From Microbacterium foliorum (GTDB taxonomy: Bacteria; Actinomycetota; Actinomycetes; Actinomycetales; Microbacteriaceae), in assembly GCF_006385575.1 (NCBI RefSeq), contig NZ_CP041040.1, positions 1,426,001-1,490,000 on the forward strand: a stretch of 64,000 nt of DNA, given 5' to 3'. How positions within the stretch are numbered: position 1 is the stretch's first letter; each line of letters starts with the position of its first letter. The notes below the pieces were generated by a model that was not told where the DNA came from, did no database searches, and saw only the letters and a list, made by a program, of their open reading frames with translations. Positions 1 to 64,000 of the stretch are shown here, in pieces. The position numbers were made by a program, and so were the translations under genes.

Positions 1-1251
1 GGCACGCCGTTGCTGGTGATCGACGAGGACGAGGTGCGTTCCCGCGCTCGCGCCTTCCGCGCGGCCTTTGACACGGCTGCGGCCGACCACGGAACGACTG
101 CTCAGGTCTACTACGCAGGCAAGGCGTTGCTGACCACGACGATCGCGCGCTGGGTGATCGACGAGGGGCTCCGCATCGATGTGTGCACCGGCGGCGAGCT
201 CGAGGTCGCGCTCGCGGCGGGCGTCTCTCCGGCATCGCTGGGCTTCCACGGCAACAACAAGTCCGTCGCCGAACTCGAGCGCGCGGTCGACGTGGGCATC
301 GGCACGATCATCGTCGACAGCGCGATCGAGATCGAGCGTCTGGCGGCGATCACCGCCAGGACCGGCACTGTGCAGCGGGTGCTGGTGCGGGTCATCAGCG
401 GCGTGCACGCCGAGACCCACGATTTTCTCGCGACGGCTCATGAAGACCAGAAGTTCGGCTTCCCTCTGCCTGAAGCCGAGCAGGCCGTGGCCCGTATCCG
501 CGAGATCCCCGGCCTCGAGTTCGCCGGACTCCACTGCCACATCGGATCGCAGATCTTCGGCGTCGCGGGCTTCCGCGAGTCGGCGTCGCGCGTGCTCGAA
601 CTGCATGCAGCGCTACTCGAAGGCGGATCGGTCCCTCAGCTCAACCTCGGCGGAGGGTTCGGCATCGCGTACACGAGCGTCGACGATCCCACACCGATCG
701 AGACGCTCGCGGGTGAGATCGTCGCCGCTGTCGCCGAGGGCTGTGACGCGCGCGGCATCGCCGTGCCGGCACTGTCGTTCGAGCCTGGTAGAGCGATCGT
801 CGGCACCGCCGGGGTGACGATCTACGAGGTCGGCACCACCAAGGACGTCGCGCTCGACACCGGAGCGACCCGGCGGTACATCAGCGTCGACGGCGGCATG
901 AGCGACAACGCCAGGACAGCGCTCTACGAAGCGCAGTTCTCGGCTCGCCTCGCCTCGCGGCTCGGCACGGGCGCACCCCAGCTCAGCCGGGTGGTCGGTA
1001 AGCACTGCGAGTCCGGCGACATCGTGGTCGACCACGAGTACCTCCCCGCCGACGTGTCTCCGGGCGACCTGCTGGCTGTTCCCTCCACCGGTGCGTACTG
1101 TGCGCCCCTCGCCAGCAACTACAACCACGTCCCTCGCCCTCCGATCGTCGCGGTGCGTGATGGCCGGTCGGCGATCATCGTCCGCGGTGAGACCATCGCC
1201 GACGTCCTGTCGCGCGATGTCGGCATCGAGGCCTCCGAGCACCACGGGTGA
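1..1251 (+). CDS. lysA: Diaminopimelate decarboxylase, 5' end missing
   Basis: LysA decarboxylates meso-diaminopimelate to L-lysine with pyridoxal phosphate, the last step of lysine synthesis. The reading frame is open to the first base of the window, so the true start lies upstream; 416 residues are visible and only a few dozen N-terminal residues are probably missing. The PLP-binding lysine is in the motif YYAGKAL (codon at 121-123). The active-site CESGD motif begins at 1006, and the C-terminal YCAPLASNYN motif is intact, as expected for a fold III decarboxylase. It is followed after 66 bases by hom and thrB, an aspartate-pathway cluster common in Actinobacteria. Identity is secure from motifs and context. 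Confidence 0.95.
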   Translation, partial: GTPLLVIDEDEVRSRARAFRAAFDTAAADHGTTAQVYYAGKALLTTTIARWVIDEGLRIDVCTGGELEVALAAGVSPASLGFHGNNKSVAELERAVDVGIGTIIVDSAIEIERLAAITARTGTVQRVLVRVISGVHAETHDFLATAHEDQKFGFPLPEAEQAVARIREIPGLEFAGLHCHIGSQIFGVAGFRESASRVLELHAALLEGGSVPQLNLGGGFGIAYTSVDDPTPIETLAGEIVAAVAEGCDARGIAVPALSFEPGRAIVGTAGVTIYEVGTTKDVALDTGATRRYISVDGGMSDNARTALYEAQFSARLASRLGTGAPQLSRVVGKHCESGDIVVDHEYLPADVSPGDLLAVPSTGAYCAPLASNYNHVPRPPIVAVRDGRSAIIVRGETIADVLSRDVGIEASEHHG

Positions 1252-1317
1252 TCCGCGCGACGAACGACGCGATTCCCGACGTAGCACGACTGAACAACCC
1301 TCCTAAGGAGAGATGCA

Positions 1318-2625
1318 ATGACGACTGAGTACCGACGACTTCGGGTGGCACTCCTCGGCGCCGGAGCGGTCGGCTCCCAGGTGGCCGACCTCCTGCTGCG
1401 TCACGGCGACGAACTCGCCGACCGGGCGGGTGCCACGCTGGAGCTGGCCGGCATCGCGGTGCGCAACCTCGATGCGCCGCGCGAGACCGATCTGCCCAAG
1501 GAGCTGTTCACGACGGATGCCGAGTCTCTGATCCTCGGCTCCGACATCGTGATCGAGCTGATCGGCGGCATCGAGCCTGCCCGCACGAGCATCCTGCAGG
1601 CGATCGGCTCCGGTGCCGACGTGGTGACGGCCAACAAGGCGCTGCTGGCCACCCATGGTCCCGAGCTGTTCGAGGCGGCCGACCGCGTGGGCGCATCCGT
1701 CTACTACGAAGCGGCCGCTGCCGGCGCGATCCCGATCATCCGACCGCTGCGCGACTCGCTCGCCGGCGACCGCGTGGTGCGCATCATGGGGATCGTGAAC
1801 GGCACGACCAACTACATCCTCGATCGCATGGACACTGAGGGTGCCGACTTCGCCGACGTGCTCGCCGACGCGCAGCGCCTCGGTTATGCCGAAGCCGACC
1901 CGACCGCCGACATCGAGGGGTTCGACGCCGCACAGAAGGCGGCGATCCTCGCGAGCCTCGCGTTCCACACGGCGGTTCCGCTCGACGCGGTGTATCGCGA
2001 GGGCATCACGACGATCACGGCGTCGATGATCGAGGAGGCACGAGCGGCCGACTTCGTGATCAAGCTGCTCGCCGTGTGCGAGCGCATCGAGGCCAACGGC
2101 ACCGAGTCGATCTCGGTGCGCGTCTACCCGGCACTCGTCCCCAAGTCGCACCCGCTCGCCTCCGTGCACGGCGCCAACAACGCCGTCTTCGTCGAGGCCG
2201 AGGCGGCCGGTTCGCTGATGTTCTACGGCGCAGGTGCAGGCGGAGTGCAGACGGCATCCGCTGTGCTCGGAGACGTCGTGTCGGCGGCTCGCCGGCACAT
2301 CGCCGGCGGCGTCGGCGTGGGGGAGTCCACCAGGGCCAACCTCCCGGTGGTGCCGATCGGTCACGTCACGACCCGCTACCAGATCACTCTCGAGGTCGCG
2401 GACGCTCCGGGCGTGCTTGCGACCGTCGCCGGCATCCTGAGCGACGGAGCGGTCTCTGTCGCCACGGTCGTGCAGACCGTCGAAGGGGAGGACGAGCCCA
2501 CTGCTCGTCTCGTCATCGGAACACACCGGGCCACGGATGCCGCACTCAGCGCCACGGTCGATGCTCTCGCAGGCAGCTCTGTCGTCGAGCGGGTCGTCTC
2601 GGTGCTCCGCGTGGAAGGCGAGTGA
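1318..2625 (+). CDS. hom: Homoserine dehydrogenase
   Basis: This enzyme reduces aspartate-4-semialdehyde to homoserine with NAD(P)H, the branch to threonine and methionine. The 435-residue protein has an N-terminal Rossmann motif (GAGAVG, residues 14-19), a TANKAL segment, and the catalytic region DPTADIEGFDAAQK ending near residue 206. From about residue 355 to 430 there is an ACT domain (YQITLEVADAPGVLA), the usual site of threonine feedback. The ATG start is preceded by a good ribosome binding site, AAGGAGAG, at 1303-1310. The next gene, thrB, starts three bases after the stop, so the two are very probably co-transcribed. thrC, which lies between hom and thrB in some actinobacteria, is absent here. 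Confidence 0.96.
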   Translation: MTTEYRRLRVALLGAGAVGSQVADLLLRHGDELADRAGATLELAGIAVRNLDAPRETDLPKELFTTDAESLILGSDIVIELIGGIEPARTSILQAIGSGADVVTANKALLATHGPELFEAADRVGASVYYEAAAAGAIPIIRPLRDSLAGDRVVRIMGIVNGTTNYILDRMDTEGADFADVLADAQRLGYAEADPTADIEGFDAAQKAAILASLAFHTAVPLDAVYREGITTITASMIEEARAADFVIKLLAVCERIEANGTESISVRVYPALVPKSHPLASVHGANNAVFVEAEAAGSLMFYGAGAGGVQTASAVLGDVVSAARRHIAGGVGVGESTRANLPVVPIGHVTTRYQITLEVADAPGVLATVAGILSDGAVSVATVVQTVEGEDEPTARLVIGTHRATDAALSATVDALAGSSVVERVVSVLRVEGE

Positions 2626-2627
2626 CG

Positions 2628-3557
2628 ATGGCAGCGGGGCGCACGGTCGAGGTGACCGTGCCGGCGACCAGCGCCAACCTCGGTCCCGGGTTCGACACCC
2701 TCGGACTCGCGCTCAGCGTCTACGACACTCTGCTCGTGACCGAGCTCCCCGCGGGAGCGCTCGAGATCGAGGTCTCGGGTTCCGGAGCCGCCGAGATCCC
2801 GCGTGACGACTCGAATCTCATCGTCCGCACGATCGCGCACGTCTACGCGGACGTCGATCGACCTCTTCCGGGGCTGCGCATCGTCGCCGAGAACGGCGTG
2901 CCGCACGGTCGTGGACTCGGATCCTCCGGTGCGGCGGTCGCAGCAGGCATCCTTGCCGCCAAGGGTCTGCTCGAGGGCGACGTGGAGATCAGCGACGCCG
3001 ACATGCTGCGCCTGGCCACCGAGATCGAGGGACATCCCGACAACGTGGCGCCCGCGCTGTTCGGCGGCCTGACGATCGCGTGGATGGGTGAACGCGGCGC
3101 GCAGCACAAGAAGCTGCTCGTGCACCGTGGTGTCTCGCCGCTCGTGCTCGTCCCGTCATACACGATGTCGACGTCGAAGGCGCGATCGCTGCAGCCCCCT
3201 CACGTCTCGACGGCAGACGCGGTGTTCAACGTCTCGCGTTCGGCCCTGCTCATCGCCGCTCTCACGCAGAGCCCTGAACTGCTGCTCGACGCCACGGCCG
3301 ACCGCCTGCACCAGGACTACAGGGCGGAGGCGATGCCTGAGACCCAGCGGCTGGTTCAGGCGCTCCGCGCGGCGGGCTTCGCCGCTGTCGTCTCGGGCGC
3401 AGGCCCCAGCGTCCTCGTGCTCGCTGACGGCCCCGGAAGCCGTCAGGACGCCGTGGAGCTGGCCGAATCCACGACCGACACCCCGTGGGACGCGCTGCTG
3501 CTCGCGGTCGACGTACGTGGTGGTACAGTGGGGAATCGAGCGGAGGGCTCCACGTAA
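2628..3557 (+). CDS. thrB: Homoserine kinase
   Basis: ThrB phosphorylates homoserine with ATP on the way to threonine. The 309-residue protein is a GHMP kinase: the N-terminus reads VPATSANLGPGFDTLG, the ATP loop is PHGRGLGSSGAA, and the C-terminal glycine motif is VSGAGPSVLV. The frame is open far upstream, but ATG 2628 is chosen because homology begins within ten residues of it and AAGGCGAG lies 6-7 bases before. An in-frame GTG at 2622 overlaps the hom stop and is the alternative. It is translationally close to hom. The 3' end runs into the long leader of rho. Confidence 0.95.
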   Translation: MAAGRTVEVTVPATSANLGPGFDTLGLALSVYDTLLVTELPAGALEIEVSGSGAAEIPRDDSNLIVRTIAHVYADVDRPLPGLRIVAENGVPHGRGLGSSGAAVAAGILAAKGLLEGDVEISDADMLRLATEIEGHPDNVAPALFGGLTIAWMGERGAQHKKLLVHRGVSPLVLVPSYTMSTSKARSLQPPHVSTADAVFNVSRSALLIAALTQSPELLLDATADRLHQDYRAEAMPETQRLVQALRAAGFAAVVSGAGPSVLVLADGPGSRQDAVELAESTTDTPWDALLLAVDVRGGTVGNRAEGST

Positions 3558-3754
3558 CTGCGTGAATCTGGCCCCATTGCAACTCTGCAAGACCCGCACG
3601 CAAACCCCTGTCGCACTGCTCTCACCGAGAACCTCGTTCTTTTCGAGAACCCAGTGCAGAGGCTGGCTGACGCCGAGCGTCAGTCCGTGCGATCGCGCGC
3701 AGCACCCGTTGTGCGCGTGCCGCTCATGTCCCCGAGACCGAAGAGGGAGTACTC
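3558..3754 (+). promoter_or_regulatory. Long structured leader upstream of rho
   Basis: This 197-base stretch between thrB and rho has no supported gene. It holds an outer stem GCACTG/CAGTGC (3613-3618 with 3652-3657). Inside it, GTTCT at 3636-3640 can pair with either of two copies of AGAAC (3628-3632 or 3646-3650 region), because CGAGAACC is repeated at 3626 and 3644. A second hairpin, CTGACG/CGTCAG, lies at 3667-3683. A possible -10 box TACAGT is at 3524-3529 inside thrB. rho genes are often autoregulated through their leaders; a role here is inference. Confidence 0.4.
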
Positions 3755-5719
3755 GTGGAGAATTTCTCCGAGACCCAGAACGACCAGGCGGCACCTGCCG
3801 CCGAGGCTGCGGCAAAGGCCGCGAGCTCCGACGCCGCGACGACTGCCGCGACTGAGGTGGCACCCGCCCGCAAGCGCGCACCGCGCCGCGCGAGCACTGC
3901 GACCGCCGCCGCGAAGGCCGAGAAGGCGGCAGCATCCGCTGACGGCGCACCGGCATCCGAGGCCCCCGCGGCCGAGGCTCCCGCCGCCGACGCGGCCCCC
4001 AAGGCCAAGGCTCCCCGCCGCAGTCGCGCGAAGAAGACCGACGCGGATACCGCCGACGCTCCCGCCGCTGAAGCCCCTGCAGCCGCCGCACCGGCGAACG
4101 CCGAGCCCCCCGCAGCGAAGACCTCCGACGGCAGCGAATCCGCCGACGCGGCCGGCTCCGCGGATGCCGCAGGCTCCTCCGACGAGCCGAAGAAGACCAC
4201 CGGCCGCGGACGCCGCACGGCGAAGAAGCCTGCGGCCGAGACCGAGGCTCCCGCGACCGAGAAGCCCGCTGACGCAGCACCGGCCGATACGGCCCCCGCC
4301 GCAGACTCGTCCTCCGACTCCGCCGACGGCGGCGAGGAGCAGGGCGGCCGCAACCGCAACCGCAACCGCAGCCGCAACCGTGGTCGTGGCCAGAACGGCA
4401 CCGGACAGGGCGGCGAGCAGCAGCAGCCGCAGCAACAGCAGCAGAGTGCGCCGGCCGAAGACGAGGGTGGCAACGGCCGCAATCGCCAGCGCAACAAGCG
4501 TCGCGGCGGCGTGCCGACCGATGAGTTCGACACCGAGATCGGTGAGGACGACCTGCTCGTTCCGATCGCCGGAATCCTCGACGTGCTCGACAACTACGCG
4601 TTCGTGCGCACGACCGGCTACCTCGCCGGCCCGAGCGACGTCTACGTCTCGCTCGGACAGGTCAAGAAGTACAACCTGCGCAAGGGCGACGCGATCGTCG
4701 GCTCGATCAAGCAGCCGCGCGAAGGCGAGCAGCAGGGTCGTCAGAAGTACAACGCCCTCGTGAAGGTCGACTCGATCAACGGCCTGTCGATCGACGACGC
4801 CGCGACCCGCGTGGAGTTCGGCAAGCTCACCCCTCTCTACCCGCAGGAGCGTCTGCGCCTCGAGACGGTGCCCGAGAAGCTGACCCAGCGCATCATCGAC
4901 CTCGTCGCTCCGATCGGCAAGGGACAGCGCGGCCTCATCGTCGCACCGCCCAAGGCCGGCAAGACGATCGTCCTGCAGCAGATCGCGAACGCGATCGCGC
5001 AGAACAACCCCGAAGTCCATCTCATGGTCGTGCTCGTCGACGAGCGCCCCGAAGAGGTCACCGACATGGAGCGCACGGTCAAGGGCGAGGTCATCGCCTC
5101 GACGTTCGACCGTCCCGCCGAAGACCACACCACGGTCGCCGAGCTCGCCATCGAGCGCGCCAAGCGTCTCGTCGAGCTGGGCCGCGACGTCGTCGTGCTG
5201 CTCGACTCGATCACGCGCCTCGGCCGTGCGTACAACCTCGCGGCCCCCGCGTCCGGCCGAGTGCTCTCGGGTGGTGTCGACGCCTCGGCGCTGTATCCGC
5301 CCAAGCGCTTCTTCGGCGCTGCGCGCAACATCGAGAACGGCGGTTCCCTCACGATCCTCGCCACGGCTCTCGTCGAGACCGGCTCGAAGATGGACGAGGT
5401 CATCTTCGAGGAGTTCAAGGGCACCGGCAACAGCGAGCTGCGCCTGTCGCGTCAGCTCGCCGACAAGCGCATCTTCCCGGCCGTCGACGTGAACGCGTCG
5501 AGCACCCGCCGCGAAGAGATGCTGCTCTCGACCGACGAGGTCAAGATCACTTGGAAGCTGCGCCGAGCCCTCGCGGGCCTCGACCAGCAGCAGGCGCTCG
5601 AGGTGGTCCTGGGCAAGCTCAAGGAGACCCACTCGAACGTCGAGTTCCTGGTGCAGATGCAGAAGTCGATTCCGACGCTGCCCTCGGGTTCGCACGGACA
5701 CGACAGCAACATCCGCTGA
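3755..5719 (+). CDS. rho: Transcription termination factor Rho
   Basis: Rho is the hexameric RNA helicase that ends untranslated transcripts. The protein is 654 residues, far longer than the 419 of E. coli. Residues 1 to about 255 are low-complexity: first Ala/Pro/Glu/Lys-rich, then an Arg/Asn repeat and a Gln run; I see no SAP-like Rho_N domain before it. The RNA-binding cold-shock domain starts near 262 ([20 protein letters not shown]). The ATPase P-loop is APPKAGKT (about 397-404), followed by Walker [17 protein letters not shown] and the [20 protein letters not shown] region. Long disordered N-terminal inserts are known in actinobacterial Rho. The GTG start has AAGAGGGAG about 8 bases before it. 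prfA follows 11 bases downstream. Confidence 0.96.
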
Positions 5720-5730
5720 GCGGAGCCGGA

Positions 5731-6810
5731 GTGTTCGAGTCCGTCCAGACTCTGATCGACGAGCATCGCCGGGTGCAGGAGGAACTCTCCGACCCGGCGG
5801 TGCACGCCGATGCTGCTCGGGCGAAGCGCGTGAACCGCCGCTACGCCGAGCTGTCGCGGATCGTCGCCGCCTACGAGGCGTGGGCGGCGGCATCCGAAGA
5901 TCTCGACGCCGCGCGTGAGCTCGCCCGTGAGGACGAGGCGTTCGCTGCCGAGGTCCCGTCGCTCGAAGAGGACCTGCAGTCGGCGCAGGAGAAGCTCAGG
6001 CGACTCCTGATCCCGCGGGATCCCGATGATGCTCGCGACGTGATCATGGAGATCAAGGCGGGGGAGGGCGGTGCCGAGTCGGCGCTGTTCGCCGCCGATC
6101 TGCTGCGCATGTACATCCAGTACGCGGCCTCAAAGGGGTGGAAGACCGAGCTGCTCGAGCGCAACGAGTCCGACCTCGGCGGCTACAAGGACGTCCAGGT
6201 CGCGATCAAGGGCTCCTCGACCGACCCCGCTCAGGGTGTCTGGGCGCACCTCAAGTACGAGGGCGGCGTTCACCGCGTGCAGCGCGTGCCGGCCACCGAG
6301 TCGCAGGGGCGCATCCACACCTCGACCACCGGAGTGCTGGTGTTCCCCGAGGTCGATGAACCCGATGAGATCGCCATCAACCAGAACGATCTGAAGATCG
6401 ACGTGTTCCGCTCATCGGGACCGGGCGGCCAGTCGGTGAACACGACCGACTCGGCTGTGCGCATCACCCACCTGCCGAGCGGCATCGTCGTGTCTATGCA
6501 GAACGAGAAGTCGCAGCTGCAGAACCGTGAGGCGGCGATGCGCGTTCTGCGCGCACGACTGCTGGCGAAGCAGCAGGAGGAGCTGGATGCCGCGGCATCA
6601 GACGCGCGCAAGTCGCAGATCCGCGGGATGGATCGTTCGGAGCGCATCCGCACCTATAACTTCCCCGAGAACCGGATCGCCGACCACCGCACCGGTTTCA
6701 AGGCGTACAACCTCGACCAGGTGATGGACGGTGCGCTCGAGCCCATCATCGAGAGTGCGATCCAGGCAGACGAAGAGGCGCGACTCGCCGCAGTGGGCTC
6801 CGACTCCTGA
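5731..6810 (+). CDS. prfA: Peptide chain release factor 1
   Basis: RF1 reads UAA and UAG stop codons and triggers peptide release in the ribosome. The 359-residue protein is normal length. The peptidyl-transferase GGQ motif is at about residues 231-234 ([10 protein letters not shown]), and the stop-codon reading tripeptide is PAT at about 187-189, which marks RF1 rather than RF2. The frame extends upstream into rho, but GTG 5731 ([12 protein letters not shown]) is the family start; the preceding bases CGGAGCCGGA give a short-spaced ribosome binding site. It lies 11 bases after rho. PrmC, which methylates this GGQ glutamine, is encoded 2 kb downstream rather than directly adjacent. Confidence 0.95.
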
Positions 6811-6851
6811 CTTGACGCCCCGCCGGTCCTGCCGCGGCGCACGGGGAGCGA

Positions 6852-6857
6852 TATGCT
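6852..6857 (+). promoter_or_regulatory. Predicted -10 box (TATGCT), leaderless start
   Basis: TATGCT ends six bases before the GTG at 6864, so transcription is predicted to start at or next to the start codon. Confidence 0.45.
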
Positions 6858-6863
6858 CAGGCC

Positions 6864-7274
6864 GTGATCACCCTTCTGTTCCGTGCGCTCATGTATCTCG
6901 TGTCTGCAGGCCTCGGCCTCATCGTCGCCGATCTCGTGCTCGAGGGCTTCCAGATCGAGTGGGACAAGTGGTGGGGATTCGTGGCCTGCATCGTGATCTT
7001 CGCGATCCTGCAGAGCGTGCTCGCACCCTGGGTCGGCAGGATGGCCGATCGCTATGCGCCGGTCCTGATGGGCGGCATCGGGATCTTCTCGACGCTGATC
7101 TCCCTCGTCATCGTCGTCCTGCTGCCGATCGGCGGGTTGCGCATCGTCGATCTCACGGGCTGGTTGCTCGGATCCGTGATCGTCTGGCTCATCACGGCGC
7201 TGGGCAGTGTGCTGCTGCCGTTGATCTTCCTGCGCAAGAAGGTCGACAAAGTCCGGTCGCGCCGCGGCGCGTGA
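6864..7274 (+). CDS. Small four-helix membrane protein, phage_holin_4 family-like
   Basis: The 136-residue protein is almost entirely hydrophobic, with four predicted membrane segments (about residues 1-25, 36-55, 68-92 and 98-124) and a basic C-terminus (RKKVDKVRSRRGA). Spacing and composition resemble the chromosomal 'phage holin family IV' or YvlD-type proteins, which despite the name are common outside prophages; their function is unknown. No phage genes are nearby. The GTG start has no clear ribosome binding site but a -10-like TATGCT six bases upstream. The gene converges on cysE. Confidence 0.75.
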   Translation: MITLLFRALMYLVSAGLGLIVADLVLEGFQIEWDKWWGFVACIVIFAILQSVLAPWVGRMADRYAPVLMGGIGIFSTLISLVIVVLLPIGGLRIVDLTGWLLGSVIVWLITALGSVLLPLIFLRKKVDKVRSRRGA

Positions 7275-7292
7275 GGCCCTCGCGAGAGGGTC
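7275..7292. terminator. Short hairpin between convergent genes
   Basis: A seven-pair stem (GGCCCTC-type arms at 7275-7281 and 7286-7292, one G-T pair) with a GCGA loop lies between the membrane protein and cysE. There is no T tract, so the role as terminator is tentative. Confidence 0.35.
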
Positions 7293-7860
7293 AGATCGAG
7301 TAGTCCGGTGCGGCGAGCACGGCTCTGGTGTCCTCACCCATGATCCGCGCCCGCGGTTTCGCCGGCACACCGACGAGGATGCTGTCGGCCGGCGCGTCAC
7401 GGGTCACCACGGCGTTCGCCCCGACGACCGATCCCTCGCCGATCGTGACCGGCCCCAGGATCTTCGCTCCCGCGCCGACGGCGACGCCGTTGCCGAGAGT
7501 GGGGTGCCGCTTACCGGAGTCTCGCGTGCGGCCTCCGAGTGTGACCCCGTGATAGAGCATCACGTCGTCGCCGATCTCGGCCGTCTCGCCGATGACCACA
7601 CCCATACCGTGATCGATGAAGAAGCGACGGCCGATCCGCGCCCCCGGGTGGATCTCGATGCCGGTGAGCCACCGCGAGATCTGCGAGGTGGCGCGAGCGA
7701 CGAGGCGCAGCCGTCTGCGCCAGAGCGCATGCGAGACGCGGTGCGCCCAGATCGCGTGCAGTCCCGGATACAGCAGGGCCACCTCGGCGTCGCTGCGCGC
7801 CGCGGGGTCGCGAAGGCGTGCTGCCGCGACGTCCTCGCGCATTCGGCCGATCATGCCCAT
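7291..7860 (-). CDS. cysE: Serine O-acetyltransferase
   Basis: CysE makes O-acetylserine from serine and acetyl-CoA, the substrate for CysK. The 189-residue protein is the short actinobacterial/Bacillus form. It has an N-terminal helical region ([20 protein letters not shown]) and then a left-handed beta-helix of hexapeptide repeats with the conserved [19 protein letters not shown] and [25 protein letters not shown] repeats; the DHG histidine is the catalytic base. It begins eight bases after the cysK stop on the same strand, so cysK-cysE is one operon and probably forms the cysteine synthase complex. The C-terminus ends in Ile (DYSI), which in CysE proteins docks in the CysK active site. Confidence 0.95.
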
Positions 7861-7868
7861 CGAGCGGG

Positions 7869-8807
7869 TCAGCCTTCGCGAAGGTCTTCGTACAGGGCGG
7901 TCGAGAGGTATCGCTCGCCGAACGAGGGGATGATGACGACGATGGTCTTGCCCGCAGCCTCGGGGCGCTCGGCGACCTGCAGCGCGGCCCAGATCGCGGC
8001 GCCGCTCGACATGCCCACGAGGATGCCCTCCTTGCGCGCGGTCTCACGCGCGACACGGATGGCGTCGTCGAAGGTGACGTCGATGACCTCGTCGAGGACG
8101 TCGCGATCGAGGATCGGGGGCACGAAGTTCGGTCCGATGCCCTGGATCTTGTGCGGTCCAGGGTGTCCCTCGGTGAGAATCGGGGAATCCTTGGGTTCGA
8201 CGGCGACGATCTGCACGCCCGGGACGCGCTCCTTCAGCACCTGCCCGACCCCGGTGATGGTTCCACCGGTGCCGATCCCGGCGACGAGATAGTCGACCGA
8301 GCCCTCGGTGTCGCGGAGGATCTCCTCGGCCGTGGTCTTGCGGTGGATCGCGGGGTTCGCCTCGTTGGCGAACTGCTTCGCCAGCACCGCACCCGGCGTG
8401 CGGGCGGCGATTTCCTCCGCCTCAGCGAGAGCGTGCGTCATGCCCTTGGTGGGGTCGGTGAGCACGAGCTCGGCACCGAATGCCTTGAGGAGCATGCGCC
8501 GCTCCTTCGACATCGATGCGGGCATGGTGAGGATCACCTTGTAGCCGCGCGCGGCGCCGACCATAGCCAGCGCGATGCCGGTGTTGCCGCTGGTCGCCTC
8601 GACGATCGTGCCCCCGGGCTTCAGCTCGCCCGAGGCCTCTGCGGCGTCGACGATCGCGATGCCGAGGCGGTCCTTGACGCTCGAGGCCGGGTTGTAGAAC
8701 TCGAGCTTGGCCAGCACCGTGGCGCCGAGTCCCTCGGTGACGCGGTTCAGGCGTACCAGGGGAGTGTTGCCGAATGCGGTGGTGATGTCGGAGTGGATGC
8801 CGGTCAT
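7869..8807 (-). CDS. cysK: Cysteine synthase A (O-acetylserine sulfhydrylase)
   Basis: CysK replaces the acetyl group of O-acetylserine with sulfide to give cysteine. The 312-residue protein has the PLP lysine at residue 45 (NPASSVKDR), the substrate loop [10 protein letters not shown], and the PLP-phosphate loop [10 protein letters not shown]. The ATG is preceded by AGGAAGG on the minus strand. A candidate -10 box TAGGCT lies on the minus strand near 8856. It is the first gene of the cysK-cysE pair and diverges from prmC. Confidence 0.96.
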
Positions 8808-8894
8808 GGGGAGAGCCTTCCTGTGCGGGGGACTGCGCGCTCCAGCCTATGCGAGGGGCCTGCAGGGGTGGGCAATATGACACCTGCCGCGCTC

Positions 8895-8900
8895 TACTCT
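8895..8900 (+). promoter_or_regulatory. Predicted -10 box (TACTCT), leaderless prmC
   Basis: TACTCT is followed by six bases and the ATG of prmC at 8907, with no ribosome binding site in between. Confidence 0.5.
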
Positions 8901-8906
8901 GGATTC

Positions 8907-9767
8907 ATGCCCGATCTCTCCCTCGCCTCCGTCGTGCACGCCGCGGCCAGACAGCTCGCCGATGCGGGCATCGCGGATCCTCTCGTCGATGCCGAGCTGC
9001 TCGCCGGTCACGTCCTCGGACTGCGACGAGGCGAGGTCCAGGCCGCCATCATCCGCGGTGATGCGGTCGACGAGGCGGATGCAGAGTCGTTGCGTGCCCT
9101 CGTCACCCGCCGCGCCGCGCGCGAGCCGCTCCAGCACATCACCGGGACCGCGCCGTTCCGGCACCTGGAACTCGCCGTGGGGCCGGGAGTCTTCGTGCCC
9201 CGTCCTGAGACCGAGACCGTCGTGCAGTACGCGATCGACGCGTTGCTCGGGTCTCCGCTGCCCGACCCCATCGGCATCGACCTCGGCACCGGCAGCGGCG
9301 CGATCGCTCTCGCCATGGCCACCGAGGTGCCCCATGCGCGGGTCTTCGCGACAGAGCTCTCGCCCGACGCCTACCCGTGGGCCGTGCGGAACACCGCGGG
9401 TGTGGCCAACCTCACCCTGGAGAATGAGGACCTGGCGCACGCTTTCCCCGAGCTCGACGGAACGGCGTCCGTCGTGATCTCGAACCCCCCATACGTCCCT
9501 GACGCCGCTGTTCCCCGCGACCCCGAGGTGCGCCTCTTCGACCCGTCGATGGCGCTGTACGGGGGAGAAGACGGTCTCGACGTCGTGCGCGTGCTCAGCG
9601 TGCGCGCCCTGGAGTTGCTGCATCCGGGCGGATTGCTGGTCATCGAGCACGGCGAGTTGCAGGGCGAGGAGATTCGCAGCATCCTCACGCGCGACGGATG
9701 GCGGGCGGCTGCGACGCACCGCGACCTCACCCTGCGAGACAGAGCGACGACCGCTCTGCGGCCGTGA
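8907..9767 (+). CDS. prmC: Release factor glutamine methyltransferase
   Basis: PrmC methylates the glutamine of the GGQ motif in release factors, here presumably the product of prfA at 5.7 kb. The 286-residue protein has the N-terminal helical domain (RGEVQAAIIRGD...RAAREPLQHITG), the SAM-binding motif IDLGTGSGAIALAMA at about residues 122-136, and the catalytic NPPY at 193-196. The frame is open more than a kilobase upstream antisense to cysK, but ATG 8907 gives the family length and lies six bases after a -10-like TACTCT. It is the first gene of a forward run through TsaC, the WecA-like enzyme and the AtpI-like protein. Confidence 0.94.
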   Translation: MPDLSLASVVHAAARQLADAGIADPLVDAELLAGHVLGLRRGEVQAAIIRGDAVDEADAESLRALVTRRAAREPLQHITGTAPFRHLELAVGPGVFVPRPETETVVQYAIDALLGSPLPDPIGIDLGTGSGAIALAMATEVPHARVFATELSPDAYPWAVRNTAGVANLTLENEDLAHAFPELDGTASVVISNPPYVPDAAVPRDPEVRLFDPSMALYGGEDGLDVVRVLSVRALELLHPGGLLVIEHGELQGEEIRSILTRDGWRAAATHRDLTLRDRATTALRP

Positions 9768-9800
9768 GACGCGGACACGAACCGCACAGGGATCCCCAAC

Positions 9801-9806
9801 TAGAAT
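9801..9806 (+). promoter_or_regulatory. Predicted -10 box (TAGAAT)
   Basis: TAGAAT ends nine bases before ATG 9816, predicting a 5' leader of only a few bases. Confidence 0.45.
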
Positions 9807-9815
9807 CGGATCGTC

Positions 9816-10523
9816 ATGTCCTCCATCTTCGATTGCGGCGATGAGGCCCAGCTCCTCGCCGGCATGCGCCACGCCCGCCAGGCGATCAGTCGCGGCGAAC
9901 TCATCGTCATGCCCACCGACACGGTCTACGGCGTCGCTGCCGATGCCTTCTCGCCGGCAGCGGTGCAACGTCTCCTCGACGCCAAGGGGCGAGGGCGCAA
10001 CCAGCCCCCGCCGGTCCTCATCGGCACGAAGGAGACTCTGCATGCGCTCGCAGAGTCGGTACCGGAGCCCGTCCAGCGTCTCGTCGACGAGTTCTGGCCC
10101 GGTGGGCTGACCATCGTTCTGCCCGCGCAGCCGTCCCTCGTCTGGGATCTGGGCGATACAGAGGGCACAGTCGCCGTCAGGATGCCCGAAGGGCGGGTCG
10201 CACTCGAGCTGCTCGCCGAGACGGGACCGCTCGCGGTGTCCAGCGCCAACCTCACCGGTCGCGAGTCGGCGATCTCGGCGCTCGACGCCGAGCGCATGCT
10301 CGGCGACAGCGTCTCGGTCTACCTCGCAGACGGCATCAGCCGTGATGGGATCGCATCGACGATCGTCGACGCGACCTCGCTGGTGCCCCGCGGCGCTGAG
10401 CCCACCACGGGCGGCGTGCGCATCCTCCGAGTCGGCGCGGTGAGCCGTGAGCGGCTGGAGGAGGTGCTCGGCGACCTGCTCGAGCCCGAGGCTCAGGCAC
10501 CGGAATCGGACGGGGATTCGTGA
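9816..10523 (+). CDS. tsaC: L-threonylcarbamoyladenylate synthase
   Basis: TsaC/Sua5/YrdC enzymes make threonylcarbamoyl-AMP from threonine, bicarbonate and ATP for the t6A modification of tRNAs reading ANN codons. The 235-residue protein has the YrdC fold: GELIVMPTDTVYGVAADAF near residue 30, KGRGRNQPPPVLI, FWPGGLTIVLPAQ, TVAVRMPEGRVA and PLAVSSANLTGRES. It has a short C-terminal acidic tail but no full Sua5 domain. It stops inside the start of the next gene (GTGA overlap of four bases at 10520), indicating coupled translation. Neighbourhood with prmC is widely conserved in bacteria. Confidence 0.93.
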   Translation: MSSIFDCGDEAQLLAGMRHARQAISRGELIVMPTDTVYGVAADAFSPAAVQRLLDAKGRGRNQPPPVLIGTKETLHALAESVPEPVQRLVDEFWPGGLTIVLPAQPSLVWDLGDTEGTVAVRMPEGRVALELLAETGPLAVSSANLTGRESAISALDAERMLGDSVSVYLADGISRDGIASTIVDATSLVPRGAEPTTGGVRILRVGAVSRERLEEVLGDLLEPEAQAPESDGDS

Positions 10524-11692
10524 AGCAGTACCTCTTCACGATCATCCTGACCGCCGCGATCACATTCGCGTTGACCTGGGCGGTCTGGCGGCTGAGCCTG
10601 CGGTTCAAGCTCTACCCGACCATCCGCGAGCGGGATGTGCACACGACCCCCACCCCGCGTCTCGGCGGGGTCGCGATCTTCCTCGGCATCGCCGCCGCGA
10701 TCGGTTTCTCGGCCGCGAACCCGTTCTTCGCCACCATGTGGATGCCACCGCAGACGATGTGGTCGATCCTCGCCGCGTCGCTGCTGATCGCGGTCATCGG
10801 CGTCGTGGACGACCTGTGGGATCTCGACTGGATGATCAAGCTCGGTGCGCAGTTCCTCGCGGCGGGGATCATCACCGTGGGAGGGGGGCTGCAGATCCTC
10901 TCGCTGCCGTTCGGCGATCTGATCGTGTTCTCGAGCTGGCTGAGCATCACCATCACGATGTTCGCGATCGTCATCGTGATGAACGCGGTCAACTTCATCG
11001 ACGGCCTCGACGGGCTCGTCGCCGGCGTATGCCTGATCGCCAACGGAGTCTTCTTCGCGTACTCCTACATCCTGACGCGTGACACCGGCGCATCCAGCTA
11101 CTTCAACCTCGCCTCGTTCCTGGCGGCCGTGCTGATCGGCGCATGCCTCGGATTCCTGCCCTTCAACTGGAGTCCGGCCAAGCTCTTCATGGGCGACTCG
11201 GGGGCGTTGGTCCTCGGCCTGCTGATGGCGACGTCCGCGATCGCCGTCACGGGACAGCTCGAGCCCTCCGCCCTCGACCCGGAGCGCCTCGGACGATCGC
11301 AGCTCCTCGGGGCGTTCATCCCGATCCTGCTCCCGCTGCTGGTGGTGCTGCTGCCGCTGCTCGATTTCGGCCTGGCCGTTCTGCGCCGCATGAACGCGGG
11401 CAAGTCGCCGTTCTCTCCCGATCGCAAGCACCTTCATCACCGCATGCTCGACCTCGGCCACCGCGACCGCGACGCCGTGCTGATCTTCTACGCCTGGACG
11501 GCGGTCATCTCCCTCGCAGTCCTCCTCATGTACGTGGGTGCCCGCGAGGACTGGCCCGGCCAGTACCTCCCCGGAGTCGTGTTCGGTCTCGTGGGAATCG
11601 CCGCATGCCTCGTCATCACCCTGAACCCTCTGCGCCGACGGAAGTCCGCGGCGTCTGCTGAGCCCGACCCGACACCCGTGGAGTCCCCGTGA
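10520..11692 (+). CDS. WecA/MraY-family undecaprenyl-phosphate sugar-1-phosphate transferase
   Basis: This 390-residue polytopic membrane protein has about eleven hydrophobic segments and belongs to the family that loads a sugar-1-phosphate onto undecaprenyl phosphate at the inner face of the membrane. Family motifs are visible: TPRLGGVAIFLG near residue 50, the DDLWDLDW loop near 97, the Asp-rich NFIDGLDGLVAG near 158, and GDSGALVLGL with the HLHHR histidine loop after it. The WecA type (GlcNAc-1-phosphate, for teichuronic/arabinogalactan-like polymers) is more likely than MraY because mraY normally lies in the division cluster. The start GTG overlaps the tsaC stop, and the stop overlaps the next start by four bases. 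Confidence 0.9.
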   Translation: MKQYLFTIILTAAITFALTWAVWRLSLRFKLYPTIRERDVHTTPTPRLGGVAIFLGIAAAIGFSAANPFFATMWMPPQTMWSILAASLLIAVIGVVDDLWDLDWMIKLGAQFLAAGIITVGGGLQILSLPFGDLIVFSSWLSITITMFAIVIVMNAVNFIDGLDGLVAGVCLIANGVFFAYSYILTRDTGASSYFNLASFLAAVLIGACLGFLPFNWSPAKLFMGDSGALVLGLLMATSAIAVTGQLEPSALDPERLGRSQLLGAFIPILLPLLVVLLPLLDFGLAVLRRMNAGKSPFSPDRKHLHHRMLDLGHRDRDAVLIFYAWTAVISLAVLLMYVGAREDWPGQYLPGVVFGLVGIAACLVITLNPLRRRKSAASAEPDPTPVESP

Positions 11693-12264
11693 GCCCGAGC
11701 CCTGTTTCCAGCAATCCGATCCTGCGGAGGACGCTGCTCTGGTCCGCCCTCTCGATGGTGATCCTCGCGATCGTCGCCGGGGGGATCGGTCTTCTCGTCG
11801 GCGGGGGAGAGGGCCTCGTGAGCGGGCTGCTCGGCGTCGTGCTCGCGATGCTGTTCCTCGGCATCACGGCGCTCAGCATCCTGATCGCCAACCGCTGGTT
11901 CGGCGACCCGCTCTACGTGCAGCTGTTCTTCGCGATCGTGCTGGGCGGCTGGCTGCTGAAGCTCGGTGTGTTCCTCGTCGTGATGATCCTCCTGGCCGGT
12001 CAGCCCTGGCTGAATCCCATGGTCTTCTTCCTCTCGATCGTCGCCGGCGTGATCGTGTCGCTGGTGATCGACGTGATCGTGCTGACGCGTATGCGACTGC
12101 CCAATGTGAGTGACGCGTCTCTGCCCACTAAGGCGCCGAGCGACTACGCCCCCGGCGTGCAGCTGCCCACCGTCGTGCCCGAGGATCGCGCCCCGGGTCG
12201 GCACAACCTGATCCCCGAGGTCCGCGATCAGGACGGGCCTGCAGAAGAGGCTCCGCGGTCTTAG
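11689..12264 (+). CDS. AtpI-like membrane protein ahead of the atp operon
   Basis: The 191-residue protein has four predicted membrane helices (about residues 16-37, 41-65, 80-105, 112-135) and a hydrophilic Pro-rich tail of about 55 residues. Size of the membrane part and position directly before atpB match the poorly conserved ATP synthase protein I (AtpI), reported to help assemble the c-ring or take up Mg. The assignment rests mainly on context. The GTG start overlaps the preceding stop (GTGA). The stop at 12262-12264 lies within the predicted -35 region of the atp promoter. Confidence 0.7.
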   Translation: MSPSPVSSNPILRRTLLWSALSMVILAIVAGGIGLLVGGGEGLVSGLLGVVLAMLFLGITALSILIANRWFGDPLYVQLFFAIVLGGWLLKLGVFLVVMILLAGQPWLNPMVFFLSIVAGVIVSLVIDVIVLTRMRLPNVSDASLPTKAPSDYAPGVQLPTVVPEDRAPGRHNLIPEVRDQDGPAEEAPRS

Positions 12265-12288
12265 GACACCCTCAGATTCTGATAGTGT
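12261..12288 (+). promoter_or_regulatory. Candidate promoter of the atp operon
   Basis: A TTAGGA-like -35 (12261-12266), a 16-base spacer and the -10 TAGTGT (12283-12288) are present. The -10 ends six bases before a GTG at 12295, the same leaderless spacing seen at many other genes here. Confidence 0.4.
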
Positions 12289-12294
12289 TGTCAC

Positions 12295-12360
12295 GTGCCC
12301 GCCGCTCGTTCGCGAGCGCTTGCGCTTGAAGCACACCGACCATCGTCGCCCCGGTTCTGA
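12295..12360 (+). CDS. Possible 21-codon leaderless leader ORF before atpB
   Basis: A GTG six bases after the predicted -10 opens a 21-residue frame (VPAARSRALALEAHRPSSPRF) that ends with TGA at 12358-12360. It has no ribosome binding site, as expected for a leaderless start. Its stop overlaps a CTG in the atpB frame. It may be a regulatory leader peptide or a chance frame; no homology is recognised. Confidence 0.3.
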   Translation: MPAARSRALALEAHRPSSPRF

Positions 12361-12410
12361 CCGGTGCCCCGAAGCTGGAGCCCGCGCTGTTCAATCTTGC
12401 TGCGACCCTG

Positions 12411-14057
<1,647 letters not shown>

Positions 14058-14058
<1 letters not shown>

Positions 14059-14846
14059 TGGGCAGCGCGACCACTCAGGCACTCGCGGCATCCGCTCAAA
14101 CGCTTGCCGCAGCGAAGGACGTCACTCTCGACACGGCACGGGAGCTGTTCGCAGCTGCGCGTGCCGTGACGGAGTCGTCTCATTTGAGCGGCGCGCTCGC
14201 CGACGCCTCGGCTCCGGTCGAGGCGCGACAGAACGTCGTCGCAGCGGTGTTCGGCGGTTTCTCTCAGGACGCCCAGAGCGTCTTGAAGACCGTCGTCGCC
14301 GAGCGCTGGTCTTCGGCTTCGCAGCTCGTTGACGGCATCGAGGAGCTCGCCATCCGGGCTGCAGCGATCGCCGAGCCCCAGGCCGACATCGCGGGAGAGC
14401 TGTTCGGCTTCGCTCGCGTGATCGCCGCGAACGCGGAACTCGAGCTCGCGCTCGGGAGCCGCCTCGGGGGAGAAGACGCCAAGGGCGCACTCGTCGACAA
14501 GCTGCTCGCAGGTGGCGTCAGCGACGCGACTGCGGTGATCGTCTCGTCGCTGGTGCGCCAGCCTCGCGACCGCCGCGTCCGTCAGATGCTCGGTCGGGCA
14601 ACGCGGGTCGTCGCAGATCAGGGCGACCGCGTGGTGGCCACGGTGCACAGCGCCAAGCCGCTCACCGATGCACAGCGCACTCGTCTCAGCGACGCACTCT
14701 CGCGTCGCTACGACGGCAAGATCTCGCTCAACGAGGTCTCTGACCCCGCCGTCGTCGGAGGCCTGCGCGTGCAGATCGCCGATGACGTCATCGACGGCAG
14801 CATCTCCGCCCGTCTCGCCGATCTTCGCCAGAAGCTCGCCGGCTAA
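14058..14846 (+). CDS. atpH: ATP synthase F1 subunit delta
   Basis: Delta joins the peripheral stalk to the top of the F1 head. The 262-residue protein is longer than the E. coli one (177) but usual for actinobacteria, whose delta has extra N-terminal sequence. The conserved C-terminal part reads [20 protein letters not shown] followed by [20 protein letters not shown]. The start overlaps atpF by one base. atpA begins 47 bases downstream. Confidence 0.94.
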
Positions 14847-14893
14847 CACGACTTCGCGCGGGGAACCGCGCACCCAGATACAAAGGGAAGACA

Positions 14894-16534
14894 ATGGCAG
14901 AACTATCGATCAGCCCCGACGTCATCCGTGACGCGCTGAAGGACTTCGCCGCAGCATACGAGCCCACTGGGGCCGCGGCGACCGAGGTCGGCACCGTCAT
15001 CGACGCGGCAGACGGCATCGCGCACGTCGAGGGACTTCCCGGCGTGATGGCGAACGAGCTCGTCACCTTCGCAGACGGCACCAAGGGACTCGCGCTCAAC
15101 CTCGACGAGCACCAGATCGGTGTCGTCGTGCTCGGCGAGTTCACCGGCGTCGAGGCCGGTCAGGAAGTCACCCGTACGGGTGAGGTCCTCTCCGTTCCCG
15201 TCGGCGACGGCTACCTCGGCCGCGTGGTCGACCCGCTGGGCAACCCGATCGACGGCCTCGGCTCGATCGCAACCGAGGGCGTGCGTGAGCTCGAACTCCA
15301 GGCTCCCGGCGTCATGCAGCGCAAGTCGGTGCATGAGCCGATGCAGACCGGCATCAAGGCCATCGACGCGATGATCCCCGTCGGCCGCGGTCAGCGTCAG
15401 CTGATCATCGGCGACCGCCAGACCGGCAAGACGGCCATCGCGATCGACACGATCATCAACCAGAAGGACAACTGGGAGTCGGGCGACGTCAACAAGCAGG
15501 TTCGCTGCATCTACGTCGCGATCGGCCAGAAGGGCTCGACCATCGCTTCGGTGAAGGGCGCGCTCGAAGAGGCCGGCGCCCTGGAGTACACCACGATCGT
15601 GGCCGCTCCGGCATCCGACCCCGCGGGCTTCAAGTACCTCGCCCCCTACACCGGTTCGGCCATCGGCCAGCACTGGATGTACGGCGGCAAGCACGTCCTC
15701 ATCATCTTCGACGACCTGTCGAAGCAGGCTGAGGCCTACCGTGCCGTGTCGCTCCTCCTGCGCCGTCCGCCGGGCCGCGAGGCCTACCCGGGTGACGTCT
15801 TCTACCTGCACTCGCGTCTGCTCGAGCGTTGCGCCAAGCTGTCCGACGAGCTCGGCGCGGGTTCGATGACCGGTCTTCCGATCATCGAGACCAAGGCGAA
15901 CGACGTCTCGGCGTACATCCCGACCAACGTGATCTCGATCACGGACGGCCAGATCTTCCTGCAGTCCGACCTCTTCAACGCCAACCAGCGTCCCGCGGTC
16001 GACGTGGGTATCTCGGTGTCGCGAGTCGGTGGCGACGCTCAGGTCAAGTCGATCAAGAAGGTCTCCGGAACGTTGAAGCTGGAGCTCGCGCAGTACCGCT
16101 CGCTCGAGGCATTCGCGATGTTCGCATCCGACCTCGACGCGGCCTCGCGTCGCCAGCTCTCCCGTGGTGCGCGTCTCACCGAGCTGCTCAAGCAGCCTCA
16201 GTACTCGCCGTACCCCGTCGAGGAGCAGGTCGTCTCGATCTGGGCCGGCACCAAGGGCAAGCTCGACACCATCGAGGTCTCCGATGTCCTGCGCTTCGAG
16301 CGCGAGCTGCTCGACTACCTCCGTCGCAACACGAAGGTGCTCGAGACGCTGCGCGACACGAACGTCCTCGACGACGACACTGTCGCCGAGCTCGAGAAGC
16401 ACACTGACGCTTTCATCCTGGAGTTCCAGGGTGGCAAGGGACACGCCATCGGCGCTCCCGGCCACGAGGAGCACGCTGCAGCAGAGGCTGAGGACGTCAA
16501 CCAGGAGAAGATCGTCAAGGGTCGTCGCGCGTAA
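14894..16534 (+). CDS. atpA: ATP synthase F1 subunit alpha
   Basis: Alpha carries the non-catalytic nucleotide sites of the F1 hexamer. The 546-residue protein has the P-loop GDRQTGKT with Lys179, the segment [17 protein letters not shown] (Walker B region), and the family signature [20 protein letters not shown]. The C-terminal tail (about 30 residues, [15 protein letters not shown]) is longer and more acidic than in E. coli. ATG 14894 follows AAAGGGAAGACA. Part of the atp operon. Confidence 0.97.
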
Positions 16535-16554
16535 CCGCGTGAGGAACTGAATTC

Positions 16555-17454
16555 ATGGGCGCTCAACTCAGGGTCTACAAGCAGAAGATCAGCTCTGCTC
16601 AGACGACCAAGAAGATCACGAAGGCGATGGAACTCATCGCGGCTTCGCGCATCCAGAAGGCCATGGCACGCGTCAAAGCGTCCAGCCCCTTCGCGCGAGC
16701 CGTGACGAGGGCCGTGTCGGCCGTCGCGACGCACTCGAACGTCGACCACCCGCTCACCCGCGAGCCCGAGACGATCCGCCGCTCCGCGGTCGTGATCTTC
16801 TCGTCGGACCGCGGTCTCGCCGGAGCCTTCAACTCGCAGATCCTCCGTGAGGGTCTCGAGGTGGCAGAGCTCCTGCGCGGGCAGGGCAAGGAGCCGGTGT
16901 TCTACCTCGTCGGACGCAAGGCCGTCGGATACTTCCAGTTCCGTCGCATCGCGGCGGCCGCGGAGTGGACCGGCGACACCGACACCCCGTCGTTCCACAC
17001 CGCAGAGGAGATCTCGGCCAAGCTGCTCGAGGACTTCGGGCGCGGTGCAGACGACGGTGGCGTCGACGAGATCCACCTCGTGTACAACCGTTTCGTCAGC
17101 ATGATGACGCAGTCGCCCGAGTCCGTGCGTCTGCTTCCGTTGGAGATCACGGAAGCCGATGACTCGGAGGCCGGCAACGCCGTCTACCCGCTGTACGAGT
17201 TCGAGCCGGATGCCGAGACCGTTCTCGACGCGATCCTGCCGGTGTACATCCAGAGCCGCGTCTTCAACGCGCTTCTGCAGTCGTCTGCCGCGAAGCAGGC
17301 CGCGACGCAGAAGGCGATGAAGTCGGCCAGCGACAACGCCGACAAGCTCATCACCGACTACACCCGTCTGCGCAACAACGCGCGTCAGGCGGAGATCACG
17401 CAGCAGATCGCAGAGATCGTCGGCGGCGCCGACGCGCTCTCATCGAGCAAATAG
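16555..17454 (+). CDS. atpG: ATP synthase F1 subunit gamma
   Basis: Gamma is the central rotating shaft. The 299-residue protein has the conserved N-terminal helix ([27 protein letters not shown]), the central [15 protein letters not shown], and the C-terminal helix ([31 protein letters not shown]). Both terminal coiled-coil halves are present, so it should be functional. It starts 20 bases after atpA and ends 21 bases before atpD. Confidence 0.96.
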
Positions 17455-18930
<1,476 letters not shown>

Positions 18931-18932
18931 CC

Positions 18933-19193
18933 ATGGCATTGCATGTCAGCCTCGTCTCCGCGGATGCGGAGGTCTGGACGGGAGAGGCGAGCCTCGTGGT
19001 CGCCAAGACCGTCGAGGGTGAGATCGGCTTCATGACCGGCCATGAGCCGGTCCTGGCGATCCTCGCCGAAGGCCAGGTCCGCATCACTCAGACGGATGGC
19101 ACCAAGGTGCTCGCCAACGCGCAGGACGGCTTCCTCTCGATGGAGGGCGACGTCCTGACGATCGTGGCAGGCAACGCGGCTCTCATCGCCTGA
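18933..19193 (+). CDS. atpC: ATP synthase F1 subunit epsilon
   Basis: The 86-residue epsilon contains only the N-terminal beta-sandwich domain (LHVSLVSADAEVWTGEASLVVAKT, GEIGFMTGHEPVLAIL); the C-terminal helical hairpin that inhibits hydrolysis in E. coli and Bacillus is missing, as is common for short actinobacterial forms. ATG 18933 is favoured over upstream GTGs because it directly follows the atpD stop with GAAGGAGAA before it. Last gene of the operon, closed by a terminator. Confidence 0.95.
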   Translation: MALHVSLVSADAEVWTGEASLVVAKTVEGEIGFMTGHEPVLAILAEGQVRITQTDGTKVLANAQDGFLSMEGDVLTIVAGNAALIA

Positions 19194-19207
19194 GCAGTTC
19201 AGTTCAT

Positions 19208-19246
19208 CGCGTCCGCCTCGGCCCCTCTGGGGTCGGGGCGGACGCG
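19208..19246 (+). terminator. Terminator of the atp operon
   Basis: A perfect ten-pair outer stem (CGCGTCCGCC with GGCGGACGCG) encloses a further GC-rich stem (CGGCCCC with GGGGTCG) and a TCT loop. It lies 15 bases after the atpC stop. The following TCTGTAT is a weak T tract. Confidence 0.8.
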
Positions 19247-19265
19247 TCTGTATCCCCGAGGTTTC

Positions 19266-20012
19266 ATGAAGATTCTCCTGCCCCCGTCAGAGACGAAGCG
19301 ACCTGAAGGGAACGGTGCGCCTCTCGACGTGAGCGCCCTCGCGCTTCCGTGCCTCGGCGCGAAGCGTCACGAGGTGATCGACGCTCTCATCGATCTGGCA
19401 GGAGACGAAGAGCACGCGCGGAAGGTGCTGAAGCTCAGCCCGAAGCAGGCCGGCGACGTGGTTCACAATCGGATGCTGCGCTCGGCGCCGACCATGCCGG
19501 CGGTGGATCGCTACACGGGCGTCCTGTACGACGCGCTCGATGCGAGCAGTCTCGCCCCGGCATCCCGTCGCTGGCTCGGCGCGAACGTCTGGATTCACTC
19601 GGCCCCGCTCGGCCCGATCGGGGCGCTCGACCCCATCCCGCCGTATCGGCTGGCTGCGGGCACCTCGCTGCCTGGTCTGCCTGCGCTGCGGCGACACTGG
19701 GCCGACGCGACCACCGAGGCGATAGCGGAGGAGGACACGGACTTCGTCCTCGACCTGCGGAGCGAAGCGTATGTCGCGCTCGGCCCCGTGCCTGGCACCG
19801 TGGCCTCGTGCTACGTGCGGGTCGTCACGGAACACGGTCGTGCTCTCAACCACTTCAACAAGAAGTCCAAGGGGCTGCTCGTGCGGGCTCTGGCGGAGGA
19901 TCGCCCGCGGGTTCGATCGCTTCGGACGCTCCGGACATGGGCCGATGGCAGAGGACTCGTTCTCCGGAGCAGCGACGAGTCAGGTGTCGAAGAGCTCGTC
20001 GTCGCGGAATGA
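19266..20012 (+). CDS. yaaA: YaaA-family (UPF0246) peroxide stress protein
   Basis: The 248-residue protein matches the YaaA/DUF328 family along its length: N-terminal MKILLPPSETK, central LSPKQAGDVVHNRML, then RYTGVLYDALDA, VWIHSAPLGPIGALDPIPPYRL and the C-terminal HFNKKSKGLLVRAL. In E. coli YaaA lowers free iron and protects DNA under peroxide stress. A role here is by family only. ATG 19266 fits the family start; the ribosome binding site CCGAGG is modest. It stands alone between the atp terminator and the next promoter. Confidence 0.9.
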   Translation: MKILLPPSETKRPEGNGAPLDVSALALPCLGAKRHEVIDALIDLAGDEEHARKVLKLSPKQAGDVVHNRMLRSAPTMPAVDRYTGVLYDALDASSLAPASRRWLGANVWIHSAPLGPIGALDPIPPYRLAAGTSLPGLPALRRHWADATTEAIAEEDTDFVLDLRSEAYVALGPVPGTVASCYVRVVTEHGRALNHFNKKSKGLLVRALAEDRPRVRSLRTLRTWADGRGLVLRSSDESGVEELVVAE

Positions 20013-20051
20013 TCGCGCATGACGTGCAGCGCGTTCTCCGCGCGTGGGTCG

Positions 20052-20081
20052 TTGCCCCGCATATCGGCACACCGATATGGT
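20052..20081 (+). promoter_or_regulatory. Promoter with an overlapping palindromic operator
   Basis: A perfect inverted repeat, CATATCGG and CCGATATG around CACA, spans 20060-20079. It sits between TTGCCC (20052-20057) and TATGGT (20076-20081), which are 18 bases apart and look like -35 and -10. The palindrome overlaps the -10, the usual place for a repressor site. It lies about 50 bases before the gene at 20131. Confidence 0.5.
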
Positions 20082-20130
20082 TGGTGTCGCGGCGCGCACA
20101 GCGTCAGCTCCATCAGATCCGGAGGGGATC

Positions 20131-20916
20131 ATGTACAACGACTATTACGACAATGGGGCGGCTATTGCCGGCCTCTTCGTCGTCTTCTTGATCGGTCTGC
20201 TCTTCGCGCTGGCGTTCTATGTGATCTCGTCGATCTTCCTGATGAAGATCTTCGAAAAGGCGGGTGTCCAGGGCAAGTGGCGCGCGTGGGTGCCTGTCTA
20301 CAACTCGATGATCTTCGCGAAGCTCGGAGACATCTCCCCGTGGGTCGTCCTGATCGGCATCGGACTCTCGTTCATCCCGTATCTCAACTTCCTGACCGGC
20401 ATCGCTCTGGCCGTGGTTCTCGCTCTCGCCGCGTGGCGGGTCGGGCTCAAGCTCCAGAAGGACGCTGTCTGGGTCGTGCTGTTCGTCCTGCTCTCGATCG
20501 TCTGGTACGGCATCAACGCCTTCGACAAGTCGCGCTGGAACCCGAACATCGCTCCTGCTCCGTGGGCAGGGAACAGCTTCCTCGCTGACTCCACTGTCTG
20601 GGACGGCGTTCCCGTGCAGCCGCGCCCGGTGGCCGGCCCCGGCTACGGCGCTCCTCAGGGATACGGTGCCCCTCAGCAGGGCTACGCCCCTCCCGCGCCT
20701 CAGGGATACGCTCCGCCCGCTCAGCCCGGCTACGCGCCTCCGGCTCAGCCTGCCCAGCCGGGCTACGCTCCGCCCGCAGCGCCGTCGTCCCCGGCCGCTC
20801 CCGGCGTTCCGCCGGCTGCTCCGTCCACTCCTCCGACGGCACCGCCCGCTCCGCCCGCAGCGCCTCCGGCAGCTCCGCAGGTTCCGCCCACGGAGCCCAC
20901 GCAGCCTCCGGCCTGA
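20131..20916 (+). CDS. Membrane protein (DUF5684-like) with GYAPP-repeat tail
   Basis: The 261-residue protein begins with a short acidic/Tyr patch (YNDYYDNGAA), then has four hydrophobic segments over about residues 10-130, including FEKAGVQGKWRAWVPVYNSM, a stretch typical of DUF5684 proteins. From about residue 165 the rest is a low-complexity tail rich in Pro, Ala, Gly and Tyr with repeats of the type GYAPPAQP and GYGAP. Function is unknown; such tails are usually disordered and face the cytoplasm or cell wall. ATG 20131 follows GGAGGGGATC. It has its own promoter-operator and terminator, so it is a single-gene unit. Confidence 0.8.
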   Translation: MYNDYYDNGAAIAGLFVVFLIGLLFALAFYVISSIFLMKIFEKAGVQGKWRAWVPVYNSMIFAKLGDISPWVVLIGIGLSFIPYLNFLTGIALAVVLALAAWRVGLKLQKDAVWVVLFVLLSIVWYGINAFDKSRWNPNIAPAPWAGNSFLADSTVWDGVPVQPRPVAGPGYGAPQGYGAPQQGYAPPAPQGYAPPAQPGYAPPAQPAQPGYAPPAAPSSPAAPGVPPAAPSTPPTAPPAPPAAPPAAPQVPPTEPTQPPA

Positions 20917-20926
20917 TCTGACGTGA

Positions 20927-20960
20927 CACAGAGCCCTCGACTTCGGTCGGGGGCTCTGTG
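20927..20960 (+). terminator. Strong terminator with TTCG tetraloop
   Basis: A 15-pair stem (CACAGAGCCCTCGAC against GTCGGGGGCTCTGTG, one G-T pair) is capped by TTCG. It starts 11 bases after the preceding stop codon. Confidence 0.85.
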
Positions 20961-21020
20961 CTGTGCGGGGATGGGGCCGCCGTGTCGGAGCGCCAGGGTG
21001 GAAGACGATAACGTGGAGGC

Positions 21021-21167
21021 ATGGTCATGTGGCAGCCCCGGTTCGGCGCCGCAGGACTCCGCGTTGCGGCCGGGGGTGCGAGTGCGACCGTCGCAGCGTC
21101 CACTACGATGTGTGAGTGTCCTGGGGTAGCCCGACCCGTAGGAAATCCGGAGGCGACGAGTGGCTGA
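21021..21167 (+). CDS. Possible small ORF of 48 residues before the PP2C gene
   Basis: An ATG at 21021 opens a 48-residue frame (start MVMWQPRFGAAGLRV) that overlaps the PP2C start by eight bases. TAACGT ends six bases before it, which fits a leaderless start, and GGAGG lies in the same gap. Composition is Ala/Gly-rich and no family is recognised. It could instead be untranslated leader; a second -10-like TACGAT lies at 21104-21109. Confidence 0.3.
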   Translation: MVMWQPRFGAAGLRVAAGGASATVAASTTMCECPGVARPVGNPEATSG

Positions 21168-21978
21168 GACGACGACGAAGACGCGCAGCGTCACGGTTGC
21201 GCAGCGCACGCTGCTGCTTTCCTGGGCGGGTGTGACCGACGTCGGTCGGCGCCGCGAGACGAATCAGGACGCGTTCTTCGCGGACTACCCGCTGTTCATC
21301 GTCGCCGATGGCATGGGCGGTCACGCCGGTGGTGAGATCGCGAGCCGGAGCACGGTCAAACGACTCGACGCCGTCGTCGCGGCGGGCGCGGTCGATCGCG
21401 GATCCATCGAGGGAGCGCTCGAGCTGGCCGTCGCCGACATCGCCGACCATCCTGAGACCACGGACGAAGGCACCGGCACCACTCTCACCGGAGTCTTCCT
21501 CGAGTTCGAGGGCGACGAACCGCACTGGACCTCGCTCAACATCGGCGATTCGCGCGTATACCTCCTCAGGGACGAGCGTCTGGTGCAGATCACCACTGAC
21601 CACTCTGTCGTCCAGGAGCTCATCGCAGCAGGCAAGATCAGCCCCGAAGAGGCTGAAGGGCACCCGTACAGCAACGTGATCACACGAGCGGTGGGAGCGA
21701 GTGAGCTCACTGCTCCCGACTACGTCACCCTCGATGTCCGTCCTGGCGACCGGTTCGTGATCTGCTCGGATGGGCTGACGAAAGAGCTGACCGACTACGG
21801 CATCCAGCATTTCCTCCGTGAGAACGCCGATCCCGCGGCCGCTGTCGATGCAATGCTCGCAGCGGCGTTGGAGAACGGGGGGCGCGACAACGTGACGCTC
21901 GTCATCGTGCAGATCGCAGACGAGTCCTCCTCCACACCGGACGAGTCCTCCTCCACACCGGACGAGTCCGCCGAATAG
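21160..21978 (+). CDS. PP2C-family serine/threonine protein phosphatase
   Basis: The 272-residue protein is a metal-dependent phosphatase of the PppA/PstP type. The metal-binding motifs are all present: RRRETNQDAFF, VADGMGGHAGGE, TTLTGVFLEF, NIGDSRVYLLRD and GGRDNVTLVIVQ. It has no membrane segment, so it is cytosolic, unlike the membrane-bound PstP of the division cluster. Its last 15 residues are a duplicated acidic unit (SSSTPDE twice). GTG 21160 has GGAGG seven bases before. The neighbouring EssC/FtsK-like ATPase starts 39 bases after its stop on the same strand and is probably co-transcribed. Confidence 0.93.
   Translation: MAETTTKTRSVTVAQRTLLLSWAGVTDVGRRRETNQDAFFADYPLFIVADGMGGHAGGEIASRSTVKRLDAVVAAGAVDRGSIEGALELAVADIADHPETTDEGTGTTLTGVFLEFEGDEPHWTSLNIGDSRVYLLRDERLVQITTDHSVVQELIAAGKISPEEAEGHPYSNVITRAVGASELTAPDYVTLDVRPGDRFVICSDGLTKELTDYGIQHFLRENADPAAAVDAMLAAALENGGRDNVTLVIVQIADESSSTPDESSSTPDESAE
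21919..21969 (+). repeat. Tandem 21-base repeat in the 3' end of the PP2C gene
   Basis: A 21-base unit is repeated exactly (21919-21939 and 21940-21959/60) with nine bases of a third copy. It encodes the acidic tail DESSSTP. Identical copies suggest recent slippage. Confidence 0.85.
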
Positions 21979-22017
21979 CGGCCGATCCCTGGGGAGGGCT
22001 CACTCGGCGCCTCTTCC

Positions 22018-24798
22018 ATGGGGTCCACTGGTGACATGGACTCTCTGCCGATAGCGATCCCTGCCGCCCCTGTGCCCGCTCGCAGGCCACCCACGCCGTT
22101 CATCGCGGCGCTCGTGCCGGTGGCCGCCGGAGTGGTGCTCTGGCTGGTCACCGGCTCCCTGTTCTCGCTGTGTTTCGCGGCTCTCGGGCCCCTGATGACC
22201 TTCGCGTCGCTGATCGACGGGTCGCGCTCCCGGAGGAAGGCGTTCCGGGCAGCCGAGGCCGAGAGCGCGGCGGCCTGGTCGCTCGCTGACGCACAGCTGA
22301 CACGGCTCCACGACGATGAGCGTCAGATGCGATGGCACCGGCATCCTGATGCGGCGGCAGGTCTTGCGCAACCGCCGTTGCGCGGCCTAGAACCACCGGG
22401 CGCCGACACCGAGATCGTCGTCGGCAGCGGGGTCGGCAACAGCGCCGTGCGCGCATCGGGAGGCGACGGGGAGCGCGAACGCGAGTTCCGGACGCGATGC
22501 GCCAGGCTCGAGAATGTGCCGATCACGGTTCCGCTCAGCGGCGGTCTGGGGCTGCGGGGTGCGCACCCCGTCGTCGCCGCTGTGACGAGAGCGCTCGTGG
22601 TGCAGCTGTGTCTGAGATTCGGTGCCGCTCAGATGTCGATCGTCGGCCCTCATCTGGAGCAGTTGGGAGTGGCAGGGTTCCCACAGTCGCGTTTCGTGCA
22701 GCGCGGTTCGTTTCGTCTCGCGGTCGCGCGAAGCGGAGAGCCTCGGCCGTCGGCTGATGCTGTGATCTGGCTCCTCGGCCGTGACGAGGATGTCCCGGAG
22801 GGGATCACGACGGTCGTCGACATCGTCGAGCCGCACCGCGCGAGAGTCCGCACGCCGCAGGGGATCATCGAGGTCGCCGCTGAGTGCATGTCCCGCGATC
22901 AGGCACTCGCCACCGGAGAAGAGCGATCGGGTGAGGGAGACGAGCTGGACTCGCTCCCGGCCGGGGTGGCGCTCAGCGATCTGTGCCAGCCCGCGTCGCA
23001 GGTCGGGTTGGCGGCGGTGGTGGGCCGAGGTGAACGCGACGACATCCTCCTCGACATCGTCGACGACGGACCGCACGCCATCGTGACCGGCACGACTGGC
23101 AGCGGCAAGAGCGAGCTGCTGGTGACGTGGGTGACGGCCATGGCGAGCAACCATGGCCCGGACCGAGTGACCTTCGTCCTGGCGGATTTCAAAGGAGGCA
23201 CGGCCTTCGAACCGCTTCGGATGCTCCCGCAGGTGGCCGCGGTCATCACGGATCTCGATGAGGAGGGGGCACGCAGGGGAGTGTCCAGCCTGACCGCAGA
23301 GCTGCGCCGCCGTGAGTCCGTCCTCGCAGAGGCCGGCGCACGTGATGTGCGGGAGATCGGAATGGCGAGGCTCGTGATCGTGGTCGACGAGTTCGCTGCA
23401 TTGGTTCAGGATCATGCCGATCTCGGGGCCGTGTTCACTGACATCGCGGCCAGGGGCAGAGCGCTCGGCATGCACTTGATCCTCGGAACCCAGCGCGCTT
23501 CGGGCGTGATTCGCGACGCACTGGCCGCCAACTGCCCGCTCCGAGTGAGTCTGCGCGTCGCGGACGCCGCAGACAGCCGCGCTGTCATCGGCACCGACGG
23601 TGCGGCGGATCTTCCGGGCGGGGTGGAGTCCAGGGGCCTGGCGCTGGTCCGTCGTCCTCAGGATGCCGAGCCGATGGCGATGAGAGTGGCGTTGACGGGC
23701 GCGGCCGACCTGAGAGCCGTCACCCTGAGGTGGGCCGACGCCGACGTCCCGCACAGCCCGTGGCTGCCCATGCTTCCGCTCATGCTCCCGCTGGCAGCGC
23801 TCCAGCCCGAGATGCGGAGCGGCAGTGTCATCCTGGGGCGAGCCGACGATCCGGAGCGTCAGCGCCAGCCGCTCGAGTCGCTCTCGATCGGCTCCGACCG
23901 CGGAATCGTGTTTCTCGGCGGACCGGGGTCTGGGCGCACCTCGGCGCTGCGTGCGCTGGCGAAGCAGCATGACGAACCGTTCTGGATACCGTCCGATCCG
24001 GAGGGCGCCTGGGACACCGTGGTCGCTCTGGCCGCAGACGGGTCACGCGGTCCAGGACTCGTTCTCTGCGATGACATCGACGTCAGGATCAGCGAGCTGC
24101 CGCTCGAATACGGTCAGCATGCCGCGCAGCTCTGGGAGCAGATCCTGCGGCACGGGTCCGGGACCACCTTCGCGCTCACAGCGACAAGAGCAGCCGGCCC
24201 CCTGGGGCGACTTCTCGATGCACTGCCGCTCCGCGGGCTGCTGAGGATGCCGAGCCGCGTTGATCATCTCGCCGCAGGCGGGGACTCCGCAGGTTTCGAT
24301 CGAGACCGACCGCCGGGGCGGATGCGGATGGGCGATCGAGAGATCCAGCTGGTCTGGGTCCCCGAGGAGCGACTGCGATCGTCGGGACCCGGCCGCGGTG
24401 CTTCTCGTTATCGGGGCGATCACGGGTGGTCGCCGCGCGCCGCGCTCACCGCACTCGTCACCGCCGGAGTGGCCACGGTCGCCGAATCGCTGGCAGCCGC
24501 CCATCCAGGCTGCGATGTGGTGGCGCTCACGGGTGAACCTCGCGACCTGCAGGACTCGACGCGTCCGACGATGCTGATCGGTGAAGCGGATGCCTGGCAA
24601 CGCAACTGGCCGCTGTGGCAGCGGGTGCGCCGAGAGGGAGAGGCCCTCATCCGGGCCGAGAGCGCCACAGAGCTGCGGCAACTCGCGGGTGTGCGTGAAC
24701 TCCCGCCTTACGCGCGACCGCACGCCGGGCGCGCCTGGTCGCTGATCGGCGATGCCGGGCCCCGTCGTGTCGTCATCCCGGCGCTCGCGCCCCGGTGA
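22018..24798 (+). CDS. Orphan EssC/EccC-like FtsK-SpoIIIE ATPase
   Basis: The 926-residue protein has two adjacent N-terminal membrane helices (about residues 27-66) followed by a coil and two ATPase modules. The first has Walker A GTTGSGKSE (358-366), Walker B LVIVVDEFAAL and the sensor LGTQRASGV, so it looks active. The second, near 634, reads GGPGSGRTS with Arg in place of the P-loop Lys, and LVLCDDID as a Walker B, so it is degenerate. This plan matches the type VII secretion motor EssC/EccC, which has several FtsK-like ATPases with inactive distal ones. No WXG100, EccB, EccD or mycosin gene is in the window, so secretion is inference. Either ATG 22018 or ATG 22036 (GGTGA before it) is the start. 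Confidence 0.8.
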   Translation: MGSTGDMDSLPIAIPAAPVPARRPPTPFIAALVPVAAGVVLWLVTGSLFSLCFAALGPLMTFASLIDGSRSRRKAFRAAEAESAAAWSLADAQLTRLHDDERQMRWHRHPDAAAGLAQPPLRGLEPPGADTEIVVGSGVGNSAVRASGGDGEREREFRTRCARLENVPITVPLSGGLGLRGAHPVVAAVTRALVVQLCLRFGAAQMSIVGPHLEQLGVAGFPQSRFVQRGSFRLAVARSGEPRPSADAVIWLLGRDEDVPEGITTVVDIVEPHRARVRTPQGIIEVAAECMSRDQALATGEERSGEGDELDSLPAGVALSDLCQPASQVGLAAVVGRGERDDILLDIVDDGPHAIVTGTTGSGKSELLVTWVTAMASNHGPDRVTFVLADFKGGTAFEPLRMLPQVAAVITDLDEEGARRGVSSLTAELRRRESVLAEAGARDVREIGMARLVIVVDEFAALVQDHADLGAVFTDIAARGRALGMHLILGTQRASGVIRDALAANCPLRVSLRVADAADSRAVIGTDGAADLPGGVESRGLALVRRPQDAEPMAMRVALTGAADLRAVTLRWADADVPHSPWLPMLPLMLPLAALQPEMRSGSVILGRADDPERQRQPLESLSIGSDRGIVFLGGPGSGRTSALRALAKQHDEPFWIPSDPEGAWDTVVALAADGSRGPGLVLCDDIDVRISELPLEYGQHAAQLWEQILRHGSGTTFALTATRAAGPLGRLLDALPLRGLLRMPSRVDHLAAGGDSAGFDRDRPPGRMRMGDREIQLVWVPEERLRSSGPGRGASRYRGDHGWSPRAALTALVTAGVATVAESLAAAHPGCDVVALTGEPRDLQDSTRPTMLIGEADAWQRNWPLWQRVRREGEALIRAESATELRQLAGVRELPPYARPHAGRAWSLIGDAGPRRVVIPALAPR

Positions 24799-24817
24799 TG
24801 AGCAGTGCGTCGTGCGG

Positions 24818-25813
24818 TCAGATGCCGCTGCCGGGGCGGACTGCTCCGACTTCCTCGCCGCCACCGAGCACCTCGAGCGGCAGGGCGGCTGCGAGAGTCG
24901 CGACCTCGGAATCGGTGAGTCCGCCTGCGCGTGCGAGCAGAGTCGCGGCCACGATGGTGGATGCGCGTGCGCCGCCGTCGAGCATCTTCAATGCCACAGT
25001 CGTTCCGTTCGGAGCGACCATGACCATGATTCCCTCTGCGCCGCCCTTCGCGAACACCCCGAGCTTCTCGATCGCGATCGTGTCAGGGCGACCCGGGCCG
25101 TCGATGGTCCACGGGTGCTCGCGCACCGCGCGCACCAGGGAGCCGGCGACCCGGTGCAGGGCGAAGGGGGAGCGATCCGAGGCGGTGCCGATCCGGTGGA
25201 TCGAACGGGCGAGGCCCGTCAACGTGATCGCATAGACCGGGGCGCCGCATCCGTCGATCGCTGTATGGGCGACCTTCTCGCCGGTCAGGCGCTCGATGAC
25301 ATCGCGGATGTGCATCTGAAGCGGGTGAGCGGGGTCGAGGTAGCTGTCGGTGGGCCAGCCGGTCGCGACGCAGGCGCGAAGCATCGCCGCGTGCTTGCCG
25401 GAGCAGTTCATGCGGATGCGGGTCTGCACACCGTGCTCGCGCACGAGCTCGTCGCGGGCGGACGTATCACCGGGCCACGCCGGCGGGCAGCCCAGGTGAT
25501 CCTCGGTGAGACCGCCCTCGGTGAGTACGTCGCGGACCACTGCGGCGTGACGGTCGGTGCCGCTGTGGCTCGCCGTCGACAGGGCGAGCTGCTCGTCCTC
25601 GAGTGCTGCTCCGGCTGTGATGCACGCCACGGCCTGCAGCGGCTTGAGGCTCGAGCGAGGCAGGATCAGAGCGTCCGCGTTCCCATAGCGCGCGACGATG
25701 TCGCCCTCAGGTGAGAGGACCACCGCCGCTCCCGCATGGCGGGACTCGATGAACCCGCTTCGTTCGACGACGGCAAGTTCCACGGCATCTTGAACGGTGA
25801 GAGTCTCCAGCAC
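24818..25813 (-). CDS. Asparaginase II-family protein (PF06089-like)
   Basis: The 331-residue protein matches the 'L-asparaginase II' family named after a Rhizobium etli enzyme, unrelated to E. coli AnsB: VELAVVERSGFIESRHAGA at the N-terminus, LPRSSLKPLQAVA, SHSGTDRHAAVVR, NCSGKHAAMLRAC, TAIDGCGAPVYAITL and the glycine motif KGGAEGIMV. It probably hydrolyses asparagine or a related amide in the cytosol. An ATG at 25927 would add 38 unconserved residues and overlap the divergent OsmC gene. GTG 25813 is preferred because TATCCT lies six bases before it on the minus strand, predicting a leaderless start. It converges on the EssC-like gene. Confidence 0.85.
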   Translation of the reverse strand: MLETLTVQDAVELAVVERSGFIESRHAGAAVVLSPEGDIVARYGNADALILPRSSLKPLQAVACITAGAALEDEQLALSTASHSGTDRHAAVVRDVLTEGGLTEDHLGCPPAWPGDTSARDELVREHGVQTRIRMNCSGKHAAMLRACVATGWPTDSYLDPAHPLQMHIRDVIERLTGEKVAHTAIDGCGAPVYAITLTGLARSIHRIGTASDRSPFALHRVAGSLVRAVREHPWTIDGPGRPDTIAIEKLGVFAKGGAEGIMVMVAPNGTTVALKMLDGGARASTIVAATLLARAGGLTDSEVATLAAALPLEVLGGGEEVGAVRPGSGI

Positions 25814-25819
25814 CTCCCA

Positions 25820-25825
25820 AGGATA
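25820..25825 (-). promoter_or_regulatory. Predicted -10 box (TATCCT), leaderless asparaginase gene
   Basis: On the minus strand TATCCT is followed by TGGGAG and GTG 25813. The spacing supports this start. Confidence 0.45.
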
Positions 25826-25894
25826 TCGTTGGTTGGGCGCACGCAGTGCCAGGCGCGGAGATCGTCGAGGGCTTCCCGGTGGCAGACTGTTCGC

Positions 25895-26389
25895 ATGGGA
25901 GATCGACCAGCGCCGCTCGGCGAGCACCGCTATTCACTCAGCTCGACCTGGACCGGCAACTCCGGCACGGGCACCAGCGGCTATCGCGAGTATCGTCGCG
26001 ACGTCACGCTTGAGGTCGCAGGCAAGCCCGACATCCTCGCCTCCGCCGACAAGCCGTTCCGGGGTGATCCGTCGCGGTGGAATCCCGAGGATCTGCTGCT
26101 CGCGTCGCTCTCCGAGTGCCATCTGCTCTCCTACCTGCACGCGTGCGTCACCGCGGGTGTCGTCGTCGTCTCCTATCGCGACTCGGCGTCGGGGATGATG
26201 CGAGAGGACGGAAAGGGCGGCGGCGCGTTCGTCGAAGTGATGCTGCGTCCGGAGGTCGTCGTCGCCGATGCCTCGATGATCGACGCGGCCGAGCGGGCTC
26301 ATGCGCAGGCCAATGCGTGGTGCTTCATCGCGAACTCGATGAACTTCCCCGTGCGGCACCAGGCATCGGTGCGCGCCGAGACGAGCTGA
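25895..26389 (+). CDS. OsmC-family protein
   Basis: OsmC/Ohr proteins are thiol peroxidases acting on organic hydroperoxides, although many family members are uncharacterised. The 164-residue protein has the two conserved cysteine regions: LLASLSECHLLSYLHAC (first half) and AHAQANAWCFIANSMNFPV (second half). The fold's beta-strand region FVEVMLRPEVVV lies between them. The motif order is closer to the OsmC/YhfA-like subgroup than to classical Ohr. ATG 25895 lies six bases after CAGACT, a weak -10, and the frame upstream is not conserved. It diverges from the asparaginase gene and converges on plsC. Confidence 0.88.
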   Translation: MGDRPAPLGEHRYSLSSTWTGNSGTGTSGYREYRRDVTLEVAGKPDILASADKPFRGDPSRWNPEDLLLASLSECHLLSYLHACVTAGVVVVSYRDSASGMMREDGKGGGAFVEVMLRPEVVVADASMIDAAERAHAQANAWCFIANSMNFPVRHQASVRAETS

Positions 26390-26403
26390 GCTGGCGGTCC
26401 GCG

Positions 26404-27183
26404 TCAGCGGCGCTCGTGGGGGAGCGCCTGCTTGATCTTCTCGATCGCGCCCTGCGCGGGAGCCTCGTTGTAGGCGTCGGCCAGCTCCTGGCCGGAAAGA
26501 GCATGGATCGCGGCCATGATCTCGTCCGTCGCGAGTCTGCGGGCGCGACCGCTCGTGGCGGGGCCATGCGGCGAGAGGTCGAGCGGCTCACCGAAGCGCA
26601 CCGTGATCCGTTCCTTCAGAGTCGGCATCTTCGCGCCGACCGGCATGACTTTGTCCGTGCCGATCAATCCGACCGGGACGACCGGTGCACCGGTCTGCAA
26701 CGCCAGGAAGGCCACGCCCGTGCGCCCCTTGTACAGGCGTCCGTCGGTCGAGCGTGTGCCCTCGGGGTAGAGCGCGACGGCGAGGCCTTCGTCGAGCAGC
26801 TGGCGTTGTACGTCGAGGGCATCGAGGGCGGCCTTGCCCGCCCCACGGCGTACGGAGATCGCGCCGATGGACTCGAAGAACGTCTTGCTGAGCCAGCCTT
26901 TGAACCCCGTCCCCTCGAAATAGGTGGACTTCGCCAGAAAATGCACGGGGCGCGGAGCGGCCACCGGAATCGCGATCGAGTCGATGAAGGACAGGTGATT
27001 GCTTGCGAAGATGACCGCGCCGTCCTTCGGGACGTTCTCCCTGCCCTCGATACGGGGCCGGTAGATCGTGCGCGCCAACGGGGTGATGAGGCTGCGGCCG
27101 AGCGCATAGGCCATGCCTGCGTGACGAGGCTTCTCAGTCTCTGAGGGCGAAGTTTCGGGCTCCACGGACTGGTCAGACGTCAT
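26404..27183 (-). CDS. plsC: 1-acyl-sn-glycerol-3-phosphate acyltransferase
   Basis: PlsC adds the second acyl chain to lysophosphatidic acid, giving phosphatidic acid for membrane lipids. The 259-residue protein has the catalytic NHLSFID (HX4D, His63/Asp68), the substrate motif YPEGTRSTDG, and VPVGLIGTDKV. It lacks a clear long membrane helix and is probably membrane-associated. The first 20 residues (TSDQSVEPETSPSETEKPR) are polar and poorly conserved, so a later start is possible; however TAATCT lies six bases before ATG 27183, supporting it. It diverges from the FKBP gene across a palindrome. Confidence 0.9.
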   Translation of the reverse strand: MTSDQSVEPETSPSETEKPRHAGMAYALGRSLITPLARTIYRPRIEGRENVPKDGAVIFASNHLSFIDSIAIPVAAPRPVHFLAKSTYFEGTGFKGWLSKTFFESIGAISVRRGAGKAALDALDVQRQLLDEGLAVALYPEGTRSTDGRLYKGRTGVAFLALQTGAPVVPVGLIGTDKVMPVGAKMPTLKERITVRFGEPLDLSPHGPATSGRARRLATDEIMAAIHALSGQELADAYNEAPAQGAIEKIKQALPHERR

Positions 27184-27189
27184 CAGAGA

Positions 27190-27195
27190 AGATTA
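27190..27195 (-). promoter_or_regulatory. Predicted -10 box (TAATCT), leaderless plsC
   Basis: On the minus strand TAATCT is followed by TCTCTG and the ATG of plsC at 27183. A palindrome abuts the box on its upstream side. Confidence 0.45.
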
Positions 27196-27215
27196 CCCCG
27201 GCAATCATGCCGGGG
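27196..27215. repeat. Seven-base inverted repeat in a divergent promoter region
   Basis: CCCCGGC and GCCGGGG flank AATCAT, perfectly symmetrical, between plsC and the FKBP gene. It lies in the -10/-35 spacer of the predicted plsC promoter. With genes leaving on both sides it is more likely an operator than a terminator. Confidence 0.5.
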
Positions 27216-27306
27216 CGGGAATGAAGCGCCAGCGCGCGCCTCCCAGCCTCAGCAAAGGGGCGTGCGAGATGATGGGGTGTCCCGCCCGCGATCCTGAGGT
27301 TCAACT

Positions 27307-28296
27307 GTGCGCAAGCGTCCGCTTATCGTCCTGTCCACCGTCGCCGCGGCGACTCTTCTGCTGGCCGGGTGCTCCGGAGGAGCCACCCCGGAGTCCACCG
27401 CCACCCCCGACGCGTCTTCCGAGAGCTCCTGCCTCGCTGACATCGGGTCGGGCGCAGGCTCTGATGCCGTGTCCGTCGAAGGATCCGGGGCAGATGCCAA
27501 GGTCTCCGTGCCCGAGGGCACGGACCTCGCCGAGGCCGAGCGTTCGGTCGTGGTCGAGGGCGATGGCGACGACGTCATGCCCGGAGACCTCGTATCGCTG
27601 CGCTACCAGCTCATCGACGCCACGACCAACGAGGTGCTCAGCACCTCGGAGCGCGGCCCCGACGGGGTTCTGTCCGCTCTCCTCGCCGTTCAGCAGCCGC
27701 AGCAGATCGTCGACCCGACGCAGTCCACCGTCTTCACCGTCGCGGCCGAGTGCCTCCCGATCGGTTCGAGCGTCGTCCTGACCCTTCCCGCAGCACAGGA
27801 AGGCATGAACCCGAGCGTGCTCTATGTCGAGACGATCGACCAGGTTCCCACGACGGCTTCCGGGTCCGATGTCGACGCGACCGATGGCATGCCCGTCGTC
27901 GAGCTCGACGATGCCGGTTCGCCGACCATCACGATCCCCGACTCCGATGCCCCCGCCGAGACCGAGGTGGCCGTCCTCAAGCAGGGTGACGGTGCTGTCG
28001 TCGGCGCGGGTGACCTGGTCACGGTGCAGTACCGCGGCGTGAAGTGGTCGGACGGCTCCGAGTTCGATTCCAGCTGGAGCCGGGACGCAGCGCCGTCGCA
28101 GTTCCCGACCAGCGGAGTGGTCCCCGGGTTCAAGATGGCCCTCGAGGGCCAGAAGGTCGGGTCGCAGGTGGTCGTCGCCATGCCGCCGAAGGACGGCTAC
28201 GGCGAGGGCGAGCCCAACGACACCGATCTGACCGGGGAGACCCTCGTCTTCGTCGTCGACATCCTCGCGACCACTCCGGTAGAGCAGGCACCGTAA
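27307..28296 (+). CDS. FKBP-type peptidyl-prolyl isomerase lipoprotein
   Basis: The 329-residue protein starts with a lipoprotein signal (VRKRPLIVLS then a hydrophobic core and LAGC, lipidated Cys22), followed by a Ser/Thr/Ala linker. The C-terminal domain (about 225-325) is a good FKBP: GDLVTVQYRGVKWSDGSEFDSSW, the FPTSGVVPGFKMALEGQKVG strand and VVVAMPPKDGYGEG. An earlier region (about 75-185: GDLVSLRYQLIDATTNEVL, GSSVVLTLP) resembles a degenerate FKBP fold. It should fold proteins outside the membrane. GTG 27307 is chosen for the signal peptide; the ribosome binding site TGAGG is modest. dxr follows after 36 bases, but dxr has its own -10. Confidence 0.92.
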   Translation: MRKRPLIVLSTVAAATLLLAGCSGGATPESTATPDASSESSCLADIGSGAGSDAVSVEGSGADAKVSVPEGTDLAEAERSVVVEGDGDDVMPGDLVSLRYQLIDATTNEVLSTSERGPDGVLSALLAVQQPQQIVDPTQSTVFTVAAECLPIGSSVVLTLPAAQEGMNPSVLYVETIDQVPTTASGSDVDATDGMPVVELDDAGSPTITIPDSDAPAETEVAVLKQGDGAVVGAGDLVTVQYRGVKWSDGSEFDSSWSRDAAPSQFPTSGVVPGFKMALEGQKVGSQVVVAMPPKDGYGEGEPNDTDLTGETLVFVVDILATTPVEQAP

Positions 28297-28320
28297 GACA
28301 GCGGGGCCGGGGGCTTGCCA

Positions 28321-28326
28321 TAGGCT
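28321..28326 (+). promoter_or_regulatory. Predicted -10 box (TAGGCT), leaderless dxr
   Basis: TAGGCT is followed by GGCGGC and ATG 28333; no ribosome binding site is present. Confidence 0.5.
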
Positions 28327-28332
28327 GGCGGC

Positions 28333-29415
28333 ATGCGTCGCATCATCGTCCTCGGCTCCACCGGCTCCATCGGCACACAGGCGCTCGACGTCATCCGCGC
28401 CAATCCCCGTCGTTTCGAACTCGTCGGGCTCGCCGCGGGGTCGAACGCCGAGATGCTCGCGGAACAGGCCGCGAGCTTCCACGTCGACAGCACCGCACTG
28501 GGTGCGGCCGAGGCCGAGCAGCTGGTACGCGATGTCGAGGCCGACGTGGTGCTCAACGCGATCACCGGATCGATCGGACTCGGTTCCACCCTCGCAGCGT
28601 TGAAGGCCGGCAGAACCCTCGCTCTCGCGAACAAGGAATCCCTCATCGTCGGCGGTGAGCTGGTTCTCGCAGCCGCCGCCCCAGACCAGATCGTCCCCGT
28701 CGACTCTGAGCACTCCGCGCTCGCGCAGGCGCTGCGCAGCGGCACTCACGCCGAAGTGCGACGCCTCGTCGTGACGGCATCCGGTGGGCCTTTCCGCGGG
28801 CGTTCACGCGAGCAGATGCTCGAGGTCACCCCGCAGGAGGCGCTTGCGCACCCGACATGGGACATGGGCCGCATGGTCACGACGAACTCCGCGACGCTGG
28901 TCAACAAGGGTCTCGAGGTGATCGAGGCGCACCTGCTGTTCGACGTCGCCTACGACGACATCGAGGTCGTCGTGCACCCGCAGTCGATCGTGCACTCGAT
29001 GGTCGAGTTCATCGACGGGTCGACGATCGCCCAGGCATCCCCACCGGACATGCGTCTTCCGATCTCGCTGGGGCTCGACTGGCCGAGCCGCGTCGGCGGA
29101 GTCGGACGCCCTCTCGACTGGACCCAGGCGACCTCCTGGACCTTCGAGCCGCTCGACGACGTCGCTTTCCCGTCTGTCGATCTCGCCAAGGCCGTGGGCC
29201 GAGCGGGCGCGACGTTCCCCGCGGTCTACAACGCGGCCAACGAGCAGGCGGTCGATGCCTTCCATGAGGGGCGCCTGCCGTTCCTCGGCATCGTCGACAC
29301 GATCGCACGGGTGGTCGACGCCCACGAGCCGCCGCAGACCCTGACCATCGAATCGCTCGCCGACGCCGAGGAGTGGGCGCGCCGCAAGGCCGACCAGCTG
29401 ATCGCACGAGCCTGA
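28333..29415 (+). CDS. dxr: 1-deoxy-D-xylulose-5-phosphate reductoisomerase
   Basis: Dxr converts DXP to MEP with NADPH, the committed step of the non-mevalonate isoprenoid pathway. The 360-residue protein has the NADPH motif [14 protein letters not shown] at residues 6-19, the [10 protein letters not shown] segment, the metal site [12 protein letters not shown], the flexible loop TASGGPFR, and the [14 protein letters not shown] helix. ispG, a later enzyme of the same pathway, is encoded 7 kb downstream. The ATG is six bases after a TAGGCT box, so the mRNA is probably leaderless. The gene ends at a strong bidirectional terminator facing murE. Confidence 0.96.
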
Positions 29416-29418
29416 CGC

Positions 29419-29453
29419 GAGAGCGGCCGCAGCGGATCGCTGCGGCCGCTCTC
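29419..29453. terminator. Bidirectional terminator between dxr and murE
   Basis: A perfect 16-pair stem (left arm starts GAGAGCGGCC at 29419, right arm ends GGCCGCTCTC at 29453) with a three-base loop lies four bases after the dxr stop and six before the murE stop on the other strand. Confidence 0.85.
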
Positions 29454-29458
29454 CAGGG

Positions 29459-31081
29459 TCAGCCCTCGTCGGAGTAGGGGACCGGCCAGTGCGAGTCGGG
29501 TACGGGCCATCCGGCCGCGCGCAACGCCCGTCGCGCCAGCTCACGGGCCGAATAGGGCGTGCGCACGCCGCGGATGTCGCGGTAGTCCTGATGCCCAGGG
29601 CCTGCCCACAGGATCGAGTCGCCTTCTCCGACCAGTCCGACCGCAGCGACGATGGCCGCCTCGGGCGGCGAGAACTCGTGGATCTCGGCGTCAGGCCGCG
29701 CTGCGCGTGCGCCGGCGACGAGAGTGGCCCTGATTGAGTCCGGGTCTTCGAAGCGCGGGTGGTGGTCTGTCACGACGAGGATGTCGCTGCCCTCGACGGC
29801 AGTGCGGGCCATGTCGAAGCGCTTGCTGGCATCGCGATCGCCGTCGGCGCCGAAGAGCATCAGAACCTTGCCCGGGGTGACGCGGCGGACCGCGGCGAGG
29901 GTCTTCTCGAAAGCATCGGGAGAGTGCCCGAAGTCGACGAAGACGACAGGGCCGGTGTCTCCGGAGACGAGCTGGGTGCGACCCGGAAGATGGGCCAGGA
30001 TGCCGCCGTCACGGTCGAGCGCCGAGGTGATGCGGTGCCATTCGTAGCCGCCCTCGAGCAGCATAACGATCGCGAGAGCGGCGTTGGCGGCCATGTGCGG
30101 GCCGATCACGGGAACCGTCGTGGTCAGGGTGCCCGCGGGGCCCGACATCGTGAAGGTGGTGCCGGATGCGCGCTCGTCGTCGATCACGACGACCCAGTCC
30201 GCGCGGGCCGCCGCAGCGGGATCAGCGGCGATCGATGGTGTGCCGACGGTGACGACGGGGATCTCCGCTCGCTCCACCACGATCGCACCGTTGGGGGAGT
30301 CGAGGCAGACCACGCCGCGGGTCGCGCGGTCGGGACGGAAGAGCGGGAGCTTCGCCTCGAAGTACTCCTCCATGTCGGCATAGTCATCGAGGTGGTCGTG
30401 ACTGAGGTTCGTGAATCCGGCGACGTCGAAGCGGATGCCGTCGACGCGATGACGTGAGAGCGCCTGGGCGCTGACCTCGACTGCCACGGCCTCGACGTCG
30501 CGCTCCCGCATCAGCGCCAGCAGCGCATGCATCTCGGATGCCTCAGGGGTCGTCAGTCTCGAGACGATGACCTCGCCGGCGATGTGGCGCTCGGCCGTGG
30601 AGGAGAGTCCGGTCACGACGCCGAGCTGGTCGAGGATGCCCTCGAGCAGATGCGAGACGCTCGTCTTGCCGTTGGTCCCCGTGGTGGCGAACAGCAGGGG
30701 GAGCGACTCGCCCGCGCCGGTGCCGTAGACCCACGCGCTCAGAGCGCCGAGCACGCCGCGGGGGTCGTCGACGATGATCACGGGGAGTCCGGCGGGCTGG
30801 GCGATGTCTGCGCCGTCATCGTCGGTGATGATCGCGACGGCGCCCTTCTCGGCGGCGGTGGCCGCGAATTCGGCTCCGTGGCGGTTCACGCCTCGGATCG
30901 CCACGAAGGCCTCGCCTGCACGCAGATCGGCGGTGGCGAGGGTGATGCCGGACAGGGTGATTCCGGTCACGTCGCCGCGGACTTCTCGAGCGAATCGAGA
31001 GGCGAGTTCGGACAGCTCACGCCGGGGCGGGTTCGCGGGGCGGAGCACGGGAGGCAGGCTCGGTTGTTGTTCAATCGACAT
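29459..31081 (-). CDS. murE: UDP-MurNAc-tripeptide synthetase (MurE family)
   Basis: MurE adds the third amino acid to the peptidoglycan stem peptide, using ATP. The 540-residue protein has the N-terminal domain with ITLATADLRAGEAFVAIRG, the P-loop ATTGTNGKTS, the VEVSAQAL/TNLSHDHLDDY central region, and a C-terminal ligase domain. The site that recognises the incoming amino acid, DNPR in meso-DAP enzymes, reads DHHPR here (residues 439-443): Arg is kept but Asn is His. Microbacteriaceae build B-type peptidoglycan with Lys, Orn or diaminobutyrate, so the substrate cannot be read off. The gene stands apart from the division cluster. It is preceded by the ycnI terminator. Confidence 0.9.
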   Translation of the reverse strand: MSIEQQPSLPPVLRPANPPRRELSELASRFAREVRGDVTGITLSGITLATADLRAGEAFVAIRGVNRHGAEFAATAAEKGAVAIITDDDGADIAQPAGLPVIIVDDPRGVLGALSAWVYGTGAGESLPLLFATTGTNGKTSVSHLLEGILDQLGVVTGLSSTAERHIAGEVIVSRLTTPEASEMHALLALMRERDVEAVAVEVSAQALSRHRVDGIRFDVAGFTNLSHDHLDDYADMEEYFEAKLPLFRPDRATRGVVCLDSPNGAIVVERAEIPVVTVGTPSIAADPAAAARADWVVVIDDERASGTTFTMSGPAGTLTTTVPVIGPHMAANAALAIVMLLEGGYEWHRITSALDRDGGILAHLPGRTQLVSGDTGPVVFVDFGHSPDAFEKTLAAVRRVTPGKVLMLFGADGDRDASKRFDMARTAVEGSDILVVTDHHPRFEDPDSIRATLVAGARAARPDAEIHEFSPPEAAIVAAVGLVGEGDSILWAGPGHQDYRDIRGVRTPYSARELARRALRAAGWPVPDSHWPVPYSDEG

Positions 31082-31124
31082 GTCGCATCCATGATCTCAC
31101 GCCCGCGGCGCGATGACCGGGTGC

Positions 31125-31164
31125 GGCACGTCTCCTCGGCCGCGTCGAGCCGAGGAGACGTGCC
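31125..31164 (-). terminator. Terminator of the ycnI unit
   Basis: A perfect 16-pair stem (arms 31125-31140 and 31149-31164, sequence GGCACGTCTCCTCGGC and its complement) with an eight-base loop lies seven bases past the ycnI stop on the minus strand and before murE. Confidence 0.85.
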
Positions 31165-31170
31165 AGGGGG

Positions 31171-31857
31171 TCACGCCTTGCGGCGGTACGCCAGTACCGA
31201 GACGACCAGCGCGGCGATTCCGGCGACCAGGCCGCCCGCACCCAGCGCCGTCCCGAGCTCGTTCGAGGAGCCGGCCTCGTCGGCGGCATCCGAATCGGCG
31301 GTGTCCGCGTCTCCGGCGTCCTCTGCGGAGCCGTGCTCACCGTGGCCGTCAGCGGACGCGGCGACGACCTGGACCACCGGAGCCGGGGCGTCGAGGCTGT
31401 GCGGGTCTTCGCCGTCCTCGGCGAGCTGCGTCCACTCGGTGCTGCCCTCGACGCATGTCTGGATGACCGGGAACGCGAGTGAGTCGGGCGTGTCCTCGTC
31501 GAGCCCGACAGCCATGCTCACTGCGCCGCGCAGTTCGTTGGGCACCGGTGCGACGGCGGTGTAGGTCACGGCGCTGACGAGGCCGTCATCGCCCTTCTCG
31601 ATGTCGATCGTCCAGTCGCTGTCCATGGTGGGTGCGACGGAGGCGAGGCCCTCGGGCATCGTCACCTTCAGAGAAATCGTAGGGGAGTTCTCGCAGCCGT
31701 GGGCGAAAGAGAAGGTCAGCACGCCGTGGTCTCCGGCGATCAGCTCGTCGGGGCTGACGCTGACGTGGGCGCTCGCCATCGCAGGGATGGCGAGTGCGAG
31801 GATCGCACCCCCGATGACTCCTGCGGTGACGTTGCGGCGGGTGGTGGTGAAACGCAT
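31171..31857 (-). CDS. ycnI: YcnI-family copper-binding protein
   Basis: YcnI (DUF1775) proteins are exported copper-binding proteins. The 228-residue protein has a twin-basic signal peptide (RRNVTAG, hydrophobic core, AMASA) whose predicted cleavage leaves His31 as the new N-terminus (HVSVSPDEL). In Bacillus subtilis YcnI this N-terminal His with an acidic residue and Trp holds Cu(II). The DUF1775 domain runs to about residue 150, followed by an acidic Ser/Asp/Ala linker with a DGHGEHG metal-like patch and a C-terminal membrane anchor (LGAGGLVAGIAALVVSVLAY, RRKA). The ATG follows AGGAGTACC. It lies downstream of a His-rich membrane protein on the same strand. Confidence 0.9.
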   Translation of the reverse strand: MRFTTTRRNVTAGVIGGAILALAIPAMASAHVSVSPDELIAGDHGVLTFSFAHGCENSPTISLKVTMPEGLASVAPTMDSDWTIDIEKGDDGLVSAVTYTAVAPVPNELRGAVSMAVGLDEDTPDSLAFPVIQTCVEGSTEWTQLAEDGEDPHSLDAPAPVVQVVAASADGHGEHGSAEDAGDADTADSDAADEAGSSNELGTALGAGGLVAGIAALVVSVLAYRRKA

Positions 31858-31946
31858 GGTGGTACTCCTGTGTGCTGATCTGCGGGCGCGTCGGTGTGCG
31901 CGGCTTCCGCGGGAAGGTGGAAACGCCTCAGGGAGGCGATGCGTGA

Positions 31947-32519
31947 TCAGACGTGTGCTGGAGGACCGCGGCGCGACACCGACGCCGAGAAGTCGTTCTC
32001 CTTCGGCACTCGGATGACGAACACCGGGAAGGCGGGGCGCTCGTGTGCGGGGCGGAACACCGTGACCGTGTGGCGCAGGCGTGCCTGCACCCAGCCGGCG
32101 ATCGCTCGCACTGACGACTCGCCGTGACAGACCAGAGCAGTAGTGATGATTGCTGCGATGACGTGACCGACGAGCATGACGGCATCAGGAGCGGTCGCGG
32201 CGACAACCGGGCCCAGAGCGGCGAGATCGAGATGGTGGTGGTGCCCCGAGAGCGCCGTCGCACCCGTCGGCGTGCCGAGCAGCTGGAACACGAGGTGGAA
32301 GAGCCCCTGGCTGACCAGCACCGTCAAAGCGACGCGTGCGCGGGATGCCCGGGCGCCGATGAGAAGCGCCGCCAGCGGCACGAGGAGCGTCGCGACGGCG
32401 AGCACCAGAAGCGGATGGGGGGCGGCTCCTCCTGCAGTGGTGTGCGATGCGGCGGCGACGAGCGTGGCCGTGCCTGATGCGCCGGCTGCGCGCAGAAGTC
32501 GCAGCTGGCGGGAGGTCAC
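31947..32519 (-). CDS. Membrane protein with His cluster, upstream of ycnI
   Basis: The 190-residue protein has about four hydrophobic segments (roughly 14-30, 36-57, 64-82, 105-130), a HHHH cluster at residues 93-96 in the loop after the third, and further His in HTTAG and PHPLL. The C-terminal 60 residues are soluble and basic. I do not recognise a named family. Its position 89 bases upstream of ycnI on the same strand suggests a copper- or metal-related role, which is inference from context and the histidines. The GTG start at 32519 is the first plausible one; TGGCGGGAG is too weakly placed to decide. Confidence 0.7.
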   Translation of the reverse strand: MTSRQLRLLRAAGASGTATLVAAASHTTAGGAAPHPLLVLAVATLLVPLAALLIGARASRARVALTVLVSQGLFHLVFQLLGTPTGATALSGHHHHLDLAALGPVVAATAPDAVMLVGHVIAAIITTALVCHGESSVRAIAGWVQARLRHTVTVFRPAHERPAFPVFVIRVPKENDFSASVSRRGPPAHV

Positions 32520-32589
32520 AGCACAAGCCTAATCGTGTCTCGCCGTCGCGCAGTGCAGCACATAGGGCTTATTCCTAGGCGGCGAGCAC

Positions 32590-32595
32590 TAGCTT
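32590..32595 (+). promoter_or_regulatory. Predicted -10 box (TAGCTT), leaderless site-2 protease gene
   Basis: TAGCTT is followed by GGGGGA and GTG 32602. Confidence 0.45.
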
Positions 32596-32601
32596 GGGGG
32601 A

Positions 32602-33918
32602 GTGGAAGCACTGCTCTATCTGGGTGGCATCGTGTTCATGCTGATCGGCCTCGGCCTGTCGATCGGCCTGCACGAGGTCGGCCACCTCCTGCCGGCGAAG
32701 CTGTTCGGCGTGCGCGTCGGCCAGTACATGATCGGCTTCGGCCCGAGGCTCTGGTCGAAGCGCATCGGCGAGACCGAGTACGGGTTCAAGCTGCTGCCGC
32801 TCGGCGGGTTCATCTCGATGTCGGGGATGTATCCGGCCTCCACCGCATCGGGCCCGGCGAAGGGCGTCTTCCGCGCTCTCGTGCAGGACGCCCGATCGGC
32901 GAACGACGAGACGATCGCGGAGGGGGCAGAGGACCGTGTCTTCTATCGCCTCCCCGTGTGGAAGCGCGTCGTCGTGATGCTCGGCGGTCCGCTGATGAAC
33001 CTGATCCTCGCGATCGTGATCTTCACCGTGCTGGTGTCCGGCATCGGTGTGCAGCAGGGAACCACGACGATCGCCTCGGTGAACCAGTGCGTTCTGCCCG
33101 CCGGATCGACGGCGACCGAGTGCGAACCCGACGACCCGGCGACGCCGGCCGCAGAGGCGGGCATCCGGCCGGGTGACGTGCTGGTGTCCGTCGACGGTCA
33201 GCCCGTGTCGACCTTCGCCCAGGCGACCGCCGTCGTGCAGGCAGCGCCGGGGCAGACCCTGGATCTGGTGGTGCTTCGAGACGGTGCCGAGAAGACGCTG
33301 AGCATCACTCCGATCGAGGCTGAGCGCACCATCACGGATGCCAGTGGGCAGCCGGTCATCGGCGAGGACGGGCAACCCGTCGTCAAGGACGTCGGCTATG
33401 TCGGCATGGCGGCGCAGATGGGCTTCGTCCAGCAGCCGCTCTCGGCAGGACCCGAGATGGCAGCCGACACCGTCGCACGCGTGGGGTCGATGATCCTCAC
33501 ACTTCCGGTTCGGATCTGGGACACCGGTGTCTCCCTGGTCACCGGGTCCGAGCGCGACCCGAACGGCCCGCTGAGCGTCGTGGGCGTCGGGCGCATCGCG
33601 GGTGAGGTCGCGGCGATCGACGCGCCGATCCTCAACCGCTTCTCGGTGCTCCTCGGGCTTCTCGGATCCCTGAATGTCGCGCTGTTCGTGTTCAACCTGA
33701 TCCCGCTGCTGCCGCTCGACGGAGGCCACGTGGTCGTCGCGCTGTGGGACGGCATCCGCCGTGCCTGGGCGAAGCTGTTCCGTCGGCCGCCGCCCCCGCC
33801 CGTCGACGCCACCAGGCTCGTGCCGCTGACCGTGGTCGTCGCGACACTGCTCATCGTGATGGGTGCCGTGCTGCTCCTCGCCGACGTCTTCAATCCGGTG
33901 AACATCTTCGGCGGCTGA
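32602..33918 (+). CDS. rseP: M50 site-2 protease (RseP/Rip1-like)
   Basis: This intramembrane zinc protease cuts anti-sigma factors and other membrane substrates after a first extracellular cut. The 438-residue protein has the zinc motif HEVGH (His24, Glu25, His28) in the first membrane helix, a following GxxxN-type helix (VVVMLGGPLMNLILA), a PDZ domain over about 165-245 (AEAGIRPGDVLVSVDGQPVS), and the third ligand in LLPLDGGHV (Asp373). Length and order match Mycobacterium Rip1. GTG 32602 lies six bases after a TAGCTT box. In many actinobacteria this gene sits between dxr and ispG, as it nearly does here. Confidence 0.94.
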   Translation: MEALLYLGGIVFMLIGLGLSIGLHEVGHLLPAKLFGVRVGQYMIGFGPRLWSKRIGETEYGFKLLPLGGFISMSGMYPASTASGPAKGVFRALVQDARSANDETIAEGAEDRVFYRLPVWKRVVVMLGGPLMNLILAIVIFTVLVSGIGVQQGTTTIASVNQCVLPAGSTATECEPDDPATPAAEAGIRPGDVLVSVDGQPVSTFAQATAVVQAAPGQTLDLVVLRDGAEKTLSITPIEAERTITDASGQPVIGEDGQPVVKDVGYVGMAAQMGFVQQPLSAGPEMAADTVARVGSMILTLPVRIWDTGVSLVTGSERDPNGPLSVVGVGRIAGEVAAIDAPILNRFSVLLGLLGSLNVALFVFNLIPLLPLDGGHVVVALWDGIRRAWAKLFRRPPPPPVDATRLVPLTVVVATLLIVMGAVLLLADVFNPVNIFGG

Positions 33919-33978
33919 GTCGCCTTCGGTGTCGCCGCTGTGCGCGTGGGGCGGGTAGCCCCGGCATCCGCTCTCCGA

Positions 33979-35862
33979 TCAGGCGAGCGCGTGCGAGACC
34001 AGACGCTCGAGAGTGCGGATGCCGTCGCGCGACAGGATCGATTCCAGGTGGCCCTGCACCGATGCGAAGCGCTCGCCGCGAAGCGCGTAGACGTCGCCTG
34101 ATTCAGGGTCGGCCGACACTTCGACCGCTCCCGTCGACGTCGTGCCGGGCGTCACCCTGGCCGTGAAGGTGTTGTAAAAGCCGATCGAGGCGTCCTCGCC
34201 GAACACGGGGACCGACTTCTGCAGCCCCTGGTGCGGTGAGGCGAGGGGCGTCAGGGCGATGCCGAGACGATCGCTGAGGATCTGGTGGCTCAAGCACACC
34301 GCGAGCAGCGGCGACCCGGCGTCCACACGTCGGGACACCACCTCGCGCATCCTGGTGATGCGGTCGCTCCCGACGTCACGGGGATCGCCCGGGCCCGGGC
34401 CCGCGACCACCAGGTCGGCCGCGTCGAGCTCCGCATCATCGGCGTCGCTCCAGGCGCGGATCGTGACATCGAGCCCGAGGTGGCGCAACTGGTGGGCGAG
34501 CATGGTGGTGAAGCGGTCTTCCGCGTCGACGACGATCGCCGATCGGCCGGCGAAGGGCCCGGTCAGATCGTCGCCCTGCGGGTTCAGCCAGAAGTCCGCC
34601 AGGCGCGCATTGCGCGAAGAGAGCAGCTCCGCGACCGTGGGGTCGTCGGCGAGGGGCTGTCGCTCTCCCGGGGCGTCGGCATCATCGCGGGCCTCGGCGA
34701 CGCTGTCGCGATCGATCGCGCCGATCGCTCCGAGCACGCCGGCGGCCTTGCCGTGGGTCTCCGACACCTCGCCGTGCGGGTCCGAGTGCCGCACGAGCGT
34801 CGCGCCCACCGGCACGCTGAGTGAGCCGTTCTGCAGATACACGGTGCGGATCAGGATCGGGGCGTCGAGGTCGTGTCCACCGGCGTCCTTCGGAGTGAAC
34901 AGGGCCGCCACACCGGAGTAGTAGCCGCGTGGCTTCTTCTCATGACGGCGGATCACCGCGCACGCGTTCTGCATCGGCGAGCCGGTCACGGTCGGCGCGA
35001 ACATCGTCTCGCGGAGGATGTCGCGCGGGTCCAGCGCGCTGCGACCACGGAGCATGTACTCGGTGTGGGTGAGGCGCGACATCTCCTTCAGATGCGGGCC
35101 TGTGATGCGTCCTCCGTCGGAGCAGACGGCGCTCATCATCTTGAGCTCTTCGTCGACCACCATGAAGAGCTCTTCCGTCTCCTTGGTGGAGGAGAGGAAG
35201 TCCACCAGGGTCTCCTTCGTGGCTCCACCCGCGGGGTGGCGGAACGTGCCGGAGATCGGGTTCATGGTGACGACGCCGCCGCGTGCGACGACGTGCGCCT
35301 CAGGGCTCGCGCCGACCGCGATGTGTCCGGGGGTCACCACCGCGAAGGTCCAGTAGGCACCCCGCTCGTGCGTGAGCAGCGCGCGGAACCAGGTCAGGGC
35401 TGCAGTACGGTCGTCGACGTCGATCTCGGCGGTGAAGTCGCGGCGGATCACGAAGTTCGCGCCCTCGCCGCGTCCGATCTCGTCGGCGATCACGGTCTCG
35501 ACGATCGTGGCGTATTCCTCGTCCGGGATGTCGAAGCCGCCTTCACGCAGCGGCACGGCGTCCGAGGGAAGTGCCGAGAGCAGCTCGGGCGTGGCGATGT
35601 GCAGGTGCTCATCGACCACGATGCAGCGCAGGGGTGCACCGTCGTCCTGAGCGACGAAGCCGCGCTCACGCACCTGACGGTAGGGCACCATCGTGAAGAT
35701 CTCGCGGGGGGCGCCGTCGATCGTGAGCGGGATGTCGGCGAGCAGATCGACGTCGACGACTTCGCCGGTGAGCAGCTCGACCGTGTCTGCGCCGTCGCGC
35801 GCGATCAGCACGAACGATGCCGTGGGATCTGCAATGAGCTCGGCAAGACGTGAGAGGGTCAT
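33979..35862 (-). CDS. trpE: Fused anthranilate synthase, TrpE-TrpG (PhzE-like order)
   Basis: The 627-residue protein joins a chorismate-using TrpE-type domain (about 1-420; signature GSPMQNACAVIRRHE-like region and SGTFRHPAGG) to a class I glutamine amidotransferase (about 430-627). The amidotransferase triad is complete: Cys523 in AVCLSHQ, and His605/Glu607 in GHLES. The same length and order occur in phenazine PhzE, which makes aminodeoxyisochorismate, so sequence alone leaves the product open. The upstream leader peptide with two Trp codons and an attenuator argues for tryptophan synthesis. ATG 35862 has AGGAGACACCG before it. No other trp gene is adjacent. Confidence 0.88.
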   Translation of the reverse strand: MTLSRLAELIADPTASFVLIARDGADTVELLTGEVVDVDLLADIPLTIDGAPREIFTMVPYRQVRERGFVAQDDGAPLRCIVVDEHLHIATPELLSALPSDAVPLREGGFDIPDEEYATIVETVIADEIGRGEGANFVIRRDFTAEIDVDDRTAALTWFRALLTHERGAYWTFAVVTPGHIAVGASPEAHVVARGGVVTMNPISGTFRHPAGGATKETLVDFLSSTKETEELFMVVDEELKMMSAVCSDGGRITGPHLKEMSRLTHTEYMLRGRSALDPRDILRETMFAPTVTGSPMQNACAVIRRHEKKPRGYYSGVAALFTPKDAGGHDLDAPILIRTVYLQNGSLSVPVGATLVRHSDPHGEVSETHGKAAGVLGAIGAIDRDSVAEARDDADAPGERQPLADDPTVAELLSSRNARLADFWLNPQGDDLTGPFAGRSAIVVDAEDRFTTMLAHQLRHLGLDVTIRAWSDADDAELDAADLVVAGPGPGDPRDVGSDRITRMREVVSRRVDAGSPLLAVCLSHQILSDRLGIALTPLASPHQGLQKSVPVFGEDASIGFYNTFTARVTPGTTSTGAVEVSADPESGDVYALRGERFASVQGHLESILSRDGIRTLERLVSHALA

Positions 35863-35902
35863 CGGTGTCTCCTGTGCATGGCTCCGGCTCGGCTCAACGA
35901 AA

Positions 35903-35986
35903 AGACCGCCCCGGAGGCGGTCTGGATTCGTGGGAACGCGAACACACCGCCTAAGAGGCGGGCCACCAGGTGAAGTTCGCGAGCAT
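35903..35986 (-). promoter_or_regulatory. trp-type ribosome-mediated attenuator
   Basis: Four pairing segments can be seen on the minus strand. Segment 1, CCCGCCT (35962-35956), overlaps the end of the leader peptide. Segment 2, AGGCGGT (35952-35946), pairs with 1 or with segment 3, ACCGCCT (35921-35915), in seven perfect pairs. Segment 3 with 4 forms the terminator AGACCGCC/GGCGGTCT (35903-35923) followed by TTTT. Stalling at the Trp codons would free 2 to pair with 3 and prevent termination. Confidence 0.85.
35951..35986 (-). CDS. trpL: trp leader peptide
   Basis: The 11-residue peptide MLANFTWWPAS has two adjacent Trp codons (TGG TGG) just before the pairing segments of the attenuator and ends in TAG. 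It has no ribosome binding site, but TAGTTT ends seven bases before its ATG, so it is predicted to be translated from a leaderless mRNA. It is the sensor of charged tRNA-Trp for the anthranilate synthase downstream. Comparable leaders with two or three Trp codons are known in other actinobacteria. Confidence 0.88.
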   Translation of the reverse strand: MLANFTWWPAS

Positions 35987-35993
35987 GGCCTGA

Positions 35994-35999
35994 AAACTA
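35994..35999 (-). promoter_or_regulatory. Predicted -10 box (TAGTTT) of the trpL-trpE transcript
   Basis: On the minus strand TAGTTT is followed by seven bases and the trpL ATG. The divergent ispG -10 lies 80 bases away. Confidence 0.5.
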
Positions 36000-36079
36000 T
36001 CACACCGCGCACCGGCGCCCAGGTCGTATGACGCGCATGCGTGCCGTGCGGCATCCAGCCTGTGTGCATCCAAGCGGCG

Positions 36080-36085
36080 TAGGCT
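36080..36085 (+). promoter_or_regulatory. Predicted -10 box (TAGGCT), leaderless ispG
   Basis: TAGGCT is followed by seven bases and GTG 36093. Confidence 0.5.
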
Positions 36086-36092
36086 GGGGGTT

Positions 36093-37244
36093 GTGCCAGC
36101 AGTGAATCTTGGGATGCCGAAGATCCCCGAAGTCCTCGCCCCGCGCCGCAAGTCTCGCCAGATCAAGGTGGGCAAGGTGCTCGTCGGCGGCGACGCCCCC
36201 GTCACCGTCCAGTCCATGACGACGACGAAGACGACGGACATCAACGCGACTCTCCAGCAGATCGCGGAGCTGACCGCATCCGGATGCGAGATCGTCCGTG
36301 TGGCCGTCCCCCATCAGGACGACGCCGACGCGCTGAAGATCATCGCGATGAAGAGCCAGATCCCCGTGATCGCCGACATCCATTTCCAGCCGCGCTACAT
36401 CTACACCGCGATCGACGCCGGGTGCGGCGCTGTGCGCGTGAACCCGGGCAACATCCGCGAGTTCGACGGAAACGTCGGCAAGATCGCCGAGGCCGCGAAG
36501 GCCGCAGGCGTCTCGCTGCGCATCGGCGTCAACGCCGGCTCGCTCGACCGCCGCATCCTGACCAAGTACGGCAAGGCGACCGCTGAGGCTCTCGTCGAGA
36601 GTGCTGTCTGGGAGGCCTCGCTGTTCGAGGAGCACGACTTCCACGACTTCAAGATCTCGGTCAAGCACAACGACCCGATCGTCATGGTGAAGGCCTACCG
36701 CCAGCTCGCCGAACGCGGCGACTGGCCGCTGCACCTCGGAGTGACCGAGGCCGGACCCGCGTTCCAGGGAACCATCAAGAGCGCCACGGCGTTCGGCATC
36801 CTGCTCGGTGAGGGCATCGGCGACACCATCCGCGTGTCTCTCTCCGCGCCTCCCGCCGAAGAGGTCAAGGTGGGGCACCAGATCCTGCAGTCGCTCAACC
36901 TGCGCGAGCGCAAGCTCGAGATCGTGTCGTGCCCGTCATGCGGACGCGCCCAGGTCGACGTCTACACGCTCGCCGAGAACGTGACCGAGGGTCTCAAGGA
37001 CATGACCGTTCCGCTGCGCGTCGCCGTCATGGGCTGTGTCGTGAACGGTCCGGGCGAGGCGCGCGAAGCCGACCTCGGAGTCGCCTCGGGCAACGGCAAG
37101 GGACAGATCTTCGTCAAGGGCGAGGTCATCAAGACCGTGCCCGAAGCCGACATCGTCGCGACGCTGATCGAAGAGGCCAACCGCATCGCGGTCGAGATGG
37201 GGCCTGAGGCGCCGCTCGGCACCGCGCAGGTCGTCACGGCCTGA
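36093..37244 (+). CDS. ispG: 4-hydroxy-3-methylbut-2-enyl diphosphate synthase
   Basis: IspG (GcpE) reduces MEcPP to HMBPP with a 4Fe-4S cluster, the penultimate step of the non-mevalonate pathway that dxr begins. The 383-residue protein has the TIM-barrel start [34 protein letters not shown], and [10 protein letters not shown]. The cluster ligands are the two cysteines of [11 protein letters not shown] and the later one in [17 protein letters not shown] short N-terminal extension precedes [15 protein letters not shown] 36093 lies seven bases after a TAGGCT box. It diverges from trpL-trpE. Confidence 0.96.
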
Positions 37245-37275
37245 CCGACCGCGTCAGTCAGCCTCAAGGAGTTCC

Positions 37276-38142
37276 ATGTCCTCGTCCACTGTCGTGTCCT
37301 TCCCCGCCGGCGGCGTCTCAGGTTCGAGCACCGTCCGTCGGATCGAGTCCGGCGAGGCGGGCACCGTCGTCGTCGTGGACGCGACGCCGTTCCACCCGGT
37401 CGATCACACGTGGCCGGATCAGCCGGGCGACAGCGGTGAGATCGTGCTCGACGGGGCTGTCGTTCGCGTCTCAGAGGCTGTGATGGCGGCGATCTCCGAT
37501 GAGGGCGAGTTCGCGCTCGGAGCCGACATTCCGGTCAAGCGTGGCGCTGAGGGGTGGACCTGGCTCGTCGGTCACCCGCTCGAGGGGGAGACGCCGTCCT
37601 CGCTGGTCGAGGGGGCGCGTGTGGAGCTGTCGGTCGACGCTCCTCGGCGGGCCGGCCTCAGCCGGGGGCACACCGCATGCCACCTCGCGTCGTTGGCCCT
37701 CGACATCGCCGTCGCCGACCTGTGGCGCAAGGACCCGGGAGCGGATGCTCTGGGCAACCCGAATTTCGAGGCCAGAGCGAATCAGTCCAGCCGCATCCAT
37801 GAAGACGGCGCTGTCGACGAGTACCGTCTGGGCAAGAGCCTGCGCCGAGCAGGTTTCGACACCGAGACGTTCGCGGCGACGCTCGAGGATCGGGAGGCGG
37901 CGATCAACGCCCAGCTGGCCACGTGGGTCGCCTCCGGTGCGATGAGCCGCGTGGTGCCCGAGGGCCCGACCATCGTGGATCGCCGCAGCTGGCACTGCGA
38001 ACTGCCGGATGGCCACGCCGAGATCCTCTGCGGCGGAACGCACGTGGAGTCGCTTTCCGAGTTCGTCTCGATCTCGGTTGCGCTCGATCTGACGGATCCC
38101 CAGCTGCTGGTGATGACCACGAAGGCCGTTCCCGCGGTCTGA
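37276..38142 (+). CDS. AlaX-like alanyl-tRNA editing protein
   Basis: Free-standing AlaX proteins hydrolyse mischarged Ser- or Gly-tRNA-Ala. The 288-residue protein has the zinc and catalytic motifs of the editing (SAD) domain: HTACH (His132, His136) and CGGTH (Cys252, His256). The N-terminal part (VVVVDATPFHPVDHTWPDQPGDSGEI) resembles the synthetase strand with FHPEGGGQPxDxG, but altered. Spacing between the two zinc motifs is larger than in minimal AlaX, so substrate specificity is uncertain; the family is often just called metal-dependent hydrolase. ATG 37276 follows AAGGAG. It lies 31 bases after ispG and may share its transcript. Confidence 0.78.
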   Translation: MSSSTVVSFPAGGVSGSSTVRRIESGEAGTVVVVDATPFHPVDHTWPDQPGDSGEIVLDGAVVRVSEAVMAAISDEGEFALGADIPVKRGAEGWTWLVGHPLEGETPSSLVEGARVELSVDAPRRAGLSRGHTACHLASLALDIAVADLWRKDPGADALGNPNFEARANQSSRIHEDGAVDEYRLGKSLRRAGFDTETFAATLEDREAAINAQLATWVASGAMSRVVPEGPTIVDRRSWHCELPDGHAEILCGGTHVESLSEFVSISVALDLTDPQLLVMTTKAVPAV

Positions 38143-38148
38143 GTCCGC

Positions 38149-38841
38149 TCAGCGAACGAATCCGGCCTGCACGCGGCCGCCGGCACGTTCGAGTTCAGCC
38201 GAGACGCGGGCTGCGAAGGTCTTGTAGTCGCTCGCGATCAGAGGGATGGTCAAGCGGTCGGCTCTTTCGATGCTCAGCTCTTGAAGGCGTCGGGGCAGCC
38301 ATTTGCCCGCCCCTATCCACTGCCCCTCGGTGAGCAGCATGAGCTCTGCGATCCGCTCGAACAGGATGGATGCCTCCACGCGCTGTTCGACGGGGTCCGT
38401 GGCGTCCTCCAGATCGTCGAGCACATCCGTGATGACGTAGCGGCGGAAGGCGGACTCCTGCGCGCTGAGAGAGGGCCCGGCGTGGAGCACACTCCGCCAA
38501 CGCTGTCGGAGTGGTCCCAGTCGGTCATCCTCTCGGATCGCGATGCCGTCGACGAGCATGTGCACCGTCACCGGACGGTGCTGCGCGATGCCTCGTGCCG
38601 CCCACTCGTCGAAACCCCGCGACGTGTAGGCGAAGACCTCGAAGATCTCTCCGTCGAAGTCGTGCGTCGAGGCTTCACTCGTCTGTCCGTCGACATCGAA
38701 GAGGTCATCTCCGAGGAGCAGCAGGTCGATGTCGCTCGTCGAGGTGCGGTCGCCGCGCGCTGTGCTCCCCGCCACGATGGCGACATCGGCCCGCGGGTAG
38801 TGGGCGGCGACGAATCGTTCAGCGACGGCGAAGTGGTCCAC
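38149..38841 (-). CDS. Nucleotidyltransferase-fold protein
   Basis: The protein has the Pol-beta/MNT-type nucleotidyltransferase motif GSTARGDRTSTSDIDLLLL near its N-terminus (GS...RG, then the DID metal-binding acids) and a third acid in DFDGEIFEVFAY. The C-terminal half is helical and could hold a substrate domain like those of aminoglycoside adenylyltransferases, but I recognise no specific substrate. The frame is open upstream into the tandem Nudix gene; GTG 38841 (VDHFAVAERFVAAHYPRADVAIVAGS) gives 230 residues and begins just before the domain. The start is uncertain. It is downstream of the Nudix gene on the same strand, almost certainly in one operon. Confidence 0.7.
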   Translation of the reverse strand: MDHFAVAERFVAAHYPRADVAIVAGSTARGDRTSTSDIDLLLLGDDLFDVDGQTSEASTHDFDGEIFEVFAYTSRGFDEWAARGIAQHRPVTVHMLVDGIAIREDDRLGPLRQRWRSVLHAGPSLSAQESAFRRYVITDVLDDLEDATDPVEQRVEASILFERIAELMLLTEGQWIGAGKWLPRRLQELSIERADRLTIPLIASDYKTFAARVSAELERAGGRVQAGFVR

Positions 38842-38879
38842 GTCGACAGCGTAACCGTCGGGCTGTGCGCCTCCGGGGA

Positions 38880-39788
38880 TCAGCGCGTCGCTGCTCCGAG
38901 CCGCGCGCCGAGTCCGGCGGCGAGCACGTGTGCCTGGCTCAGTGGGAGCCATCGACACGTCCATGAGATGGGGGAGTCGCCGGTTGCCGGATCGGCTTCG
39001 CCGGCCTGCCACACGGCCGTGACATCGGGGTCGGGGATCTCCAACTGGAAGAAGTGGCGGAGTGCCATCTCTTCGCGGGCAGGGGAGAGATCGTACAGAT
39101 CCGTGCCGAGGCGGCGGGTCACAGTTCCACGGAGACCTGTCTCCTCGAACAGCTCTCGCTCAGCCGCGCCGGCAGCACTTTCGCCCTGGCGCACGGTGCC
39201 TGCGGGCACCTGGACCCCGGTGGCGAGCATGTCGGTGTCGTCGTGAGTGAAGACCAGCAGTCGATTCTCGGCGATGACGTAACAGACGGCCTTCTCGACG
39301 ATGCTGCTCCGTTCCGAATAGCGGGTCTCACAGAACCGGCTGGCATCGTCGATGATCGGATCAACCCACCGATCCCGCGGAAGCCGCGCGATCTCCGGGA
39401 TCGTGAACCAGGCGATCTCGATGAGCTCGCCATCGGTGAAGAGGAACTCCGCGTCGATCGGGATCGAGCAGGAGTAGGCGATCGTGGTGTAGCTGACACG
39501 ATCCCCGTTCGGGTAGCTCACCAGCAGGTCTTCGCCTCCATAGGCCCCCACGATCCCGTGCACGGTGGCTTCGACACCGATCTCCTCGCGCACCTCTCGG
39601 AGGACCGCATCCTCCGGTCTCTCGAGCGGCTCTATTCCCCCTCCGAGCAGGCCCCAGAGGGGTGAATGTGCTTGCCGGCACAGCAGAAAACGATCACCGC
39701 GCCGGATGATCGCCGTCACAGCGGGAAGTATGAGGAGGTCATGACCAACGCGCTCGCGAAGGTCGCTCAGATACGGCGATATCGGCAT
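38880..39788 (-). CDS. Tandem Nudix hydrolase with two intact Nudix boxes
   Basis: The 302-residue protein contains two Nudix domains. The first box spans residues 50-72 and the second 197-219; both match GX5EX7REUXEEXGU completely (endings REVREEIGV and RELFEETGL). Each is preceded by a typical Nudix strand (TAIIRRGDRFLLCRQ; CYVIAENRLLVFTHDD). Such enzymes cleave nucleoside diphosphates linked to another group; substrates cannot be told from sequence. Two fused active domains are unusual. ATG 39788 lies seven bases after TAGGCT on the minus strand. The stop lies within the upstream frame of the nucleotidyltransferase gene. Confidence 0.88.
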   Translation of the reverse strand: MPISPYLSDLRERVGHDLLILPAVTAIIRRGDRFLLCRQAHSPLWGLLGGGIEPLERPEDAVLREVREEIGVEATVHGIVGAYGGEDLLVSYPNGDRVSYTTIAYSCSIPIDAEFLFTDGELIEIAWFTIPEIARLPRDRWVDPIIDDASRFCETRYSERSSIVEKAVCYVIAENRLLVFTHDDTDMLATGVQVPAGTVRQGESAAGAAERELFEETGLRGTVTRRLGTDLYDLSPAREEMALRHFFQLEIPDPDVTAVWQAGEADPATGDSPISWTCRWLPLSQAHVLAAGLGARLGAATR

Positions 39789-39795
39789 GACGGGA

Positions 39796-39801
39796 AGCCT
39801 A
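39796..39801 (-). promoter_or_regulatory. Predicted -10 box (TAGGCT), leaderless Nudix gene
   Basis: On the minus strand TAGGCT is followed by TCCCGTC and ATG 39788. Confidence 0.5.
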
Positions 39802-39806
39802 GGCCG

Positions 39807-41222
39807 TCAGGCGCTGAACTCGATCTCGCCTCGGGCGATGTCGGCGCGCACGACCCGGAGCCTCACGACAGCGCCGGGCACCGTGTCGGCGGGGATCGGG
39901 GCGGAAGCGGTGACGGCGGGCTCAGCGATCTGGACTGCCGCCCGCTCACCACGGATCTCGATCACGGTCGCATCGACGGCAGAGCCGACCAGGGGTGTCA
40001 TCAGCGCGGCCTCGACGCAGTTGATCGTCGCGGAATCGAGCCGGGATGCGCGCTGACCGGACTCCTGCATCAGTGCGGGCAGATCCGGGAGGGACTCGCG
40101 TACCCAGCTCGGTACCTCACGACCTTCGGAGACTGCGAGGCAGATCGCGAGCGACCAGCGATCGATGAGACGGCGCAGCGGCGCCGTGGCATGCGCGTAG
40201 GGTGCGGCGATGGCCGCCTGCTCGACGTCGGGCGGCACCGACCCGTCGAAGGCCACGTAGCCGGCGCCGCGGAACAGCGATGCCGCAGCCTCGAGAATCG
40301 GGAGGGTCATCGGGTCCTCGCGATCCAGCTCGCGAAGGTAGTCGCCGTAGGTGCCCGTCGTCCACGGGCGTCCCAGGGCCTCGGTCTGGTGACGGAAAGC
40401 CTCGAAGGACTTCTCGTCGGGCTGCGGCATCGTCCGCAGGATGCCGATGCCGGCGCCGATCATCAGGGACGCGGCTGCCATGCCTGTCATGAGGGACAGT
40501 TGCGCGTTCCATTCCTCGACGGGAAGCGGATGCCGACGCTCGATCGCATATGTGCCGTCGGCGGCTCTGGTCACTTCCACGTCGGGGAGGTTCAGGCTTG
40601 CGCCGCCGCGGATTTTCTCCTGCTCGATCCGCAGCGCACCGATCTCCGGAAGCAACGCGGCCGGGCCGCCCTCGCCTCGGTCCAGTGCCGCCTGCGTGCT
40701 GGCGTACTCGAGCTGGGCGCGTGAGCGGATCAGAGCCCGCTCGAGCCGGAACTCTTCGACGACTCCCGCAGAATCGAGGGCGAAAGTCCAGACGAGTCCG
40801 GGGCGGTCCGCGTCGGCCAGCAGCGACGCGCGATCCTCGCTGAGCACCTTCGGATGCAGGGGGATCCTGCCATCTGCCGCATACAGCGTCTGACCTCGAC
40901 GGCGGGCTTCGGCGTCCACCGCCCCACCGGGGGCGACGAAGCCGGGCACATCGGCGATCGCGTAGCGAACGGTGTACCCGGAATCCCGCCGCTCGAGGTG
41001 GAAGGCCTGGTCGAGGTCGCGGGAGCCCTGCGGATCGAGCGTGGCGAAGGGGATGTCGCGCAGGTCGAGTTCGGGAACCGCAGCCTCCGACGCCTCTGCT
41101 TCGGCGACGACCGAGGTGGGGAAGTCCGTGGGCGCGTCGAGGGATTCTCTCAGCGCGGCAAGCGCCGCGGCGAGTTCGGTCTGCGCGGCGGACGGGGCAA
41201 CGTGCGATCGGCGCTGAGGCAT
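39807..41222 (-). CDS. RNB-domain ribonuclease (RNase II/R superfamily)
   Basis: The 471-residue protein is a single RNB exonuclease domain with a short C-terminal part; it lacks the N-terminal cold-shock domains of RNase R and RNase II. The metal site reads TLDPQGSRDLDQA: Asp63, Asp69 and Asp71 match the conserved acids, while the fourth is Gln72. RYAIADVPGFV, RRRGQTLYAADGRIPLHPKV and HATAPLRRLIDR are further family segments. Degradation of single-stranded RNA 3' to 5' is expected. ATG 41222 lies six bases after TAGTGT on the minus strand. The Nudix gene starts 19 bases beyond its stop but has its own -10. Confidence 0.9.
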   Translation of the reverse strand: MPQRRSHVAPSAAQTELAAALAALRESLDAPTDFPTSVVAEAEASEAAVPELDLRDIPFATLDPQGSRDLDQAFHLERRDSGYTVRYAIADVPGFVAPGGAVDAEARRRGQTLYAADGRIPLHPKVLSEDRASLLADADRPGLVWTFALDSAGVVEEFRLERALIRSRAQLEYASTQAALDRGEGGPAALLPEIGALRIEQEKIRGGASLNLPDVEVTRAADGTYAIERRHPLPVEEWNAQLSLMTGMAAASLMIGAGIGILRTMPQPDEKSFEAFRHQTEALGRPWTTGTYGDYLRELDREDPMTLPILEAAASLFRGAGYVAFDGSVPPDVEQAAIAAPYAHATAPLRRLIDRWSLAICLAVSEGREVPSWVRESLPDLPALMQESGQRASRLDSATINCVEAALMTPLVGSAVDATVIEIRGERAAVQIAEPAVTASAPIPADTVPGAVVRLRVVRADIARGEIEFSA

Positions 41223-41228
41223 GACTCC

Positions 41229-41234
41229 ACACTA
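41229..41234 (-). promoter_or_regulatory. Predicted -10 box (TAGTGT), leaderless RNB gene
   Basis: On the minus strand TAGTGT is followed by GGAGTC and ATG 41222. Confidence 0.5.
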
Positions 41235-41298
41235 TGACGACGCGGCCAGAGGACTGCGCGATTCCAGGCATGGTCGCCCGTCGCCCATCGCCGCACGG

Positions 41299-42597
41299 TC
41301 AGAACGGCGGTGGCGCGTCGTCTTCGGTGACGGTGGTGGTGTTCTGTGCGGGTGGTTTGTCGATGTAGATCTGGCCGGTGGGGCTGGTCCAGGCGAAGGC
41401 GCCGTCGTTGCGGTGTTCGACGTGCCAGGGCGTGCGGTGCTTGAGGGTGTGGTGTCGGCGGCACAGGACGCCGAGGTTGTCGGCCGTGGTCGCGCCGCCG
41501 AGGGCGTGGTCGCGAGTGTGGTCGAGATCGCCGTCTCGGGCGGAGTACCCGCAGGTCGGGAACCGGCATCGTTGATCTCGGGCTCTCAAGTGCCGTTTCA
41601 GGGCAACGGAGGGCCGGTAGTGGTCGACGGCGAGCAGAGCGCCGGTGATCGGATGAGTGAGGATCCGATCCCACCCGGACGCCATACCCGCGAGCAGCCG
41701 TGCGGTGCGGATATCGATCGGGATGCAGCCGTCCAGCTCGGCCGGGACGCTGCTCGCGCCGATCAGCGACAGCACGGGGACGGTGACAGTCACGGTCGGG
41801 GTGATCGCGGCGAGCATGCCGTCGACGGTGTCGTGTCCTGCGGGCGCGCCGGTGAGGAGCAGGTCGAGAGCGACATCGCAGCGGGCCTGCCCGAGCGTCC
41901 GCGAGTCATGGGCCGACGGAGTGCGGGAGTCGCTCGACGATTCCGCGAACGCGGCTTTCACGATCGCGGTGACTCGGTTCAATGCGCCGTGCACGAGGGC
42001 GGCCGGGCCGAAGATGCTCAGTTCCGCCATGCCGTCTGCGCGGTTCTTCACCCACACGCCGCGCTCGCGGCGAGCGTCCTTGTGGCGTTCGTCGATGCTG
42101 CGCGGTTGGAAGCGGTCGGCGACGCGCCGTGCCATCCGCCCCACTCGGTTCGGGGACTCCGTCTGAGCGAAGTCGACCATCTGCCCTGCGTACGCACTCC
42201 GTGCGCCAGGATCTTCAAGGTGCATCCCGGCGTCGACGATGACCCGAGCATGCGCGGCGCTGATCAGCCCGGCACCCTGCGCCTGCCACACCCGGGGGAA
42301 CCGGGACACCACGAGTTCCGCGTCGAGCATCCGCCGCTGCACCGTCCGGTCGCTGACGCGCAGCGCCGCCCCGAACTCCGCCGCCACCGCCCGCACCGCC
42401 AGATCGACACCATCAGCACTCGGTTCGGCGGCTTGCTCTGCTGCTTCGACAGCGATCCGCGAACCGAGCGCGAGGAGGCCATCACGCGCGGCCAGCAACG
42501 ACCCGATCGTCCGATCGACCTCGACGAGCATCTCTGCGACCGCGCCCAGCGCGCCCATTTGCTCCACTGTTGCGTCGATCAGTGCCGTCATACCCAC
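41299..42597 (-). CDS. DUF222/HNH endonuclease-domain protein (13E12 type)
   Basis: The 432-residue protein has the DUF222 domain (about 40-330) and a C-terminal HNH nuclease module: CRFPTCGYSARDGDLDHT, then HALGGATTADNLGVLCRRHHTLKH, containing the zinc-binding cysteines and the D-H-H catalytic set. This family (REP13E12 in Mycobacterium) is found in many copies in actinobacterial genomes and may be mobile or domesticated; its function is unknown. GTG 42597 or ATG 42591 is the start. The 240 bases upstream are visibly richer in A and C than their surroundings, and no target-site duplication or terminal repeat is evident. Confidence 0.9.
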   Translation of the reverse strand: MGMTALIDATVEQMGALGAVAEMLVEVDRTIGSLLAARDGLLALGSRIAVEAAEQAAEPSADGVDLAVRAVAAEFGAALRVSDRTVQRRMLDAELVVSRFPRVWQAQGAGLISAAHARVIVDAGMHLEDPGARSAYAGQMVDFAQTESPNRVGRMARRVADRFQPRSIDERHKDARRERGVWVKNRADGMAELSIFGPAALVHGALNRVTAIVKAAFAESSSDSRTPSAHDSRTLGQARCDVALDLLLTGAPAGHDTVDGMLAAITPTVTVTVPVLSLIGASSVPAELDGCIPIDIRTARLLAGMASGWDRILTHPITGALLAVDHYRPSVALKRHLRARDQRCRFPTCGYSARDGDLDHTRDHALGGATTADNLGVLCRRHHTLKHRTPWHVEHRNDGAFAWTSPTGQIYIDKPPAQNTTTVTEDDAPPPF

Positions 42598-42829
42598 ATC
42601 ACATCACCCACCACTGACATCCCCACCCCAGATCAGAGGCCAAAACCCAGACACGGAAACAGAACAACAGCATCCCGGAATGGACGAGAGCGCAGCCCCG
42701 TGAAGGCCGCTCGCCAGGGCCGCCCAGGCGCGCCCGAAGACGACGCTCCCGACGATCAGCGATGCACCGCGGTGCCTCGGGAACCTGTGATTCGCGTGTC
42801 CGTCCGACCCAGACCGGAATACTGGGCGT
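42598..42829. other. Intergenic stretch with no recognised gene
   Basis: These bases between the DUF222 gene and the PEP mutase-like gene hold no supported ORF. The first 100 are unusually A/C-rich for the window. I see no repeat or hairpin of note. Confidence 0.5.
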
Positions 42830-42835
42830 TAGCGT
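42830..42835 (+). promoter_or_regulatory. Predicted -10 box (TAGCGT), leaderless PEP mutase-family gene
   Basis: TAGCGT is followed by GGGGGC and ATG 42842. Confidence 0.45.
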
Positions 42836-42841
42836 GGGGGC

Positions 42842-43612
42842 ATGACCACTGCTGCGAAGGCCAAGGCCCTGATCGGACTCTACGAAGCCCCGGAGATCCT
42901 CCGCGTCGTGAATGTGTGGGACGTCGTGTCCGCCCGCGCCGTCGCGAAGCTGCCTGAGACGAAGGCGATCGCGACTGCCGGGCACGGCATCGCCGCCTCC
43001 TTCGGATTCGAGGACGGCACGATTCCGCGGGACATCATGATCGACATGATCGGTCGCATCGCTGCATCCGTCTCGGTCCCGGTGACCGCCGACCTCGACG
43101 ACGGTTACGGCGACGCGGGGGAGACCACCCGCCTGGCGATCGGCGCCGGTGTCGTCGGCGCCAACGTCGAAGACCGCCTCAAGCCGTTCGACGAATCCGT
43201 CGCCGCGGTCGAGGCGATCGTCAAGGCGGCCGAAGCCGAGGGTGTTCCGTTCGCCCTCAATGCGCGCACCGATGCGTTCGTCCGTGCAGGCCACCGCCCC
43301 GTCGCCGAGAGTGTCGCCGACGCGATCCAGCGTGGGCGCGCCTTCCTCGATGCCGGTGCCACCGCGGTCTTCGTGCCGGGAATGCTCGACGCCAACATCA
43401 CTCGACAGCTCGTCGACGGCCTCGGTGCGGGCAAGCTCAGCGTGATCGGTCTGCCCGGCACCCTCGCCGCGTCGGAGTACGAGAAGCTCGGTGTCACCCG
43501 CATCTCGTACGGTCCTCTTCCGCAGCGGGTGGCGCTCACGGCCGTCCAGGAGCTCGCCGCGAGCCTGTACGCCGGCGGCGTGATCCCCAACGGCCTCCCC
43601 GCGCTCAACTGA
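42842..43612 (+). CDS. Isocitrate lyase/PEP mutase-family enzyme
   Basis: The 256-residue protein belongs to the PEP mutase/isocitrate lyase superfamily of TIM-barrel enzymes that make or break C-C or C-P bonds next to a carboxylate. Visible features are NVWDVVSARAVAKL, TAGHGIAASFGFEDG, the metal-binding TADLDDGYGD, GVVGANVEDRLKP, and the barrel segments ARTDAFVRAG and AVFVPGM. It resembles the small 'oxaloacetate decarboxylase/PEP phosphonomutase' group, not full-length isocitrate lyase. Its substrate is unknown. The ATG lies six bases after TAGCGT. proS follows after 42 bases across a long palindrome. Confidence 0.88.
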   Translation: MTTAAKAKALIGLYEAPEILRVVNVWDVVSARAVAKLPETKAIATAGHGIAASFGFEDGTIPRDIMIDMIGRIAASVSVPVTADLDDGYGDAGETTRLAIGAGVVGANVEDRLKPFDESVAAVEAIVKAAEAEGVPFALNARTDAFVRAGHRPVAESVADAIQRGRAFLDAGATAVFVPGMLDANITRQLVDGLGAGKLSVIGLPGTLAASEYEKLGVTRISYGPLPQRVALTAVQELAASLYAGGVIPNGLPALN

Positions 43613-43623
43613 CCCATCGCGAA

Positions 43624-43666
43624 ACGAGTGACCACCGGTCAGTAGACTTGCCCGGTGGTCACTCGT
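43624..43666. repeat. Fifteen-base inverted repeat around the proS -10 box
   Basis: ACGAGTGACCACCGG (43624-43638) is the exact complement of 43652-43666, with a 13-base spacer that holds the predicted -10 TAGACT. The right arm covers the proS start codon. It may be an operator, or an RNA hairpin ending transcripts from upstream. Confidence 0.75.
43643..43648 (+). promoter_or_regulatory. Predicted -10 box (TAGACT), leaderless proS
   Basis: TAGACT is followed by six bases and GTG 43655, and it lies in the centre of a long inverted repeat. Confidence 0.5.
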
Positions 43667-45412
43667 CTATCGAATTTCTTCCTCCGTACGCTCCGTGAAG
43701 ACCCTGCAGGCGCAGAGGTCGCGAGCCACAGGCTGCTGATCCGCGCCGGATACATCCGACCGCAGGCTGCCGGAATCTTCGCGTGGCTCCCGCTCGGACT
43801 GCGCGTGAAGGCCAAGATCGAGACCGTCGTCCGCGAGGAGATGGCCGCCGCAGGTGCGCAGGAAGTGCACTTCCCGGCTCTGATGCCTCGCGAGTCGTAC
43901 GAGGCGACCGGGCGTTGGGAGGAATACGGCGACCTGCTGTTCCGCCTCCAGGACCGCAAGGGCGGGGACTACCTGCTTGCACCGACCCATGAAGAGGCGT
44001 TCACGCTCCTCGTCAAGGATCTCTACTCGTCGTACAAGGATCTGCCTCTCACGATCTACCAGATCCAGGACAAGTATCGCGATGAGGCACGCCCGCGTGC
44101 AGGCCTGCTCCGCGGTCGTGAGTTCACGATGAAGGATGCCTACTCGTTCGATTCCTCGGATGCCGGACTCGATGTGAGCTACCAGGCTCAGCGCGATGCG
44201 TACGAGCGGATCTTCCAGCGCCTCGGTCTCGAGTACGTGATCGTCCAGGCGGATGCCGGGGCGATGGGCGGTTCGCGAAGCGAGGAGTTCCTTCACCCGA
44301 CCCCCGTGGGTGAGGACACGTTCGTGCGGAGCGCCGGCGGCTACGCCGCCAACGTCGAGGCGTTCGCGACGGCAGTGCCCGACGCGATCGCCTTCGATGC
44401 CGACGCATCCCCTGTCATCTTCGACTCACCGAACACGCCGACGATCGAGACGCTCGTCGCCCACGCGAACGAGCACCTCGAGGGCGACTACTCCGCTGCC
44501 GACACCCTCAAGAATGTCGTGTTGGCACTGACTCACCTCGACGGAACGCGCGAGCTGGTCGTCGTGGGCATCCCGGGTGACCGCGAGGTCGACGAGAAGC
44601 GCGCGGAGGTCGCCTTCGCGCCCGCCGAGGTCGAGACCGCCACGGCCGACGACTTCGAGAACAACCCGCTGCTCGTGAAGGGCTACATCGGGCCCTGGTC
44701 GCCCACCGGCGCTGTGCTCGGCGAAGAGTCGGCGACCGGCATCCGCTACCTGGTCGATCCCCGCGTGAGCGAGGGCACGAGCTGGATCACCGGCGCGAAT
44801 GTCGACCAGAAGCACGCGCATTCGGTCGTCGCCGGTCGGGACTTCTTCTCGGATGGGATCATCGAGATCGCGAACGTCAGGGCGGGCGACCCCGCTCCCG
44901 ACGGTTCCGGCCCGGTCGAGCTCGCTCGCGGGATGGAGATCGGCCACGTGTTCCAGCTCGGCCGCAAGTACGCCGAGGCACTCGGCCTCAAGGTGCTGAA
45001 CGAGAACGGCAAGCTCGTCACGGTCACGATGGGCTCGTACGGGATCGGCGTGACGCGCATCCTCGCGATCATCGCCGAGCTGAACAACGACGACAAGGGA
45101 CTCATCTGGCCCGCATCCGTCGCGCCCTTCGATGTGCAGGTCTTAGCGGCCGGCCGCGATCAGGTGGCGTTCGATGTGGCGACCGAGCTCTCGACGCAAC
45201 TCGAGTCTGCGGGCCTCGACGTGCTCTACGACGACCGTCCGAAGGTCTCGCCCGGCGTGAAGTTCGGAGACGCAGAGCTGGTCGGCGTGCCGAAGATCGT
45301 CATCGTCGGCCGTGGTGCTGCTGAGGGCCAGGTCGAGTTGTGGGACCGCAGCACGGGTGACCGTGAGGCGGTATCGGTCGCCGAGGCCGTGCAGCAGCTG
45401 TCCCGGCGCTGA
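43655..45412 (+). CDS. proS: Prolyl-tRNA synthetase, bacterial type
   Basis: ProRS charges tRNA-Pro. The 585-residue protein is the long bacterial type: class II motif 1 in the N-terminus ([24 protein letters not shown]), motif 2 [24 protein letters not shown], an insertion (editing-like) domain over about 220-400, motif 3 near [16 protein letters not shown], and the anticodon-binding domain at the end ([10 protein letters not shown]...[22 protein letters not shown]). GTG 43655 lies six bases after TAGACT. The gene ends in a very long bidirectional hairpin facing the PNPOx gene. Confidence 0.96.
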
Positions 45413-45472
45413 CCGTACAGACCGAAGAATGCCGCGCATCTCGTCCGAGGTGCGCGGCATCCGTCTGTACGG
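45413..45472. terminator. Long bidirectional terminator after proS
   Basis: An outer perfect ten-pair stem CCGTACAGAC/GTCTGTACGG (45413-45422, 45463-45472) encloses an inner stem ATGCCGCGCA/TGCGCGGCAT (45429-45438, 45451-45460) extended by four more pairs. It starts directly after the proS stop and lies 13 bases from the convergent gene. Confidence 0.8.
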
Positions 45473-45485
45473 AGTGAGCCGTCCG

Positions 45486-45989
45486 TCAGCGGACGATGCG
45501 GCCGTGGTTCATGATGTCGTCATCGGGCGTGTCCTTGGTGACCAGTGCCTTGAGCGCACCCGCCGCCATCGCGATCTTGCCCTTGGCGGGCTCCCAGAAC
45601 TCGGTCACCGTCGGCGACACCTTCAGAAGAGCGATGCCGGGGGTGTCGAGGCCGTTCTCGAACCAGATGTCAAGCGAGGGGGAGTAGAGCTCCTCCATCT
45701 TCGCGCGGTCGTGCACGACGGACGCGTTGCCGGCGACCGAGACATATCGCATGCCCTTGGCGTCGCAGTATGAGAGGCCGACCTGGTGGTGAGCTCTCGC
45801 CTCTTCGACCTTCTCGGTGTCTTCTGCGGTGAAGAACCAGATGTCACCGGCATCGTCCATCTGCCGGGTTGACATCGGCCTGCTCACCAGGTTGCCGTCT
45901 TCGTCGGTCGTCGTCAGCATCGTGAAGTCGATGTCCTCGACGAGCTCGGTCACGCGCGCGAGTGCTTCCGGTCCAGTGATCTCTGTCAT
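45486..45989 (-). CDS. Pyridoxamine 5'-phosphate oxidase-family protein
   Basis: The 167-residue protein has the split-barrel flavin-binding fold of the general-stress-protein-26 type: DIDFTMLTTTDEDGNLVSRPM, DIWFFTAEDTEKVEEARAHHQVGLSY, YVSVAGNASVVHDRAKMEEL and a C-terminal PTVTEFWEPAKGKI. These proteins usually bind FMN or F420 and act as stress-related reductases; the true PdxH motifs are not present. It converges on proS and diverges from the LOG gene. Confidence 0.88.
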   Translation of the reverse strand: MTEITGPEALARVTELVEDIDFTMLTTTDEDGNLVSRPMSTRQMDDAGDIWFFTAEDTEKVEEARAHHQVGLSYCDAKGMRYVSVAGNASVVHDRAKMEELYSPSLDIWFENGLDTPGIALLKVSPTVTEFWEPAKGKIAMAAGALKALVTKDTPDDDIMNHGRIVR

Positions 45990-46113
45990 GACGCCACTGT
46001 GGCGCAGGAGGTCCGACTTCGCACGGGCGTTGACACCGGAACGCCCGCGTGGTCAGCGCATCGGGCGGCGTTGCGACGACCCACCCGACATGCCGTCGTG
46101 ACAGGCTGAGGGC

Positions 46114-47154
46114 ATGACCGACGAACCGCTGCCGGAATCGCTGAGCGCCGAGATCAACAACGTCCTCGACGAGGCCGGGGTGAAGACCGACCGCAGGCTG
46201 GTCATGCGTATGATGCGCACGGCGGTCCTGCTGGGCGAGGACGGCACCACCCGCCTCGACCTCAAGATCGCCTCAGCCGCTCTCGCTGAGATGCGAGATG
46301 CCTTCCGACTGTTCGCTCCGTTCGAGGGCGTGCCCAAAGTCACGGTCTTCGGTTCGGCTCGGACCCGCCATGATGATCCCCTCTACGTCCAGGCCCGTGA
46401 CGTCGCCGCCGCGCTCGCCGCGGATGGGTGGATGGTCGTCACCGGTGCGGGGCCGGGGATCATGCAGGCTGCCGCGGAGGGAGCCGGACCGGCGCTCTCG
46501 CTCGGAGTGTCGATCCGTCTCCCGTTCGAGGAGAAGGCCAACAGCCTGATCGCGGCGAGCGAGCACGTCGTGGCGATGAAGTACTTCTTCACCCGCAAGC
46601 TGATGCTCATCAAGGAGTCCAGCGGCTTCATCTGCCTGCCCGGCGGGTTCGGCACGCTCGACGAGATGTTCGAGCTGCTCACGTTGCAGCAGACCGGCAA
46701 GGCCGAGCCGACGCCGATCGTCCTGCTCGACGAGCCGGGCGGCACTTTCTGGAACGGTCTCAAGCGGTTCATCGACGAGGATCTGGAGCCCACGGGTGTG
46801 ATCTCCGATGGCGACTTCGACCGCGTGGTCATCACCGACTCCGTCGAGTCGGCCGCAGCAGTGATCGCGGGGTTCTGGCGCAACTACGACTCGCTGCGCT
46901 GGGTCGGCGATTCGCTCGTGCTCAGACTGCGGGTCGCCCCGACCGATGCAGAGCTCGAGGAACTGAACGACCGCTTCGCCGGGATGCTGTCGAGCGGGCG
47001 AATCGAGCGGACTGCTCCGCGGTCACCCGAGGTCGCCGACGATGATCTGCTGCATCTTCCGCGTCTCGCCCTGCACCTCGACCAGCGTCAGGTCGGCAGT
47101 CTGTTCCGCCTCATCGGCGCGATCAACTCGTTGGAGTCCGCTCCCGCGCTGTGA
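46114..47154 (+). CDS. LOG-family protein
   Basis: The 346-residue protein has the family motif PGGFGTLDE near residue 172 with the matching EKANSLIA and KLMLIKES segments. LOG proteins (long annotated as lysine decarboxylases) release adenine-type bases from nucleoside monophosphates, as in cytokinin activation. This form has about 80 extra N-terminal and 90 extra C-terminal residues compared with a minimal LOG (about 190), so a different substrate is possible. ATG 46114 lies six bases after CAGGCT, a weaker -10-like box. Its 3' end overlaps the amine oxidase gene by 32 bases, tail to tail. Confidence 0.88.
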   Translation: MTDEPLPESLSAEINNVLDEAGVKTDRRLVMRMMRTAVLLGEDGTTRLDLKIASAALAEMRDAFRLFAPFEGVPKVTVFGSARTRHDDPLYVQARDVAAALAADGWMVVTGAGPGIMQAAAEGAGPALSLGVSIRLPFEEKANSLIAASEHVVAMKYFFTRKLMLIKESSGFICLPGGFGTLDEMFELLTLQQTGKAEPTPIVLLDEPGGTFWNGLKRFIDEDLEPTGVISDGDFDRVVITDSVESAAAVIAGFWRNYDSLRWVGDSLVLRLRVAPTDAELEELNDRFAGMLSSGRIERTAPRSPEVADDDLLHLPRLALHLDQRQVGSLFRLIGAINSLESAPAL

Positions 47155-48478
47155 TTCCGCGCGCGAATGCGGCGAGATCGATCGAATGCCCGAGGATCCG
47201 CTCCGCCGCGCGGTGGCCTGAGTAGAAGGCCGCCCCCACGGTCGCCGGCTCGTCGCCCCAGGTCGCCTCGCCGGCGAAGTGCAGCACTCCGTCGACGGGC
47301 CCCGCGAGGTCGTCATGGTCGTGGTGAGACGACCCGAGTGCGAGATGCGAGTACGAACCGTTCGAGAACGCGTCGTGCCCCCAGCGGGTGACCCAGTGCG
47401 CGGTGGGCTCGCCGACGGCTTCAGGGTAGAGGGCGCGAAGAGCACCCACGGCATCCGCGACGATTTCGTCATCGGAGAGCTCCTGCATTCTGCGACCGAA
47501 CGGACCTGCAGCGAATGTCAGCAATGTGGGAAGCCCGCTCACGGCTGACACGTCGTACCAGGAGTGCCAGTGCTCACCGGCCTCGCCGAGCGCCCGCAGG
47601 ACATAGCTGTCCTCGTTCCAGAAACGTTCCGGGAACTGGATGAAGACCTTGTTGAACACCCCCATGCCCAGCCGCTCGATAGGCTCCGCGACCGTGTCGG
47701 GCAGAGGAGGAGCGAAGTCGATCGACCCCGACTTGAGCACTCCGAGCGGCACGGTGACCACAGCGCTCCGTGCGGAGAACTCCCCGTTCTCGGTCGACAC
47801 CGTGACTCCGGCATCCGTGCGGGCGATGCGGGTGACCACGTGGCCCAGGCGGATGTCGAGTTCGGCGGCGATGCGCCGCGGGAGCTCGTCGTAACCCCGA
47901 GGGAAGATGACCTCGTCACCGTCGATGGCGTCCTCGTCGAGCCCGTGCGCGTCGAGGTCTCCGATCCATGCTCCGCACTGCTCTTCGACGCGGTGGCGGA
48001 AGAACTCCCGGATCTCGTCGATGCGCTCAGGATCGAAGCCGGTGCGGTCGAGCGCGCGTTCGGTGACATCGAGGTAGGTGTCACCGGGGGAGGACCGTTC
48101 GATCTCGTCGACCAGCAGACGATCCGCCTCCTCGACATCGGAGACCCACTGGGATGTGAGCGCAGCATCCATCGGCCTGCCGTCGCCGTCGAAGTTCTCG
48201 ATCGGCCGCCCTCCGGCCTGGAAGCTGCCGACGGTGTATTCGAGCGTCGGGATTCCGAGCGCCTGCACGAGGTCCCACAGTGCGGAGCGCTCAATGCCGT
48301 GGACCCACGACGCGCCGAGATCGACGGGAAAGCCTGCGGTGCGATCGGTGTGCATGCGGCCGCCGACGCGATCCCTCGCCTCGAGGACGATGACGTCGGC
48401 TCCGGCGTCCGCGAGCATGCGGGCCGCCGTCACCCCGGACATCCCCGCCCCGATCACGATGGTGTCGTACGTCGTCAC
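47123..48478 (-). CDS. Flavin amine oxidase
   Basis: The 451-residue protein has the FAD-binding start TYDTIVIGAGMSGVTAARMLADAG with the second strand VIVLEARDRVGGRMHT, and the C-terminal FAD motif LHFAGEATWGDEPATVGAAFYSGHRAAE. It belongs to the monoamine/polyamine oxidase family; the substrate is not evident. GTG 48478 is chosen because CAGGAGGA lies just before it and the FAD motif begins at residue 5. An open frame further upstream overlaps the nusA region and is not conserved. It diverges from nusA and overlaps the LOG gene at its 3' end. Confidence 0.92.
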   Translation of the reverse strand: MTTYDTIVIGAGMSGVTAARMLADAGADVIVLEARDRVGGRMHTDRTAGFPVDLGASWVHGIERSALWDLVQALGIPTLEYTVGSFQAGGRPIENFDGDGRPMDAALTSQWVSDVEEADRLLVDEIERSSPGDTYLDVTERALDRTGFDPERIDEIREFFRHRVEEQCGAWIGDLDAHGLDEDAIDGDEVIFPRGYDELPRRIAAELDIRLGHVVTRIARTDAGVTVSTENGEFSARSAVVTVPLGVLKSGSIDFAPPLPDTVAEPIERLGMGVFNKVFIQFPERFWNEDSYVLRALGEAGEHWHSWYDVSAVSGLPTLLTFAAGPFGRRMQELSDDEIVADAVGALRALYPEAVGEPTAHWVTRWGHDAFSNGSYSHLALGSSHHDHDDLAGPVDGVLHFAGEATWGDEPATVGAAFYSGHRAAERILGHSIDLAAFARGITARERTPTS

Positions 48479-48547
48479 TGAGTCCTCCTGCACGCTCGGC
48501 ACCGCATCGGTGCGGCCGTCGTCGTGGCGACGGCGGTGGGCACAGGG

Positions 48548-48553
48548 TATCGT
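48548..48553 (+). promoter_or_regulatory. Predicted -10 box (TATCGT) of the nusA operon
   Basis: TATCGT ends seven bases before an ATG at 48561 that opens a 12-residue leader frame, and 55 bases before nusA. Confidence 0.4.
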
Positions 48554-48560
48554 GGTACGG

Positions 48561-48599
48561 ATGTCGCGCGTGCACACCCGCGTGACGAGAGCTGAATAG
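48561..48599 (+). CDS. Possible 12-codon leaderless leader ORF before nusA
   Basis: An ATG seven bases after TATCGT opens MSRVHTRVTRAE and ends with TAG nine bases before the nusA start. Three of twelve residues are Arg. It may be a leader peptide or a chance frame. Confidence 0.3.
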   Translation: MSRVHTRVTRAE

Positions 48600-48608
48600 G
48601 GAGTCGTC

Positions 48609-49592
48609 ATGGATATCGAACTGAGTCTGCTGCGTGGGATCGAGAAGGAGAAGGCGATCCCCTTCGATGAGCTGGTCTCGATCATCGAACAGGCCATCCT
48701 GACCGCCTACTCCAAGCATGTCTCCGCAGACGGAGCGACTCCCGAGGGTGTCCGCGTCGATCTCGATCGTCGGACCGGGCACGTCGCCGTGCTGCAGGTC
48801 GTCAAGGACGAAGAGGGCGCGATCATCGGGGAAGAGGATGCCACGCCGGATGACTTCGGCCGGATCGCCGCTTTCGCCGCGAAGCAGGTCATCAGCCAGC
48901 GTCTGCGCGACATCGCGGACGACGTGGTGCTCGGTGATTTCAAGGACAAAGAAGGCGACATCGTCGCCGGCGTGATCCAGCAGGGACCGAATCCTCGCAT
49001 GATCCACGTCGATCTCGGAGCGGTCGAGGCCATCCTTCCTCCTGAGGAGCAGGTGCCGGGCGAGGAGTACACCCACGGCTCGCGCCTCCGCGTGTACGTG
49101 ACCAGCGTCGCGAAGGGCCTCAAAGGGCCGCAGATCACCGTGTCGCGCACGCACCCCGGTCTCGTCCGCAAGCTGTTCGCGCTCGAGGTGCCCGAGATCG
49201 CCGCAGGGCTCGTCGAGATCGTCTCGCTGGCCCGCGAGGCGGGTCACCGCACGAAGATCGCCGTCCGTGCGAACGACCCGGCGATCAACGCCAAGGGTGC
49301 GTGCATCGGTGAGATGGGGCGCCGTGTGCGCGCCGTCACCGAGGAGCTCTCCGGCGAGAAGATCGACATCGTCGATCACGATCCGGAGCTCGCCGCCTTC
49401 GTCGCGAACGCCCTCTCGCCCGCCAAGGTGACCAGCGCGTTCATCCTCGATGCGAACACCAGAGCGGTGCGAGCGCTGGTGCCCGACTATCAGCTGTCTC
49501 TCGCGATCGGCAAGGAGGGGCAGAACGCTCGTCTGGCTGCGAAACTCACCGGCGCGAAGATCGACATCCAGCCCGACAGCGTCCTCGACTGA
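48609..49592 (+). CDS. nusA: Transcription factor NusA
   Basis: NusA binds RNA polymerase and RNA to promote pausing, termination and antitermination. The 327-residue protein has the N-terminal polymerase-binding domain (LLRGIEKEKAIPFDELVSIIEQAI), an S1 domain (about 105-190), and two KH domains (PGLVRKLFALEVPEIAAG; GACIGEMGRRVRAVTEEL; LSLAIGKEGQNARLAAKLTG). It lacks the acidic C-terminal repeats of E. coli, as usual in actinobacteria. AGGGAG precedes the ATG. rimP, normally the gene just upstream, is missing; the upstream neighbour is a divergent amine oxidase. Confidence 0.95.
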   Translation: MDIELSLLRGIEKEKAIPFDELVSIIEQAILTAYSKHVSADGATPEGVRVDLDRRTGHVAVLQVVKDEEGAIIGEEDATPDDFGRIAAFAAKQVISQRLRDIADDVVLGDFKDKEGDIVAGVIQQGPNPRMIHVDLGAVEAILPPEEQVPGEEYTHGSRLRVYVTSVAKGLKGPQITVSRTHPGLVRKLFALEVPEIAAGLVEIVSLAREAGHRTKIAVRANDPAINAKGACIGEMGRRVRAVTEELSGEKIDIVDHDPELAAFVANALSPAKVTSAFILDANTRAVRALVPDYQLSLAIGKEGQNARLAAKLTGAKIDIQPDSVLD

Positions 49593-49602
49593 TCGCTCGT
49601 CA

Positions 49603-49635
49603 CGTCCGACTCGCGCCCGTCGCGCGAGTCGGACG
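49603..49635 (+). other. Fourteen-pair hairpin between nusA and rnpM
   Basis: CGTCCGACTCGCGC (49603-49616) pairs perfectly with 49622-49635 around a five-base loop. No T tract follows. It could be a partial terminator or an RNA processing or stability element inside the operon. Confidence 0.6.
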
Positions 49636-49651
49636 GGAACACAGGTGTAAG

Positions 49652-49906
49652 ATGGAACCCGTTCGAACGTGCGTCGGCTGTCGCACGCGCGCTCCCCGCA
49701 CCGCTCTTCTCAGAGTGGTGGCTCAGAACGACACCCTCATCATCGATGAGCGAAGCGTTCTGCCGGGGCGAGGCGCGTGGGTGCATCCGACACCGGAATG
49801 CATGGATGCCGCTCTGCGGCGCCGCGCTTTCGGCCGAGCACTTCGCGCATCCGGCAATCTGGATACGCGAATCATCGAACAATACCCACCAAGAAACAAA
49901 GGCTGA
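49652..49906 (+). CDS. rnpM: RNase P modulator RnpM (YlxR)
   Basis: The 84-residue protein has the YlxR signature: RTCVGCRTRAPRTALLRVV near the N-terminus, GRGAWVHPTPECMDAA in the middle, and RRRAFGRALR at the end. In Bacillus, YlxR binds the RNase P RNA and slows the enzyme. Its place between nusA and infB is conserved across Gram-positive bacteria. The ATG gives the usual MEPVRTC start; only a weak ACAGG precedes it. Confidence 0.92.
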   Translation: MEPVRTCVGCRTRAPRTALLRVVAQNDTLIIDERSVLPGRGAWVHPTPECMDAALRRRAFGRALRASGNLDTRIIEQYPPRNKG

Positions 49907-49966
49907 ACGGCTATGGAAACAAAGTGAACGGCTCGAAATGAGACCCGTCCGCGACTAGTGGTCTGC

Positions 49967-49995
49967 CCTGTCTGGGTGGACCGACCCCAGACAGG
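49967..49995 (+). promoter_or_regulatory. Hairpin masking the infB ribosome binding site
   Basis: CCTGTCTGGG (49967-49976) pairs perfectly with CCCAGACAGG (49986-49995). The right arm contains the first bases of the AGGAG ribosome binding site (49993-49997) of infB. Confidence 0.55.
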
Positions 49996-50001
49996 AGAAT
50001 T

Positions 50002-52827
50002 GTGGCTGGTAAACCACGCGTACACGAGATCGCCGCCGAACTCGGCGTCGACAGCAAGATCGCACTTGCAAAGCTCAAGGAACTCGGAGAGTTCGTCAAG
50101 AGCCCCTCTTCGACCATCGAACCTCCGGTGGCGCGCAAGCTTCGCGCTGCCATCGAGTCGGATGCCTCGCTGAAGGCATCCGCTGACGCGGCTCCCGCCG
50201 CGGCCAAGCCCGGTGCGGCAAAGCCCGGTGCTGCAAAGCCCGGCGCCGCGAAGACCGATGCGGCGACGCCCGGTGCTGCGAAGCCCGGTGCCGCGAAGAC
50301 CGGTGGACCGACTCCCGGGCCCAAGCCCGGACCCAAGCCGGCCCCCGCGCCGGAAGAGCCCGTCGCCGCTCCGGCTCCCGAGGCTCCCGCCCCGGCCGCA
50401 GAGGCTCCGGCCGAGACCACTGCTTCGGCAGAGGCCGCGCCCGGATCCGCTGCACCGAAGTCGAACGACGGCGGCGCACCGAAGCCCGGCGCACCGCGTC
50501 CGGGCAACAACCCGTTCTCGTCGGCGCAGGGCATGGGCCAGCGTCCGGCAGGTCCGCGTCCCGGCAACAACCCGTTCGCCTCGGCGCAGGGCATGGGCCA
50601 GCGGCCGAGTCCGACTCCCGGCAACATCCCGCGTCCGCAGGCTCCGCGTCCCGGTGCCCCGCGTCCGGGTGCACCTCGTCCCGGTTCCCCCCGTCCCGGC
50701 GCTCCGCGCGGCGGTCAGGGCGGTCGTCCCGGTGGTGCACCGTTCCAGCAGCGTCCGGGCGGCCCCGGTCGTCCCGGCGGTGCCGGTGGACCCGGTGCCG
50801 GTCCCGGTGCTCGTCCCGGTGGTGGCTTCGCAGGTCGCCCGGGTGGCGGCGGCGGTCGCGGTCGTGGTCCTGGTGGAGGTACCGCAGGTGCCTTCGGCAA
50901 GGGCGGCGGCAAGAGCAAGCAGCGCAAGTCGCGGCGGGCGAAGCGGCAGGAGTTCGAGATGCGGAGCGCCCCGGTCGTCGGTGGCGTCAACGTCACCCGC
51001 GGTAACGGGGAGATCATCCGCATGCGCCGTGGTGCGTCGATCGCGGACTTCGCCGACAAGATCGAGACGCTGACCGGCTACACGGTGCAGCCCGGAACCC
51101 TCGTGACGATCCTCTTCAACCTCGGCGAGATGGCCACGGCCACCGAGTCGCTGGACGAGGCGACGTTCGAGGTGCTGGGTGAAGAGCTCGGCTACAAGAT
51201 CCAGATGGTCTCGCCCGAGGACGAGGACAAGGAGCTCCTTGAGGGCTTCGGTCTCAACCTCGAGCAGGAGCTCGAGGAGGAGAGCGAGGACGACCTCGAG
51301 ATCCGTCCTCCGGTGGTCACCGTCATGGGTCACGTCGACCACGGTAAGACCCGTCTGCTCGACGCGATCCGCCAGACCAACGTCATCGATGGTGAAGCCG
51401 GTGGCATCACGCAGCACATCGGTGCGTACCAGGTGTGGACGGAGCACGATGGCATCGAGCGTGCCATCACCTTCATCGACACCCCGGGTCACGAGGCGTT
51501 CACCGCCATGCGTGCTCGTGGAGCGCAGGTCACCGACCTCGCCATCCTGGTGGTCGCGGCCGACGACGGCATCATGCCGCAGACGGTCGAGGCGCTGAAC
51601 CACGCCCAGGCGGCGAACGTGCCGATCGTGGTCGCGGTGAACAAGGTCGATAAGCCCGACGCCAACCCGGCCAAGGTTCGTCAGCAGCTCACCGAGTACG
51701 GTCTGGTCGCAGAGGAGTATGGCGGAGACGTCCTGTTCGTCGACGTCTCGGCTCGGGCGAACACCGGCATCCAGGAGCTCCTGGACGCCGTGCTGCTCAC
51801 GGCCGACGCGGGGCTCGACCTCACGGCCAACCCGAACAAGGCCGCTCGCGGTGTCGCCATCGAGGCGAAGCTCGACAAGGGCCGCGGATCCATCGCCACG
51901 GTGCTCATCCAGTCCGGAACGCTTCGGATCGGTGACGCGATCGTCGCAGGAACGGCTTACGGTCGTGTGCGTGCGATGGCCGACGAGAACGGCGAGCAGG
52001 TCCTCGAGGCCTACCCGTCGCGTCCGGTGCAGGTGCAGGGTCTCAACTCGGTGCCGCGTGCAGGCGATGTCTTCATCGTCACCGAAGAAGACCGCATGGC
52101 CCGCCAGATCGCTGAGAAGCGTGAAGCAGTCGAGCGCAACGCCCAGCTGGCCAAGGCCCGCAAGCGCATCTCGCTCGAGGACTTCACCCGTGCTCTCGAG
52201 GAGGGCAAGGTCGAGTCGCTCAACCTCATCATCAAGGGTGACGTCTCCGGTGCCGTCGAGGCACTCGAGGAGTCGCTGCTCAAGATCGAGGTCGATGATT
52301 CGGTGCAGCTCCGCATCATCCACCGCGGCGTCGGTGCGATCACGGAGTCCGACGTCAACCTCGCGACGATCGACAACGCGATCATCGTGGGCTTCAACGT
52401 CCGCCCCGACACGAAGGCGCGCGAGCGCGCTCAGCGTGAAGGCGTGGACATCCGGTTCTACTCGGTGATCTACAACGCGATCGACGAGGTCGAGAGCTCG
52501 CTCAAGGGCATGCTCAAGCCGGAGTACGAAGAGGTCCAGTCGGGTGTCGCCGAGATCCGCGAGGTGTTCCGCTCCTCGAAGTTCGGCAACATCGCCGGTG
52601 TCATCGTGCGATCGGGAACGATCACGCGAAACGCCAAGGCTCGCGTCATCCGCGACGGTGTGGTCGTCGCGGACGGCCTCGCCATCGAGTCGCTGCGTCG
52701 CTTCAAGGACGACGTCACCGAGGTGCGTACGGACTACGAGGCCGGTATCGGCCTCGGCAAGTTCAATGACATCCAGATCGGTGACGAGATCGAGACGACA
52801 GAACTGATCGAGAAGCCTCGCGGCTGA
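50002..52827 (+). CDS. infB: Translation initiation factor IF-2
   Basis: IF-2 is the GTPase that brings fMet-tRNA to the ribosome. The 941-residue protein has an N-terminal IF2_N segment ([27 protein letters not shown]), then a long Pro/Gly/Ala-rich disordered region to about residue 310 with imperfect repeats such as [14 protein letters not shown] and [10 protein letters not shown] second IF2_N region follows, then the G domain with G1 GHVDHGKT (443-450), G3 DTPGH and G4 NKVDK, and the C-terminal domains II-IV. GTG 50002 has AGGAG at 49993-49997, partly inside a hairpin. Long G/P-rich linkers are normal in actinobacterial IF-2. Confidence 0.97.
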
Positions 52828-52898
52828 TCGAGTTCGATATCTTCGGGCGAGGGTGCGTCATGCATCCTCGCCCGAAGGGTACGTAGAGGGAGAGAACA

Positions 52899-53333
52899 AT
52901 GGCTGGTGAACGACAGGCCCGTCTGGCTGATCGCATTCGAGTGATCCTTGCGGAGCGCCTCGAGAAGGGGCTTCGAGACCCGCGCCTCGGCTTCGTCACG
53001 ATCACGGATGTCCGTGTCACGGGTGACCTGCAGCACGCCTCCGTCTTCTACACGGTGCTCGGCACCGAAGAGGAGCGTCTCTCCAGCGGTGAGGCGCTGA
53101 CCTCCGCCACCGGAATGCTGCGCAGTGAGGTCGGGAAGCAGCTCAGCACTCGCCTCGTGCCGACGCTCGAGTTCATCCCCGACGCGCTGCCGGAGAACGC
53201 CGATCACATCTCGGCTCTCCTCCGCGAAGCGCAGCAGCGCGACGCCGATGTGGCGAAGCTCGCATCCTCCGCATCGCACGCGGGCGAGGCAGACCCGTAC
53301 CTCCGCCAGGAAGACGACGACACGAAGTCCTGA
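52899..53333 (+). CDS. rbfA: Ribosome-binding factor A
   Basis: RbfA helps mature the 5' end of 16S rRNA in the 30S subunit. The 144-residue protein has the conserved start RQARLADRIRVILAERLEKGLRDPRLGFVTITDVRVTGDLQHASVFYTV and the KQLSTRLVPTLEFIPD strand of the KH-type fold, followed by a polar tail. GGGAGAGAACA precedes the ATG. It closes the nusA-rnpM-infB-rbfA operon. Confidence 0.95.
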   Translation: MAGERQARLADRIRVILAERLEKGLRDPRLGFVTITDVRVTGDLQHASVFYTVLGTEEERLSSGEALTSATGMLRSEVGKQLSTRLVPTLEFIPDALPENADHISALLREAQQRDADVAKLASSASHAGEADPYLRQEDDDTKS

Positions 53334-53381
53334 ATATCGGTGCCCTCGTCTGGGCGTCGCGGTGTCTTGCTAACCTCGGCT

Positions 53382-53401
53382 CCACGGGTGATCGCCCGTG
53401 G
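53382..53401 (+). other. Hairpin overlapping the LuxR gene start
   Basis: CCACGGG (53382-53388) pairs with CCCGTGG (53395-53401) around TGATCG. The GTG start codon of the next gene at 53398 lies in the right arm. It may end rbfA transcripts or limit translation. Confidence 0.5.
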
Positions 53402-55596
53402 GGACTGGGGGGTTCGGCATCTTTCTTTCGCGCGCGCACGGGGCGACCTCGATCGCTCCGGCGGTCGTCGAGAAGATTCTCGACGACCTTCTCGAGCATG
53501 ATCTGAGCTGCGCGCCGCATGTCGCGGCGCGACTCGCGGTCGAGCTGTCTGGAGACCCGCAGACGATCCTGGCGGTCGCTGCTCGTCTCGACGCTGATCA
53601 GCGCCGCGGGCTCAGGGCGCTTCCTTCGCCATTGCCGATGGTTCCATCGGTCGAAGCCCTATTCGCTCAGTTGGAGCTCGACGACCGAGATCGTGCGGTC
53701 CTCGTCGCCGTGTCGCTGAGGCTCGACGACAGGCTCGATCCCCTGGTCGATTTCGCGGGTCGATCCGCCGCAGAACTCGCCGGCGGTCCACTTGGTTCAC
53801 TGCTCGACATCCATGCGGGTCGGGTTCGGCTCGCCGATCCCCGGCTGGCGATCTGGTTGCGCGCGACGACAACGTCTTCGATGGCTGCCGCGGTGCACTC
53901 GAGGCTGCACCGGCTCTTCGACGCCCGCGGCGAGAGGGTCGATGCCGACTGGCACGGTGCTCGTGCGGCGGTACACGGCGAACCGGTGACCGCCGGCGAG
54001 CTCACCCGAATCGCCAGAGAGCACTCGGAGGCCGGGCTGAGCGAGCGCGCCTTCCATCTCGCGGCGGAAGCCGCCGCGCACTCAAGCGGAATAGAGCGGG
54101 ATGAGGCGACGCTCGTCGCCGGTGTCGCGGCGATCGCCGCAGGCTATGCGGTCGAGGCGGCGTGCCGACTGGGGAGTCTCTTTCCCGATGGTGACGAGCT
54201 CTATCGTCTGCAGGGTCTCGGTGGGCTGCTCGTCGCCGAGGCGCATCTCCGCGGTTCAGTGCCTGAGGTCGACACGAGCGTCGTCCAGCCGCGCATCGAT
54301 GATGACGCCCACTGGTACTCGTGGGCGCGGGCTTCGGCCTTCGCTGCGATGCTGTGCGCCGAGCGGGGCGACCGCCGCGGGATGCGCTCGTGGCTCGAGG
54401 CGCTCAGAAGAGCGAGCGGGCGCGTCGACGCCGACAGCGAACTTCGAGACCCGGTGGTCGCGCTCGCCTGGCTCGTGATCGGCGACGGTGAGACGGACGA
54501 CGTGCGCGGCACCGGTCCGCTCTCCGGGAGCATGCTCCTGGCACTGCGAGCGGCCGTCGAGGGAGACGTCGACAGGGCTCTCCGGCTCCTCGCTGCCGGG
54601 GACTCTGCGATCGGAGTCGAGGTCGATCCGTTCGTGGCGGGATTCGAGCTCAGCCCCCTTGTCGCGGCCTATCGGGGGATCGTCGAAGTGCTGCTGCTGA
54701 TGTGGCGCGGAGACATCGGCGCGGCGCGCGACCGGATGCTTAGCGCCGCGCTCGAGCTGCCCGTCGCTGTGCCGTTCGCCGGACTCGGCGTCGTGATCGC
54801 CCGTCGCCTCGACCTGGCGGTTCTCGGTCACCTCGGGCCGTTCGCAAAGGCGCTGACTGCCGCGCTTCCCGCACCCTCTCGCATCGATCAGCTCGTGGAT
54901 CGGGGCATCGAAGCATTCCTGGCGGGCAACTCGGCCGAGGCGGCGTCGTGCATGCGGCTCTGGAGAGACCGCGGCGCTCCGCAGCCGACGCTGTCTGTTC
55001 CCGGGCTCGAGGAGGCGATCGTCGTCACGCATGGCGCGTCGTGGCGTCCGCACCGGATCGAGCCACCCGAGATCGCGCTCGCTCAGCGGTTGCGTGTGCA
55101 GATCACCAGCTGCTCGGACGACGAATGGCGTGTCGAGCGTCCGCTCGTCGTCGCCGCTGCGCGGACGCTGACCTCGCCGTTCTCGCGCGGGAGAGTCGAG
55201 GCGATGATCGGTACCAGATCGCTGATCAAGGGCGACATCGCCATCGGAAGAGAGCATCTGTCGATGGCTCGTAACCTCCTCGAGGTCTCCGGTGCGACAG
55301 CGTGGGCGAGGGCGATTGCGGCGCGTCTCGATCGGGTGGAGGTCGCCGACGGCGCCGCCGTCGCCGGCGACCCGCTCTCATCGTGCCGCCGAGTCTGGGA
55401 ATCGATGCTCACCGCTCGAGAGCTGGAGGTCGCGATGCTGGCTGTCGGCGGAGCCTCGAATCGCGACATCGCCGACTCGCTCCACGTGTCGGTGCGCACC
55501 GTGGAAGTCCATCTGGGCCGGGTCTTCGCGAAGCTCGAGGTCAGGACCCGCGTCGAGCTGACCGTGCTCGCGCATCGTATCGGCCAGTTCGTCTGA
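53398..55596 (+). CDS. Large LuxR-type regulator without an ATPase domain
   Basis: The 732-residue protein ends in a LuxR/FixJ DNA-binding helix-turn-helix (about 670-728: LTARELEVAMLAVGGASNRDIADSLHVSVRTVEVHLGRVFAKL). The remaining 650 residues are Ala/Arg/Leu-rich and look like helical (TPR-like) repeats, as in MalT/LAL regulators, but I find no Walker A or B motif; the region corresponding to the ATPase is missing. The ligand and targets are unknown. The GTG at 53398 has only GGGG-rich sequence before it, so the true start may be downstream. It follows rbfA by 64 bases on the same strand. Confidence 0.82.
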   Translation: MGTGGFGIFLSRAHGATSIAPAVVEKILDDLLEHDLSCAPHVAARLAVELSGDPQTILAVAARLDADQRRGLRALPSPLPMVPSVEALFAQLELDDRDRAVLVAVSLRLDDRLDPLVDFAGRSAAELAGGPLGSLLDIHAGRVRLADPRLAIWLRATTTSSMAAAVHSRLHRLFDARGERVDADWHGARAAVHGEPVTAGELTRIAREHSEAGLSERAFHLAAEAAAHSSGIERDEATLVAGVAAIAAGYAVEAACRLGSLFPDGDELYRLQGLGGLLVAEAHLRGSVPEVDTSVVQPRIDDDAHWYSWARASAFAAMLCAERGDRRGMRSWLEALRRASGRVDADSELRDPVVALAWLVIGDGETDDVRGTGPLSGSMLLALRAAVEGDVDRALRLLAAGDSAIGVEVDPFVAGFELSPLVAAYRGIVEVLLLMWRGDIGAARDRMLSAALELPVAVPFAGLGVVIARRLDLAVLGHLGPFAKALTAALPAPSRIDQLVDRGIEAFLAGNSAEAASCMRLWRDRGAPQPTLSVPGLEEAIVVTHGASWRPHRIEPPEIALAQRLRVQITSCSDDEWRVERPLVVAAARTLTSPFSRGRVEAMIGTRSLIKGDIAIGREHLSMARNLLEVSGATAWARAIAARLDRVEVADGAAVAGDPLSSCRRVWESMLTARELEVAMLAVGGASNRDIADSLHVSVRTVEVHLGRVFAKLEVRTRVELTVLAHRIGQFV

Positions 55597-55605
55597 CCGT
55601 CGCGG

Positions 55606-56505
55606 TCAGCGGGGGAGCGACAACATCTCGCCATCGGCCTCGGCGAGGCCGTCGACGATGAGAGAGTCGATCGCACGGTCGCGCTGAAGAGGATCAGGCC
55701 ACTCGGCGAGCACGGAGTCGATCAGGACCGGCACAGGTGCAGCGGCACGCAGGATCCGCAGCACGGCGCCTCTCGCCTGGCGGTCGGAGCCCTCGAACGC
55801 CGCCTGGCGCCTTCTGGTGTCGCCGGTGTCCGGCCGCCCTGCGGCCACCCAGGCGCACACGTCGACCAGAGGGCAGATGTCGCAGCGCGGCGACCGGGCC
55901 GTGCACACGGTCGCGCCCAGCTCCATCGCTGCCGCGTTGAACACGGCGGATTCGACGACATCCGCGGGGAGCAACGAATCCATGAGCTCCAGATCGCGGC
56001 GAGAGGGCGGGCCCGGCTGGGCCTGGCCGAGGATCGCGCGTGCCATCACACGACGTGTGTTCGTGTCGACGACGGGGTGTCGGTCGCCGTAGGCGAAGAC
56101 AGCCACGGCTCTCGCGGTGTAGTCACCGATCCCCGAGAGCTTCAGCAGGGCGTCCACATCATTGGGAACGATGCCCCCGTGACGCTCCGTGATCTCGACG
56201 GCGGCGCGATGCAGCCACAGTGCGCGGCGGGGATAGCCGAGGTTGGCCCATTGCTGCAGCACCTCGGAGGTCGAGGCGGCAGCCATCGCCGGGGGCGTGG
56301 GCCACCTGTCGAGCCACGCCTCGAGGTGCGGTATCACGCGGTTCACGGGGGTCTGCTGCAGCATGAACTCGCTGACCAGTGTGCCCCAGGCGCCGAAGTC
56401 CTCGTGGAAGCGCGGGCGCCTCCACGGCAGGTCGCGTGCTGCGTCCCGATACCAGTGCACAAGCGGCAGAGACACCTCAGCGGTGGCAGGCGATGTCGAA
56501 GGCAC
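55606..56505 (-). CDS. mutY: A/G-specific adenine DNA glycosylase
   Basis: MutY removes adenine mispaired with 8-oxoguanine. The 299-residue protein has the N-terminal catalytic region (DLPWRRPRFHEDFGAWGTLVSEFMLQQTPVNRVIP), the helix-hairpin-helix KLSGIGDYTARAVAVFAYG, the catalytic Asp in VVDTNTRRV, and a complete iron-sulfur loop C-X6-C-X2-C-X5-C. The C-terminal 8-oxoG recognition domain of E. coli MutY is reduced here, as in other actinobacterial forms. GTG 56505 lies six bases after TAGGCT on the minus strand. It diverges from truB. Confidence 0.92.
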   Translation of the reverse strand: MPSTSPATAEVSLPLVHWYRDAARDLPWRRPRFHEDFGAWGTLVSEFMLQQTPVNRVIPHLEAWLDRWPTPPAMAAASTSEVLQQWANLGYPRRALWLHRAAVEITERHGGIVPNDVDALLKLSGIGDYTARAVAVFAYGDRHPVVDTNTRRVMARAILGQAQPGPPSRRDLELMDSLLPADVVESAVFNAAAMELGATVCTARSPRCDICPLVDVCAWVAAGRPDTGDTRRRQAAFEGSDRQARGAVLRILRAAAPVPVLIDSVLAEWPDPLQRDRAIDSLIVDGLAEADGEMLSLPR

Positions 56506-56511
56506 CTCGAC

Positions 56512-56517
56512 AGCCTA
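56512..56517 (-). promoter_or_regulatory. Predicted -10 box (TAGGCT), leaderless mutY
   Basis: On the minus strand TAGGCT is followed by GTCGAG and GTG 56505. Confidence 0.5.
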
Positions 56518-56600
56518 GGCGAACCGGGATCCTGTTCGGGGGTCGAGGCCCGGCCCCCGCGCACGCCAGGGGACGTGCGTGGGAGAGTTCGGACGCATCG

Positions 56601-56606
56601 TAGGCT
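56601..56606 (+). promoter_or_regulatory. Predicted -10 box (TAGGCT), leaderless truB
   Basis: TAGGCT is followed by TGAGAG and ATG 56613. Confidence 0.5.
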
Positions 56607-56612
56607 TGAGAG

Positions 56613-57506
56613 ATGGTCTCGCCCGGCATCCTCCTCGTCGACAAACCAGCTGGACTGACCAGCCACGACGTCGTCGCACGCACCAGGCGCGCGCTCGGCA
56701 CACGCAAGGTCGGGCACGCGGGAACCCTCGACCCGATGGCCACCGGTCTGCTCGTGATCGGCGTCGAAGGTGCGACTCGACTGCTCACCTATATCGTCGG
56801 AGCCGACAAGACCTACGAGGCCACGATCCGGCTCGGCCAGACGACGGACACGGATGACGCGGACGGCGAGATCCTCACGCATGCTTCTGCCGAGTCGTGG
56901 GATCCCGTGACCCCCGAGAGGGTGTCAGCCGAGATCGGAGCGCTCACCGGTGCGATCTCTCAGGTGCCGAGTTCGGTTTCTGCCATCAAGGTCGACGGAC
57001 GCCGCGCGTACGACCGCGTGCGCGCAGGGGAAGAGGTCGTGCTGGCCGCACGCGATGTCACCGTCTCGCGGTTCGACGTCGTCGCCGAGCGGTCCGGTGC
57101 AGGGTTCCTGGATCTCGACGTCGTCGTCGACTGCTCTTCCGGCACCTACATCCGCTCGCTCGCTCGTGACCTTGGCGCCGGGCTCGGGGTGGGCGGTCAT
57201 CTCACGGCGCTGCGGCGCTCGCGCGTCGGCGACTTCGATGTCGCGGATGCGGTGACGGTCGACGATGTCGTCGAGGAGGCGCTGCTGACCCCGGCCGCCG
57301 CGGCCGCGAGGGTCCTCGATCCGCTGTCGGTGTCGACCGAGGAGGCGAGAGACCTGCGTCACGGCAAGAGGCTCACGGGACAGGCCGATCGACTGACAGG
57401 CGCTCAGGCGGCCGCGATCGACCCGAACGGCATCTTCGTCGGCGTCGTCGAAAGGCGCGGCGCTGACCTCAAGAGCGCCATGAACATGCCGGAGGCTGCC
57501 GGATGA
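56613..57506 (+). CDS. truB: tRNA pseudouridine(55) synthase
   Basis: TruB converts U55 of the T loop to pseudouridine in all tRNAs. The 297-residue protein has LLVDKPAGLTSHDVV, the catalytic Asp40 in GHAGTLDPMATGLL, the TYEATIRLGQTTDTDDADGE motif, QVPSSVSAIKVDGRRAY, and CSSGTYIRSLARDLG. It is followed, with a four-base ATGA overlap, by a small membrane protein, then another, then ribF. truB next to ribF is widely conserved; the membrane genes between them are the local addition. Confidence 0.95.
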   Translation: MVSPGILLVDKPAGLTSHDVVARTRRALGTRKVGHAGTLDPMATGLLVIGVEGATRLLTYIVGADKTYEATIRLGQTTDTDDADGEILTHASAESWDPVTPERVSAEIGALTGAISQVPSSVSAIKVDGRRAYDRVRAGEEVVLAARDVTVSRFDVVAERSGAGFLDLDVVVDCSSGTYIRSLARDLGAGLGVGGHLTALRRSRVGDFDVADAVTVDDVVEEALLTPAAAAARVLDPLSVSTEEARDLRHGKRLTGQADRLTGAQAAAIDPNGIFVGVVERRGADLKSAMNMPEAAG

Positions 57507-57871
57507 TCCTCTGGCTGACCATCGCCCAGGTGGCGGTCGCGACCATGGTGGGCGTGTTCTGCGTCTCGCTCGGTCTTGCCGGCCGGCGCCCGAGCGATTA
57601 CACCGTCGGAGCGCTCGCCCTCGTCGAGCTGCTCCTCGTCGTCCAGGTGGTGGTCGCGATCGTGGCGCCCCTGGCAGGAAACCCTCCGACGGGCGACCTG
57701 CTGGAGTACTGGGTCTATCTCGTCTCAGCGGTACTGCTGCCGGTGGGTGCCGTGCTGTGGGCGCTGATGGAGAGGAGCCGCTGGAGCACGGTGATCCTCG
57801 GTGTGGCCGCTCTCGCCGTCGCGATCATGGTGTGGCGCATGCACGTCATCTGGACCATCCAGGTGGCCTGA
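57503..57871 (+). CDS. Small four-helix membrane protein of unknown function
   Basis: The 122-residue protein is four hydrophobic segments with short polar loops (about residues 3-22, 34-55, 68-87, 97-118). It has no motif I recognise. Its ATG overlaps the truB stop (ATGA), so it is translated with truB. A coding gene is likely from that overlap and the steady codon use; function unknown. Confidence 0.75.
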   Translation: MILWLTIAQVAVATMVGVFCVSLGLAGRRPSDYTVGALALVELLLVVQVVVAIVAPLAGNPPTGDLLEYWVYLVSAVLLPVGAVLWALMERSRWSTVILGVAALAVAIMVWRMHVIWTIQVA

Positions 57872-57925
57872 GCCGGTCGGGAGCGCATCCGAGTCTTCTC
57901 GCCCGGATCTAGAATGGAGGACGCT

Positions 57926-58372
57926 ATGAGCACCTCCGTTCCCACCTCCCGCATGAGCGGCATCGGCCGTGTCCTCGTGATCGTCTATGCCGTGATGGCG
58001 CTGGCGGCGACCGGTCGAAGCTTCGTACAGATCTTCCGACAGTTCGACGAGGCGCCTCTCGCCTACTCCCTGTCAGCACTCGCGGCGGTCGTGTACATCC
58101 TGGCCACTCTGGCACTGGTTCTCGCGAGTCGACGCGGCTGGTACGCGGTGGCCTGGGTGGCGATCGTCTTCGAGCTCGCCGGAGTCCTGGCGGTCGGTGC
58201 GCTGAGCATCTTCTTCCCTGAGCTGTTCCCGCACGACACCGTCTGGTCGATGTTCGGGCGGGGGTACCTGTTCATCCCGCTCGTGCTGCCGGTCTTCGGC
58301 ATCTGGTGGCTGCGCACCCACGGGCCGATCCGCGAAGCTCAGCCTGCTCTCCATGCCGAGGCCAACGCATGA
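57926..58372 (+). CDS. Membrane protein of unknown function upstream of ribF
   Basis: The 148-residue protein has four predicted membrane helices (about residues 13-33, 50-70, 76-98, 110-130) and a polar C-terminus. ATG 57926 is chosen over ATG 57914 because GGAGG lies eight bases before it. TAGAAT at 57910-57915 may be a -10 of its own. Its stop overlaps the ribF ATG, so the two are coupled. No known family is recognised. Confidence 0.78.
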   Translation: MSTSVPTSRMSGIGRVLVIVYAVMALAATGRSFVQIFRQFDEAPLAYSLSALAAVVYILATLALVLASRRGWYAVAWVAIVFELAGVLAVGALSIFFPELFPHDTVWSMFGRGYLFIPLVLPVFGIWWLRTHGPIREAQPALHAEANA

Positions 58373-59322
58373 TCGTCTTTCGTGACCCGAGCGATGTGCC
58401 GGACGGCTTCGGCCCGTCAGCCGTGGCGATCGGCAAATTCGACGGCGTCCACGCCGGTCACCGAGCGGTGATCCGTCGCCTGAAGGAGATCGCGGCGCAG
58501 TCGGGAGTCCGCGCGGTCGCCGTCACGTTCGACCGCAACCCGCTCGCTGTGCTTCGGCCGGATCGCTGCCCCGAGAACGTGGTCACGGTCGAGCGCAAGC
58601 TGGAGCTGCTGGGCGAACTCGAGCTCGACGCCACCCTGCTTCTGACCTTCGACGAAGAACTCGCGGCGCGCAGCGCCGAGGACTTCGTGGCCAGCATCCT
58701 GACCGGTGCTCTGCATGTGTCCACCGTGCTCGTGGGCCGTGACTTCCGGTTCGGTCGGGGCGGAGCAGGAGACCCCGAGCTGCTCAGAGAACTCGGGCCG
58801 AGGTATGGATTCACGGTCGAGGTCGTTGACGACGTGTTCCTCGACGGGTCCGGCCGTCGTGTCTCTTCGACCTGGATCCGTGAACTGCTGATGGCCGGCG
58901 ACGTCACCGCTGCCGCTCGCGTGCTCGATCGCAACGTCGACGTGCGCGGCGAGGTCGTTCACGGGCTCAAGCGTGGACGGGAACTCGGTTTCCCCACTGC
59001 GAATCTCTCGGCATCCGTCGACTCGTTCGTCCCTGCCGACGGTGTGTACGCCGGATGGCTCGTCGACCATGAGACGGGACTCAGGCATCGGGCAGCCATC
59101 TCGGTGGGCACCAACCCCACTTTCGACGACGTGCTCGAGCGCCAGGTCGAGGCGCACGTGATCGGCGAGACGGATCTCGACCTGTACGGTCACGATGTGA
59201 CCGTCGAGTTCGTCGAGCGTCTGCGTGGCATGGTCGCATTCGAGGGGATCGAGAAGCTCAAGGCGCAGATGGCCACCGACGTGACGGATGCCGCGAGCGT
59301 GCTGTCGCGCCGCTCCAGCTGA
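58369..59322 (+). CDS. ribF: Bifunctional riboflavin kinase/FAD synthetase
   Basis: RibF phosphorylates riboflavin to FMN and adenylates FMN to FAD. The 317-residue protein has the N-terminal adenylyltransferase domain (VAIGKFDGVHAGHRAVIRRL; VGRDFRFGRGGAGD; SSTWIRELL) and the C-terminal kinase domain (HGLKRGRELGFPTANL; DGVYAGWLVD; NPTFDD). ATG 58369 overlaps the preceding stop (ATGA), consistent with the family start MIVFRDPSDVP. It ends the truB-ribF run. Confidence 0.95.
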   Translation: MIVFRDPSDVPDGFGPSAVAIGKFDGVHAGHRAVIRRLKEIAAQSGVRAVAVTFDRNPLAVLRPDRCPENVVTVERKLELLGELELDATLLLTFDEELAARSAEDFVASILTGALHVSTVLVGRDFRFGRGGAGDPELLRELGPRYGFTVEVVDDVFLDGSGRRVSSTWIRELLMAGDVTAAARVLDRNVDVRGEVVHGLKRGRELGFPTANLSASVDSFVPADGVYAGWLVDHETGLRHRAAISVGTNPTFDDVLERQVEAHVIGETDLDLYGHDVTVEFVERLRGMVAFEGIEKLKAQMATDVTDAASVLSRRSS

Positions 59323-59374
59323 ACTCCGCTCGAACTCTGCGTGTCCTGATCTGCGTCGCTCAGGTCGCATGGCA

Positions 59375-59380
59375 TAGAAT
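59375..59380 (+). promoter_or_regulatory. Candidate -10 box (TAGAAT) upstream of the SNF2 helicase gene
   Basis: TAGAAT lies 151 bases before ATG 59532, in a 209-base gap that holds no supported gene. The -35 match is weak. A transcript from it would carry a long leader. Confidence 0.35.
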
Positions 59381-59531
59381 GAGTCTCGGTGGTCCTTGAA
59401 CCTCGCGCGTCATTCGCTCGTAGACGATCACCGGAAATACTGTTCGTACGGTCCTGGCTCACGCCACACGCGGACACCGAGAACGGCCGACGCATCCCAC
59501 GGATGCTCCGGCCTTCACGCTCAGGAGGAGC

Positions 59532-61676
59532 ATGCCGACCACGGCAACCGCCGCAACACGGCGCAAGAAGACGTCTCGTCGCGATGACGAGGCACCCCTC
59601 ATCCCGATCCTCGCCCGCAAGGTGCGTGAGATCGAGGCGAAGTCGCAGCGAGGGAAGCTCGGGCCCACCAACCGGGTCAAGTTCCAGGTCATCGCGTTCC
59701 TGGTGCGCGAAGAGCGCGCGAGAGTCAAGGCCGATCCGGAGATCGCCGACGCCGCCCGTGCCGAGCTGCTCAAGCGGCTCGACGGCGTGGCCACGATCCT
59801 GGCGAAGACCGCGGCACGCGACACCTCGCTGATCCAGCTTCTCGAGGCCGATCAGGCGACCTCGCCGGTCGCGAAGCGCATGCGACGCGACTGGCTGCTC
59901 GAGTCCGGAGCCGAACTGGCACCCGAAGAGCTCATCATCGCCGACGTGGCGCCCGTCCAGACGCCGGTGGTGTCGGCCGGGATCGCAGAGCGCCAGGTGA
60001 CGCCGCCGTCTGTCGAGGCGCGCCAGCTGGCGAACCCGTTCCTCGCTCCGGATCTCACCCCGCGCGCGACCACGACCCCGCGTCGACGCCTGGACGGATG
60101 GGAGCTCATGGGCCCCCTGTACAAGGCGTTCGAGACGGGAGCCGGGGGAGGAGCCGCGAGCATGGACCTGCCGCCGGCCCCTGAGTACGACCACCTCTCG
60201 CCCAAGGGGCTCGAGGTCATGGTGCACCAGTCGCGCTTCCTCGAAGCGGTGCGCGAAGGTCACCGGAGCTTCCTGCTCGCCGACGAACCGGGCTTGGGCA
60301 AGACCGCGCAGTCCGTGCTGGCCGCGTCCGTCGCCGGCGCCTATCCGCTGCTCGTCGTCGTGCCCAACGTCGTCAAGATGAACTGGGCGCGCGAGGTCGA
60401 GCGGTGGACTCCGCAGCGCAGGGCGACGGTGATCCAGGGAGATGGCGCCGACATCGACGCCTTCGCCGATGTGTTCATCGTGAACTACGAGATCCTCGAC
60501 CGCCACATGTCGTGGCTCGCGTCGATCGGTCTTCGGGGCATGGTCGTCGACGAGGCGCACTTCATCAAGAACCTCAGCTCTCAGCGTTCGCAGAACGTGC
60601 TGTCGCTCGCGAACCGCGTGCGCGAGCGCACCCCCGGCGGCAAGCCCCTGATGCTCGCGCTCACGGGCACACCGCTGATCAACGACGTCGAGGACTTCGA
60701 CGCGATCTGGCGCTTCCTCGGCTGGACCACGGGCGAGAAGCCGGGGCCGGAGCTGATGGAGAAGCTCGACGCGACCGGGTTCACGCCCGCCGACAAGGCG
60801 TTCTACCCGGAGGCTCGCGAGGCGGTGATCTCGATGGGGATCGTCCGGCGCAAGAAGAAGGACGTGGCAGCAGATCTGCCGGACAAGCTCATCGCCGACC
60901 TGCCCGTGCAGCTGGATGATGAGTTCGGCCGCGGAATCCGTCAGGCCGAGCGGGAGCTGGGCGAGCGGCTCGCTGCCCGATACCGGCGGATCATCGAGGC
61001 GCGGGGCGACCGCGGACTCGCACCGGGCGAGATCGATCAGGACATCGTGCGTCTGGTCGCTCAGAACGAGCTCGAGGAATCGAAGGCCGCGGGCACCGGC
61101 GGAGACAACGTCTTCACCATGGTGCGCCGAATCGGACAGGCTAAGGCGCACCTGGCGGCCGACTACGCCGCTCAGCTCCAGCGATCGGTGGGCAAGGTCG
61201 TGTTCTTCGCGAAGCACATCGACGTGATGGATCAGGCAGAGGCGCACTTCGCCGCTGCCGGCATCCGGTCGGTCTCGATCCGCGGCGACCAGACCTCGAC
61301 CGTCCGCCAGCAGGCGATCGACGACTTCAACGGCGACCCCGCTGTGGGTATCGCGGTGTGCTCGTTGACCGCGGCCGGCGTCGGTCTGAACCTCCAGGCG
61401 GCCTCGAACGTGGTCCTGGCGGAGCTGTCGTGGACAGCCGCCGAGCAGACGCAGGCGATCGACCGCGTGCACCGCATCGGTCAGGATGAGCCGGTGACGG
61501 CCTGGCGGATCATCGCGGCACACACGATCGATGCGAAGATCGCAGAACTCATCGACCAGAAGCAGGGTCTCGCAGCGCGAGCGCTCGACGGCGAAGCCCT
61601 CGATGAGGCGGCTGCCGAGCCGGTGCAGCTCGGTGCCCTCATGCACCTGCTTCGGGAGGCGCTCGGGGCCGCGTGA
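59532..61676 (+). CDS. SNF2-family DEAH helicase
   Basis: The 714-residue protein is a Swi2/Snf2-type ATPase. The N-terminal 220 residues are a basic helical region without a recognised domain. The motor has motif I DEPGLGKTAQS (Lys257), DEAH in VVDEAHFIKN (near 340), motif III ALTGTPLIND, motif V VAVCSLTAAGVGLNLQAA-like sequence, and motif VI AIDRVHRIGQDEPV. The order resembles SMARCAL1/HARP-like annealing helicases and bacterial RapA relatives without their extra domains. No helicase-associated methylase or nuclease is next to it, so a phage-defence role is unsupported. CAGGAGGAG precedes the ATG. It is followed by a strong terminator. Confidence 0.9.
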   Translation: MPTTATAATRRKKTSRRDDEAPLIPILARKVREIEAKSQRGKLGPTNRVKFQVIAFLVREERARVKADPEIADAARAELLKRLDGVATILAKTAARDTSLIQLLEADQATSPVAKRMRRDWLLESGAELAPEELIIADVAPVQTPVVSAGIAERQVTPPSVEARQLANPFLAPDLTPRATTTPRRRLDGWELMGPLYKAFETGAGGGAASMDLPPAPEYDHLSPKGLEVMVHQSRFLEAVREGHRSFLLADEPGLGKTAQSVLAASVAGAYPLLVVVPNVVKMNWAREVERWTPQRRATVIQGDGADIDAFADVFIVNYEILDRHMSWLASIGLRGMVVDEAHFIKNLSSQRSQNVLSLANRVRERTPGGKPLMLALTGTPLINDVEDFDAIWRFLGWTTGEKPGPELMEKLDATGFTPADKAFYPEAREAVISMGIVRRKKKDVAADLPDKLIADLPVQLDDEFGRGIRQAERELGERLAARYRRIIEARGDRGLAPGEIDQDIVRLVAQNELEESKAAGTGGDNVFTMVRRIGQAKAHLAADYAAQLQRSVGKVVFFAKHIDVMDQAEAHFAAAGIRSVSIRGDQTSTVRQQAIDDFNGDPAVGIAVCSLTAAGVGLNLQAASNVVLAELSWTAAEQTQAIDRVHRIGQDEPVTAWRIIAAHTIDAKIAELIDQKQGLAARALDGEALDEAAAEPVQLGALMHLLREALGAA

Positions 61677-61694
61677 CACGCGCGTACTGCTAGG

Positions 61695-61734
61695 GAGATC
61701 GGCGTTAAGAACCTCGGTTCTTGACGCCGATCTC
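61695..61734 (+). terminator. Strong terminator after the SNF2 helicase gene
   Basis: An 18-19 pair stem (left arm from 61695 GAGATCGGCG, right arm to 61734 CGCCGATCTC, one G-T pair) with a tiny loop lies 19 bases after the stop. Confidence 0.85.
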
Positions 61735-61898
61735 TCGTGTTGGCTGGGCTCCTCGCTCATATCCCGGGAATCGTCTCGATTCACCGGCAAGATCCCCGGT
61801 TTTCATCGTCCCGAATGGCGCCCGGTCGGGTCGGAGCGCTAGTGTCGATCGCAGGCACCGTCGCCTGTTCCCCTTCCCCTGAACCGTCTGAGGCAAGC

Positions 61899-62927
61899 AT
61901 GAAGATCGGCATTCTGACGAGCGGCGGCGACTGCCCCGGACTCAACGCGGTCATCCGCGGCATCGTGCTCAAGGGCACCACCACTTACGACCTCGAGTTC
62001 GTCGGCATCCGCGACGGATGGCGAGGCGTGGTCGACGGCGACTTCTTCCCCCTCACCCGTCACGAGGTGAAGGGCCTGTCGAAGGTCGGCGGGACGATCC
62101 TGGGCACCAGTCGCACCAACCCCTACGAGGGTGAGCGCGGTGGCGCCGAGAACATCGCCAAGACCCTGTACGGGCACAAGATCGACGGCATCATCGCGAT
62201 CGGCGGCGAGGGCACCCTCGCAGCAGCTGACCGCCTCGCCAAAGACGGCATCAACGTCATCGGTGTGCCGAAGACGATCGACAACGACCTTCGCGCGACG
62301 GACTACTCCTTCGGCTTCGACACGGCCGTCAACATCGCGACGGACGCGATGGACCGCCTGCGCACCACAGGAGACTCTCACCAGCGCTGCATGGTGGCCG
62401 AGGTGATGGGCCGTCACGTCGGCTGGATCGCGCTGCATGCGGGCATGGCAGCGGGCGCGCACGCCATCTGCATCCCCGAGGTTCCGATGTCGATCGACGA
62501 CATCACAGCGCTCGTCTCCAGCGCGCATGACCGAGGTCGTGCGCCGCTCGTCGTCGTCTCCGAGGGGTTCAAGCTGCTCGGGATGGATGAGGCCTACAGC
62601 GACAAGGGCCTCGACGCCTTCAACCGACCTCGTCTCGGCGGCATCGGCGATCAGCTCGCTCCCGCGATCGAGCGGATCACGGGCATCGAGACCCGCGCGA
62701 CGATCCTCGGGCACATCCAGCGCGGTGGATCCCCGTCCGCGTTCGACCGCGTGCTCGCCACCCGTCTCGGACTTCACGCGGCTGACGCGATCGTCGAGAA
62801 GGCATGGGGCCAGATGGTCGCGATGCAGGGCACCGACATCGTCCGTGTGCCGTTCGCAGAGGCGCTGGGAGAGCTGAACACGGTTCCCCGCAGTCGCTAC
62901 GACGAGGCCGCGGCGCTCTTCGGCTGA
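61899..62927 (+). CDS. pfkA: 6-phosphofructokinase
   Basis: PfkA phosphorylates fructose 6-phosphate, a control point of glycolysis. The 342-residue protein has MKIGILTSGGDCPGLNAVIRG, IIAIGGEGTLAAADRL, the catalytic PKTIDNDLRATDYSFGFDTA, MGRHVGWIALHAGMAAGA and HIQRGGSPSAFDR. At the position that separates ATP from pyrophosphate enzymes, the loop reads GGEGT with Gly (ATP type) rather than Asp (PPi type), while the Lys of PKTIDNDL is the one shared with PPi enzymes; this mixed set is typical of actinobacterial ATP-PFK. ATG 61899 is chosen because homology starts there. A possible -10 TAGTGT lies at 61840-61845. It ends in a bidirectional terminator. Confidence 0.95.
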   Translation: MKIGILTSGGDCPGLNAVIRGIVLKGTTTYDLEFVGIRDGWRGVVDGDFFPLTRHEVKGLSKVGGTILGTSRTNPYEGERGGAENIAKTLYGHKIDGIIAIGGEGTLAAADRLAKDGINVIGVPKTIDNDLRATDYSFGFDTAVNIATDAMDRLRTTGDSHQRCMVAEVMGRHVGWIALHAGMAAGAHAICIPEVPMSIDDITALVSSAHDRGRAPLVVVSEGFKLLGMDEAYSDKGLDAFNRPRLGGIGDQLAPAIERITGIETRATILGHIQRGGSPSAFDRVLATRLGLHAADAIVEKAWGQMVAMQGTDIVRVPFAEALGELNTVPRSRYDEAAALFG

Positions 62928-62932
62928 GACCG

Positions 62933-62965
62933 GAACGGGCGGACGCCGTCGGCCTCCGCCCGTTC
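62933..62965. terminator. Bidirectional terminator between pfkA and the S9 protease
   Basis: GAACGGGCGGA (62933-62943) pairs perfectly with TCCGCCCGTTC (62955-62965); an inner GCC/GGC stem extends it. It lies between convergent genes. Confidence 0.75.
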
Positions 62966-62997
62966 TCGGAACGCCTGAGCGCACCGGGCCGGCCTGG

Positions 62998-64000
62998 TCA
63001 CTCGGAGGCGAGACCCACCGTGTCGAAGATCCAGGCGAGCTCGAAAGCGCGCTCCTTCCACGAGTTGTAGCGACCGCTGACACCGCCGTGACCGGCGACC
63101 ATCTCGCACTTGAGCAGAGCGTCGGTCGCACCGGCGACACGCAGGGCGGCGATCCACTTCGCGGGCTCGACATAGAGGACTCTCGTGTCGTTGAGCGAGG
63201 TCACCGCGAGGATCCGCGGATAGTCCACCCCGTCACGGACGTTCTCGTACGGCGAGTACGACTTCATGTACTCGTAGACGTCGGCACCGTGCAGCGGGTC
63301 ACCCCACTCGTCCCACTCGATCACCGTCAGGGGGAGCGAGGGATCGAGGATCGTCGTGAGTGCGTCGACGAAGGGCACTGCCGCCAGCACCCCTGCGAAG
63401 AGCTCGGGAGCGAGGTTCGTCACGGCTCCCATGAGCAGTCCACCGGCGCTTCCCCCCTCGGCGACGAGGCGATCAGGAGACGTGACGCCCTGCTCGATGA
63501 GGTGCTCCGCACACGCGACGAAGTCGGTGAAGGTGTTGCGCTTGTTCAGCAGCTTGCCGTCCTCGTACCATTGCCGGCCCATCTCACCGCCGCCGCGGAC
63601 GTGCGCGACGGCGAAGACGATCCCTCGGTCGAGCTCTGAGAGCCGCGCGACCGAGAAGCCGGGATCGATCGAGTGCTCGTACGACCCGTAGCCGTAGAGG
63701 TGCACCGGTCGCACCTCGGAGCCCGGTTCGCCGAACGAGCGCTTCCAGACGAGCGAGATCGGCACTCGGGTGCCGTCGGATGCCGTGGCCCACTCGCGCT
63801 TCTGGCCGTAGTCGAGGGGGTCGTACCCGCCGAGCACCGTGACCTGCTTGCGCAGGTGGAGCTCGCGGGTCGCCAGGTCGAGCTCGTAGACGGTGCCCGG
63901 GGTCACGAAGGAGGTGTAGCCGAGTCGGAGGAAGGGCGAGTGCCACTCCGGGTTGCCGCTGACGCCCGCCGAGTACAGGGGCTCGTCGAAGACGATGTCG
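62998..64000 (-). CDS. Oligopeptidase B-like S9 protease, 5' part outside the window
   Basis: The frame is open to the last base of the window, so the N-terminal beta-propeller is missing; about 334 residues are visible. They form the alpha/beta hydrolase domain of a prolyl oligopeptidase-family enzyme: VHLYGYGSYEHSIDPGFS, AHVRGGGEMGRQWYEDG, the catalytic Ser in EGGSAGGLLMG, the Asp in TSLNDTRVLY, and the His in AGHGGVSGRY. The sequence order matches oligopeptidase B (PtrB), which cuts after basic residues in small peptides. The stop lies 32 bases past the terminator shared with pfkA. Confidence 0.92.
   Translation of the reverse strand, partial: DIVFDEPLYSAGVSGNPEWHSPFLRLGYTSFVTPGTVYELDLATRELHLRKQVTVLGGYDPLDYGQKREWATASDGTRVPISLVWKRSFGEPGSEVRPVHLYGYGSYEHSIDPGFSVARLSELDRGIVFAVAHVRGGGEMGRQWYEDGKLLNKRNTFTDFVACAEHLIEQGVTSPDRLVAEGGSAGGLLMGAVTNLAPELFAGVLAAVPFVDALTTILDPSLPLTVIEWDEWGDPLHGADVYEYMKSYSPYENVRDGVDYPRILAVTSLNDTRVLYVEPAKWIAALRVAGATDALLKCEMVAGHGGVSGRYNSWKERAFELAWIFDTVGLASE

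Follow-up and report, generated by a model that had tools for sequence, protein, structure and literature searches.

Upstream of the fused anthranilate synthase gene trpEG, on the minus strand of the window (the whole stretch of 64,000 nucleotides analysed), lies an element which, judging from sequence comparison, is very probably (at a rough probability of 0.88) a real, conserved and working leaderless attenuator of trp transcription mediated by the ribosome. Read base for base, the minus strand carried the features proposed in the initial annotation: the short leader with tandem Trp codons 5' of the fused enzyme gene, three mutually exclusive pairings (1:2, 2:3 and 3:4) followed by a T-run, and a -10 hexamer at the distance from the leader start that had been claimed (Table 1). 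The interval 35903..36005 given there holds these elements except at one limit, since the T-run ends just outside it.

Table 1. Features of the leader region and its neighbours in the 64,000-nt window.
Feature	Position	Strand	Remarks
-10 hexamer TAGTTT	35994..35999	(-)	Read directly; exactly 7 nt to leader ATG
TGA (extended -10)	36002-36000	(-)	Immediately 5' of TAGTTT
Leader ORF MLANFTWWPAS	35951..35986	(-)	Predicted leaderless
Leader stop codon TAG	35953-35951	(-)	Read directly
Tandem Trp codons TGG TGG, predicted sensor	35963..35968	(-)	Read directly
Segment 1, CCGCCT	35956..35961	(-)	Sequence, folding; covarying 1:2 stem
Segment 2, AGGCGGT	35946..35952	(-)	Shares last two bases of leader stop codon
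Segment 3, GACCGCCT (GACCGCC(T))	35915..35922	(-)	Partner of segment 2 (antiterminator) or segment 4 (terminator)
Segment 4, GGCGGTC	35904..35910	(-)	3' arm of terminator
Terminator T-run TTTT	35900..35903	(-)	Directly after GC-rich 3:4 hairpin
Shine-Dalgarno-like AGGAGA of trpEG	35868..35873	(-)	5 nt upstream of trpEG ATG; outside segments 3 and 4
trpEG, PhzE-type fusion, MTLSRLAEL..., probable anthranilate synthase	33979..35862	(-)	
ispG, divergent neighbour	36093..37244	(+)	NCBIfam ispG 425.6 bits, cut-off 280

The 3:4 hairpin and its T-run are situated 5' of a Trp gene and in the same orientation; the leader ORF with tandem Trp codons was found in the window and in its relatives, and the mutually exclusive pairings were obtained both from the sequence and by folding. 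Since ispG is divergent, the hairpin has to be assigned to the region 5' of trpEG; it cannot terminate an adjacent upstream gene of the same orientation. The other neighbour of trpEG encodes an RseP-like metalloprotease (115.8 bits, below its NCBIfam cut-off of 147.55). The trpEG frame on the minus strand stays open through the leader (window 35863-36069), so that gene callers may set the start of the gene too far upstream.

Fused TrpEG proteins of this type were present in 24 of 199 Microbacteriaceae genomes (E 3.4e-119 or better; next match 2.7e-23), and 23 of these 24 carried a leader with tandem Trp codons (WW) upstream of the gene, the exception being L022, from a genome of 1.4 Mb. A second set consisted of the best 80 of at least 572 confirmed loci in named records (73 titled Microbacterium, four Microbacteriaceae and three with the name of a higher group); the leader was found in 78 of them, and in the two misses the record extends just 115 and 1 nt upstream. 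A TrpEG match with one in-frame TAG was observed at L021 (1501-3294). At the order level, model R2 detected 49 of 396 genomes (E 1e-3), the matches preceding trpEG in 39 cases, trpS in four (L060, L061, L063, L068) and trpB in two (L077, L078), with four false matches. L080, L081, L082 and L084 were rejected as attenuators, as false positives with no WW leader. Scans of viral contigs found no relative.

TrpEG-type proteins appeared in 147 of 394 genomes of the class (1e-60), and upstream stretches were inspected at 34 loci from 33 of the 147. The WW leader occurred in 14 of 14 loci of family f38 and in 12 of the 20 others; five of the eight loci without it sit after an isochorismatase gene (one of these five isochorismatases was compared with the PDB and was closest to PhzD), and the other three are L206-L208. 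The broader model R3 matched 115 of 394 class genomes (1e-5). All 20 of its sampled matches away from trpEG preceded a Trp gene according to tblastn: trpS in 11 (L250-L258, L266, L269), a rhizobial-type clade-3 trpE(G) in six (L260, L262-L265, L267) and trpD in three (L259, L261, L268); NCBIfam supported the target gene in the five tested among these 20 class-level loci. The trpS assignments, made by tblastn for all order-level and class-level loci, were backed by NCBIfam for L060, L250 and L254, and NCBIfam likewise settled the trpB target at L077. Eight leaders, all before trpS, were without the usual spacing of the TANNNT hexamer (L060, L061, L063 and L068 in the order; L255, L256, L257 and L269 in the class). 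One genome, G868, carried two attenuators, before trpD (L259) and before trpE(G) (L260).

Conservation was counted in 155 unique leaders, the window and its relatives, a set that leaves out L022 (no leader), the four false positives, five duplicates (L036, L037, L038, L043, L046), the class-level loci without a WW leader (L195, L201-L203, L205-L208), L250-L269, and repeats from the trpEG-protein and R3 class searches. The run of Trp codons was two long in 144 leaders, three in ten and one in a single leader. An exact X..X'..X..X' pattern (k=5) was present in 101 of the 155; 100 dinucleotide shuffles gave 0.23 on average and never more than 2. The residues after WW drift (PAS, LTA, PTV, HTA, RSA and others), yet a hairpin is still formed from different bases, for instance CACACCGC/GCGGTGTG, CTCACCGC/GCGGTGGG and TCCGCC/GGCGGA.

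Covariation was scored in alignment A5, which comprises 79 of 88 loci and, being aligned to model R2, leans towards the R2 structure; the nine loci outside it, which did not reach E 1e-5 (L127, L191, L192, L194, L196, L198, L204, L209, L210), are class-level and beyond the order in eight cases. Two-sided changes affected seven of 13 pairs of helices 1:2 and 3:4, with 28 two-sided-change cells against a shuffled mean of 6.6 and none of 500 shuffles as high. When the partner was slid by +3 columns, the covariation score was 0.105 vs. 0.118 for the true pairing, and the two-sided cells were 1 vs. 28. For helix 2:3, no covariation above shuffles was detected in A5 (n=79), and likewise within the family; five of its six pairs form in 75-79 of the 79 sequences, and this nearly invariant helix can hardly vary because its segment is held by two partners. 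Within the family, the covariation score was matched by 4 of 500 shuffles (A1) or 63 of 500 (A2), a signal too weak or mixed, and wider sampling was therefore used. Ten weak opposite-strand matches in one model search probably arose from the self-complementary stems, and alignment A4, which contained them, was not used. The initial annotation had proposed looking in relatives for kept Trp codons and co-varying stems, and would have given up the attenuator had neither the WW codons nor the stems been conserved. Both are kept, and stems 1:2 and 3:4 covary.

The distribution of this constraint also bears on whether the region could simply encode the N-terminus of a longer TrpEG, a reading that is barely credible. 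The frame is open from 36069 and continues past the leader start in 43 of the 78 named-record loci, but in the remaining 35 an in-frame stop intervenes, the ATG at 35862 has a good Shine-Dalgarno-like site in front of it, and what is constrained is the WW codons and the stems.

Folding of the window leader with ViennaRNA gave -9.6 kcal/mol for the 1:2 hairpin and -14.4 kcal/mol for the 3:4 hairpin. With segment 1 masked, the growing RNA folded 2:3 (-17.4 kcal/mol) until segment 4 was made, and the minimum free energy then moved to a fold with 3:4. Left to fold freely from the point of stalling, the RNA finishes with 3:4 paired, so that antitermination would have to depend on kinetics, as the classical model has it. 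The stop codon lies inside the 1:2 hairpin, so that a ribosome at this codon, given the usual extent of its footprint, would cover segment 2; the RNA that it would leave free, folded from nine bases past the stop codon, contained 3:4. Hairpins right after the Trp codons averaged -9.73 kcal/mol, compared with -5.98 kcal/mol for shuffles.

From this anatomy we infer the start site, the ribosome coverage, the termination and the response to Trp. Sigma-A-type transcription would start at or beside the A of the leader ATG, and a ribosome would load on the bare 5' end and translate the leader peptide. With enough Trp-tRNA it would reach the TAG and cover segment 2, 3:4 would form and transcription would end; with Trp-tRNA in short supply it would stall on the TGG codons and cover segment 1, so that 2:3 would pair, 3:4 would be blocked and RNA polymerase would continue into trpEG. 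In the absence of a ribosome, 1:2 and 3:4 could both form and transcription would end. A conserved leader RNA acting on translation or via Rho, and not through an intrinsic terminator, is very unlikely: T-tracts were weak in 14 of the 155 leaders (fewer than three T in the 8 nt counted, in some of them because the script picked another hairpin), and no uridine-rich stretch follows trpL2 of S. lividans according to the portion of the published report consulted (PMC8079986), but 141 of the 155 had at least three T, and in the window the GC-rich hairpin directly precedes TTTT while the Shine-Dalgarno-like site lies apart from segments 3 and 4. Transcription attenuation remains the preferred mechanism.

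The leaderless start is predicted from the promoter spacing. TANNNT was situated 6-7 nt upstream of 25 of the 3855 ATG/GTG triplets in the window, and, for the 10 start codons of short (5-30 codon) WW ORFs on both strands, two of them nested in one ORF, this occurred at one, that of the leader. The hexamer ended 6-7 nt 5' of the start in 23 of 23 family leaders. The same spacing was found in all 78 leaders from named records (6 nt in 53, 7 nt in 25) and in 147 of the 155 unique leaders (200 shuffles gave a mean of 1.5 and a maximum of 5 of 155), and a hexamer at 5-8 nt accompanied a Trp ORF in 16 of 20 later class-level loci; start codons with the hexamer were preferred when choosing, which inflates these three counts, and the shuffles of the 155-leader set kept the chosen start. 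A TGN extension was present in 96 of the 150 unique leaders having the hexamer. The distance of 7 nt in the window would place the start at the AUG, as in a leaderless transcript, and the window leader is also without a Shine-Dalgarno site. A start inside or downstream of the leader ORF, which the initial annotation had named as its other refutation, is made less likely, indirectly, by this constant spacing in relatives.

If the leader were translated from a normal 5' UTR, with transcription starting further upstream, attenuation would otherwise be the same. The spacing is missing in a few leaders (no TANNNT at 6-8 nt in five of 167, four of them before trpS; none found in four of the 20 class-level loci, all before trpS). 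Against such a UTR stand the constant position of the hexamer in the family and named-record relatives, the result that a 5-mer Shine-Dalgarno core at -16..-4 was found in none of the 155 unique leaders (a looser 4-mer within 25 nt of the start in three of 23 family leaders), and the leaderless state, determined by RNA-seq, of the closely similar S. lividans leaders in the consulted portion of PMC8079986, and we regard this alternative as very improbable. Hexamer-to-start spacers of 4-9 nt (mean 6.3) are given for S. lividans in the same partly consulted report (PMC8079986).

L022, L206, L207 and L208, without a leader, presented TANNNT 6-7 nt 5' of an ATG in the trpEG frame itself. In these four, the switch seems either to have been excised from between a leaderless promoter and its gene or never to have entered there.

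Attenuation by trp leaders was already known in other bacteria, actinobacteria included, as stated in the initial annotation and borne out by the sections seen of papers on Streptomyces, Corynebacterium and S. meliloti. The combination of a leaderless start with attenuation, presented there as noteworthy, is not new: as far as the consulted parts of the literature go, it is in print for S. lividans (PMC8079986) and S. meliloti (PMC7298713), and the window element is a further member of an established type. TrpL1 and TrpL2 of S. lividans, before trpE and trpS, are leaderless by RNA-seq in the sections seen of PMC8079986. The trpL1-trpE and trpL2-trpS systems of strain TK24 described there share with the window the Trp leader and the hairpins, and their trpE and trpS targets match those of our element. 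From what is given there, TrpL2 has a single Trp codon vs. WW in the window, and the window leader is shorter, with 11 codons, WW and the stop codon inside the 1:2 hairpin. The S. lividans leaders MFAHSTRNWWWTAHPAAH and MMTRTCTQLWRAA, as printed in those sections, closely resemble those of family f37, of which MFALSTQNWWWTAPPAAR and MTTRTCTQLWWAA are closely like TrpL1/TrpL2. This likeness suggests that f37 is Streptomycetaceae. An attenuator in S. venezuelae was reportedly described by Lin et al. in 1998, and the C. glutamicum attenuators studied by Neshat in 2014 are said to be leaderless.

In S. meliloti, following the part of PMC7298713 consulted, the 5' end of rnTrpL is the trpL ATG, and trpL-trpE(G) resembles the window in having a trp attenuator before a fused anthranilate synthase gene; leader RNA and peptide there also act in trans, the organism belongs to a different phylum, and the window enzyme falls outside the NCBIfam-curated TrpE(G) clade. 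The trp and ilvB attenuators of Corynebacterium, in the excerpts available (PMC4046766, PMC5784534, PMC11995493, PMC1262725), have tandem Trp codons and alternative hairpins like the window; the C. diphtheriae ilvB leader is leaderless, as predicted for ours, while no start site was found for the trp leader of that species. Their trp operon has separate trpE and trpG, whereas trpEG is fused in the window, and they conserve gGCC-rGCy-GGCC triples vs. CCGCC/GGCGG. Classical trp attenuators were predicted in 2005 for Corynebacterium and Streptomyces (PMC1262725, in part), and PMC4833913 cites a survey of actinobacterial Trp attenuators dating from 2015. According to PMC5036795, Trp exerts no negative control over the trp genes of S. 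coelicolor, and mutations of the ilvB leader codons in this species were without effect, as told in PMC1262725; conserved leaders thus need not work classically in every actinobacterium. Searches for literature on a trp attenuator in Microbacterium returned, among the matches listed, work on other genera only. The Rfam model RF00513 (Trp_leader) was matched by the window over its whole length, yet with 28.1 bits against a gathering score of 41, and no family reached its gathering threshold in any of the 15 loci of relatives searched.

The downstream enzyme is a fusion, as initially annotated, but not a member of the curated TrpE(G) families: it obtained 166.6 of 645 bits with NF010081 and 150.8 of 739 with TIGR01815, and is of the PhzE type. 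Its best solved relative, aligned full-length over residues 26-625 (528.6 bits, 1.7e-157), is 3R74, which we take to be PhzE, the entry title being anthranilate/para-aminobenzoate synthase component I. A phenazine-type ADIC synthase, with a leader regulating secondary metabolism, would accord with this relative and with the scores below the cut-offs, but is most improbable. The genome holds three chorismate-binding proteins (TrpEG, a PabB-like protein slightly below its cut-off and an isochorismate synthase); no canonical TrpE was found in it with NF010086 at E <1e-100, although trpA, trpB, trpC and trpD are present. By the same threshold, our own choice, canonical TrpE is missing in 11 of the 24 family genomes with TrpEG (the other 13 have both) vs. 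12 of the 175 without (Fisher P = 4e-6, a value that overstates independence because three genera supply nine of the 11). No isochorismatase (PhzD) gene was found next upstream of trpEG in the window, where the neighbours are ispG and the RseP-like metalloprotease. In a quick tree built from 50 proteins, a branch with support 100 has all five isochorismatase-linked PhzE-type genes, which lack the leader, on the same side; leader presence needs three changes on this tree, in which 16 of 47 inner branches are open. PhzE itself is perhaps not an anthranilate synthase. The window TrpEG is probably the anthranilate synthase of this genome, and the only one, and the leader gives a regulatory reason to read this PhzE-type fused enzyme as belonging to the Trp pathway.

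What may be new is the extent of the element: the same architecture precedes Trp genes of five kinds in many actinomycete families and stays below Rfam thresholds in the window and the 15 loci sampled, pointing to an RNA family that the curated thresholds miss. Across the 155 distinct leaders, a large natural collection, the RNA is conserved and the peptide tail drifts; with them, attenuation in which ribosomes load leaderlessly can be probed by mutation in laboratory strains. Tentatively, and at somewhat less than even odds, the element could be a portable RNA module of actinomycetes, made up of a TANNNT -10 hexamer, a fixed gap of 6-7 nt, a leaderless Trp leader and a four-segment switch, below Rfam thresholds where sampled, which would have been recruited before PhzE-type trpEG, clade-3 trpE(G), trpD, trpB and trpS, sometimes twice per genome, and which could be lost, a promoter of the same spacing then driving trpEG directly (L022; L206-L208). 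If so, Trp attenuation in actinobacteria would include leaderless initiation as an integral component, and distant trp genes could be targets of the released leader RNA, as they are in S. meliloti.
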